In this document: positions 1 to 46,984 of the stretch, one piece after another
Layout of the letters: each line of letters begins with the position of its first letter
How positions within the stretch are numbered: the first letter of the stretch is position 1
DNA from: an uncultured Chloroflexota bacterium
Lineage (GTDB): Bacteria > Chloroflexota > Chloroflexia > Chloroflexales > Chloroflexaceae
Direction: 5' to 3'
Assembly (NCBI GenBank): GCA_937120965.1
Contig: CAKZKA010000258.1
Span: forward strand, 1-46,984
Length of the DNA stretch: 46,984 nucleotides
Notes under the pieces: generated by a model
The model's input: only the letters and a program-made list of their open reading frames with translations
Databases searched by the model: none
What the model was told of the DNA's origin: nothing
Position numbers and translations under genes: made by a program

Positions 1-110
1 GGAGGGCGTAGCCCTCCCAAACCCTCCCCGCGGGCGGGTTGTTTCCTGGGAGGGCGCAGCCCTCCCAAACCCTCCCGTACACGGCCTATTTTCACACCAG
101 GAGAGACTCT
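1..110. repeat. Two palindromic repeats upstream of cbiET
   Basis: Two copies of the palindrome GGGAGGGCGCAGCCCTCCC lie at about 1-18 and 48-66, each followed by an ACCCTCCC tail. The second is followed by the short tract TATTTTCACACCAGG that leads into the cbiET ribosome binding site. The same module recurs throughout the window between genes. No coding signal is seen. The window begins inside this repeat, so the upstream gene is not visible. Confidence 0.8.
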
Positions 111-111
111 T

Positions 112-1374
112 ATGAACCAGGCGAGACCCGGCGCTTCCCGGCGCATCCTGGTGGTAGGCCTGACCGGCGCCGGTTGCGCCGGTCTCCCTGAGGCCTTGAT
201 CGCCCGCGTGTTGCACGCCGATCTACTGGTCGGCGGCGAGCGCCATCTGGAGGCCTTCCCGGCTTACCGCGGCGAGCGGCTCAGTGTGCGTCTGGGATTG
301 CCCGCGGTGGCCCGGCGCCTGCGCGAGGCTCTCGACAGTGGCGAACAGGCGGTCGTGCTGGCGTCGGGCGATCCGTTGTGGTACGGGATCGGTGCCAGTC
401 TGCGGCGCTGGTTCGCGCCCGAGGAACTGGAGATCGTCCCGGCGCCCACCTCGTACCAACTGGCCTTTGCCGCCCTGGGCGAGCCATGGCATGATGCCGC
501 GCTTCTGAGCGCCCATGCCCGTCCTCTTGACGAGGTGGTTCGCAGCGTGCAGCGCGCCCCGAAGGCGGCCATCCTTACCGATGACCGTCACACTCCGGCG
601 GTGATCGCCCGGGCATTGATCGAGGCCGGCCTGCCATCCGGCGCGGCCTGCGCCATCTGCGAGAACCTGGGCGAGACGGGGCAGCGCATTGTGCGCACTA
701 CCCTCGCTGAGGCGACCACCCGGACCTTCGCCCCCCTGAACGTCCTGGTGGTCTGGCGCGATGGGGTCGATCAGCAGCCCGATGCGGCGGCCCGGGCCGC
801 TCTGCCGGCGGCCTGCGCTCCTGGCCTTCCCGACGCGGCCTTCAGCACCGAGGCCGGGCTGATCACCAAGCGCGAAGTGCGCCTGTTGAGCCTGGCCGAA
901 CTGGCCCTGGGGCCGGACGAGGTGTTGTGGGACATCGGCGCGGGCAGCGGGTCGGTGGGTATCGAGGCGGCCCGTAGCCAACCGACGGCCACGGTCTATG
1001 CGGTGGAACGCCGGGAGGCGCTGTGCGCCCACATCCGCGAGAACCTGGGCCGCTTCCCCGCCCCGAACCTGCACCTGATCCACGGCGAGGCCCCGGCCGC
1101 CTGCGCCGATCTGCCCCATCCCCACGCGATCTTCATCGGCGGCAGCGGCGAACGTCTGGAGGCGCTGCTCGACTTTGCGCAGCAACGGCTACGCCCTGGC
1201 GGGCGCCTGGTGCTCAACCTGGTGACCCTCGAACGGCTCCACGATGTGCGCCAGCGCCTGCCCGACGCGCGGCTCTACCAGGTCCACATCAGCCGCGGAA
1301 CGCCCATTCAGGACGACCTGCGGCTGGAGGCGCTGAATCCGGTGTTTGTGGCGGTATGGGTGAAACAAAAGTAA
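112..1374 (+). CDS. cbiET: Precorrin-6Y C5,15-methyltransferase (decarboxylating), CbiE-CbiT fusion
   Basis: This 420-residue protein joins two corrin-ring enzymes. The N-terminal ~200 residues are a CbiE-type tetrapyrrole methylase: a glycine-rich start (VVGLTGAGCAG), then SGDPLWYGIG and the PAPTSYQLAFAALG segment typical of the fold. From about residue 235 follows a CbiT-type class I methyltransferase with TKREVR and the SAM-binding loop WDIGAGSGSVGIEAA. Known role of the family: methylation at C5 and C15 and decarboxylation of the C12 acetate, giving the precorrin-8 level. The start is ATG at 112 with AGGAGA about 7 bases upstream. The E-T fusion (CobL type) is common in aerobic and anaerobic pathways alike. 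It is the first visible gene of the cobalamin group, and its downstream neighbour on the same strand is cbiL, after an inserted opposite-strand gene. Confidence 0.93.
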   Translation: MNQARPGASRRILVVGLTGAGCAGLPEALIARVLHADLLVGGERHLEAFPAYRGERLSVRLGLPAVARRLREALDSGEQAVVLASGDPLWYGIGASLRRWFAPEELEIVPAPTSYQLAFAALGEPWHDAALLSAHARPLDEVVRSVQRAPKAAILTDDRHTPAVIARALIEAGLPSGAACAICENLGETGQRIVRTTLAEATTRTFAPLNVLVVWRDGVDQQPDAAARAALPAACAPGLPDAAFSTEAGLITKREVRLLSLAELALGPDEVLWDIGAGSGSVGIEAARSQPTATVYAVERREALCAHIRENLGRFPAPNLHLIHGEAPAACADLPHPHAIFIGGSGERLEALLDFAQQRLRPGGRLVLNLVTLERLHDVRQRLPDARLYQVHISRGTPIQDDLRLEALNPVFVAVWVKQK

Positions 1375-1379
1375 TTTGT

Positions 1380-1448
1380 TCTTGGGAGGGCAAAGCCTTC
1401 CCCCACCCTCTCGCCAGGGAGTGGCATGGGGAAACCCGGTTTCCCCTG
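1380..1448. repeat. Pair of short palindromes after cbiET
   Basis: The palindrome GGGAGGGCAAAGCCTTCCC (1384-1402) is followed by GGGGAAACCCGGTTTCCCC (1428-1446). They sit between the stop codon of cbiET and the 3' end of the convergent nucleotidyltransferase-like gene, where they could act as bidirectional hairpins. There is no T-tract. Confidence 0.75.
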
Positions 1449-1450
1449 TT

Positions 1451-1969
1451 TCAGGCTGACGGTGCTCCGAACTCGAGATCGGCAAGGTTGCTGAGCGAGT
1501 CAAAATCTTCGAGCAGCTCCGGCGCATACTGTTTGACCACCTGCCGTGCTTCCGCTCGTTCGGCCAGGGAGGCCAGGCCGAGGAGTCGCTGGACATCGGC
1601 AAGATCCTGGGTGCGACCAGCCTGGAGTTTGATCAGAACGAGGAATGGACGCGCCAGGACGGGAAGGCCAGCGAGGTCGTATACAGGGTTGCTCAACGCT
1701 GTATCGAGCCACGGATCGGCGCGGGTGAGCACATCAATTGGCGTTTCATCGTCCAGTTGGACCGTAAACCCGCCGATACTCAGGCTGCCCCTGAATTGAT
1801 AGCCGGCATCGCACAGCGTTGTCTGAACTGCTGGAGCGTCGCGCTCGTGAATGAGAATGTCTATGTCCAGCGTTGCGCGCTCGGGCATATAGGCGCGGAG
1901 CGCGACTCCCCCGACAAGCACCCAGGGGATTGTACCGAGGAGGGCCGAAAGATCCGGAACCGGTTGCAT
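1451..1969 (-). CDS. Nucleotidyltransferase-fold protein (AbiEii/MNT-like)
   Basis: About 172 residues if it starts at the ATG at 1969; an in-frame ATG at 2092 would add 41 residues of poor composition. The segment WVLVGGVALRAYMPERATLD followed by IDILI shows the GG...DxD pattern of the nucleotidyltransferase fold, used by minimal nucleotidyltransferases and AbiEii-type proteins. A further segment, PIDVLTRADPWLDTAL, fits the third acidic position. Some members are halves of toxin-antitoxin modules or modify RNA or proteins; no HEPN or AbiEi partner is visible. The gene lies opposite to the cobalamin genes and splits cbiET from cbiL, with palindromic repeats on both sides, so it looks like an insertion. 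Neither candidate start has a clear ribosome binding site. The function is unknown. Confidence 0.68.
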   Translation of the reverse strand: MQPVPDLSALLGTIPWVLVGGVALRAYMPERATLDIDILIHERDAPAVQTTLCDAGYQFRGSLSIGGFTVQLDDETPIDVLTRADPWLDTALSNPVYDLAGLPVLARPFLVLIKLQAGRTQDLADVQRLLGLASLAERAEARQVVKQYAPELLEDFDSLSNLADLEFGAPSA

Positions 1970-2282
1970 AGCGGATCTCTGAGCATAGAACGCAGGTTGT
2001 GATCCTGTACCACGCGCAGCGCGCCGAAGCGCCAGACGTAAAAAATGCGTTGCGAGTCGTTCTGATGAGGCTCTATCGTCGGTATGACTCATATCAATTG
2101 AAGAGGGCGCAGCCCTGCCGGGAAAAACGTATGTTCATGATGGAGGCCTGAAAATATGTGGGAAGCTCTCCCTGGCAGGAGGGTTTGGGAGGGTGTGGCC
2201 CTCCCAAGAACAATTCATGTGTTCATTCTAGCGTTGTGCGCCCCGCGAATGGCGCCAGGCAACACACAGAAAGTATACCACG
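1970..2282. repeat. Intergenic gap with palindromic repeat module
   Basis: This gap of about 310 bases upstream of cbiL holds GGGAGGGTGTGGCCCTCCC at 2187-2205 and, just after it, the module GTTGTGCGCCCCGCG (from about 2232). The same module accompanies this palindrome elsewhere, for example near 46737. No cobalamin riboswitch signature was found. The left part could be the N-terminal extension of the opposite-strand gene. Confidence 0.65.
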
Positions 2283-3011
2283 ATGACCGATCACCCTCTC
2301 CTTACTGCCGTGGGCCTGGGCCCCGGCGACCCGGAGTTGCTCACCTTGAAGGGACTGCGCGCCATCCAGGCTGCCGAGGTGGTCTTTGCCCCCCGTGGTC
2401 GCGATGATGCGCCGAGCCTGGCGCTGGGCATCGCGGCCCCCTGGCTGGACCGCCAGCGGCAGACGATTGTCGAGGTCACGCTGCCGATGGTCCGCGAGGC
2501 GGGGCAGGTCCGCGCGGCCTGGCGGTCGGCTGCGGAGACCATCGCCGCGGCGCTGGAAGGGGGCCGGCGCGGGGTCTATCTGCTGCTCGGCGATCCGTTG
2601 CTCTACGGTACGATCATCTATCTCCGGCGCGAACTCGTCGCTCTGGCTCCAGGGCTGGAACTGCGGATCATTCCTGGCGTGACCTCGTTCGCGGCGGCGG
2701 CGGCATCTGGCGCCGTTCCCCTGGCGCTGGCCGAGGAGCGGCTGGCTGTGCTGCCTGCCAGCCACGAGGATGATCCGACCCGCCTGCGACGTGTGCTCGC
2801 CGACTTTGAGACCGTCGTGCTGCTGAAGGCCGGTCCCGCGCTGCCCCGCATCGTGGCTGCTCTGGAGGAGACCGGACTGCTCGAGCACGCCCTCTACGCC
2901 GAGCACGTCGGGATGCCCGAGGAATTGATCGTGCGCGACCTGCGCAGCCTCGACTTGCAGCGTCGCCCCTACCTGTCGCTCGTGATTGTTCGCCGAGGAG
3001 ACCGTCTATGA
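2283..3011 (+). CDS. cbiL: Precorrin-2/cobalt-factor II C20-methyltransferase
   Basis: This 242-residue tetrapyrrole methylase adds a methyl group at C20 early in the corrin pathway. The start [20 protein letters not shown] and the segment [16 protein letters not shown] are characteristic of the CbiL/CobI subgroup. [14 protein letters not shown] and [13 protein letters not shown] are the usual SAM-binding and substrate segments. The length is normal for the family. The stop codon overlaps the start of the next gene in an ATGA arrangement (3008-3011), so translation of the fusion protein is likely coupled to it. Whether the substrate carries cobalt cannot be seen here; the CbiG domain downstream argues for the anaerobic, cobalt-early route. 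Confidence 0.93.
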
Positions 3012-6000
3012 GCTACCCCGTCAACCCTGGTACCGTCTACTTCATCGGCGCGGGGCCGGGCGCCCCCGATCTGATCACCGTGCGCGGGCGCGACATTATC
3101 GCCCGGGCCGATCTGATCCTTTACGCCGATAGTCTGGTGGACGAGGCGGTCCCGGCTACGTATGCCTCGCCAACGGCCCGTGTTGTGGGCAGCGCCGGCC
3201 TGGAGCTGGAGCAGATCGTCGCTCTCATGGTCGAGACGGCGCGGGCGGGCGGCGTGGTGGCCCGTGTCCATACCGGCGACCCGTCGCTGTACGGCGCGAT
3301 CCACGAGCAGATGGCCGCCCTTGACGAGCAGGGCGTGCCCTACGTGATTGTGCCGGGAGTCACGGCAGCCTTTGCCGCGGCGGCCCGCCTCGGTGTGGAG
3401 TTGACCGTACCCGAGGTGACCCAGACGCTCATCATAACGCGGGTGGCCGGGCGCACCCCTGTGCCCCCCGGCGAGGACCTGCGCGATCTGGCGAGGCACG
3501 GCGCGTCGCTGGCGCTCTATCTGAGCGTGAGTCAGATTGAGCACGTCGTCGCTGCGTTGCTGGCCGGCGGCGCGTACAGCCCCGACACGCCGGTAGCCGT
3601 GGTCTACCGGGCCACCTGGCCCGACGAACAGGTGACCAGCGGCACCCTGGCCGATATTGCGGCGCGGGTGCGGGAGGCCGGCTACACCCGCCATGCTCTG
3701 ATCCTGGTCGGCCCGGCGCTGCGCGCCTCCCGGCCTGCCACGCGCAGCCGGCTCTACGTCGCCGGGTTCGCGCACGGCTACCGGCAGGGACAGGCGACCA
3801 CCGGCGCGCCGCCGGAGGAAGGCGAGGCGCCCCACACCGCGGTGATCGCCGTGACCCGGGCGGGGGCGCGCACGGCCGCTCGTCTGGCGTTGGAGCTGGG
3901 GGGCCGCGCGTATGTGCCGGCGAAGTTCGCCACCGAGGCGCCGGGCGCCACAGCCTGCACCGGCCCGGCGCGTGAGGTGGTGCGCGCCCTCTGGGGCCGC
4001 GCCCGCGCCCTGGTGCTGGTCATGGCAACGGGCATCGCCGTGCGCGCCGTCGCGCCGCTGCTTGCCGGCAAAGCCAGTGACCCTGCCGTGATCTGCCTCG
4101 ATGAAGCCGGGCGTGCGGTGGTGCCGCTGCTGGGCGGCCACCGGGCCGGCGCCAATGACCTGGCCCGGCGCATCGCCGCGTTCACCGGCGGCTTTGCCGC
4201 TATCACTACCGCCAGCGACACCCGGGGCCTGCCCGCCTTCGACCGCCTCGGTCACGAGGCGGGATGGCGCATTGTCGAAGCTGCGGCCCTCACCCATGCC
4301 ATGGCCTGCCTGGTCAACGGTGAAGCGCTGGGCTGTTATGTGGACCCGGCGCTCCCCGACCAGCGCCGCCAGCTTGCCGCGTGGCTCGCTGCCTGCCCCG
4401 ATCTGACCTTTGTTGCCAACCCGGCGGAACTCGCCGACGCGCGCTTCGCCGCCGCACTGCTGGTCAGCCAGCGCGCCCTTGCCGATCACTGGCCCGTGCT
4501 GCGCGACAAGACGGTGGGCTATGCGCCGCCCGTCCTGGTGGCCGGTATCGGCTGCCGCCGCGGCGTGCCGGTCGAAGAGTTGCGCGCCGCTCTCGATGCC
4601 ACGCTCGCCGATGCCGGTCTTGACCCGCGCTGCCTGGCCGCCCTGGCAACCGCGGCGATCAAGGCCGACGAACCGGGCCTGAAGGCGCTCGCCAGCGAAC
4701 GTGGCGTGCCGCTGGTCATTGTGCCCGACGCTCAGCTCCAGGCCCTCGACCCCGCGCGCTTCAGCTCGAGCGCCGCCAGCGCTCATCTGGACCTGCCGGG
4801 CGTGGCCGAGCCGTGCGCGGCCCTGGCTTCCGGCGGGCCGCTGCTGGTTCCCAAACGCGCCTTTGCCCGCTGCACGGTCGCCGTAGCCCTCCGCCCCGAC
4901 ACCTCATCGGGGCGCGACTTCGCCGTTCCCACACCCCCACACCCCCGCACCTCCACGCCTTCACACCCCCACACCCCCTCCCCCGGCGGTCATCTCACCC
5001 TGGTCAGCCTTGGCCCCGGGGATCTGCGCCAGTTGACCCTGGCGGCCCGCCAGGCGCTCCAGGAGGCTGAGGTCGTGGTGGGCTACAACGTCTATGTCGA
5101 ACTGGCGCGCCCGCTCCTGGCTCCGCACCAGCAGGTGCTCGTCACCCCGACGATGGGCGATGAACTGGAGCGGGCGCGCCAGGCCCTCGAACTGGCGCGG
5201 GCCGGGCGCCGGGTGGCCCTGATCAGCAGTGGCGACATTGGCATCTACGCCATGGCCGGGCCGGTCTTCGAGCTGCTCCACAATCAGGGTTGGGACGGGG
5301 CGCATCCCTCTGTGGAGGTGTTGCCCGGCATCAGCGCGTTTCAGGCCCTGGCGGCGCGGCTGGGCGCGGCGATCAGTCACGACTTCAGCGTGATCAGCCT
5401 GAGCGACCTGCTCACGCCCTGGGAGCTGATCGAGCGCCGCATCGCCGCCGCCGCCGCCGCCGACTGTGTGGTAGCCTTCTACAACCCGCGTTCGCGCGAG
5501 CGCCACTGGCAACTTGATGCGGCGCTGGCGATTCTGCGCGCGCATCGCCCACCGGACACCCCTGTGGCCCTGGGGCGCAATGTGATGCGCGCCGATGAGC
5601 GCATTACCCTCACCACCCTGGCGGAGGTTGACTCGGCCCGGGCCGATATGTTTACGGTGGTGCTGGTGGGTAATAGCCAGAGCTACGCCCTCGCCGGGCG
5701 CGTGGTCACTCCCCGCGGCTACCAGGCCAAACACCCCACCAGCTCCACAGCTCCACAGCTCCACAGCTCCACAGCTCCACAACTCCACAGCTCCACAACT
5801 CCACAACTCCGCAGCTCCACCCCTCCACCCTCCTACCCCATCGTGCTCACCAACCTGGCCGGCGCACCGGTGGTTGTCGTCGGCGGGGGGGCGGTGGGTG
5901 AGCGCAAGGTCCGGGGCTTGCTGGAGGTGGGCGCGCAGGTACGGCTGATCAGCCCGGAGGCTACTCCTCGTCTCCAGGCCTGGGCCGCTGCCGGGCGCAT

Positions 6001-7174
6001 CGTCTGGCAGCCGCGGGCTTACGTCCCTGGCGATCTGGCCGGGGCGCGCCTGGTCTTCGCCGCGACCAACCAGCGCCAGGTGAATGCCCGTGTCGCCCGC
6101 GATGCCGCGCTCCACGGCGCGCTGTGCAACGTCGCCGACGCTCCGGAGGAGGGTGATTTCCACCTGCCGGCGCTGCTGCGCAGCGAGGAGCTGACCATCG
6201 CTGTGAGCAGCGGGGGCGCGGCGCCGGAGCGCGCCGCTGCCCTGCGCGACGCCATTGCCGCCTGGCGCCGATCCGCAAATGGGCAGCCCGACGGTGCGGC
6301 GCAGCCCGCCGGCGTAACCACCGCGCCCGCCTCCGAACGGCCTCCTGTGGAAGACGCGCCCCGGGGCAAAGCCTACCTGGTCGGCGCCGGGCCGGGTCGG
6401 GCCGACCTGATCACCCTGCGGGGGCTTGCCCTGCTGCGACAAGCCGAGGTGGTTCTCTACGACTGGCTGGTGGCCCCGGAATTGCTGGCGCAGGTCCCGC
6501 CGGGAGCCGAATTGATCTTCGTTGGCAAGGCCCACGACCGGCATACGCTGGAGCAGGACGCGATCACTGACCTGCTCGTCGCCCATACGCGCGCCGGGCG
6601 AAGGGTCGTGCGGCTCAAAGGCGGCGACCCCGGCGTCTTCGGCCACGCCGGCGAGGAGGCCCTGGCCCTGGCGCAGGCCGGGTTGTCCTTCGAGATCGTG
6701 CCTGGCGTCTCTTCGGCCCTGGCTGCCCCGGCCTACGCCGGCATCCCCCTCACCTTCCGCGGCATGGCCAGCGGCTTCGCCGTGGTGACCGGGCACGAAG
6801 CGCCCGGCAGTCCCCATCACCTGGACTGGGACGCCCTGGCCCGTGTGCCCACCCTGGTGGTGCTGATGGGCCTGCACCGCACCGCCGCAATCTGTGCCGC
6901 CCTGCAAGGGGCCGGACGCGCCCACGACACCCCCGTGGCGGTCATCAGCCGCGCCACCACCGCCGAACAGCAGGTTCTGCGGGCCACCCTGGGCAGCCTG
7001 CCCGCGGCCTTGCAGGCCCGTCCTCTGCCGACGCCTGCCGTGCTGGTGATCGGCCCGGTTGTCGCGCTGGCTGAACAGTTAGCCTGGTTCGACCCTGAGC
7101 GGGCCGCGCAGCATTTTGCGCCGTTCGACGACATGGTGCAGCAGGTGGAGCGATCAGATCGGAGCGATCCATGA
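3008..7174 (+). CDS. cbiFGH-cysG: Five-domain corrin synthesis fusion: CbiF-CbiG-CbiH-CysG
   Basis: This single 1388-residue frame appears to carry five activities. Residues ~1-245 are a CbiF-type C11-methyltransferase ([27 protein letters not shown]). Residues ~248-635 resemble CbiG, which opens the lactone ring and removes C2 as acetaldehyde ([17 protein letters not shown] near 511). Residues ~660-905 are a CbiH-type C17-methyltransferase ([20 protein letters not shown]). Residues ~943-1090 are a precorrin-2 dehydrogenase with the NAD loop [13 protein letters not shown], shorter than stand-alone Met8. Residues ~1120-1375 are a uroporphyrinogen III methyltransferase ([33 protein letters not shown]). 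The last two domains have the order of CysG. Two low-complexity linkers, about residues 640-659 and 909-943, are coded by CCACA-rich DNA like nearby intergenic repeats. The start overlaps the cbiL stop, and the end overlaps the cbiA start (ATGA at 7171-7174). CbiGH and CysG fusions are known; all five together is unusual. Confidence 0.92.
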
Positions 7175-8679
7175 GCACTGTGTTGCCAAGGCTGCTGCTG
7201 GCCGCGCCGATGAGCGGCAGTGGCAAAACCACCATCACCGCCGGCCTGATCGCCGCCCTGGCTGCGCGGGGCCTGGTGGTTGCGCCCTTCAAATGCGGGC
7301 CGGACTACATCGACCCCAGCTACCATGCGCTGGCTGCCGGGCGGCCCTGCGCCAACCTCGACGCCTGGCTCGTGCCTGCCGAGCGCATCCCCGGCGTGCT
7401 GGCGCGGCGCAGCCTCGGCGCCGACCTGGCGCTGATCGAGGGCGTGATGGGCCTCTTTGATGGCTACGCTGGCGACGACGATACCGGTAGCAGCGCCCAC
7501 ATCGCCCGGCTGACCACTGCCCCCGTGGTGATTGTGCTCGATGTGCGGGCGATGGCGCGCACTGCCGCTGCTCTCGTCGCTGGCCTGCGCGATTTCGATC
7601 CCCGTGTGCGCGTCGTCGGCGTCATCCTCAACCGCGCCGGCAGCCTTCGGCACGCCGCGATGGTACGCGCGGCCATCGAGAGCGGGGCGGGCCTGCCGGT
7701 CCTCGGTGCTCTGCTGCGCGATGAGGCGATCACCCTGCCCGAGCGCCACCTGGGGCTGGTGCCCACTGCCGAAGCGGGCCGCTGGCAGCCCTGGCTCGCC
7801 GAGGTGCGCTCCCGCGTTGAAGCCAGTGTGGACCTCGACGCCCTCCTGGCCCTGGCCCGCGCCGCGCCACCGCTTGACCTGCCCACATCGGCGTTGCTGG
7901 AACCGACGCCCCGATCAGCGCCCACGCGCAACCCATCGGGCAACGCTGGCGCCGAGGAGCGGGAGGACCCTGGTGGCCTTCGCCCCATTATCGCTGTGAC
8001 TCGCGACGAAGCCTTCAGCTTCCTCTACGACGACAACCTCGACCTGCTGCGCGCCGCCGGGGCCAAGATCGCCTTTTTCAGTCCCCTGCGCGACGAGGGG
8101 TTGCCCCCCGGCACGGGGGCGCTCTACCTCTGTGGCGGCTTTCCCGAACTCTACGCTCCTCAACTCAGCGCCAACACTGCCCTGCGCGCGGCCATTCGCG
8201 CCGCCGCAGCCCGGGGCCTGCCGATCTACGCCGAATGCGGCGGGTTGATGTACCTCACCGAAACCCTGATTGACGCCGCTGGCCAGCCGTACCCGATGCT
8301 GGGATTGCTGCCCGGTCGCTCGGTCATGACCCCCCGCCTGACCCTGGGCTACCGCACCGTGCGCGCCAACAGCGCAAGCTGGCTGTGGGAGAGCGGCGAA
8401 ACCGTCCGCGGCCACGAGTTTCACTACTCAGTATGGGAGAACCGGCCTGCCGACCTGCCCTGGCTCTACACCTGTCTCCCCGATGCCCTGCGCCCCGAAT
8501 CGTGCCCCGAAGGCGCCTGCCTGGGCAACCTGGTGGCCTCTTACGTCCACATTCACTGGCTGGCCGCCCCTCACCTTGCCGGGCGCTTCGTTGCCGCGGC
8601 CCTGCAACGTGCCCGTGCTGAACAGCCGGACCGCCAACTGCTTGAAAAGCCGCTACAAAATCCCTCTCTAGATAGATGA
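7171..8679 (+). CDS. cbiA: Cobyrinic acid a,c-diamide synthase
   Basis: A 502-residue glutamine-dependent amidotransferase that amidates the a and c side chains of the corrin using ATP. The N-terminal half has the dethiobiotin-synthetase-like P-loop [15 protein letters not shown] and the segment [13 protein letters not shown], typical of CbiA/CobB. The C-terminal half is a class I glutaminase domain with the nucleophile region [12 protein letters not shown] (Cys near residue 355) and the catalytic His segment [12 protein letters not shown] variable stretch around residues 245-265 links the halves. The start overlaps the fusion gene by four bases with GGAG just upstream. The downstream gap is longer, and a new promoter may begin there. 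Confidence 0.93.
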
Positions 8680-8705
8680 CAGAAGCGCAGGTTCTTGCGT
8701 ATGAT
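8676..8705 (+). promoter_or_regulatory. Possible sigma-70 promoter for the flavodoxin/cobUDQ group
   Basis: ATGACA at 8676-8681 (5 of 6 bases of TTGACA) is followed after 18 bases by TATGAT at 8700-8705 (5 of 6 bases of TATAAT). It overlaps the end of cbiA and would give a leader of about 240 bases before the flavodoxin start, containing the hairpins described in the next entries. Inferred from sequence only. Confidence 0.45.
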
Positions 8706-8772
8706 ACAAACAGCGTGCCCTCGACGGCGCACACGCACGACAATGCAGCCTGCCGCCAGGCCAACCTGCCGC

Positions 8773-8805
8773 ATGGGAGGGATTGAGAGGGCGCAGCCCT
8801 CCCAC
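8773..8805. repeat. Palindromic repeat in the leader
   Basis: A copy of the GAGGGCGCAGCCCTC palindrome, preceded by ATGGGAGGGATT. It belongs to the family found in most gaps of this window. Confidence 0.7.
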
Positions 8806-8818
8806 AAACGTCCGTTAT

Positions 8819-8919
8819 CGCGAATCAGCCCTGGGTGAACCTGTGGTCCGGGTGCGCGGGAGTCCCGCCGGTATGCAGGCAAGGGTCGCGCACCCGGGTT
8901 GACCCGGAGCTTGTTCGCG
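8819..8919 (+). ncRNA. Candidate structured 5' leader RNA of unknown class
   Basis: A nested set of pairings precedes the flavodoxin gene. CGCGAA (8819-8824) can pair with TTCGCG (8914-8919). Inside it, CCGGGTGCGC (8848-8857) pairs perfectly with GCGCACCCGG (8888-8897), enclosing a GCGGG/CCCGC hairpin, and CCGGGTTGACCCGG forms a further small hairpin. There is no T-tract, so it is not a normal terminator. Parts such as GGTGAACC and GTCCCGCC recall cobalamin riboswitches, but the other conserved boxes were not found. Confidence 0.35.
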
Positions 8920-8952
8920 CTAACGCAGCTCAATGAACCACAGGAGAAACCT

Positions 8953-9486
8953 ATGTCTCAGCGCGTGCTTGTGGCCTACGCCACCAAATACGGCGCTACC
9001 GTCGAGATCGCCGAACGGATCGGCCAGTCTCTACGTCAGGCTGGCCTGGAAGTGGATGTTGCCGAGGTCAAACCAGCCCTTGACCTGACGCCCTACGCTG
9101 CCGTGGTTGTGGGTAGCGCCGTGTACGCTGGCGCCTGGCGCCGGGAAGCGATCGAGTTCCTGCAAGGGCAAAGCCAGGCCTTGTCCGAGCGACCGCTGTG
9201 GATCTTCTCCAGCGGGCCAACCGGCGAAGGCGACCCCGTAACCTTGCTCAAGGGCTGGCGTGTTCCCGAAGGGCAGCGCCACCTGGTCGAGCGCCTCCAG
9301 CCACGCGATGTTACCGTGTTTCACGGCAACATTGACACCGAGAAGCTGAACCTGGCTGAAAAGTTGATGATCAGCGTCATCAAGGCGCCCACCGGCGATT
9401 TTCGCAACTGGGAGGCGATTGAAGCCTGGGCCGGCGGCATCGCCGCTGCGCTCCAGGAGTCCGGCGCGCTCCAGTCTGCCCGATGA
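8953..9486 (+). CDS. Flavodoxin-domain protein (HemG-like)
   Basis: A 177-residue single-domain flavodoxin that should bind FMN in the cytoplasm. It has the phosphate loop YATKYGATVEIA at the N-terminus, VVVGSAVYAGAWRREAIEFL in the middle, and GDFRNWEAIEAWA near the C-terminus, a pattern seen in menaquinone-dependent protoporphyrinogen oxidase (HemG) relatives and in uncharacterised flavodoxin-domain proteins. The start at 8953 is preferred over an upstream in-frame ATG at 8899 because AGGAG sits 6 bases before it. It lies between cbiA and cobU, so a role as reductant in corrinoid metabolism, for instance reducing Co(II) before adenosylation, is plausible. That role is inference from context only. 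Confidence 0.8.
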   Translation: MSQRVLVAYATKYGATVEIAERIGQSLRQAGLEVDVAEVKPALDLTPYAAVVVGSAVYAGAWRREAIEFLQGQSQALSERPLWIFSSGPTGEGDPVTLLKGWRVPEGQRHLVERLQPRDVTVFHGNIDTEKLNLAEKLMISVIKAPTGDFRNWEAIEAWAGGIAAALQESGALQSAR

Positions 9487-9581
9487 CCATACCCGGGCCG
9501 GCGAGGCGGGGGTGGAACGGCGGCGCCCTCCCAACCCGGCCCGGCATGCCCGGAACGAAGCAACGTCCCCAGGAGACGCCA

Positions 9582-10136
9582 TTGAGCCGGATCGTCCTCT
9601 TCACTGGCGGGGCGCGCAGTGGCAAGAGCGCCCGCGCCGAGCAGTATGCCCGCCATTTGGAGCGCCCGGTGGTCTACCTTGCCACTGCCGAGGCCCGCGA
9701 CGACGAGATGCGCGCGCGTATCGCCCACCATCGCGCGCGCCGTCCTGCAACCTGGCGTACCCTCGAGGCTCCCCAGCAGGTGGCCGATGTTCTCGCCGCG
9801 CTCGATCCCGGCGCCGTGGTGATCCTCGACTGTCTCTCGCTCCTGGTCAGCAACCTGCTCCTGGCCCACGAAGATGATCCCCAGCCCGTGGTTGAAAGCG
9901 AAGTGATGGCTATCCTGACTCAGGCGCGCGCGCGTGAGCTTACCCTGATTGTTGTAACCAACGAGGTTGGCTCGGGTATTGTGCCCGAATACCCCCTGGG
10001 CCGAGCCTATCGCGATGTGCTCGGACGCGCCAATCAGCAGGTTGCCGCCGCCGCCGCCGAGGTCTACCTGGTTGTCTGCGGCGTTCCCATCGAGTTGAAG
10101 GCACTGGAGGCGGCATGGGCCCGCTCGACCCCGTAG
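9582..10136 (+). CDS. cobU: Adenosylcobinamide kinase / adenosylcobinamide-phosphate guanylyltransferase
   Basis: The bifunctional enzyme phosphorylates adenosylcobinamide and then attaches GMP, preparing it for nucleotide-loop addition. The P-loop FTGGARSGKSARAEQYA is at the very N-terminus, followed by YLATAEARDDEMRARI with the HHRARRP segment, which carries the guanylylated His region of the family, and EVGSGIVPEYPLGRAYRD near the end. The start is taken as TTG at 9582, with AGGAG 6 bases upstream, because it places the P-loop where CobU has it and gives 184 residues, the normal length. The in-frame ATG at 9483 would add a proline- and arginine-rich tail without similarity to the family. 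The stop overlaps the start of cobD by about 20 bases. Confidence 0.9.
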   Translation: MSRIVLFTGGARSGKSARAEQYARHLERPVVYLATAEARDDEMRARIAHHRARRPATWRTLEAPQQVADVLAALDPGAVVILDCLSLLVSNLLLAHEDDPQPVVESEVMAILTQARARELTLIVVTNEVGSGIVPEYPLGRAYRDVLGRANQQVAAAAAEVYLVVCGVPIELKALEAAWARSTP

Positions 10137-11200
10137 CCCACGGCGCGCTGGACCACGCGGAGCTGGAGGCCCTCGGGCTACGGCCCGAAGCAGTGCTGGA
10201 CTTCAGCAGCAACCTCAATCCCTTCGGGCCGCCGCCGGCAGTGCGTGAGGCCCTTGCCGCCCTCGATCCGGCTCCGTACCCCGACCGGGGTTGCCACCGC
10301 TTGCGCGCCGCTCTCGCCGCGCGCCACGGCTGTCCGCCCGAGGCTATCCTGGTGGGCAACGGGGCCAATGAGTTGATCCACCTCGTCGCCCGGGCGTTCC
10401 TCTGCCCCGACGATACCACCCTCGTGCTCGGGCCGAGTTACGGCGAGTACCTCCACGCCAGCCGGCTGGCCGGCGCGCACATGGTCGAGATGCGAACCGG
10501 CTACGCCGCCGGCTTCCAGCCCGATCTCGACGGCCTGAGCACCGTCATCGCCAGCGCTCGCCCACGCCTCACCTGGCTCTGCCTGCCCAATAACCCCACG
10601 GGCGTTGATCTGCCTGCGACAATGATCAACACCGTGGGAGAGTTGTGTGTGGCCCACGGCGGCATCCTGGTTCTCGACCGGGCCTATGCGTCGCTACGCC
10701 GCGACCAGGGGGCCGCGCCCGACGATCTGGCAGGCGCTCCGCCACCGGGCCAGATCCGCCTCTATTCTCTTACCAAGAGCTACGCGCTGGCCGGGCTGCG
10801 CCTGGGGTACCTGGTCGCTAGCCCGGAGGCGGTAACGCGCATCGGCGCGCACCAGCCTGCCTGGAGCGTCAACAGCGCTGCCCAGACCGCCGGCCTGGCG
10901 GCCCTGGGCGACACTGCCTTTCTCGTTGCCTCGATGCCGCGTCTCTGGGCCGCCAGTGACGCCCTGCACGCCGGCCTGACCGGCCTCGGGCTCGAAGTGT
11001 GGCGCGCCACCCTGCCCTTTATGCTCGTGCGCACCGGCGATGGCGCGGCGACACGAGCGGCCCTGCTACAGCGCGGCTGTGTCGTGCGCGACTGCGCCTC
11101 CTTCGGCCTGCCCGAATGGGTGCGCGTCGCTCCGCGTCGCCCCGACGAAAATGCCCGCCTCCTCGCGGCCTGGAAGGAGAGCCTATGCCGGCCCCGGTGA
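10115..11200 (+). CDS. cobD: L-threonine-O-3-phosphate decarboxylase-like PLP enzyme
   Basis: A 361-residue fold-type I PLP enzyme of the CobD/HisC group. In this context it most likely makes (R)-1-amino-2-propanol phosphate from threonine phosphate, the linker between the corrin ring and the lower ligand. Visible motifs are [11 protein letters not shown] at the N-terminus, [15 protein letters not shown], the LPNNPTG loop, and [15 protein letters not shown] carrying the PLP lysine. The Asp that contacts the PLP ring lies in VLDRAYASL, where most relatives have DEA(Y/F). The start is ATG at 10115 with GGAGG at 10106-10110, inside the end of cobU. Histidinol-phosphate aminotransferase is the alternative, but the position between cobU and cobQ favours CobD. 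Confidence 0.88.
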
Positions 11201-12651
11201 TCATGGTCCTCGGCACCGCCTCGTCGGTAGGCAAGAGCGTCATCGTGACCGCCCTCTGCCGCATCGCAGCCAGGCGCGGGCTTAAGGTCGCGCCGTTCAA
11301 GGCCCAGAACATGAGCAACAATGCTGCCGTCACCGCCGATGGCGGCGAGATCGCCCGCAGCACTGCCGTGCAGGCCGCCGCGGCCTTTGTCCAGCCCACG
11401 GTTGAGATGAACCCGATCCTGATCAAGCCCGAAGGGCAGCGCCGCAGCCAGATTATCGTCGAGGGCCGGCCCTGGCGCACCCTCGACGCTGGCGATTACT
11501 GGCGCCAGCGTGAAGAACTCTGGGCGGTGGTCACCCGCAATCTGGATAACCTGCGCGCTCGCTGCGACCTGGTGATTGCCGAGGGGGCCGGCAGCCCCGT
11601 CGAGTTGAACCTGAAGCCGCGCGACATCGTCAACGCCCGCGTGGCGACCTACGCTCGGGCCCGCACCCTGCTGGTCGGCGATATTGACACGGGCGGGATC
11701 TTCGCCCAGTTGCTCGGGACGCTGGCGTTGCTCGAGCCGGAGGAGCGCGCCCTGGTCACCGGTCTGGTGGTCAATCGCTTTCGCGGCGATCCGGCCCTCT
11801 TCGCCGATGGGGTGAACATTCTGGAGCAGCGGGGCGGCGTGCCGGTGCTGGGCGTCGTTCCGTGGATCGAAGACCTGGGCCTGGCCGAGGAAGACGCCGT
11901 GGCCCTCGAACGCGGGCCTGGAGGGTCAGACGGCGCGCTCCGCATCGCCGTGGTACGGGTGCCCACGATTGCCAACTTCGACGACTTCGACCCCCTGGCC
12001 GCCGAGCCGGGGGTGAGTCTGCGCTATGTGGACGGGCCGGCAGAACTCACTGGCACCGCAGCGGTGATCCTGCCCGGCGCCAAGCACACCCTGGCCGCCC
12101 GGCGCTGGCTGCGCGAACGGGGTTTCGACGCCGCGTTGCGCGCCTTTCCCGGCGCGGTGGTCGGCATCTGTGGGGGCTACCAGCTCCTCGGCGCGCGCAT
12201 CAGCGACCCGCTGGGCGTCGAGGGTGGCGGCGGCGAGGAGCCTGGCCTGGGCCTGCTGCCGGTCGAGACCACCTTCGATCGGGAGAAGCGCACCGTGCAG
12301 ATCGTTGCCGAATCCCTGGCGCCCTGGGCCCCCGGCGCACCGCTGACGGGCTACGAGATCCACGCCGGGCGCACCAGAGTCACCGCCGGGGCAGCCCTGG
12401 CCCGCATCACCCGCCGCGGCAGCGTCGCCAGCGAGGAGCCTGACGGCTGCATCGTCGAAGGCGGGCGCGTCTGGGGTTGCTACATCCACGGCCTCTTCGC
12501 CAACACCGCCTTCCGCCGGGCCTGGCTCACCACCCTTGGCTGGCAGCCGCGGGCCACCGCGCCCACGCCCGACCCCTACGAGCGCCTGGCCGACACCGTG
12601 GCCGGCGCCCTCGATCCCCATCGGCTTGACCGGTTGTTGACCGACGGATAG
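11185..12651 (+). CDS. cobQ: Cobyric acid synthase
   Basis: A 488-residue glutamine-dependent amidotransferase (CobQ/CbiP) that amidates four peripheral carboxylates (b, d, e, g) of the adenosylated corrin. The N-terminal domain has the P-loop [20 protein letters not shown] and the strongly conserved [19 protein letters not shown]. The C-terminal glutaminase domain has [15 protein letters not shown] (nucleophile Cys) and [18 protein letters not shown] (catalytic His). The start is ATG at 11185, with AAGGAGA at 11173-11179; it lies 16 bases inside the end of cobD. It is the last gene of the visible cobalamin group; cobS, cbiB and cobT are not present downstream. Confidence 0.95.
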
Positions 12652-12934
12652 GATAGTACCACGGGTGGGAAAACCCGGTTTCCCAACGTCCCGAGGGCGT
12701 AGCCCTCTCGCGCTCCGGGTTTAAGCTTCGCTGGAGCGGGGCCGGGGGTGAGGACCAACCAGCGTATCCCAACGCCATAACGCCCGTCGGCGCCCATACG
12801 TTCTGTCCGCCCTTGAAGGGCAGGGGGCCGGGGCATCGGGCCTGCCCTGCCCTTCCTCGCAAACCCCTGCCGCTGCGAATCGTGGCGGCACGTAGCGCGG
12901 AAGCGACCGCCCTGTCCGAGAATCGGAGCCTTCT
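12652..12934. repeat. Gap with palindromes and a partial inverted-repeat element
   Basis: After cobQ come a TGGGAAAACCCGGTTTCCCA palindrome (about 12667-12686) and GAGGGCGTAGCCCTC (about 12693-12707). From about 12723 to 12817 lies the right half of the dispersed element found complete at 38400-38607, ending in GTTCTGTCCGCCCTTGAA. Its left half is missing. No gene is seen in the rest. Confidence 0.75.
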
Positions 12935-15679
12935 GTGAACGCCTCATTCTTGCAGGTTCCCTGGCATCACCTGCCGCCCGACGAAACTCTCGACCTGCTC
13001 GAAACCGACCTCCAGCGCGGCCTGGATGTCTTTAGCGTCAAGCACCGTCAGGAGCAGTTCGGGCCCAACATCATCACCCGGCGGCGCGGCAAAAGCCCGC
13101 TGGTGCGCTTTTTGTCGCAGTTCCACAACCCGCTGATCTACATCCTCCTGGCCGCGAGCGTGATCACCCTGGTGCTCAAAGACGCGATTGACGCGGCCAT
13201 CATCTTCGGTGTGGTCCTGGTCAACGCCATCCTCGGCTATCTCCAGGAATCGCGCTCGGAGCGGGCTATCGAGGCCCTGGCCGAGACGATGGTCACCGAA
13301 GCGACCGTGGTGCGCGCAGGTGTGACCAGCCGCATCTCCGCCACGGAACTGGTTCCGGGCGATCTCGTGCTCCTCCAGGCTGGCGATAAGGTTCCTGCCG
13401 ACCTGCGCCTCGTGCGCGCCCGTGAACTCCAGATCGCCGAGGCAGCTCTGACCGGCGAGTCGGTGCCGGTCGCCAAGGCAGCAGAAGTCTGCCTGGAGCG
13501 TGACACGCCCCTGGCCGACCGTCGCAACATGGCCTATGCCTCGACCCTCGTCACCTACGGTCAGGGCGCCGGCATCGTCGTTGCGATTGGCAACAGCACC
13601 GAGGTAGGACAGATTTCCCGCCTGATCGCCACGGCTGAGGAACTGCAAACGCCCCTGACCCGCAAGATCGCCCGCTTCAGCCTGGTGCTGCTGTATCTGA
13701 TCCTGGCACTGGCCAGCCTGACGATGGTCGTCGAGCTCCTGCGGGGCCGCCCGCTGGTCGAAACGCTGATGGCGGCAATTGCCCTCTCGGTGAGCGCCAT
13801 TCCCGAAGGACTCCCCGCGGCGGTGACAGTCACCCTGGCCATCGGCGTCTCGCGGATGGCGCGCCGCCGGGCGATCATCCGCAAGCTGCCGGCGGTGGAG
13901 ACCCTCGGCAGCACCACGGTGATCTGCTCCGACAAGACCGGCACCCTCACCCAGAACCAGATGACCGTGCAGCGCATCGTGGTAGATGACGCATGTTTCG
14001 AGGTCACCGGGGCAGGTTACCGGCCCGAGGGCCAGATCACGCAGCAGGGGGCGGCAATCGACGTCGCGACCCATCCGGCCCTGGTGGAGTGCCTGCGGGC
14101 CGGGCTGCTCTGCAACGACAGCCGGCTGGTCGAGCAGGCGGGGCGTTGGGAGATTGAGGGCGACCCGACCGAGGGCGCGCTGCTGGTCGTGGCGATCAAA
14201 GCTGGCCTGCGCCCCGATGAACAACACGCCGCATTGCCGCGCCTCGACGCGATCCCCTTCGAGTCGCAGCACCAGTACATGGCCACGCTCCACGACGCCG
14301 GCCAGACGCGGCTGGTTTACATCAAAGGAGCGAGTGAGGTCCTGTTGCCCCGTTGCCGCGCCATGCTCGACGCCAGCGGGCATGAGGCGCCTCTGGATGT
14401 TGCCAGCGTCCAGCGCCACGTCGAGGCCATGGCCGCCGACGGGCTGCGTGTCCTGGCCTTCGCCCGCTGCGCCGTTCCCGCCACCACGGCGCAACTCACC
14501 CACGCCGATGTGGCTGAAGGGTTGACCTTCCTCGGCCTGCAGGGCATGGCCGACCCGCCTCGCCCGGAGGCCATTGCGGCGGTACGAGCCTGCCAGGGGG
14601 CCGGGATTCGCATCAACATGATCACCGGCGACCACGCCCTGACCGCCGTGGCCATCGCCCGGCAGATCGGCATCGAAGGCCCCGCCGATCCATCCGCCGG
14701 ACCGCGCGCGCTCACCGGCAAGGACCTGGCTGCCCTCAGCGATACGGAACTCATCGAAGCGGTGGATCGCGCCGTTGTCTTCGCCCGGGTCACCCCGGAG
14801 CAAAAACTGCGCCTGGTCGAAGCGCTCCAGGCGCGTAGCCATATTGTCGCCATGACGGGCGATGGGGTCAACGATGCCCCGGCGCTCAAGCAGGCCGACA
14901 TCGGCGTGGCAATGGGCATCACCGGAACCGATGTCGCCAAAGAAGCCGCCGACATGGTGTTGACCGACGACAATTTTGCCACCATCGCCGCCGCCGTCGA
15001 AGAGGGGCGCGGTGTCTTCGACAACCTGACCAAGATCATCGCCTGGACCTTGCCCACCAATCTCGGTGAGGGCCTGATCATCCTGGCGGCAGTGGTTGCC
15101 GGTCTGGCGCTGCCGATCCTGCCGATCCAGATCCTCTGGATCAACATGACCACGGTTGCGGTGCTGGGACTGGTGCTGGCCCTGGAGCAGAAAGAACCCG
15201 ACATCATGCGCCGCATGCCGCGGCGCACCGATGCGCCGATCCTCACGCCGGAGTTACTCTGGCGCATCCTGATCGTTGGCCTGCTGATCCTGGCCGGCGC
15301 CTTCGGCCTCTTCGAGTGGGAGCAAAGCCGGGGGGCCAGCCTGGCCGAAGCCCGAACTGTCGCGGTGAACGTTGTGGTCTTTGTTGAGGTCTTCTATTTA
15401 TTCAACTGCCGCTCACTGACCCGATCTATGTTCAGTATCGGGGTCTTCTCGAATCGCTGGCTGGTTGTGGGGGTGCTGGTGATCGTGCTCCTGCAACTCG
15501 CATTTACCTACGCGCCGGTGATGCACCGGATCATGGGCAGCGCGCCCCTCGATATGGCAGCCTGGGGGCGTGTCCTGGCCGTGGGCGTGGTCACATACAC
15601 AATCATCGAAATCGAGAAGTGGCTGCGCCGTCAGTTCGCCCGGCGGCGCGCCCCTGTGCGGCGCCCGAGGCAGATTTGA
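12935..15679 (+). CDS. P-type (P2-like) cation-transporting ATPase
   Basis: A 914-residue integral membrane pump. It has the N-terminal cation ATPase domain ([16 protein letters not shown]), the actuator loop [10 protein letters not shown] (near residue 173), the M4 motif [13 protein letters not shown] (near 288), the phosphorylation site [12 protein letters not shown] (near 332) and the hinge [20 protein letters not shown] (near 640), then four to six C-terminal membrane helices. This is the calcium/sodium-pump-like architecture. In M6, [14 protein letters not shown] keeps the Asn and Thr but has Val where calcium pumps have the ion-binding Asp, so the ion transported is uncertain. The start is GTG at 12935, with CGGAG 6 bases upstream. 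It is convergent with the next gene and separated from it by only 13 bases. Confidence 0.9.
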
Positions 15680-15692
15680 CGTCGCTGCCAGC

Positions 15693-18305
15693 TCAATGCG
15701 TTCGTGGCAGAGCGCGGCTCTCCCGCTCCTCGCGACCTTCGCGCCCTCGTGGTAGACGCTCACCGAGTAGCGCCGCAGCCGCCTCCGGGTTCAGAGGCCT
15801 CGAGAACAACCATCCCTGCCCAAAGGTGCAGTGCAGTTCGCGCAGACGTTGCAACTGCGCCACTGTTTCGGTCCCCTCGGCGACGGCATCCAGACCCAGG
15901 ACGCTGGCCAGGGCAATAATGTTGCTGAAAATCGCGCTCTGGCTGCCGATGTCTTCGACTGCCTGGACGAATGAACGGTCGATCTTCAAAACGTCTACCG
16001 GGAGCCGTTGCAAGTAACTGAGTGAGGAATAGCCTGTGCCAAAATCGTCAATACAGATCTTCACTCCAGCAGCGCGCAAGATGTTCAACTGATCCCGCGT
16101 TTCCGGGGTGCAGTTCACCAGGGCCGTTTCTGTAATCTCGATCTTCAACGCGCGCGCTGACAGCTCGTACTCATCAAGAATACCGAGGATCGTGTTTGCA
16201 ATATCGGGCTGGATCAACTGGCGGGCCGACAGGTTGACCGCCACCCAGATTCCCTCGCTACCGGGGATCGTCTGTTGCCAGGCTTTGATCCGGCGGGCCG
16301 CTTCACGCACGACCCACCAGCCAATCGGCACGATCAGTCCTGTTTCTTCAGCAATAGTAATAAACTCCGAGGGGTAGAGTAATCCTCGCTGTGGATGTTC
16401 CCAGCGCAGCAGCGACTCGAAGCCCACGATCTGCTGGGTCTGCAGATCGACAATCGGCTGATAATGCAGGCGCAGTTCATTGCGCTCGACGGCCCAGCGG
16501 AGCGCGGTTTCAAGTTGCAGTTGTTCAACCGCCGCTGCGTGCATTGTCGGATCGAAGACCACCGAGCAGGCCTTGCCCCGCATCTTGGCGTGGTACATCG
16601 CCGTATCGGCGTCACGGATCATATCGGTTGCCGATTCATAGCCCGGCTGGTAGAGAGTGATACCAATGCTGGCCGTCGTAAACACCTGGCGATCGTTGAG
16701 ATACAACGGCGTTGCAATCGCCTCCTGGAGGCGCTCACAGATCGCCAGGGCCGTCTCGGCGTCACCAACATCTTCGAGCAAAATGGCGAACTCGTCACCG
16801 CCCAGACGCGCCGCTGTGTCACCTGGACGCAGGCTTTGCTCCACGCGGCGCGCGACGGCTTCCAGGAGCACGTCGCCAGCGCCGTGACCCAGGCTGTCGT
16901 TGATCAACTTGAAGCGATCCAGATCGAGGAACACCACCGCAAAGGGGTGCCCCTGATTGCGCCGGCTTCGCGTGATAGCGTGCTTCAGCCGGTCGAGGAA
17001 CAGCATCCGGTTGGGCAGACCGGTCAAACCATCGTGGAAAGCATCGTGCAAGAGCCGCTCTTCGGCGCGCTTACGGTCTGTAATATCGGTCTGCGAGCCA
17101 ACGATGCGCGTAGCCGTACCGTTCTCGTCCCACACGGCGAGGCCGCGACAGAGCATCCAGCGGTAGCTGTGATCGCTGGCCTTGATGCGGTACTCGTGCT
17201 GAAAATGGCTGATCAGCCGGCGGAAGTGGGCTTGCAGGTGAATCTCCAGTCGCTCCCGATCATCGGGATGCACACGCTCGAACCACTCAGCGGGATCGGC
17301 GCCCAGGTCGTGCTCGCTGTAGCCGAGCATACTTTTCCAGCGCGGCGAATAGTAAATCTGGTTGGTTCGCAAATCCCAGTCCCACAGTCCGTCGTTGGCG
17401 CCCCGGGCCGCCAGGGCGTAGCGCTCCTCACTCTCGCGCAGCGCCAGTTCGGCGCGCTTTCTGGCGCTGATATCGCGTACCACCATCACCCCGCCGGTGA
17501 TTGCTTCGCCTTCGTTACGCAGCGGCCGCGCCGATACGCTCAACCACTGACCATCAGCGGCTTCTGGCAGGTAGACTTCGTGACCGTCTACTTCATCACC
17601 CTCCAGGGCGCGGGCGAGAATCGCGTACAGCGACGCCTGGTGATCCTCGTTCAGCCGGGTGGCGTCAACCGGCTGGTTCAATGTATCGATCCAGGCGCCC
17701 AGGATTCTCCGGGCGGCGGGATTGTGGTGAATAAGTTTGCCGTCTGCGTCAACCACGACCACACCTTCGCTCAGGCTGACAAAGACCGAGTGGAGGATTG
17801 CTGTCTGACGCTGGAGCGCCGCGTCGGATTGGGCGTGCGCCTCGGCGTGTTGGGCCGCCAGCGCCGAGTGGACCTTCACCCGGCGCTCGAGTTGCGCCTG
17901 ATAAGCCCGTTGCCGGAGTTGCAAGCGACGGCGTTCCAGGCAGGCGCCGACCCGCGCGCTGAGAATGGTGGGATTGAACGGCTTGGGCAAATAATCTTCT
18001 GCTCCCAGCTTCAAACAGGCAGCGATCTGTTCCACGTCCACATCCGATGACACCACGACGACCGGTACATCCCGGCTGGCCGGATTGGCCTTGAGCTGTT
18101 GCAATGCCTCGATGCCGCTCATCACCGGCATGTTCACATCGAGCAGCACCAGATCGGGCTGTTGTTCGGCGACCAGGGTGATGGCCTCCGCGCCATGTGC
18201 GGCACTGATCACGTCGTAATGCTCAAGCTGCAGAAAACGCATCAACAGAGCGCGTAATGGAGCTTCATCATCTACGACCAGGATGCGGGCTGGGGAGACG
18301 GGCAT
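15693..18305 (-). CDS. Response regulator with PAS, GGDEF and EAL domains
   Basis: An 870-residue cytoplasmic signalling protein. Residues ~1-125 are a receiver domain (RILVVDDEAPLR, phospho-acceptor in LVLLDVNMPVMSG near 54, Lys in LPKPF). A short coiled segment leads to two PAS domains, ~175-290 and ~300-425. A GGDEF domain follows (RLGGDEFAILLED near 502) with an inhibitory RxxD site, RPGD, five residues before it. The last part is an EAL domain (~605-855) with FESLLRWEHP in place of EALLRW, DDFGTGYSSL and LKIDRSF. Both the diguanylate cyclase and the phosphodiesterase sites look intact, so the protein should make or break c-di-GMP in response to a kinase that is not in the window. The start at 18305 has GGAG 6 bases upstream; longer in-frame starts lie in repeat DNA. 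Confidence 0.93.
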   Translation of the reverse strand: MPVSPARILVVDDEAPLRALLMRFLQLEHYDVISAAHGAEAITLVAEQQPDLVLLDVNMPVMSGIEALQQLKANPASRDVPVVVVSSDVDVEQIAACLKLGAEDYLPKPFNPTILSARVGACLERRRLQLRQRAYQAQLERRVKVHSALAAQHAEAHAQSDAALQRQTAILHSVFVSLSEGVVVVDADGKLIHHNPAARRILGAWIDTLNQPVDATRLNEDHQASLYAILARALEGDEVDGHEVYLPEAADGQWLSVSARPLRNEGEAITGGVMVVRDISARKRAELALRESEERYALAARGANDGLWDWDLRTNQIYYSPRWKSMLGYSEHDLGADPAEWFERVHPDDRERLEIHLQAHFRRLISHFQHEYRIKASDHSYRWMLCRGLAVWDENGTATRIVGSQTDITDRKRAEERLLHDAFHDGLTGLPNRMLFLDRLKHAITRSRRNQGHPFAVVFLDLDRFKLINDSLGHGAGDVLLEAVARRVEQSLRPGDTAARLGGDEFAILLEDVGDAETALAICERLQEAIATPLYLNDRQVFTTASIGITLYQPGYESATDMIRDADTAMYHAKMRGKACSVVFDPTMHAAAVEQLQLETALRWAVERNELRLHYQPIVDLQTQQIVGFESLLRWEHPQRGLLYPSEFITIAEETGLIVPIGWWVVREAARRIKAWQQTIPGSEGIWVAVNLSARQLIQPDIANTILGILDEYELSARALKIEITETALVNCTPETRDQLNILRAAGVKICIDDFGTGYSSLSYLQRLPVDVLKIDRSFVQAVEDIGSQSAIFSNIIALASVLGLDAVAEGTETVAQLQRLRELHCTFGQGWLFSRPLNPEAAAALLGERLPRGREGREERESRALPRTH

Positions 18306-19072
18306 AGTCAACTCCACAAGATAGCGTGTAGCGACGAACCTGGCTGCTACTGAGGGAAGAAAACGGCTCGTGCCGGGATGGCTGTCCCGGCGAGGAGCCG
18401 CTTCGCTTACTCGTCTATGCGGTAGGTACCACAAGGGAAGGCTCCAGCAGGGCGAAACTCTCTCAGAGCCTTTCCACTCCAGTCATCCATGCGGCTGCGC
18501 CGCACAACGACAAGATGAACATGGGTTTTTCTTGGGAGGGCGCAGCCCTCCCAAACCCTCCCGCGCGCGGGCTATTTTCACGTCAGCAACCGGCTTGCGA
18601 TAGGGTTCACACCTGCCTTGCCCTGCCCCCACAGGAGGGTTCGGCAGGACCAGACCGGTCGGGAACTCCCTGTACGTTGTGTATAAGCATAGTAAATCGC
18701 TATTACCAGAACCGGCGATCAACCTGCAGCGCCAGGGTGATTGCAACGTCCTGGTTGTCGCCCCCCGAGGAGCGCGCGGCGCGGAGCGAAGGGCGCGAGC
18801 GCCTCTACGCTACAACCTGCGCTTCGCCCAGGACAGGCTTCGGCCCGCTCAGGATGCCTTCGCTTGCCGACGTTGCATTCGCCCTGCCTGCAACGCAAAC
18901 GCTGGCCCCCCGGCAGACGAGTCTGCCGGGGGAGGAGTTGGGTGCGAGGAAAGGGGTGGCGAGCGGCGCCTCCGGACCTCGCAGGTCTGGCAGGCCTGTG
19001 AGGTCCGGCCGGGCTGGACAGCGGTTTCAAGACTGAAGGAGAGGCCCGGAAAGCCTGCGGATCGGCAGGATT
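18306..19072. repeat. Long intergenic region with repeat module and hairpins
   Basis: No convincing gene is seen in about 770 bases. Positions 18484-18590 carry the module CGGCTGCGCCGCACAACGAC, then a GGGTTTTTCTTGGGAGGGCG palindrome start and a CGCGGGCTATTTTCACG tail. Nearly the same block occurs at 43925-44025, and a related inverted one at 46668-46760. The stretch 18750-18890 is GC-rich with imperfect inverted repeats. Confidence 0.6.
18907..19008 (-). terminator. Two strong hairpins downstream of the metH group
   Basis: CCCCCGGCAGAC (18907-18918) pairs with GTCTGCCGGGGG (18921-18932). CCGGACCTC (18972-18980) pairs with GAGGTCCGG (19000-19008), extended inward by GCAGG/CCTGT. They lie just past the stop codon of the membrane protein gene ending at 19073 and could end transcription of the minus-strand group. 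Neither has a T-tract, so the role is uncertain. Confidence 0.35.
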
Positions 19073-20311
19073 TCAGGCCGTCGCCATATCCGACGATGTG
19101 GCCTCGACCTGCGGACGCAGCAGCTTCTCATCCAGGCGCAGCATCGCCACGATCCCCAGCGCCTGCACCACAGCAAAGGGTACAATCACCAGGTAGTGTA
19201 CCAGCGAGTACTTTTCGATCAGGCCGTTCTGCACCAGGCCTGGATGCACGAAGAACATCCCGAAGACAAACAGTGCTACCGCCGGGCAGATCAGCCCGTA
19301 GCTCCCCGGGCTGCGCGCCTCGCCCCAGAGGTAGGTACGCAGATAGCCTACCCGCCGCAGGACTGCATAGCCGATCACGCCCATCAGCAGTTGGAGAGCC
19401 AGGATGGCGCCAATCAGGACGAAGGTGCTGCCTGGCTCAATGTGGACCTCGAAGCCGTGGTGCAGCCCGTGGCGGATGCGGATCAGGGCGATGCCCACCA
19501 GGGTGAGGATGGGAATGGGCATCCACAGGCTCGGCCCGGCTTCAACCGCCAGCCCGTGCGCCAGCATGCCGCGGAATCCCAGAACCAGCATCACCAGGCC
19601 CACCAGTGCTGCCGCGCCCAGGAAGAAGATTGAGAGCAGGATGCTCACCGCGATGGTGACCCGATTGCCGCTCATCGCCGCGGGCGCCGCCAGGCCTACC
19701 GCCACCATCGCAAAGGTGAAAGCTGCCTGGAGCTGGGTGAGGTTGTTGTTGCGCGTGCAGTCGAAGTGCCCGCTGGCCAGGGCCCGCCCGAACAGGTCAA
19801 GGAAGACGCGCAGCGCCGCCACGCCGATGATCGTCAGGACGCTCAGCGAGACCGGAAAGAGGTACTCGACCACGCCCCACAGGCCAGGCACAAACACCGC
19901 ACCCAGGACGAAGAAGACATTCACCGTCATTGCCAGCGTCAGGGGCAGACTCATCAGCGAAACCGCCCCGTTCGTTTCGCGCAGCGCCGCATAGGCCGTG
20001 GTCCGGCGATACTGCGCATATTCGCGCAAGTTCCACACGACCAGCCGCAGGTGGCGCAGGGCGAAGATGACAATGCCGGCCATCGCGCCGATGGTGAGCG
20101 CGTATGCCAGCGTATTCGCCTGGCTCAGAAAGGCGGCAATCGCGTCGAAGGTGACAATCGGGGTCTTCGGGTGGGGAATCAAGAAGTTCAACCAGATGAA
20201 GAACGTGATGGCCATACCCCCATTGCCCAGGGCGGCGAGGAAGAAGAGCGGCGAATACTGCTCCCTCAGGTTCCGGCGTAGACCGAACCAGCGTGTCGCT
20301 ACCTGCTGCAT
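19073..20311 (-). CDS. Multipass membrane protein, unknown function
   Basis: A 412-residue hydrophobic protein with roughly ten predicted membrane segments. The N-terminal SPLFFLAALGNGGMAITFF is followed by the FLIPHPKTPI loop. From memory these recall the TsoY-type (seleno)protein family and, more distantly, TehA/SLAC1-like transporters, but I cannot confirm either. The sequence encodes no selenocysteine. A short polar loop HFDCTRNNNLTQLQAAF and the histidine-rich IRIRHGLHHGFEVHIEPG are notable. The start at 20311 is chosen because AGGAG lies 9 bases upstream; the in-frame extension to 20548 runs through repeat DNA. It is the third gene after metH on the same strand, separated from the small gene by about 315 bases. 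Confidence 0.72.
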   Translation of the reverse strand: MQQVATRWFGLRRNLREQYSPLFFLAALGNGGMAITFFIWLNFLIPHPKTPIVTFDAIAAFLSQANTLAYALTIGAMAGIVIFALRHLRLVVWNLREYAQYRRTTAYAALRETNGAVSLMSLPLTLAMTVNVFFVLGAVFVPGLWGVVEYLFPVSLSVLTIIGVAALRVFLDLFGRALASGHFDCTRNNNLTQLQAAFTFAMVAVGLAAPAAMSGNRVTIAVSILLSIFFLGAAALVGLVMLVLGFRGMLAHGLAVEAGPSLWMPIPILTLVGIALIRIRHGLHHGFEVHIEPGSTFVLIGAILALQLLMGVIGYAVLRRVGYLRTYLWGEARSPGSYGLICPAVALFVFGMFFVHPGLVQNGLIEKYSLVHYLVIVPFAVVQALGIVAMLRLDEKLLRPQVEATSSDMATA

Positions 20312-20627
20312 ACGGACATCCTCCTGATCTGCAAAGGACCTTTCAACCTTTCGCCAGTATGATGCACCGTATGCGCGGGAGGTTACAGCCGGATGGGGAA
20401 ACCGGGTTTCCTTATTCCCCTGCCTGTGGGGAGGGTTTGGGAGGGCACAGCCCTCCCGGGAAACCACCCGCCGGCGGGGAGGGTCTGGATGGTCGCCGGG
20501 ACGTTGCGCTGCGCTTGGTGTGCCAGCGCGGGCGCAAAGAAGGGTCACGGGGAGGGGCAGACCCTCCCTGTGACCCTCTCACTCTTCACGTCTATGGCAG
20601 GGAAACCAGGCGATCCCTATGCGCGCC
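20312..20627. repeat. Intergenic repeat module
   Basis: It contains GGGGAAACCGGGTTTCC (about 20397-20413), GGGAGGGCACAGCCCTCCC (about 20431-20449), and several GGGGAGGGTCTG-like direct short repeats. No gene is seen. Confidence 0.6.
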
Positions 20628-20855
20628 TCACGCCACTCGGTAACGCAACGGCGGCGCGGCGTCGAGGCCGGGGCGCGAAGCGCGCGCGCCGCGCGCTTCG
20701 TAGAACACCAGGACCGACCAGCCCGCACCGCGTACCGTTGTCGTAGAGACCTGCACCGAGTGAATGTGGACGGAACTCAAGAAGACGTTCAGGCGCGCCT
20801 CGTCTTCACGGGCGTGTTCCGGCGCCAGGCGGATGGTGAAGTGACGGCACTGCAT
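20628..20855 (-). CDS. Small conserved-looking protein (N-terminal module of HRDC-type proteins)
   Basis: 75 residues starting at the ATG at 20855, with GGAG eight to nine bases upstream. The start MQCRHFTIRLAPEHAREDEA, then RLNVFLSSVHIHSV and the segment WSVLVFYE, match from memory a short N-terminal module that precedes HRDC domains in some Chloroflexota and reverse-transcriptase-associated proteins. Here it stands alone: after WSVLVFYE the sequence turns into Arg- and Ala-rich residues and stops, with no HRDC domain. It may be a genuine small protein or the remnant of a longer one. It is directly downstream of metH (gap of about 64 bases) on the same strand. Confidence 0.5.
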   Translation of the reverse strand: MQCRHFTIRLAPEHAREDEARLNVFLSSVHIHSVQVSTTTVRGAGWSVLVFYEARGARASRPGLDAAPPLRYRVA

Positions 20856-20919
20856 GGTGCTTACTCCTGCTGTGATGAAGCTGCGTTGTTGCCAATGTAC
20901 CGCCCGGAGCGCCCAGAAG

Positions 20920-23900
20920 TTACGCTTCGACATCCTCCTCGGCCCGTTCGCGGGCGCTGCCAATGCTGAAGTATCTGGCCTCGGGGTGGTGCACCACAAT
21001 CGCCGCCGTGCTCTGCTCCGGCACAAGCTGGAACGCCTCGGTGAGCGTGACGCCAATCTGCTCAACGGGCAAGATCTGGAAGAGCTTGCCGTGCTCCTCC
21101 AGATCAGGACAGGCCGGATAGCCCCAGGAGTAGCGTTTGCCGCGGCTCTCGCCAATGCCGAGGCTCTGCCGGATCAGCCGGTTGGTGTACTCGGCCAGGG
21201 CCTCGGCCAGGCTCACCCCCAGGCCATGCACGTAGTAGCTACGACTGTAGTCGCCCTGACGTTGCAGCTCCTCGGTCAGCGCGTCTACCCGTTCGCCCAT
21301 CGTCACGATCTGAAAGGCGGCCACATCGTACTCGCCGCTCTCGACGGCGCGGAAGTAATCGCTGATGCAGAGGCGTTCCCGCTCCGGCTGCCGCGGAAAG
21401 ACAAAGCGCGCCAACTCGCGCCCGCGATCACTCGGGTCGTAGACGATCAGATCGTTGCCGTCGCTCTGCACGGGGAAGTAGCCGTAGACCACCTTTGGTT
21501 CGAGCCAGCCCTCGCGCTCGGCCTCGCGCACAAGATCGCGCACCTTCTGGTCGAACTCAGCCTTGAGCCGCTCCCACTCGGCGCCTTTCGCATTTTTCGC
21601 GCCCCACTGTAGCCGGTAGAGCGCGTTGCGGTCCAGACAGGCCACCACGTCGGCCAGGCGGATGCGCGCAGTGGCCCGAGCGCCCCAGAAGGGCGGCGTC
21701 GGCACGGGCACGTCCTGGCGCACATTCGAGCGCACCTGTGCGCCACGCTGGCTGGCCTTGCCCAGATCCGCCAGCGCCACCCGTCCACGCTGGCGCTGGT
21801 GCAACACCGTGGCCGCCTCAGCGATGGTGGCGCGCACCAGCTCCTCGCGCTGCGCCGGGTCGCTCAGGCGGTCCATCGTTTCCAGCCCCTCGAAGGCGTC
21901 CTTGCAGTAGAAGACGCCCGCCTCGTAGGGCTCCTCGTCGCCGACGAAGCTGATGCGCAGCCCGTACTGGCGGTTGATGGCCGCCCCGCCTATCAGCACC
22001 GGGAAGCTCAACCCCCGCTTGTGTAACTCTTGCACGATCAGCGGCATTTGTTTTGACGTGCTTACCAGCAGCGCCGAGAGGCCAATCGCGTCGGCGTTGA
22101 CTTCCACTGCCTTCTCGATAATCGTATTCGCCGGTACCTGCTTGCCCAGATCGTAGACGGTGTAGCCGTTGTTGGAAAGGATCGTGTTGACCAGGTTCTT
22201 GCCGATGTCATGGACATCGCCGTACACCGTGGCAAGAACCACCCGGCCCTTGCTGGCCCCTTCGAGCCGGTCGAGGTAGCGTTCGAGCCGCGCCACGGCC
22301 TTCTTCATCACCTCCGCCGACTGAAGCACGAAGGGCAGAATAAGCTGGCCCGCGCCGAAGAGATCGCCGACCTCCTTCATTGCCGGCAGCAAGACATTGT
22401 TGAGCACGTCCACCGCGGCCCGCCCCTGGGGCGTGCCCTCGCTCGTCGCCGCCTGCGCCGGGTGGTCGGCGTCCAGGCGCTGGGTCACGGCGGTGTCAAT
22501 ATCTTCCTCGATCCCTTCCTTCTTCCGGTGGAGGATCTTCCAGTGCAGGCGCTGATCCACGCCCATCGTGGCAGTCGGGTCGCTCCGTTCACTCTCCTGC
22601 GCGGCCCGGTTCTGCTCATAGTAGGCGATGAAGCGCGCCAGAGCGTCATCGCGGCAGTTGAAGATCAGATCCTCGCAGACCTCGCGCTCCTCGGCGGGAA
22701 TCTCGGCGTAGGGGGTCACGTGGGCAGGGTTGATGATCGCCGTATCAAGGCCGGCAGCAACGGCGTGGTAGAGGAAGACCGAATTGAGCGCGGCGCGAGC
22801 GTGGGGCGCCACGCCGAAACTCAAATTGCTGACGCCCAGCGTGGTGAAGCAGCCAGGGATCTGCTCTTTAACCAGGCGAATGCCCTCGATGGTTTCCACA
22901 GCGGCATTGCGCAACTCCTCCTGGCCGGTGGTGATCGGAAAGGTGAGCACGTCGAAGATCAGCGCCTCGGCGGGAATGCCGTACTCCTCCTCGGCGATGC
23001 GCGCGATGCGCCGCGCGATGGCGACTTTGCGCTCGCGCGTGTGGGCCATGCCCTCTTCGTCAATCGTCATGACCACCGTTGCGGCCCCGTAGCGGGCGAC
23101 AAGCGGCAGCACCCGGTCGAGTTTCTCGCCACGCCCGCCCTCCAGCGACACCGAGTTCACCACCGCGCGACCGGGGTACATTGCCAGCGCCGCCTCCAGC
23201 ACATCGGCCTCGGTCGTGTCAATCACCAGCGGCAGTTCGATGTTCATGGTCAGCTTCTTCAGCAGCGTGACCATCATCTCCTTCTCGTCTGCGCGCTCGG
23301 TCATAGCCACGCAGACATCGAGCATGTGCGCGCCGCTGTCAACCTGCTCGCGGGCCACCTCCAGCACCCCATCGTAGTCGTTGTTGAGCAGCAGCCGCTT
23401 GACCTTGCGCGAGCCAAGGGTGTTGACCCGTTCGCCGATCATGGTGAGCGTCGCATCCTGCTTCAGGGCGGCGGCGCGAATGCCCGAGGAGACGCTGGGG
23501 ATGTATTCGATCTGCCGGGGCGCAGGCCGGCGGTCGTAGCCGACCTCGGCGCGCAGGCGCGCGATATGGGCCGGCGTGGTGCCGCAACATCCCCCCACCA
23601 CGCTCACGCCGTACTCGCTCACAAACTCGCCCAGGATGCGCGCGAACGGTTCTGGCTCCATCGGATAGACCGTCTGGCCGTCAACTTCCAGTGGCAGCCC
23701 GGCATTGGGGATGCAGGAGATCGGCTTGCGCGAATGAGCGGTGAGGTACTGGATCGCCGCGCGCATATGCTCGGGGCCAGTGGAGCAGTTCAACCCGATC
23801 ACGTCTACGGGCATAGCCTCCAGGGTGGCGATCAGCGCCGGCACATCGGTGCCGAGCAGCATGCGCCCGGAGAGATCGAGAAAGACCTGAGCCTGCACGG

Positions 23901-24489
23901 CCACATCAGGGCGGTTCAGCTCCGCCCTGGCGCGACGAATGCCGTCGAGCGCGGCCTTGACCTCGAGAATATCCACACTGGTTTCTACCAGCAACACGTC
24001 AACTCCGCCTTCGATCAAGCCAATGGCCTGCTCGCGAAAAATCGCGCTCAGCTCCTCGAAGCTGATGTCGGAGAGCGCTGGATCGTCGGACGAGGGCAAC
24101 TTCCCGGTCGGCCCCATCGAGCCGGCGACGTAGCGCGGGCGGCCATCGCGGGCCTCGAACCGATCGGCGACTTCACGGGCAAGCCGGGCGGCGGCGCGGT
24201 TGATCTCGAGGGTGCGTTCACCCAGCCCCCACTCCTCCAGCCGCAGCCGGGTAGACTGGAAGGTGCAGGTCTCCAGCACATCCGCCCCGGCCTCCATAAA
24301 CGACTCGTGGATGCGGGTGATGACATCGGGCCGGGTGATCACCAGGTAATCGCGGTTGCCGAAGGTACGTTCGCCGCCGTAATCCTCAACGGTCAGGGCG
24401 AAGGTGTCGATGCTGGTGCCCATCGCGCCGTCGTAGATCAACACGCGCTCGCGCAGGGCTTCAAGGTAGCTTGGTTTAGGCCTGGTCAC
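20920..24489 (-). CDS. metH: Cobalamin-dependent methionine synthase
   Basis: This 1189-residue enzyme transfers a methyl group from methyltetrahydrofolate to homocysteine through cobalamin. All four modules are present: a homocysteine domain with zinc ligands in IGLNCSTGPEH (near 232) and VVGGCCGTTPAH (near 300); a pterin-binding domain (TMIGERVNTLGSRKVK, then GAHMLDVCVA); a B12 domain with the cobalt-ligand motif YGDVHDIGKNLV (near 758); and an AdoMet reactivation domain with KRYSWGYPACPDLEEH (near 1120). The start is taken as GTG at 24489, 10 bases after AGGAG; the ATG at 24507 is in frame but lacks an upstream site. Transcription should begin at the promoter near 24701-24730 and pass through a SAM-I riboswitch and terminator. 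It is the obvious B12 consumer near the B12 synthesis genes. Confidence 0.95.
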   Translation of the reverse strand: MTRPKPSYLEALRERVLIYDGAMGTSIDTFALTVEDYGGERTFGNRDYLVITRPDVITRIHESFMEAGADVLETCTFQSTRLRLEEWGLGERTLEINRAAARLAREVADRFEARDGRPRYVAGSMGPTGKLPSSDDPALSDISFEELSAIFREQAIGLIEGGVDVLLVETSVDILEVKAALDGIRRARAELNRPDVAVQAQVFLDLSGRMLLGTDVPALIATLEAMPVDVIGLNCSTGPEHMRAAIQYLTAHSRKPISCIPNAGLPLEVDGQTVYPMEPEPFARILGEFVSEYGVSVVGGCCGTTPAHIARLRAEVGYDRRPAPRQIEYIPSVSSGIRAAALKQDATLTMIGERVNTLGSRKVKRLLLNNDYDGVLEVAREQVDSGAHMLDVCVAMTERADEKEMMVTLLKKLTMNIELPLVIDTTEADVLEAALAMYPGRAVVNSVSLEGGRGEKLDRVLPLVARYGAATVVMTIDEEGMAHTRERKVAIARRIARIAEEEYGIPAEALIFDVLTFPITTGQEELRNAAVETIEGIRLVKEQIPGCFTTLGVSNLSFGVAPHARAALNSVFLYHAVAAGLDTAIINPAHVTPYAEIPAEEREVCEDLIFNCRDDALARFIAYYEQNRAAQESERSDPTATMGVDQRLHWKILHRKKEGIEEDIDTAVTQRLDADHPAQAATSEGTPQGRAAVDVLNNVLLPAMKEVGDLFGAGQLILPFVLQSAEVMKKAVARLERYLDRLEGASKGRVVLATVYGDVHDIGKNLVNTILSNNGYTVYDLGKQVPANTIIEKAVEVNADAIGLSALLVSTSKQMPLIVQELHKRGLSFPVLIGGAAINRQYGLRISFVGDEEPYEAGVFYCKDAFEGLETMDRLSDPAQREELVRATIAEAATVLHQRQRGRVALADLGKASQRGAQVRSNVRQDVPVPTPPFWGARATARIRLADVVACLDRNALYRLQWGAKNAKGAEWERLKAEFDQKVRDLVREAEREGWLEPKVVYGYFPVQSDGNDLIVYDPSDRGRELARFVFPRQPERERLCISDYFRAVESGEYDVAAFQIVTMGERVDALTEELQRQGDYSRSYYVHGLGVSLAEALAEYTNRLIRQSLGIGESRGKRYSWGYPACPDLEEHGKLFQILPVEQIGVTLTEAFQLVPEQSTAAIVVHHPEARYFSIGSARERAEEDVEA

Positions 24490-24519
24490 TGCAGTGATGC
24501 TCCTCATGCGTCGTGGCGC

Positions 24520-24549
24520 AAAAAAAACCTTCACACGCTGGTGTGAAGG
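24520..24549 (-). terminator. Intrinsic terminator of the SAM-I riboswitch
   Basis: On the minus strand CCTTCACAC and GTGTGAAGG form a 9-bp stem (24528-24549) with a 4-base loop, followed by eight T residues (24527-24520). It lies between the riboswitch and the metH start, the classic position for SAM-dependent premature termination. Confidence 0.92.
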
Positions 24550-24551
24550 CT

Positions 24552-24682
24552 TCGATGACCTCATCTTCCCAGCTTTCGCTGCCGGAATTAGCACCCTTCC
24601 AGACCGACACGCGGTGCGATACCGTTCCGGGGGGTTGCTGGGGTTTCGTCGGGCCGGTCCCTCCACCCCTCTTGATGAGCGC
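24552..24682 (-). ncRNA. SAM-I (S-box) riboswitch upstream of metH
   Basis: Reading the minus strand, the element opens with CTCATCAAGAGGGGTGGAGG, then GACCGGCCCGACGAAACC, CAGCAACC, and later GGTGCTAATTCC and CAGCGAAAGCTG, closing with GATGAGG. These are the conserved S-box segments in the correct order. P1 is formed by CTCATC (about 24674-24679) and GATGAG (about 24560-24565). When SAM binds, the downstream terminator should form and shut off metH. Confidence 0.95.
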
Positions 24683-24700
24683 TATGCACTTTTCCGCTGG

Positions 24701-24730
24701 AGTATAGCACGGTGGGCGAACCAGTGTCAA
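24701..24730 (-). promoter_or_regulatory. Sigma-70 promoter of the metH transcript
   Basis: A perfect TTGACA (24730-24725) and TATACT (24706-24701) on the minus strand are 18 bases apart. The predicted transcription start near 24694 lies about 12 bases before the riboswitch. Confidence 0.85.
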
Positions 24731-24843
24731 TCTACGGGGCCACCCGATTGCCCCGAGCCACCCGGTTGCCCCGGGATGGCGCGATATCCCGCCGCCGCAG
24801 GCGGGTGTTGCCTCAGCCCCGGTCGCGAGGGATAGCGATCCGG

Positions 24844-26490
24844 TTATGCGCCATCCGCCGCTTCCCCGGCATCCCGGCGCTGCCGTTTCTGATCGAGTCG
24901 TTGCTCGGCGGCGAGCCGCTCCAGATCATAGGTATGCTGATCAACAAAACGCATCCCCCGGGCCAGTGTCGGGTGAACCGCGCTGATCTCGCGAAACATC
25001 GCCTGGACGATCTGCCGATAGGTGGGGTGGCCCTGCCGCGCGCTGCGCAACTCAATCAGGTGGTAGGCTTCGCGCAGGTTCAGCTTGACGCGCCAGCGCA
25101 CCCGAAAGCCGAACGGCACGGCATACTGGGCCTCGTGCGGAAACTCGGCCTGTAGTGCGGTGTACACCTCGGCTGCCTGCTGCATCGCCGCGCTGTAGGC
25201 GTGGGCCACGCCAATCTCCTCAAGCTCCGGCGGCACAAGAAAGCCATGGTCTACCGTAAAGCGCTGGCGCTCCTGGGTGAGGACGCGGTGGCGCTGGAGA
25301 TCGCGGTACGCGCCGATGTCGGCCAGAATGTCGAAGGTGTAATACGGCTCCTCGAAGGCGCGCCCGGGGCGCTGAAAGCGCGTCGCGCGCTCGCCAACGG
25401 CGGCATTGATGAGCGCAACCCGCTCACTCTCGGGCATGGCGGCAGCCAGTTCGTACAGCGCCGCGAGCGGGAGATCCAGGTGCGGGTACAGGATCGCCGC
25501 CACCGTTTTCACCTCGGCCTGGGGGTCAAAATCAACCAGCTTAACCGTCACATCGTCCTCGGGCAGACGGGGGAGGTCCAGGCTGGCGGCCCGCGCAGCC
25601 ACCTGCTCGCGGGTTGCGGCGAGGTAGGCGGCGTAGGCTGTGCCGCGTTCGCTTTTGGAGCGCTTCACAAACGAAGGGATTACCTGATCCAGCTCGGCCT
25701 GCATCGCCTGGCCGAGCTGGCGCGCCTCGGCGAATGGGGCGGCGGCCAGCTTGATGAGCAGGTACTCGAACGCGCGGCCATTGCCGAACAGACCCACGTT
25801 TGTGCGCGTGGCCATGGGCAACAGGCCGCGGAGCAGGTCGCACGATTTGGCCTGAACAGCGCTGGCGTAAGCCCGCGGTGAGGTCGTCGGGTCGCGCGGA
25901 AAGCGGGCCTGCACCCAGGCCTGCACCGGCTCGAGGAGCGCGCTGTAGGTGCGGAACAGACCGTCCATCGCAGCCGTAAAGCGTGCCGCATAGGGCGAAG
26001 CCATCAGCGCAGGCTCGCGCAGATAGGCGTACCCTTCTGGCCCTTGCTGGTCAAAGCGCACGTAGCGGGTAGACTTCTCGAGGGGCGACAGGCCAAGACG
26101 GCTGTCCTCCAGCAGCTTGGCGGCGATGTTACTCACACCCTCACAGGCGATGTGGGCGCCGCCAAGCTCGGCCACCGAGTCGTCGCCGTAGCCGATCAGC
26201 ACCCGATCGTAGAACGCCTCGGCCTGCCGAACGGCGACCAGTTGTTCAGCCGCATCAGCGCCCGCGCCGGCCACGATGGCGCTGAAGCCAGACTCGGGGA
26301 CATTGATGAACTCATCGAGCAGCAGCCGGCGCAGGCTCCTGGTGCTGCGGCTGTAGCGCGAGAAGAGCGCGCCTTTTACGACCTCGGGCAGGTTGCGCAG
26401 GCAGAAGATCGGCCGTTCGGTATTGGTTACGAACGGCTGCAATAGCGCGGTCTCCTGCGGAGTGAAGTGTTCAGGGCTACGATCAAACAT
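24844..26490 (-). CDS. Tandem ThyX-like protein (FAD-dependent thymidylate synthase family)
   Basis: A 548-residue protein made of two ThyX-like halves, against about 220-250 residues for ordinary ThyX. The first half has GYGDDSVAELGGAHIACEGV and SPLEKSTRYVRFDQ. The second has DLQRHRVLTQERQRFTVDHG, which recalls the ThyX motif RHRxxSxNExSxRY but lacks its Asn, Glu and Ser in place. The fold should bind FAD and dUMP; whether it makes dTMP cannot be told. Tandem proteins of this kind occur, from memory, in Chloroflexota and Deinococcus-like bacteria. The start at 26490 has AGGAG about 7 bases upstream and avoids an N-terminal tail encoded in the flanking gap. The C-terminus is charged (QRLDQKRQRRDAGEAAD). 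Confidence 0.72.
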   Translation of the reverse strand: MFDRSPEHFTPQETALLQPFVTNTERPIFCLRNLPEVVKGALFSRYSRSTRSLRRLLLDEFINVPESGFSAIVAGAGADAAEQLVAVRQAEAFYDRVLIGYGDDSVAELGGAHIACEGVSNIAAKLLEDSRLGLSPLEKSTRYVRFDQQGPEGYAYLREPALMASPYAARFTAAMDGLFRTYSALLEPVQAWVQARFPRDPTTSPRAYASAVQAKSCDLLRGLLPMATRTNVGLFGNGRAFEYLLIKLAAAPFAEARQLGQAMQAELDQVIPSFVKRSKSERGTAYAAYLAATREQVAARAASLDLPRLPEDDVTVKLVDFDPQAEVKTVAAILYPHLDLPLAALYELAAAMPESERVALINAAVGERATRFQRPGRAFEEPYYTFDILADIGAYRDLQRHRVLTQERQRFTVDHGFLVPPELEEIGVAHAYSAAMQQAAEVYTALQAEFPHEAQYAVPFGFRVRWRVKLNLREAYHLIELRSARQGHPTYRQIVQAMFREISAVHPTLARGMRFVDQHTYDLERLAAEQRLDQKRQRRDAGEAADGA

Positions 26491-26568
26491 CACCTGGCTC
26501 CTGGGATAGATTTCGGTGAGCAAGTCATGGCATTGTACTCCATCGCTCCCGCGCCGCCCACGACAACC

Positions 26569-26700
26569 GGGCGCCAACGAGCGTTACGGCGTGGGGATGC
26601 GCTGCTTGGTCCTCACCCCCTCCCCCGCTCCAGTTTCGCTGGAGAGCCTGCGCTGAGCCTGTCTAAGCGGGCAGACCAGAGCCGTGCGCGGGGGCGTTCC
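26569..26700 (-). repeat. Partial inverted-repeat element, minus orientation, ends missing
   Basis: Its reverse complement matches the interior of the element at 38400-38607 and 29713-29963: GGAACGCCCCCGCGC, CTCTGGTC, GACAGGCTCAGCGCAGGC, CTCCAGCGAAACTGGAG and CGCATCCCCACGCCGTAACG. The terminal inverted repeats carrying GGGCGGACAGAAC are absent at both ends. It lies immediately before the tandem array. Confidence 0.75.
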
Positions 26701-26702
26701 AC

Positions 26703-27218
26703 AGAGTTAGACGCCTATTCGCGGGGCGCACATCGCCGCGATGAACATAGGGTATCTCTGGGAGGGCCACCCCCTCCCTGGCCCTCCCCCGCTGGGGGAG
26801 GGAACCGGGCGCCTCCCCGCAGGGAGGGGGGTGGTTCGGCAAGCTCACCACAGGTGGGGAAACCCGGTTTCCCCATATTTTCACCTCAGAGTTAGACGCC
26901 CATTCGCGGGGCGCACAGCGCCGCGATGAACTTGGGGTATCTCTGGGAGGGCCGCCCCCTCCCTGGCCCTCCCGCTGGGGGAGGGAACCGGGCGCCTCCC
27001 CGCAGGGAGGGGGGTGGTTCGGCAAGCTCACCACAGGTGGGGAAACCCGGTTTCCCCATATTTTCACCTCAGAGTTAGACGCCCATTCGCGGGGCGCACA
27101 GCGCCGCGATGAACTTGGGGTATCTCTGGGAGGGCCGCCCCCTCCCTGGCCCTCCCGCTGGGGGAGGGAACCGGGCGCCTCCCCGCAGGGAGGGGGTTGG
27201 GGAAACCCGGTTTCCCCA
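26703..27218. repeat. Three tandem copies of a ~184-bp intergenic repeat
   Basis: Copies start at 26703, 26888 and 27071 with AGAGTTAGACGCC, giving periods of 185 and 183 bases. Each has the CGCGGGGCGCACA module, a GGTATCTCTGGGAGGGCC block, a GGGGGAGGGAACCGGGCGCC segment, GTTCGGCAAGCTCACCACAG (first two copies) and GGGGAAACCCGGTTTCCCC, and ends before ATATTTTCACCTC. Copies 2 and 3 are nearly identical; copy 1 differs at a few bases. Copy 3 lacks the GTTCGG segment. Related single copies lie at about 44030-44210 and, inverted, at about 46740-46984. Confidence 0.88.
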
Positions 27219-27307
27219 ACGCCCCGCTCCAGGAGAGAGGTGGGGAAGGCGGCGCCTTCCCGGGAAAAGCGCCTGGCATCTCATCGCTGCGCGGCGATGT
27301 GGGGCGA

Positions 27308-28585
27308 TCAATTCTCCCCATACACCAGCGCGCCCAGCTCGGTGTGCGCCTCCTCGGGAGTCAGGCCGCCGTGCATCCCCAGATGGCGCTGCTTGAAGCG
27401 CCCGTCCTCCCACCAGACCGCCTCGCCGGCATAGGGCAGCACCACCAGGTCGCCAGCGCGCGCCAGGAAGACGGGGGAGACCTGGGGGCCGAAAAACCCC
27501 TGCGCGGCCAGGTCAACCACGCGGTACACTTCGGCGCGCCCGGCCAGCAGCTCACTCAACGCGGCTCGCATCTCCTCTACCCGATCCGGGTTGAGGTAGA
27601 GGAACAGGTCGCGGTTGGAGCCGCCTGGCGCCAGCGGGCGCCCGTCGGCGCCGATGGGCGTGGCGGCCACCAGTTCGGGGAGGAGGCGGTTGACCAACAG
27701 GCTGGTGGCGGGGTTCACCCCGATCTGCCCGTGGTCGGCAGTGAACAACAGCAGCACCGGCCGCCCTGAGCGTGCCAGGGCCGGGTGCAGCAGCCGGTCA
27801 AGCGTGGTCAGCACCGCGTCAATCTCGGCTGCGACGTGGGGCGCCGCAGGGCCGTAGTTATGGCACAGGGAGTCAACCGTATCCACATAGAGCATGTAGT
27901 ACGCCGGGCCGCGTTGGGCTTCCAGACGCTGGCTGAGCAAGACGATCGCCTCGGCAAGCGTGTGGTAGGCCACCGTGTCCGCGCCCGCGCACACGATGCG
28001 ACTGTAGGACGAATAGGCGTAAGAGCTTTCCATGAATACCGTCGAATGCACCCCCGCCGCCGCGAGGCGCTGGTACAGCGTCGCCGTGGGGAACAGCGCT
28101 GCCGGCTGTACCCTGGCGGCCGCCAGGGTCTCGCGCTCACGCTCGCCAGCGTAGGAGAACAACAATGGCGCGATGATCCGGCCCAGGGTCGGCTCGTGAA
28201 AGAACCACTCGAACACCCCCGACTGACCCGGCGGCTGGCCGGTGTGGATGGCGGTAACATGGCCGGCGGTGGTCGAGGGGAACATCGTTGTCAACCGCGA
28301 GACCACGCCGTGGTCAAGCGCGCGTTGCAGGAACGGGTAACGTTCAACGTGGGACGCGAAGAACTGCCAGCCAAGCGCGTCGAGGAACAGCAGGACCACC
28401 GTTTCGCGCCGCTCCAGGCCACCGGGGATGGCCGCAGGCGGCAGGGTGGCGTCACCTGCGCCGGTGAGCAGGTACTCGATGGTACCGGGAATCGCGGCGA
28501 AGCCATAGCCAGTGTACAGTGGGCGCACGAACCGTTCACCGAACCGGGCCGCTTCGACCGCGGCGACAGACTCAGGGTTCAACAT
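27308..28585 (-). CDS. Alkaline-phosphatase-superfamily protein (phosphodiesterase/nucleotide pyrophosphatase type)
   Basis: A 425-residue metal-dependent hydrolase of the alkaline phosphatase superfamily. [14 protein letters not shown] carries the first metal Asp, [16 protein letters not shown] has the nucleophile Thr in the usual position, [14 protein letters not shown] supplies more ligands, and [10 protein letters not shown] is the classic final Asp-His motif; a His in [10 protein letters not shown] fits the last ligand. There is no obvious signal peptide, so it is probably cytoplasmic. The substrate is unknown. The start (ATG 28585) lies 14 bases inside the upstream pyrC gene, so the two are translationally coupled. 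A longer in-frame extension toward 28873 only overlaps pyrC and is rejected. Confidence 0.85.
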
Positions 28586-29573
28586 CGGTAACCTGCCACT
28601 CCAGCGTCTGACCAGCATAGAACGGCACCACATCGCCGTAGCGTTCCGGCGCCTGCCAGGGGCGCCGGGCCAGGCGGACGCGCCGGGCCGGCGGGGTGAC
28701 GCCGTACACCCGCCGGGCGTTGTCCGAAACGAAGGCTTGCAGGTTCGCCAGCGCGTCGTGGCGGGCGAACAACCCGGCGAGCAGCGCCAGGGCCACCGGC
28801 GCGCTGAAGACCCCCGCGGCGCAGGCGGCGGCCTCTTTGCGCTCGCGCGGGTGCGGCGCCGAGTCGCTGCCAAACATCAGGCGCGGATGGGCGCGCAACG
28901 CCGCCGCTTGCAGGGCCGCGCGATCTTCCGGGCGCTTCGGGATGGGCTTGCAGAACAGGTGAGGCTGGAGCAGCCCCCCAGCCACATCGTCGAGGGTGGT
29001 CAGCAGATGGTGTACCGTGACCGTCGCTGCGAGATTGGGGAAGCGCTCCAGCAGTTCGAGAGCGGCGGCGGTAGTGATGTGCTCCATAACGATCGTCAGG
29101 CGCGGGAAGCGTTTGGCCCAGCGGGCGTAGATGGGCAAAAACTCCGCCTCGCGGTCGAGCACAAAGCCGTGGGTCTCGCCGTGAACCAGCAGCGGAATGC
29201 CCAGGCGCTCCATAGCCGCCAGGGTGTCCTCCACCGCCTCCAGGTCGCGCACGCCGCCGGCGCTGTTCGTGGTCACACCCTCGGGGTAGAGCTTTACGCC
29301 GATGATCTCATCCCGCGCGGCGGCCAGGGTAGCTGTGGGGTAGGGGCGGAAGAAGAGCGTCATCCAGGGCGTAAACGTGAAGGGAGCGACGGCCTCCATG
29401 ATCGCGGCGCGGTAGGCCCGCAGCCGCTCCAGGCTATCCACCGGCGGCGTCAGGTTGGGCATAACCACCGCCCCCGCGAAGTGGCGGGCGCTCAGCGGGG
29501 CGACCTGGCGTAGCATAGCCCCCTCGCGCAGGTGAAGGTGCATATCGAGGGGCGATTCGAGCGTGATTTCCAT
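28572..29573 (-). CDS. pyrC: Dihydroorotase (type II)
   Basis: A 333-residue amidohydrolase of de novo pyrimidine synthesis that closes carbamoyl-aspartate to dihydroorotate. The metal ligands are visible: DMHLHLREG (HxH), GVKLYPEG with the carboxylated Lys, [17 protein letters not shown] and FGSDSAPH with the catalytic Asp. This pattern matches the E. coli-type PyrC. The start at 29573 has AAGGA 6 bases upstream. The extension to 29636 has no family similarity. It is followed by an overlapping phosphatase-superfamily gene, which suggests a shared transcript. Confidence 0.92.
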
Positions 29574-30184
29574 AGAGAATCCTTGTACAATCACAGATCT
29601 GAACGTAGATAATCTTGCGGCTGCACCGCACCCCACAGGCAGGAAGGGGAGTGGGGAAACCCGGTTTACCCATCATCCAACCAGTGCTCGGGGTTGCCCC
29701 CTCCCATGAAGATTTAAGGGCGGACGGAACATCCGAGCCAGCGTGGCTGGTACCGCATTGGAACGCCCCCGCGCGCGGCTCTGGTCCCCCCGCTTCGACA
29801 GGCTCAGCGCAGGCTCTCCAGCGAAGCTGGAGAGGCCCGCCCCTTCGGGCTGAGCCTCAGGGCGAAGCCTGAGTCTGTCGAAGGGGGCCGGGGGTGAGGA
29901 CCAACCAGCCCGTCCCAACGCCATGACGCCCGTCGGCGCCGATACGTTCTGTCCCCCCCTGAACCCGTGGACAGAGGGATGTCACGCCGGAACGTCCAGA
30001 TCTCACACGTAGGTGTTCACACTTCTCCCGGGCGCGCGGGCATCTTGCCCGCATCCAGGCACTTGCGGGCGGGACGCCCGCGCACCACGCCTTACCCCAC
30101 ATGTGAACACGTACTCTCACATAATCCCTTTTCCGTGGCGCCTGGTTCTGTGCTATCATACACGCGCTGAAGAAGGAGAGAACC
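29574..30184. repeat. Intergenic region with complete inverted-repeat element and palindromes
   Basis: About 610 bases without a gene. It holds GGGGAAACCCGGTTTACCC (about 29652-29670), the long element copy at 29713-29963, and two GC-rich hairpins (GCGGGCATCTTGCCCGC near 30035 and GCGGGCGGGACGCCCGCGC near 30068). A TATCAT at 30154-30159 may be the -10 box of the next gene, but its -35 is poor. Confidence 0.7.
29713..29963 (+). repeat. Dispersed element with terminal inverted repeats (251-bp copy)
   Basis: The left end TTTAAGGGCGGACGGAAC is nearly the inverse of the right end GTTCTGTCCCCCCCTGAA. The interior contains TACCGCATTGGAACGCCCCC, CTTCGACAGGCTCAGCGCAG and AACGCCATGACGCCCGTCGG. It carries an extra inner stretch absent from the copy at 38400-38607. 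No transposase is encoded. It matches four other copies in the window. Confidence 0.85.
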
Positions 30185-30844
30185 ATGGGCGACCCGGAGA
30201 ATCGGCGGGGGCAGACGCAACGCCTGCCTGGCCGAGAAGTACCAGGGCAAACCGACAGGTCCAGCCAGACGCGGCGCTACGATCCCGATGACGACGAGTG
30301 GGTCGAGCGGGAGCCCGGCGATGCTCACTGGCGCAAGGAACATGCAACACGCCGGCGGCGTCGGGCGCGCCGCCTGCTGCCTGGTTCGCCTCAGGAGCTG
30401 CAACTCTGGTTGCAGGCCGGCGGCTGGCGCTACCTGGCCGGCATTGCCCTACTGAGTGTCGTGCTGCTCATCACCCTGCTCGCCTTTGCCCGCACCGAAC
30501 AGCGCGAGACCGGCCTGGGCTTTCGCGAGCCGACCGTTGCTGTCACGACACCCCTGCCCGGCAGCGGGGTGTCCGGCGAACCGTACCCCGTGTTGACGCC
30601 CGAAGCGCCGACTGCGGCCCCAGCCGGGCGCTTCTACATCGTCAGCGGCACCAATGGTCAGGGCCTCTTCTTGCGCCCCGACCCTTCGACCGCCGGTGCG
30701 CCGATCACGACCCTGCCCGAGGGCACACGGGTGGAGGCGATCGGGCCGGACGTGCCGGGCGGGGACTACCTCTGGCGCAAGGTGCGCGCCCCCGATGGAC
30801 GCGAAGGCTACGTGGCGGCAGATTTCCTTATCGATGCGCCCTAG
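30185..30844 (+). CDS. Membrane-anchored SH3-like domain protein
   Basis: 219 residues. The first ~80 are cytoplasmic and highly charged (HATRRRRRARRLL), followed by one membrane segment (YLAGIALLSVVLLITLLAFA, near 82-101), a Thr/Pro-rich spacer, and a C-terminal bacterial SH3-like domain (~145-217) with LFLRPDPSTAGAPITTLPEG and WRKVRAPDGREGYVAADFL. The topology puts the SH3 domain outside the membrane, where such domains often bind cell-wall peptides or other proteins. The start is ATG at 30185 with AAGGAGAG just upstream. It is transcribed alone; lon ends head-on from the other side. Confidence 0.83.
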   Translation: MGDPENRRGQTQRLPGREVPGQTDRSSQTRRYDPDDDEWVEREPGDAHWRKEHATRRRRRARRLLPGSPQELQLWLQAGGWRYLAGIALLSVVLLITLLAFARTEQRETGLGFREPTVAVTTPLPGSGVSGEPYPVLTPEAPTAAPAGRFYIVSGTNGQGLFLRPDPSTAGAPITTLPEGTRVEAIGPDVPGGDYLWRKVRAPDGREGYVAADFLIDAP

Positions 30845-31002
30845 ATGTGAGCATCGGGGAACCCGGGGTTCCCCAAGCCCCTGCCCACGCGGGTGCCAGG
30901 CGCCCCCGACACCGATCGGGGTATAGGGAACCCGGGGTTCCCCATACCCTGCCCACAGGGGTGCCAGGCGACCATTTGTAACTTCTACCGGCGGCCCGGC
31001 GC
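30845..31002. repeat. Two GGGAACCCGGGGTTCCC palindromes between convergent genes
   Basis: Copies at about 30856-30875 and 30926-30947 separate the SH3-like gene from lon. In both arms the A/T run is one base shorter than in the GGGGAAACCCGGTTTCCCC version, a paired change that keeps the palindrome. Confidence 0.7.
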
Positions 31003-33444
<2,442 letters not shown>

Positions 33445-33503
33445 GGCCCACCTCCCCTGAGGCGTGACAGCCCGCGTCACCGCCAGGCTGCCAACTCACC
33501 TGC

Positions 33504-33532
33504 ATTATAGCATGCGGGGTCGTGGATGTAAG
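33504..33532 (-). promoter_or_regulatory. Sigma-70 promoter of lon
   Basis: On the minus strand CTTACA (33532-33527) and a perfect TATAAT (33509-33504) are separated by 17 bases. The predicted start near 33497 leaves a leader of about 53 bases to the GTG start. Confidence 0.7.
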
Positions 33533-33586
33533 GGATTCAGGGCACTGCAAAGCTGTGCATTCAATGGCGAATGCGACGCATGCGCC

Positions 33587-33615
33587 TTGACAGAAGGACG
33601 GGTTTCCATTACAAT
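33587..33615 (+). promoter_or_regulatory. Sigma-70 promoter of tRNA-Thr
   Basis: A perfect TTGACA (33587-33592) and TACAAT (33610-33615) are spaced by 17 bases. The tRNA begins 20 bases after the -10 box. This is one of the clearest promoters in the window. Confidence 0.85.
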
Positions 33616-33634
33616 TTTCGGGTGCGGGGTATTT

Positions 33635-33710
33635 GCCAATGTAGCTCAGTCGGTAGAGCAGCTGTTTCGTAAACAGCCGGTCGCCGGTTCGAGTCCGGCC
33701 ATTGGCTCCA
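33635..33710 (+). tRNA. tRNA-Thr (anticodon CGT)
   Basis: 76 bases including an encoded CCA end. The acceptor stem GCCAATG pairs with CATTGGC, the D arm has GTAGCTCAGTCGGTAGAGCA, the anticodon stem GCTGT/ACAGC encloses TTCGTAA with anticodon CGT at 33668-33670, and the T arm CGCCGGTTCGAGTCCGGCC is canonical. The anticodon reads ACG. It is a single tRNA between lon and the UroD-like gene, transcribed opposite to both. Confidence 0.97.
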
Positions 33711-33733
33711 CACGTTGCGGCAACACGACGCGG

Positions 33734-33777
33734 AGGGCTGGAACAGCGCAGGTCGCTGCTCCAGCCCTCGGGCTTTT
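33734..33777 (+). terminator. Intrinsic terminator of tRNA-Thr
   Basis: AGGGCTGGAACAGCG (33734-33748) pairs with CGCTGCTCCAGCCCT (33754-33768), a 15-bp stem with a single mismatch and a 5-base loop, followed by CGGGCTTTT. It may also terminate the converging UroD-family gene. Confidence 0.75.
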
Positions 33778-33798
33778 CAGGCGCAACCGATCCCGTTC

Positions 33799-34776
33799 TT
33801 ACCCCGAGCCACGCGCCACCGCAATTGCCGCGCGGATGTTTGACTCCGGCACCGGGATCGGCGTGACGCAGCCCGCGGCCAGGATCAACCCCCGTCCATC
33901 CACCTGCGCGATGGCCTCACGCGCCTCGCGTGCCACGGCTTCCGGCGTCGCGGCCAGCAGGGTATCCCACTGGGCCAGGCCACCGGCCACGGCGCCGCTG
34001 AAGCGCGCGGCGCCCTCGCGCAGCGACGGCCCGGCCTTGCGGTCGTGCCAGTTCACCACCTGAAAGGGGTAGTCGGCCACCAGGTCGATCATCAACTCCT
34101 CGCCGTGCAGATGCAGCACGTTGAGCCAGCCGGCGCGGCTCGGCGTAGCCACCTCGAGATCGCCGGGTCGCCCCCAGCGCCGGTACTCCTCCTCGGACAT
34201 CACGCTGTAGCTGGCGTCGGTGGTGGAGAGAAAGATCCCGGCTGCTCCGGTACGCATCACCGCAGCCACAAAGGCGCTCCAGGTTTCAATAATGACATTG
34301 AAGCCGCGCTGGAACACCTCGGGATAGCGGCGGCGCCAGATCACCGCGCGCGGGCCCGCCAGACAGCGCGCCACAGTCAGCGGGTTGAAGATCGTCTGAA
34401 TAAAGGGCGTATCGCCGGCGCCCGCGGCGATCAGCTCCAGGCAACGCACCTGGCGGCCCAGGGCGCCTTCACTCACCGGCAGGGGGCGCAGGGCCTCCCA
34501 CTGCTCCAGCGTGGTGATCGGCGGCGGCCCCTTCACCAGATCGCCCTCGGCATTGCCGTCGTAGACGCCGGTAAGCCCCAGATCCTCTGCCACAAAGGTT
34601 TGTGAGGGCGTGACCTTGATAATATCGAAGTCAAAGCGGTGTTGAAACTCCAGGGTCACCCGGGCCAGCGCCTCGGCGGAGCGGTCCTCGATTGGCCAGT
34701 GGCGCCACAGGGCGATTGGAGTGCGCGGGGTGGCCTGCCGCGCGATGGTCGCCTGCAACAGGTCGTGTTTGTTCAT
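33799..34776 (-). CDS. Uroporphyrinogen decarboxylase-family protein
   Basis: 325 residues of the URO-D/MtbA fold. Recognisable parts are FDIIKVTPSQTFVAEDLGL, PFIQTIFNPLTVARCL, AGIFLSTTDASYSVMSEEEY, YPFQVVNWHDRKAGPSL and a C-terminal GRGLILAAGCVTPIPVPESN. True HemE enzymes begin with an R-P-x-W-x-M-R-Q-A-G-R segment, which is absent here. The protein is therefore more likely a relative of unknown substrate, such as a corrinoid-linked methyltransferase, than a heme enzyme. No zinc His-x-Cys motif of MtbA is clear either. The start is ATG at 34776, with GAGGAG about 8 bases upstream. The following gene on the strand is a small receiver-like protein of separate origin. Confidence 0.8.
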   Translation of the reverse strand: MNKHDLLQATIARQATPRTPIALWRHWPIEDRSAEALARVTLEFQHRFDFDIIKVTPSQTFVAEDLGLTGVYDGNAEGDLVKGPPPITTLEQWEALRPLPVSEGALGRQVRCLELIAAGAGDTPFIQTIFNPLTVARCLAGPRAVIWRRRYPEVFQRGFNVIIETWSAFVAAVMRTGAAGIFLSTTDASYSVMSEEEYRRWGRPGDLEVATPSRAGWLNVLHLHGEELMIDLVADYPFQVVNWHDRKAGPSLREGAARFSGAVAGGLAQWDTLLAATPEAVAREAREAIAQVDGRGLILAAGCVTPIPVPESNIRAAIAVARGSG

Positions 34777-34882
34777 CCGGGGTCTCCTCTCGCTGGTATG
34801 GCGCCCGGAGCGTGGAACAACCGGCCCTTCCCGGTTCAGCGGTATCGGTGCACAGGCCCGGCAGCGCCGGGCCGGGGCGCGT

Positions 34883-35245
34883 TCAGGCGTCGGGGTTGAG
34901 CAGGAACCGGATCGTATCGGCCAGCTCGGCGGCCTTCACCGGCTCCTCGACCACGGCAATGGTCCAGTCGGCGGCATAGGGCACCGACTGGAGATGCACC
35001 ATCGGCAGGGCGCTGGCGATCACGATGGGGATGTTGGCCGTGGCCTCGTTGGCGCGTAGTCGCTCGATGAGTTGCTCTTCGGGGGTTTCCAACGCCGGTA
35101 ACGCAATGATGAACAGGTTGGGCATCTCCTGGGGGATGCCGTCTGGCGCGTGCAGGGATATGCTGAACGAGTCGTTCGGGATCAGCGCCGCCAGTCGCTC
35201 GCGGGCGCGGGCGTCGCTTGCCACCACCGCTACAGATGTGGGCAT
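34883..35245 (-). CDS. Degenerate response-regulator receiver domain protein
   Basis: 120 residues with the receiver fold pattern: a hydrophobic strand VAVVASDARARERL, LFIIALPALETPEEQLIERL, ANIPIVIASALP, and a C-terminal helix AAELADTIRFLLN. The acidic pair usually at the first strand is reduced to one Asp, the phospho-acceptor Asp is replaced by Ala or Leu in IIALPAL, and the invariant Lys-Pro appears as EEP. Phosphorylation is therefore unlikely, and the protein probably works as a binding module. There is no attached output domain. The start ATG at 35245 gives a compact domain. Confidence 0.72.
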   Translation of the reverse strand: MPTSVAVVASDARARERLAALIPNDSFSISLHAPDGIPQEMPNLFIIALPALETPEEQLIERLRANEATANIPIVIASALPMVHLQSVPYAADWTIAVVEEPVKAAELADTIRFLLNPDA

Positions 35246-35628
35246 AGCGTGACCTCAGCGATACTCGATGGGTTGTCCTGGCGTTGGTTGCCGCGGCTTC
35301 GTGTTTCTACACTCTGGATCAACGCAAAGCTGCGGGTTTCTTTCATCGCCTGAACGGAAACCGGCTCCTGTTCGGCGGTACGCGGCTTCAATCGGAAACA
35401 GCCAGCGCCGCTCGCCGGGGTATTGTAGCACACTCGGGAGCAGCGCACGGTTCGTCGAGGGATGGAACCAGAGCGAAGGCAACGTCGGAAAACGAATGCG
35501 TTCAGGCTGAAGCCTGCCCGGATGTGAACATAGCCCGCGCGCGGGAGGGTGTCGGAGGGCGAAGCCCTCCCGGAACGTATGTGCCTATGCTCGTTGTTCG
35601 GAAGGGATCGCAAGAATCCGGGCGAGCC
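35246..35628. repeat. Intergenic gap with one palindrome
   Basis: About 380 bases; GGAGGGCGAAGCCCTCC lies near 35556-35572. A TACAAT on the minus strand (35427-35422) could be a -10 box for the receiver-like gene, but no good -35 is seen. No gene is visible. Confidence 0.5.
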
Positions 35629-36414
35629 TCATCCCTCCTCCGTGCTCATACCCATAATACTGAAACCTGCGTCCACATACAGCACCTCACCGGTTACGGC
35701 GCGACTGAGATCGCTGCACAGCCAGAGGGCGGCGTCGCCCACGTCATCAATGGTGATGTTCCGGCGCAGGGGCGCATGCGCGGCGAAGCTGCGGTGCATG
35801 GCGCGAAAGCCGGCGATGCCGCTGGCGGCGAGGGTGCGGATCGGCCCGGCGCTGATAGCGTTGACCCGCACGCCGCGGGGTCCCAGGTCGGCGGCCAGGT
35901 AGCGCACGCTTGCCTCCAGCGCCGCCTTGGCTACGCCCATGACGTTGTAGTTGGGGATCACCTGCCGCGCGCCGTGGTAGGTCAGGGTCAGAATAGCTGC
36001 GCCAGGGGCCAGCAGCGGCTCGGCCGCTCGCAGGAGCGCGGTGAGTGAATAGACGCTGACATCCATAGCCAGGTGAAAGCCCTCGCGAGTGGTGCGGAGA
36101 TAGGGGCCGTTCAGTTCGTCTTTGTTGGCGAAGGCAATGGCGTGAACCAGCACATCGAGCTGGCCAAGGATCTCCCGCGCGCGCTCCATGAGCGCGGCGA
36201 TTTCCTCGTCGCGGGTCACGTCGCACGGGGCAATCAGTGGCGCGCCGAGGCTCTCAGCCAGTGGGCGCACGCGCCGTTCGAGCGCCTGGCCGGCGTAGGT
36301 GAAGCCCAGGGTGGCGCCTTCGCGGTGCAGCGCCCGCGCGATGCCCCAGGCGATTGAGTGATCGTTGGCCACGCCCAGGATCAGCCCCCGTTTGCCGTCC
36401 ATCAAGCCCATCAT
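35629..36414 (-). CDS. fabI: Enoyl-ACP reductase (NADH), FabI type
   Basis: 261 residues of the SDR-like FabI family, reducing trans-2-enoyl-ACP in the last step of each fatty-acid elongation cycle. Key features are the nucleotide-binding start GLILGVANDHSIAWGIARAL, the VHAIAFANKDEL segment and the catalytic LTLTYHGARQVIPNYNVMGV followed by AKAALEAS, with Tyr-x6-Lys. The length is normal. AAGGAGG is followed by two consecutive ATG codons; the second (36411) has the more usual spacing, so the product may be one residue shorter. It lies next to another SDR on the same strand. Confidence 0.94.
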   Translation of the reverse strand: MMGLMDGKRGLILGVANDHSIAWGIARALHREGATLGFTYAGQALERRVRPLAESLGAPLIAPCDVTRDEEIAALMERAREILGQLDVLVHAIAFANKDELNGPYLRTTREGFHLAMDVSVYSLTALLRAAEPLLAPGAAILTLTYHGARQVIPNYNVMGVAKAALEASVRYLAADLGPRGVRVNAISAGPIRTLAASGIAGFRAMHRSFAAHAPLRRNITIDDVGDAALWLCSDLSRAVTGEVLYVDAGFSIMGMSTEEG

Positions 36415-36500
36415 GCGCCTCCTTCACCAGGAGATGCACAGATGTGAATATGGATGGTCCTCCGAACACATCTCCACACCTCCACACCTCCACATCCCCC
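36415..36500. repeat. CTCCACA-rich intergenic tract
   Basis: About 36464-36494 consist of repeats of CTCCACAC. The same simple-sequence type occurs in 39890-39920 and, in frame, inside the 1388-residue corrin fusion gene. Confidence 0.6.
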
Positions 36501-37208
36501 TCACAGCCTCCCCGCCACATGGCCGATCAGCAGCTCTTCAACCGTCACATAGGGGGGGTAGCCGACCAGGGTGGCTATCGCTGCGGCCACGTCCTCAGGG
36601 CGCAGCATGTGCGCCCGGTCCCACGTGCCGGGCACGCTGGCCCACAGGTCGGTGTCGGTGGCCGCCGGCAGCACCGACGTGACGCGAATGCCCCGGGGAC
36701 GCAACTCTTCGCGCACGGCGTTCAGGAAGCCCAGGGCGCCGTGTTTGGCCGCGCTGTAGGCCGCCCAGCCCGGAAAGGCCTGCCGGGCGGCCACGGAGGC
36801 GATGTTGATCAGCAACCCGCCGGCTTCCATCTGCGCGCTGGCATACTTGCAGATCAGGAACAGGCTGGTCAACTGGACGCGCAGAGCCGCTTCCCATGTT
36901 TCCAGATCGATCTGCTCGAAGGGCGCAACCAGGGCCCCACCTACGCTGTGCACCACAACGTCGAGGCGGCCGGTAGGCGCAGCGGCCCTCGCGACCAGGG
37001 CGCGCACCTGCTCCTCGACGGTGACATCGCAGGGTACAGGCAGAACCTCAGCGCCGCGGGCCTCGACCGCAGCCGCTGTATCGGCCAGGTCACGCGCCGA
37101 GCGTGCCGCCAGGGTCAGGCGCGCGCCCGGGGTAGCCAGGGCCAGCGCCGTGGCGCGCCCGATGCCCCGCGACGCGCCGGTGATTAAGATGTTTCCTGGT
37201 GTGGTCAT
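36501..37208 (-). CDS. Short-chain dehydrogenase/reductase
   Basis: 235 residues of the classical SDR family. ILITGASRGIGRATALAL is the NAD(P) loop, VLPVPCDVT the adenine-binding Asp region, and LLINIASVAARQAFP with YSAAKHGALGFLNAV contains the Ser and Tyr-x3-Lys catalytic residues. The substrate cannot be told; 3-oxoacyl-ACP reductase (FabG) is one possibility given the neighbouring fabI, but many SDRs look like this. No strong ribosome binding site precedes the ATG at 37208. A TACAAT on the minus strand (37249-37244) could be its -10 box. Confidence 0.86.
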   Translation of the reverse strand: MTTPGNILITGASRGIGRATALALATPGARLTLAARSARDLADTAAAVEARGAEVLPVPCDVTVEEQVRALVARAAAPTGRLDVVVHSVGGALVAPFEQIDLETWEAALRVQLTSLFLICKYASAQMEAGGLLINIASVAARQAFPGWAAYSAAKHGALGFLNAVREELRPRGIRVTSVLPAATDTDLWASVPGTWDRAHMLRPEDVAAAIATLVGYPPYVTVEELLIGHVAGRL

Positions 37209-37518
37209 GGTTGCGTGATTCGGGAGCGCAAGGGCCTTCGTTTATTGTAGCAGGTCTCTTTCGCGGGGCGCGCAACGCCCGCATGAAAAGCATTTGTTCC
37301 CGGGAGGGCAAAGCCCTCCCGGACCCTCCCGGCGGGGAGGGCTTGCCACCCCCGGGCAGGGGACGTGGGGAAACCAGGTTTTCCCATGGTCATATGAGCG
37401 ATTCTGCTGGGAGAGCAAAGCCCTCCCAGACCCTCCAGGCCGGCGGGTGGTTTCCCGGGAGGGCGTAGCCCTCCCAGGCCCCCTCCTGCCACGTTTCACA
37501 ATAATCGTGGCAGACCAA
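37209..37518. repeat. Intergenic gap with repeated palindromes
   Basis: About 310 bases with GCGGGGCGCGCAACGCCC (near 37263), GGGAGGGCAAAGCCCTCCC (about 37303-37321), GGGGAAACCAGGTTTTCCC (near 37368) and two more GGGAGGGC-type palindromes near 37410 and 37458. No gene is seen. Confidence 0.7.
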
Positions 37519-38232
37519 CTAGACCTCGTGGGTACGGGACCGGCCCACGTGGGCCATGAACTCGGCCCGTGTTTTCGGGTCATCGCGGAAGACGCCGCGC
37601 ATAGCCGAGGTGACCATGCTGGCATTGGCCTTCTTGACCCCTCGCATCACCGAGCACATATGCACGCCTTCAGCCACCACTGCTACTCCGAGGGGTTGCA
37701 GGTGCTGGTCAATAAACTCGGCGATCTGGACGGTCATACGCTCCTGCACCTGCAACCGCCGCGCGAACATCTCAACGATGCGCGGGATCTTGCTCAGCCC
37801 CACCACCTTGCCGTTGGGAATGTAGGCCACGTGCACCTGGCCCATAAACGGCAACATGTGGTGCTCGCACAGGCTGTAGAAGTCAATGTTCTTCACCAGT
37901 ACCATCTCATCGTAGCTCACGCTGAAGATGGCATCGTTGATCAGCGCCTCCGGGTCCACGTGGTACCCGGCGGTGAGTTCGGCGTACATCTTCGCCACCC
38001 GCGAAGGGGTCTTCAGCAGACCTTCGCGGTCGGGTTGTTCGCCAATACCGGCCAGGATCTCGCGCACCGCTGCTTCGATCTGCGGGTTGGAGCTGTAGGC
38101 AACGCCTTCGAGTTTACCCCGTCCCGGAACAATCAGAGCCTCATAGTCCTGCGAGTTGAAGTCGTCATGGCCGTGCCCGTTGCGGAGGGCGCTTCCATTG
38201 TGCTTTGATCGGGTTGTCATGGGTTGATCCAT
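37519..38232 (-). CDS. folE: GTP cyclohydrolase I
   Basis: 237 residues. The enzyme opens GTP to dihydroneopterin triphosphate, the first step of folate and tetrahydropterin synthesis. The zinc/catalytic segment [20 protein letters not shown], then [20 protein letters not shown], and the C-terminal [20 protein letters not shown] are those of FolE type I. A 45-residue N-terminal extension is rich in polar residues. Two in-frame ATG codons are close together (38232 and 38220), neither with a clear ribosome binding site. It precedes the double pterin synthase gene in genome order, on the same strand, with a 514-base gap between them. The two may share a pathway. Confidence 0.95.
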
Positions 38233-38746
38233 ATATTGATATGTTCAGCGTAGTACTGGTATTTGCCTTGAAAATAGGAGCAGCCGGGTTTCCCCTGACC
38301 TCTGCCCGCCGGCCAGGGGTGTCAGGCGTCCCCGGCGCCGGTTGACAGGCGGGGAAAGCGAGTTTCCCCGGCCCCCTGCCGGGGGGCGAGAGTGGGAACT
38401 TTAGGGGCGGACAGAACATCCGAGCCAATGCGGCTTGTACCGCACTGGAACGCCCCCGCGCGTCGCTCTGGCCGCCCCGCTTCGACAGGCTCAGCGCAGG
38501 CGCTCCAGCGAAGCTGGAGAGATACCAGGGGCCGGCGGCGGGAATCAACCAGCGCATCCCCACGCCATAACGCCCGTCGGCGCCCATACGTTCTGTCCGC
38601 CCCTAAACGCGCGCGCGACAGAGGGGCGGGGGGTGAGAGCCTCCAGGGCGTCCCCGGGCCCCATCTTCCGCATGCGCCCGCATGGTCTTGTTTGCCCCTG
38701 AACCCGCCAGCCAGAGGTGCGAGGGTGTAGCCTGCCGGCATCCCCT
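38233..38746. repeat. Intergenic gap with complete inverted-repeat element
   Basis: About 510 bases with the best copy of the dispersed element (38400-38607), a GGGGAAAGCGAGTTTCCCC palindrome (about 38353-38371) and GC-rich sequence. No gene is seen. Confidence 0.75.
38400..38607 (+). repeat. Dispersed element with perfect terminal inverted repeats (208 bp)
   Basis: The left end TTTAGGGGCGGACAGAAC (38400-38417) and the right end GTTCTGTCCGCCCCTAAA (38590-38607) are perfect inverses of 18 bases. The interior holds TGCGGCTTGTACCGCACTGG, CTTCGACAGGCTCAGCGCAG, CTCCAGCGAAGCTGGAG and CACGCCATAACGCCCGTCGG. The layout resembles a MITE without coding capacity. Relatives are at 29713-29963 (251 bp), 39723-39847 (125 bp), 12723-12817 (right half) and 26569-26700 (inverted, interior only). 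Confidence 0.9.
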
Positions 38747-39577
38747 TCACCGGTGCTCGCTGGCGCCGGTCGGACCGGCATACTCAAAGACGTTCTTGCG
38801 CGTTTCCCAGAGCTTGAGGTGACGCAACCGGCCTTCGAGACGGGGCGCCAGCTCGTTCCAGAGATAGACGACAATATTCTCGGCGGTTGAAGGCTGGTCG
38901 GCGAAGGCCGCAACCTCGCGATCAAGGTGGCGAAAATCGAGTTGATCGAGCAACTCGCGCACGGTGCGGTCCAGCGCTGTCAGGTCAATAACCATGCCCG
39001 TCTCGGGGTCAACCGGGCCGCCGACGCTCACCTCCACGGTGTAGTTATGGCCGTGCCCGTTGGGATTGTTGCACTTCCCGTAGATGGCGCGGTTCTCCTC
39101 ATCGGAGAGCGCCGGCGCGTGGAGCCGGTGCGCCGCTGAGAAGGTGTAGGCCCGGGCGAAGGTGGTCTCGTCGGCGCCGTCGTACTCCGCCCACAGGTCG
39201 GCCATCTCGTACAGGCGCAGGCGCGCCAGCCGCGCCTCGGCGGGCAGCCGCGCGGCGATGAGCCGCCAGAGCACCCGCACCAGGTTCTCGGTGGTCGGGA
39301 GCTGGGTCTTGAAGTAGGGCGTATCTTCATTCAGGTGCTTGTGGTCGAACTCTTCCAGCACCTGGTTCACAATCGCCTTCAGTTCGGTCATGTTCATCAC
39401 CATACCCGTGCGCGGGTCGAGCGCGCCGGTAATGGTGACGTCGAGCGTGTAGTTGTGCCCGTGCCCGTAGCGGCTGGTGCATTTCCCGAAGACCCGCTCG
39501 TTTTCTTCGGGGCTCCAATCGTCGCGCCAGTAACGATGCGACGACGAGAACTCAAAGCGTCGAGTTGCATATACCAT
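38747..39577 (-). CDS. Tandem 6-pyruvoyl-tetrahydropterin synthase/QueD-like protein
   Basis: 276 residues made of two pterin-synthase domains, against about 120-140 for single-domain enzymes. Domain 1 (~1-135) has FSSSHRYWRDDWS, VFGKCTSRYGHGHNY and EEFDHKHLNED, so its zinc histidines, the catalytic Cys and the Asp-His dyad are all visible. Domain 2 (~140-270) has FSAAHRLHAPALSD, IYGKCNNPNGHGHNY and LDFRHLDRE; the zinc ligands and Cys are kept, but the dyad His is replaced by Phe. The substrate should be dihydroneopterin triphosphate from FolE, whose gene is upstream in map order. The product could be a tetrahydropterin or the queuosine precursor. The start ATG at 39577 has AAGGATC upstream. 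Confidence 0.88.
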   Translation of the reverse strand: MVYATRRFEFSSSHRYWRDDWSPEENERVFGKCTSRYGHGHNYTLDVTITGALDPRTGMVMNMTELKAIVNQVLEEFDHKHLNEDTPYFKTQLPTTENLVRVLWRLIAARLPAEARLARLRLYEMADLWAEYDGADETTFARAYTFSAAHRLHAPALSDEENRAIYGKCNNPNGHGHNYTVEVSVGGPVDPETGMVIDLTALDRTVRELLDQLDFRHLDREVAAFADQPSTAENIVVYLWNELAPRLEGRLRHLKLWETRKNVFEYAGPTGASEHR

Positions 39578-39641
39578 AACGTCTGTGATCCTTTCAGGCG
39601 TCGCTCTCGAACGGCAGTGCTCGTCTTCAACGCCCTGTTAT

Positions 39642-39669
39642 ACGGTAGCATGCTTTGATCGTTTGTCAA
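39642..39669 (-). promoter_or_regulatory. Possible promoter of the double pterin synthase gene
   Basis: A perfect TTGACA (39669-39664 on the minus strand) is followed after 16 bases by TACCGT, a weak -10. Inferred only. Confidence 0.35.
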
Positions 39670-39722
39670 GGAATTGCACATCTCTTGCACAATAAATGTC
39701 GATTGGCCCCTGCCGCCAGGGC

Positions 39723-39847
39723 TTTAAGGGCGAACAGAACATCCGTGCCAACGTGGCTTGTACCGCATTGGAACGCCCCGCGCGGCTCTGGTCTCATCCC
39801 AGCGTCGTAACGCCCGTCGGCGCCCATACGTTCTGTCCGCCCCTGAA
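39723..39847 (+). repeat. Dispersed element, short copy (125 bp)
   Basis: Ends TTTAAGGGCGAACAGAAC and GTTCTGTCCGCCCCTGAA are near-inverse. Compared with 38400-38607 the middle (about 85 bases, including the CTTCGACAGG segment) is missing while both flanks are kept. Confidence 0.85.
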
Positions 39848-39976
39848 CCGCAAGGGCAGGGAGGCCCGAGCGTCGCAGCGTGACAGTGGCTCCACAGCTC
39901 TACACCTCCACACCACCGGACTGAAGGGCTGGAGCACTGCGGAATGTCGGATTGTCGGGCAGGTATGAACCGTACC

Positions 39977-40699
39977 TTATGGCCCGACTGCGCGAACGCT
40001 CAGCGGGTAGAGTCGCCCGCCGCGCCACAGGCCGGTAATCTCCACCGGGCCAAAGCGCACACCGTTGCCGGGGCTGCGTTGCAGCGCCGCGAGCGCGGCG
40101 TCGTCCCGCACCGGGCCGTCGAGCTTGAGCTGGCGAGCGCTGGCTTCAGGCACCCCCCCCGGTCCCAGCCGTTCAACCAGCACCGCCGAGTCGCCCCGAG
40201 CCAGCAGATCACCCCGCAGACGCACTGCCTGGCCCTCGTACAGGCCGCTGTTCTCCAGCAGCAGGGCAATCGTCACCTCGCGCAGCCCCAGGGGAGTAAT
40301 CCGAGGCTCGGCGAGTTGATAAGCGTAGCGCCCCGCCGGCCCGAAACGTCCCGGCCCGTCGAGGATGCCACTGGCGCTAACGATGCCGTACCGCACCGCG
40401 CCGGCCTCGTCCAGCGGCGGTTCGTCGGGCAGCGGAGGCGGCGCGCCCAGCCACAGGCCCTCTGGCGCCAGCGGCGCGAGCGCCCCGTCGGGTGTGAGAC
40501 TCAGTCCCTCAACCAGCGTCGCTCCGTCCGTGTCGATCAGCAGGTAGCCAAAGGTCCGCACCGGACCGGGGCTGGGCGCGGCGAGGATCGCGCTCAGCGC
40601 CGGGAGGGTCGGAGCAGGGACAGGGGTGGGCGGCGCGGGGCGCTCCATGCCACAGGCAGTGAGAAGCAGGAACAGCAGCAGAAGTAGCAGCCGGCGCAT
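39977..40699 (-). CDS. Lipoprotein of unknown function
   Basis: 240 residues. The N-terminus MRRLLLLLLFLLLTACGMER is a signal peptide with the lipobox LTAC, so Cys16 should be lipid-modified and the protein anchored outside the membrane. A Pro-rich segment follows, then a region rich in beta-strand-like sequence with YAYQLAEPRITPLGLREVTI, a LYEGQAVRLRGDLLARGDSA segment resembling an OB-like fold, and VRFGPVEITGLWRGGRLYPL at the end. No family is recognised with confidence. The start at 40699 is chosen because it gives an intact signal peptide. It is divergent from the HMG-CoA reductase gene. Confidence 0.75.
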   Translation of the reverse strand: MRRLLLLLLFLLLTACGMERPAPPTPVPAPTLPALSAILAAPSPGPVRTFGYLLIDTDGATLVEGLSLTPDGALAPLAPEGLWLGAPPPLPDEPPLDEAGAVRYGIVSASGILDGPGRFGPAGRYAYQLAEPRITPLGLREVTIALLLENSGLYEGQAVRLRGDLLARGDSAVLVERLGPGGVPEASARQLKLDGPVRDDAALAALQRSPGNGVRFGPVEITGLWRGGRLYPLSVRAVGP

Positions 40700-41048
40700 A
40701 GCGAGGAAGTTCTTCACGGCAAGGAAGGCCAGGGTCACACCCGGGCGTAGCGCCAGCGCAGCGGCGCGTCGTTGACCGTCTGGCATTGTACCACGGGGCA
40801 CAAGCGGCCGCAGGCGCCTATGCCGATGCCTCCTCCGCCAGGCGCACTGTCGGGCAGGGGCATGGGGAACCCCGGGTTCCCCATGAACCGGGCCGCGCAG
40901 CCGCGCCGGCGCGGCTCTGGAAGTCCTGGAAAGCCGCATGATAGGTTTTGACAGTCTTTTTGAGGCTCCTGGAAGCGTGGCGGTGCTAGAATTGGTAGTG
41001 TATTCGGCATTGTGCGTGCAGTCACGAACCGAGGAGACAACCGAACGT
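40700..41048. repeat. Divergent intergenic region with a long palindrome
   Basis: About 350 bases between the lipoprotein and HMG-CoA reductase genes. It includes CATGGGGAACCCCGGGTTCCCCATG at about 40860-40884, a perfect inverted repeat. A TTGACA at 40948 lacks a well-spaced -10. TAGAAT at 40987-40992 is a possible -10 for the reductase gene, but its -35 is poor. Confidence 0.6.
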
Positions 41049-42353
<1,305 letters not shown>

Positions 42354-42604
42354 CAAGCCTGCCAGGCGCCATTCGCGGGGCGCGCAACGCCAGGTGAGCA
42401 CGAAGGCTTTCCCGGGGGAGGGTGTGGCCCTCCCCCGGGAGGGGATATGGGGAACCCCGGTTTCTCCACACCCCTTCGAGAGCGACAACGATACACCTCG
42501 AAATAACGGTGACAAGCTGACCGCAACGCTGCCAGGACGGACCACCGGTCGCCTGTCGCCGCTTTTGCGGGATGGTTTTGTATTATATGTAAGGAGTTTT
42601 CTCT
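42354..42604. repeat. Intergenic gap with palindromes
   Basis: It contains CGCGGGGCGCGCAACGCC near 42375, GGGGGAGGGTGTGGCCCTCC from about 42415 and GGGGAACCCCGGTTTCTCC near 42449. The AT-rich TATTATATGTAAGGAG before the next start holds the ribosome binding site and perhaps a -10 box. Confidence 0.6.
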
Positions 42605-43654
42605 ATGATGAAACCCATCCGGCCCGTAGGTCTGATCGGCTACGGCGCTTACGTCCCGCGCTACCGCATCGCCGGACGGGAAATCGCCCGCATGTGGACG
42701 GACGGACAGGGGGGGGTGCCGGTAGAGGCAAAGAGCGTTCCCGGCCCCGACGAGGACGTGATCACCATGGCCATCGAAGCCGGACGCAACGCCCTGGCCC
42801 GCGCGGCTCTCCCTGCCGAGCGGCTGAGCGCGGTGTGGGTGGGCAGTGAGAGCCACCCCTACAGTGTGAAGCCTTCGGGCACGGTGGTGGCCGAGGCCCT
42901 GGGCGCCTCACACTGGATCAGCGCGGCTGACTGGGAGTTCGCCTGTAAGGCCGGCTCCGAAGCGTTGACCGCCAGCATGGCCCTGGTGGGCAGCGGCATG
43001 GCGGACTACGCCCTGGCCATCGGCGCCGATACCGCCCAGGGGCGCCCCGGCGACGCCCTGGAGTACACCGCCTCTGCCGGGGCGGGGGCGCTGCTGGTTG
43101 GCCCTGCTGAGGAGGCCCTGGCGACGATTGATGCTACGGTGTCGTATGTGAGCGATACGCCCGACTTCTACCGCCGGGCCGACCGGCCCTACCCCGTGCA
43201 CGGCAACCGCTTCACAGGGGAGCCGGCCTACTTCCACCAGATCCAGTCGGCAGCGCGGCGCCTGCTCGACGAGCTGGGGCGCTCGGCCGCCGATTTTACC
43301 TACGCCGTTTTTCACCAGCCCAACACCAAGTTTCCGCAGACGGTGGCCCGGCGCCTGGGTTTCAGCGAGGAGCAGATCGCCCCGGGCCTGCTCAGCCCGC
43401 GCATCGGCAACCCCTACTCGGGCGCGGCTCTGGTGGGACTGTGCGCCATCCTCGACGTGGCGCGTCCCGGCGACACGATCTTTATGACCACCTACGGGAG
43501 CGGAGCCGGCTCCGACGCCTATGCCCTGACCGTAACCGAGCGGTTGCTCGCCTGCCGTGAGCGCGCTCCGCTGACGGCGACCTACCTGGCGCGGGAGGTT
43601 TTTGTGGATTATGCTACCTACGCCCGATGGCGCGGTAAGCTGGTGCTGGGGTAG
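42605..43654 (+). CDS. HMG-CoA synthase, archaeal type
   Basis: 349 residues. It condenses acetyl-CoA with acetoacetyl-CoA to form HMG-CoA. The nucleophile Cys is in DWEFACKAGSEALTASMA (near 114), the general-acid Glu region is VGSESHPYSVKPSGTVVAEA, and the His is in YAVFHQPNTKFPQTVARRLG. IGNPYSGAALVGLCAILD and YGSGAGSDAYALTV complete the archaeal-type pattern; this group differs from eukaryotic HMGCS. AAGGAG lies 8 bases before the ATG at 42605, and a second ATG follows at once. In archaea it acts in a complex with a thiolase and a DUF35 protein, relatives of which are encoded downstream. Confidence 0.93.
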   Translation: MMKPIRPVGLIGYGAYVPRYRIAGREIARMWTDGQGGVPVEAKSVPGPDEDVITMAIEAGRNALARAALPAERLSAVWVGSESHPYSVKPSGTVVAEALGASHWISAADWEFACKAGSEALTASMALVGSGMADYALAIGADTAQGRPGDALEYTASAGAGALLVGPAEEALATIDATVSYVSDTPDFYRRADRPYPVHGNRFTGEPAYFHQIQSAARRLLDELGRSAADFTYAVFHQPNTKFPQTVARRLGFSEEQIAPGLLSPRIGNPYSGAALVGLCAILDVARPGDTIFMTTYGSGAGSDAYALTVTERLLACRERAPLTATYLAREVFVDYATYARWRGKLVLG

Positions 43655-44232
43655 TGTGGGGCAAGCCGGTTTTCCTCCTCCACAGGCAGGGGCGTGGGGA
43701 AACCCGGTTTCCCCATCGGCTTGCCGCCCCCACAAGGGGTATGGGGAAACCTGGTTTCCCCGTATGTTCACCTCACCCTCCCACCAGGGAGGGGTGTGGT
43801 TCGGCAAGCTCACCACAGGTGGGGAAACCCGGTTTCCCCACCCTCCAACCGCCGTTGGGGGCGCCTGGCATCCCGATGAACGGGAGTGGAGGGAACCCCG
43901 GGTTCCCTATGTTCACGTTAGACGGTCATGCGGCTGCGCCGCACAACGACAAGATGAAAATGGGTTTTTCTTGGGAGGGCTGCGCCCTCCCAAACCCTCC
44001 CGCGGGCGGGCTATTTTCACCTCAGGCCCCATGCGCGGAGCGCACACCGCCGCGATGACCATGACCATGGGGCGTCTCTGGGAGGGCCACCCCCTCCCCG
44101 GCCCTCCCCCGCTGGGGGAGGGAACCGGGCGCCTCCCCGCAGGGAGGGGTGCGGTTCGACAGGCTCACCGCAGGTGGGGAAACCTGGTTTCCCCGTATGT
44201 TCACCTTAGAAGTTACGAAAAGGGGCTTACCT
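43655..44232. repeat. Long repeat array between HMG-CoA synthase and the thiolase-like gene
   Basis: About 580 bases without a gene. There are at least five GGGGAAACCCGGTTTCCCC-type palindromes (near 43695, 43742, 43822, 43889 and 44177), the GGCTGCGCCGCACAACGAC module with GGGAGGGCTGCGCCCTCCC (43930-43995), and a single copy of the ~184-bp unit at about 44030-44210. Confidence 0.85.
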
Positions 44233-45408
44233 ATGTCAGGAGCATATCTGATCGGCGCGGGCGCCACGCCGGTGGCGGAGCACTACGGGCGCGGCCTGGC
44301 CGATCTGGCGAGTGAGGCGACGCGGGCGGCCTTCGCGGGGTTGCCGGAATTCGTGTCGCACCGGGTGGGGGCGCTCTACGTGGCCAACGCGCTGGGTGAT
44401 CGCCTGGCGGCCCAGGCCCACCTGGGGGCCTACCTGGCCGCGGCGGTGGGCCTGCACGGCGTGCCGGCGGTTCGCGTGGAGGCGGCGGGGGCGAGCGGCG
44501 GCGTGGCCATCCACCAGGCGGCGCAGGCCATTGCCGCCGGGGCAGCCGAGATCGTGGCCGTACTGGGGGTCGAGAAGGTCACCGACCAGCTCGATGACGC
44601 GGTCGAGGCCGCGCTGGCCCTGGCCGGCGACGCCGAAACCGAAGCCATTCACGGCCTGACCCTCACCGCCCAGTGGGCCATGCTGATGCGCCGCTACATG
44701 CACGAGCACGGCTACGGCCCCGAGGCCTTTGCGCCCTTCCCGGTCAACGCGCACGCCAACGCGGCGAAGAACCCCCAGGCGCTCTACCGCTTTCCGATTA
44801 ACGCCGACAAGTACCGGAAGGCCGCTATGGTCGCCTCGCCGCTGAACATGCTCGATTGCAGCAGCGTGGCCGATGGCGCGGCCTGCGTGGTGCTCGCCGG
44901 CGAGCGCGTGGCCCGTGAACTGGCCGCCGAGGGTGTGCCGCTGGTGCGGCTGGCGGGCGTGGCTGTGGCGACCGATACCCCGGCGCTGGCCCTGCGCGCC
45001 GATCCGCTCGACCTGGCCGCAGCGCGGGCCAGCGCCCACATCGCCCTGGGGCGCGCTCATCTGGGCCTGAGCGATGTGGAGGTTTTCGAATTGACCGACC
45101 CCCACGGCATCGCGGCGGCACTGGCCCTCGAAGCTATGGGCTACTACGAACGGGGCGCCGCGCCCCGCCACGCCGCCGATGGCGCGATCACCCCCACGGG
45201 CCGCACGCCCATTGCTACCGCCGGGGGCTACAAGGCCCGCGGCGACGTGGCCGGCGCAACCGGGGTGTACCAGGTCGTTGAATTGCTACGCCAACTGCGC
45301 GGCGAAGCTGGCGCCACTCAGGTGCCCGGAGCGCGCGTGGCCCTGGCGCAGTGCCTTGGCGGGGTGGGCGCCACGGCCGTGAGTTGTGTGCTGGTGGTCG
45401 AGCGGTAG
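44233..45408 (+). CDS. Thiolase-like protein lacking catalytic residues
   Basis: 391 residues of the SCP2/archaeal acetyl-CoA acetyltransferase type. The fold is clear: YLIGAGATPVAEHYGRGLAD, LYVANALGDRLAAQAHLGAY, RYMHEHGYGPEAFAPFPVNA, SPLNMLDCSSVADGAACVVL. The active site is not. The nucleophile segment, normally EAACASG, reads EAAGASG with Gly86. The His of the usual EVHDCF segment is Thr288 (ELTDPHG). The GHP motif before GATG reads GDV, with Asp338. A normal thiolase reaction is therefore unlikely; a structural role with HMG-CoA synthase and the DUF35 protein is possible. The ATG at 44233 follows an AAGGGG-type site, and the codon Gly86 is GGG, two changes from TGC. Confidence 0.85.
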   Translation: MSGAYLIGAGATPVAEHYGRGLADLASEATRAAFAGLPEFVSHRVGALYVANALGDRLAAQAHLGAYLAAAVGLHGVPAVRVEAAGASGGVAIHQAAQAIAAGAAEIVAVLGVEKVTDQLDDAVEAALALAGDAETEAIHGLTLTAQWAMLMRRYMHEHGYGPEAFAPFPVNAHANAAKNPQALYRFPINADKYRKAAMVASPLNMLDCSSVADGAACVVLAGERVARELAAEGVPLVRLAGVAVATDTPALALRADPLDLAAARASAHIALGRAHLGLSDVEVFELTDPHGIAAALALEAMGYYERGAAPRHAADGAITPTGRTPIATAGGYKARGDVAGATGVYQVVELLRQLRGEAGATQVPGARVALAQCLGGVGATAVSCVLVVER

Positions 45409-45622
45409 TCGCGCCCCGGGCGCCCGGGAGGGGCGTGGGGAGCCTGTGGAGATGAAGAGAGGGGATGGGCCTTACGTCTCTCCATCTCCACAGCAAGAGC
45501 GCCGGGTTTCCCATAGTGATAACAGTGTGTTATTAAACCGTTAATTTTTGGGTATCGGTCTTCCTCTGGTTCGCGCGATCCGCTACAATGTATTCTGCAA
45601 CCTGCTAACCAGAGGAGGCACT
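45409..45622. other. Intergenic region with a long hairpin and possible promoter
   Basis: TGTGGAGATGAAGAGA (45445-45460) pairs with TCTCTCCATCTCCACA (45477-45492) with one mismatch, a strong hairpin just after the thiolase-like gene but without a T-tract. Farther down, TACAAT (45584-45589) may be the -10 of the YIP1 gene; its -35 is weak. Confidence 0.5.
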
Positions 45623-46234
45623 ATGTTCCAGCAAATGATCAACGGCAGCATCGCGGTCCTGACGCGTCCGTCGGCTTCGACCTTCGAAGAGCACGAGCAG
45701 AACAACCTGGGGTGGGCGCTGATCTACTCCCTGATAGCCGGCGCGATCAACGCCGTGATCGCCTGGATCGGTTCCATACTGTTTCCGCAGGAGATACCGG
45801 TTTTCGAGCCGGGTATGGAGGCTGCCCAGCCAGGTCTCTTTGCGCTGATCTTCGGCACACTGATCGGTACCGTCATCTTTCTTTTGATCTACTGGGGAGT
45901 TGTCTACCTGCTCGGTCGGGCCTTTGGCGGCACCGGCGAGTTCGGTGAGCTAGCCTACGGCTTCGCGTTGTTCAGCGCGCCGCTGGCGGTAATCAGCAGT
46001 GTGGGTGGCATCATCCCCCTGGTGGGTGGCTTCATTGCCTTCGCCGTGTGGATTTACAGTCTGTACCTGACCTATCTGGCCATCCAGTCGGGTATGAACC
46101 TGCCGGCGAATAAGGCGCTGTACGTCATTCTGATTTTATTTGCGATCGTTCTGGCGATCGCGCTGTGCGTCGGAATCTTCTTCGCCGCGATTATTGCGGC
46201 GATACTCGGCGCCTCGGGCGGTTTTTCGCCCTGA
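45623..46234 (+). CDS. YIP1-family membrane protein
   Basis: 203 residues with about five hydrophobic membrane segments (WALIYSLIAGAINAVIAWIG, FGTLIGTVIFLLIYWGVVYL, AVISSVGGIIPLVGGFIAFA, LYVILILFAIVLAIALCVGI). The pattern of short loops, with YLLGRAFGGTGEFGELAYGF, is that of YIP1/YIPF-related bacterial proteins of unknown role. The start ATG at 45623 follows GAGGAGG at 45612-45618. It lies between the thiolase-like and DUF35 genes, only 36 bases before the latter, and is probably cotranscribed with it. Confidence 0.8.
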   Translation: MFQQMINGSIAVLTRPSASTFEEHEQNNLGWALIYSLIAGAINAVIAWIGSILFPQEIPVFEPGMEAAQPGLFALIFGTLIGTVIFLLIYWGVVYLLGRAFGGTGEFGELAYGFALFSAPLAVISSVGGIIPLVGGFIAFAVWIYSLYLTYLAIQSGMNLPANKALYVILILFAIVLAIALCVGIFFAAIIAAILGASGGFSP

Positions 46235-46270
46235 GCGATTCAATCCTGTCTGACGAAGTGAGGTCCCCGT

Positions 46271-46666
46271 ATGGAAATTGCCCGTCACTGGCGCCAGCGC
46301 GCCACGCGGTATCGGCTCGAAGGTCAGCGCCACCGTCACACCGGAGTGGTTCGCTTTCCGCCCCAACCCGCTGCTCTGGGTGAAGATCCCGAAATGTGGG
46401 AACCCGTGGCCCTCAGCGGTCGCGGCGAACTCTACAGCTTCAGCGTGCTGCGGCAGCCTCCCGCTGGCTATGAGAGCTTCGGCATCTACGCCGTGGGGAT
46501 GGTGCGGCTGGAGGAAGGCCCCCTGGTGAGCGCGCAGCTTACCGACTGCGCTGAAGCGGATCTCGTCATTGGCATGCCGGTCGAGATGGTGACGCGGCGC
46601 CTGGCCGATACGGGTGAGGACGGGGTTCTCGTCTACGGCTACAAGTTCCGTCCCCGGCTGAGGTAA
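46271..46666 (+). CDS. DUF35 OB-fold protein without zinc-ribbon cysteines
   Basis: 131 residues. GVVRFPPQPAALGED near the N-terminus matches the FPPR region of DUF35 proteins, and GELYSFSVLRQPPAGYESFG with YAVGMVRLEEGPLVSAQL is the acyl-CoA-binding OB-fold part. In typical members two CxxC pairs form a zinc ribbon around FPPR. Here the corresponding stretch is RHRHTG and the second pair is missing; the only cysteine is in LTDCAEAD. The protein therefore probably binds no structural zinc. In archaea, DUF35 holds thiolase and HMG-CoA synthase together. The start ATG at 46271 has only a weak GTGAGG upstream. Confidence 0.82.
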   Translation: MEIARHWRQRATRYRLEGQRHRHTGVVRFPPQPAALGEDPEMWEPVALSGRGELYSFSVLRQPPAGYESFGIYAVGMVRLEEGPLVSAQLTDCAEADLVIGMPVEMVTRRLADTGEDGVLVYGYKFRPRLR

Positions 46667-46984
46667 AAAAAGCCCGCCCGCGGGAGGGTTTGGGAGGGCG
46701 CAGCCCTCCCAAGAACAATACTATTTTCATTCTGGCGTTGTGCGCCCCGCGCATGGGGCCTGATGTGAACATACGGGGAAACCGGGTTTCCCCACCTGCG
46801 GTGAGCCTGTCGAACCGAACCCCTGCCTGTGGGGAAGCCAGCCGCTCCCACCAGCAGTTGGGACATGGGGAAACCGGGTTTCCCCAACCCCTCCCTGTGG
46901 GGAGGATCCCGGTTCCCTCCCCCAGCGGGGGAGGGCCAGGGAGGGGGCGGCCCTCCCAAAGACGCCCCATGTTCATCGCGGCGT
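46667..46984. repeat. Terminal repeat block, inverted module
   Basis: About 318 bases without a gene at the right edge. They contain the inverted CCCTCCCGCGGGCGGGC tail with a seven-base A-tract, GGGAGGGCGCAGCCCTCCC (about 46692-46710), GTTGTGCGCCCCGCGC and two GGGGAAACCGGGTTTCCCC palindromes (about 46775-46793 and 46866-46884). From 46740 on, the sequence is the reverse complement of the ~184-bp unit seen at 26703-27218. Confidence 0.8.

Follow-up and report, generated by a model that had tools for sequence, protein, structure and literature searches.

Why would a bacterium keep, in the operon of its mevalonate pathway, a thiolase devoid of its catalytic cysteine and of both catalytic histidines? 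The question is raised by a Chloroflexota contig analyzed here over 46,984 nucleotides (the window), in which an operon opens with HMG-CoA reductase (HMGR; 41049 to 42353, + strand; PF00368 388 bits, TIGR00532) and continues with an archaeal-type HMG-CoA synthase (HMGCS; 42605 to 43654, +; TIGR00748 478.6 bits against a cut-off of 353) whose Glu82, Cys114, and His237 are intact. There follow a protein of the archaeal-type (SCP2-like) thiolase fold (44233 to 45408, +), here termed the pseudothiolase, a Yip1-domain membrane protein (45623 to 46234, +), and a DUF35/OB-fold partner (46271 to 46666, +; PF01796 73 bits). The order HMGR-HMGCS-thiolase-DUF35 is conserved; the Yip1 gene, placed between thiolase and DUF35 in the family of the window, is missing from most other operons, and its product is therefore probably not part of a complex. 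Palindromic repeats (43696 to 44194, unstranded) occupy the space between HMGCS and the pseudothiolase, two genes that nearly abut in many relatives. The repeat, GGGGAAACCnGGTTTCCCC, is a REP-like element with 18 sites in the window between 1428 and 46885 at no more than two mismatches, where 0 are expected, including those at 43696 to 44194 and a group at 46775 to 46885.

The pseudothiolase is translated from a full-length, stop-free reading frame of 391 amino acids, as the original prediction had described it, and belongs to the thiolase family by its Pfam matches (PF22691 119.8 bits, PF00108 56 bits, both above cut-offs). It scores below the curated models for acetoacetyl-CoA thiolases, reaching 267.7 bits for NF053570 (equivalog cut-off 600) and 333.4 bits for NF004720 (subfamily cut-off 420). 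When aligned residue by residue, the Cys, His, and His of the thiolases from Pyrococcus furiosus (7yvy) and Methanothermococcus (6esq) fall opposite Gly86 (EAAGASG, residues 83 to 89), Thr288 (ELTDPH, residues 286 to 291), and Asp338 (ARGDVAGATG, residues 335 to 344), so that the proposed loss of all three catalytic residues proved exact. The nucleophilic cysteine and the two catalytic histidines of an SCP2-like, archaeal-type acetoacetyl-CoA thiolase are thus absent, and a new histidine stands at position 291. It is very improbable that the protein is still a thiolase working through other residues such as Cys374 and His291: Cys374 does lie near the second catalytic cysteine of type II thiolases ('QCLGG'), but its position varies between Cys, Ser, Thr, and Val across the order, which rules out a rescue of the site by this residue, and the order has no Cys at position 86 and changes at both catalytic His positions.

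These replacements extend far beyond one contig. Searched at the protein level, 93 of 150 genomes of the class gave matches, and we read 60 loci of the order to which the window belongs (Chloroflexales/Herpetosiphon type). Position 86 is Gly in 59 of these and Thr in the remaining one, and never Cys; position 288 is Thr, Ser, or Cys in 59/60, with His retained in a single locus (L060); position 338 is Asp or Asn in all 60. His occupies position 291 in every locus, where live enzymes carry Phe or Tyr, and the motif DPH or DQH replaces D[AC]F. Across a 25-sequence alignment with identities down to 48%, Gly86, Asp289, and His291 are invariant. Independently fetched, named contigs of Chloroflexus, Roseiflexus, Oscillochloris, Chloroploca, Herpetosiphon, Kouleothrix, and others gave the same result, while nearly all ANME-1/Methanophagales relatives in that set retain the Cys and the first His. 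Two loci, L060 and L133, keep His288 beside the new His291 (HDPH), possibly a halfway stage toward losing the catalytic histidine. L133 comes from a Thermoflexus metagenome-assembled genome (MAG), and its operon, like those of L139 (Singulisphaera MAG) and L141 (Gracilibacteria MAG), closely resembles the operons of Roseiflexaceae or Chloroflexaceae; all three are probably misbinned contigs. A second thiolase-like paralogue, with Thr for the catalytic Cys (EAATATG), occurs in three genomes (L061, L062, and L069 in G086, G123, and G148); it keeps both catalytic His where the C terminus is present, and the flanks that were read hold no HMGCS match beside it.

Could the gene nevertheless be decaying? 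Against seven relatives, dN/dS of the pseudothiolase ranges from 0.055 to 0.117, near the values of HMGCS (0.027 to 0.123) and HMGR (similar) and below those of the Yip1 protein (0.12 to 0.29), the ratios of the more distant pairs being rough because dS is high there. The pseudothiolase is under purifying selection. A pseudogene or an assembly error has next to no probability, given open frames in many independent assemblies, complete genomes among them, and dN/dS of about 0.1; together, conservation across the clade and dN/dS rule out both a pseudogene and a sequencing error, in agreement with the earlier view that neither a sequencing error nor a young pseudogene is at hand. Relative to its partner, the protein has diverged faster: the ratio of thiolase to HMGCS distances is 1.05 in live forms, 0.90 in archaeal ones, and 1.71 and 1.86 in two dead groups, a rise that fits a protein freed from the constraint of catalysis but still held by others.

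If selection holds the protein in place, the operon indicates with what. HMGCS, pseudothiolase, and DUF35, the three subunit genes of the archaeal-type complex, lie together in the window and are adjacent in essentially every operon of the order with enough flank, usually with HMGR just upstream (in Herpetosiphon-type families it is sited elsewhere). Glu, Cys, and His of the HMGCS active site are retained in 111 of 112 sequences, the exception being a distant ORF, L167. Presence and absence also go together in the order genomes sampled: four of them (G106, G028, G129, and G144) have neither an archaeal-type HMGCS above the cut-off nor the pseudothiolase and keep HMGR. Two genomes depart from this pattern, one with HMGCS and no thiolase, on a contig that ends just past HMGCS (G140), and one in which only part of a thiolase and no HMGCS was detected, likely because of a contig edge (G137). 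Among the four, G106, G028, and G129 are 95 to 100% complete and possess HMG-CoA reductase; the archaeal-type model and two other HMGCS models found no HMGCS in them, and they have no DXR.

Acetoacetyl-CoA can be expected from elsewhere. The genome of the window encodes four thiolases of type II, in which the Cys, GHP, and CxGGG motifs are present; it has no DXR, so the mevalonate route, and hence HMGCS, should be needed. Matches to PF02803 were obtained in 59/60 genomes of the order, the one without (G090) being 92% complete. Outside the order, a strong type II match accompanies all 24 dead-form genomes vs 8 of 13 live-form ones (Fisher p 0.003, phylogeny-uncorrected).

Those 37 genomes, tabulated from HMGCS-positive members of other Chloroflexota classes taken with their flanks, show that the order is not alone: the thiolase is live (Cys, His, His) in 13 and dead in the other 24, where Gly, Glu, Asp, or Gln replaces Cys. 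Over all dead forms the residues in place of Cys86 are Gly, Glu, Asp, Gln, and Thr, and such variety fits loss rather than one common new chemistry. A tree built without the catalytic columns requires three changes of state, which means at least three losses of the Cys, provided that a Cys with two His cannot be regained. They fall in an ANME-1 archaeon (L162, to Asp), in L063 (to Glu), and, once or more often, in the main Chloroflexota group, where 62 dead rows (L063 excluded) form a single, unsupported clade in a quick tree. In L162 (Methanophagales AOM70-1) the Asp-bearing thiolase adjoins HMGCS, and loss of the Cys is accordingly not confined to bacteria.

The partner has changed too. All zinc-ribbon cysteines are missing from the DUF35 protein of the window, which scores below the cut-off of the zinc-ribbon model, and the alignment lacks them throughout the order and in L063; the order therefore has no zinc-ribbon DUF35 of the kind found in the known complex. 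The CxxC pairs (CxxC...CxxC) are kept by the DUF35 proteins of live-form and of other dead-form Chloroflexota operons wherever the complete gene was read, and in ANME-1 loci a DUF35 gene was not recognized as the next ORF. A zinc-free DUF35 is unusual, since zinc is bound at equivalent positions in every DUF35 protein whose structure had been characterized up to 2019 (PMC6996347). With regard to its extent, then, the original prediction understated the case: the replacement is clade-wide, it is seen again in other parts of the phylum, and DUF35 is altered as well.

What remains of the protein is an intact thiolase fold according to the AlphaFold2 monomer model, computed from the 25-sequence alignment (pLDDT 86.4, pTM 0.90). 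Its best structural matches are 6esq (Z 56.8, rmsd 1.9 Å, 386 residues) and 7yvy (Z 54.3). The latter, P. furiosus PFC_04095, is also the nearest in sequence among solved structures (44% identity over the VIA alignment), but retains Cys and both His. A fused CoA-binding site common to thiolase and HMGCS has been reported for the archaeal complex (PMC12329534, PMC6996347), and DUF35 reportedly holds it. Our system resembles that complex in the adjacency of the same three families, in having 6esq as its top match by Z, and in the retained HMGCS residues, and differs in the loss of the thiolase Cys/His/His and, in the order, of the DUF35 zinc ribbon, its assembly being a prediction from the genes. 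Acetoacetyl-CoA reportedly passes through the shared CoA site of the archaeal complex. If HMGCS takes its substrate by way of such a site, the thiolase body cannot be given up even where its chemistry has become dispensable, and this dependence would account at once for why the gene is retained and linked, why it diverges faster, and why the Cys was lost.

We therefore consider it likely that the pseudothiolase has been retained as an obligate structural and CoA-docking subunit of an archaeal-type thiolase-HMGCS-DUF35 assembly, which would obtain its acetoacetyl-CoA from type II thiolases. In the course of events that we envisage, type II thiolases elsewhere in Chloroflexota genomes would make acetoacetyl-CoA, the operon thiolase would then have lost its nucleophile and acid/base histidines, and the protein would now only dock and position acetoacetyl-CoA and hold the complex together; absence of the Cys may also prevent the cleavage of bound intermediate back to acetyl-CoA. 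We infer the complex from homology and operon order, and its formation, the CoA docking, the lack of thiolase activity, and the protective role are each put forward as predictions. A precedent for a dead subunit of the thiolase superfamily serving as obligate partner of a live one is KS-beta, the chain length factor of type II polyketide synthases, which differs from the pseudothiolase in family, pathway, and partner. Several points weigh against our reading: the old active site holds an invariant His291 and a conserved Asp/Asn338, although a scaffold as such would have no need of them; the DUF35 of the order has no zinc ribbon, so that its complex may be put together otherwise than the archaeal one; and G090 gave no PF02803 match.

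The main rival takes up the first of these points and supposes a neofunctionalized enzyme in which Asp289, His291, and Asp338 form the core of a rebuilt site that serves another CoA-thioester reaction, such as a retro-aldol cleavage, a decarboxylation, or a hydrolysis. The invariance of Gly86, Asp289, and His291 in the alignment of the order speaks for it, as do the steroid aldolases Ltp2 and Sal (6OK1, 9MYR), thiolase relatives bound to DUF35 in which the HDCF motif is changed and of which Sal carries Gly at the Cys position (PMC12329534), as the pseudothiolase does with Gly86. These aldolases nonetheless belong to another pathway, match our model less closely (Z 45 vs 57), and use a YDHF/YDCY motif with a Tyr base (PMC12329534), for which the pseudothiolase has TDPH and no such Tyr. 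Trypanosoma brucei SLP, an SCP2-thiolase-like protein (5AB4-7), similarly lacks the thiolase cysteines (PMC12329534) but has a YDCF motif, no DUF35 partner, and no HMGCS operon. Furthermore, the other dead lineages adjoining HMGCS share no new signature, none of the order loci with enough flank places the protein away from HMGCS, and divergence relative to HMGCS is faster than in live forms. We regard neofunctionalization as rather unlikely, and new chemistry in general is disfavored by the diversity of signatures and the strict tie to HMGCS. A narrower form, to which we would likewise give only a minor chance, would have the disarmed thiolase and zinc-free DUF35 of Chloroflexales act through the rebuilt pocket (Asp289, His291, Asp338), performing new chemistry or gating on acetoacetyl-CoA for HMGCS, a step that would be performed by no known complex of this type.

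In proposing a pseudoenzyme that scaffolds or regulates HMG-CoA synthase, the original prediction had joined two roles. The scaffold part is the best supported: the operon linkage is conserved, the gene comes and goes with the archaeal-type HMGCS, the HMGCS residues are intact, selection is purifying, and the genome has type II thiolases at other loci. For the regulatory part, an allosteric regulator that senses CoA or acetyl-CoA in the old site and tunes HMGCS activity, operon linkage is favorable, and a ligand site may persist, as 56 of the 102 columns conserved in live forms are unchanged in the order; sequence cannot separate this role from docking, and we think it improbable, more so than a rebuilt active site.

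Taken together, the protein is a real, clade-wide, and recurrent pseudothiolase, which probably belongs to a modified form of the archaeal-type thiolase-HMGCS-DUF35 complex already known; in the literature searched we found no published description of Cys-less thiolases beside HMGCS. If the docking role is correct, a core metabolic complex thought to couple the uphill thiolase step to HMGCS would more than once have given up the chemistry of its thiolase while retaining the polypeptide, separating a scaffold and CoA-docking role from catalytic coupling and making the need of archaeal-type HMGCS for a thiolase body directly testable. The annotation as acetyl-CoA acetyltransferase would then be wrong for these genes throughout the order and in many further Chloroflexota, Roseiflexus and Chloroflexus being among the genera concerned.
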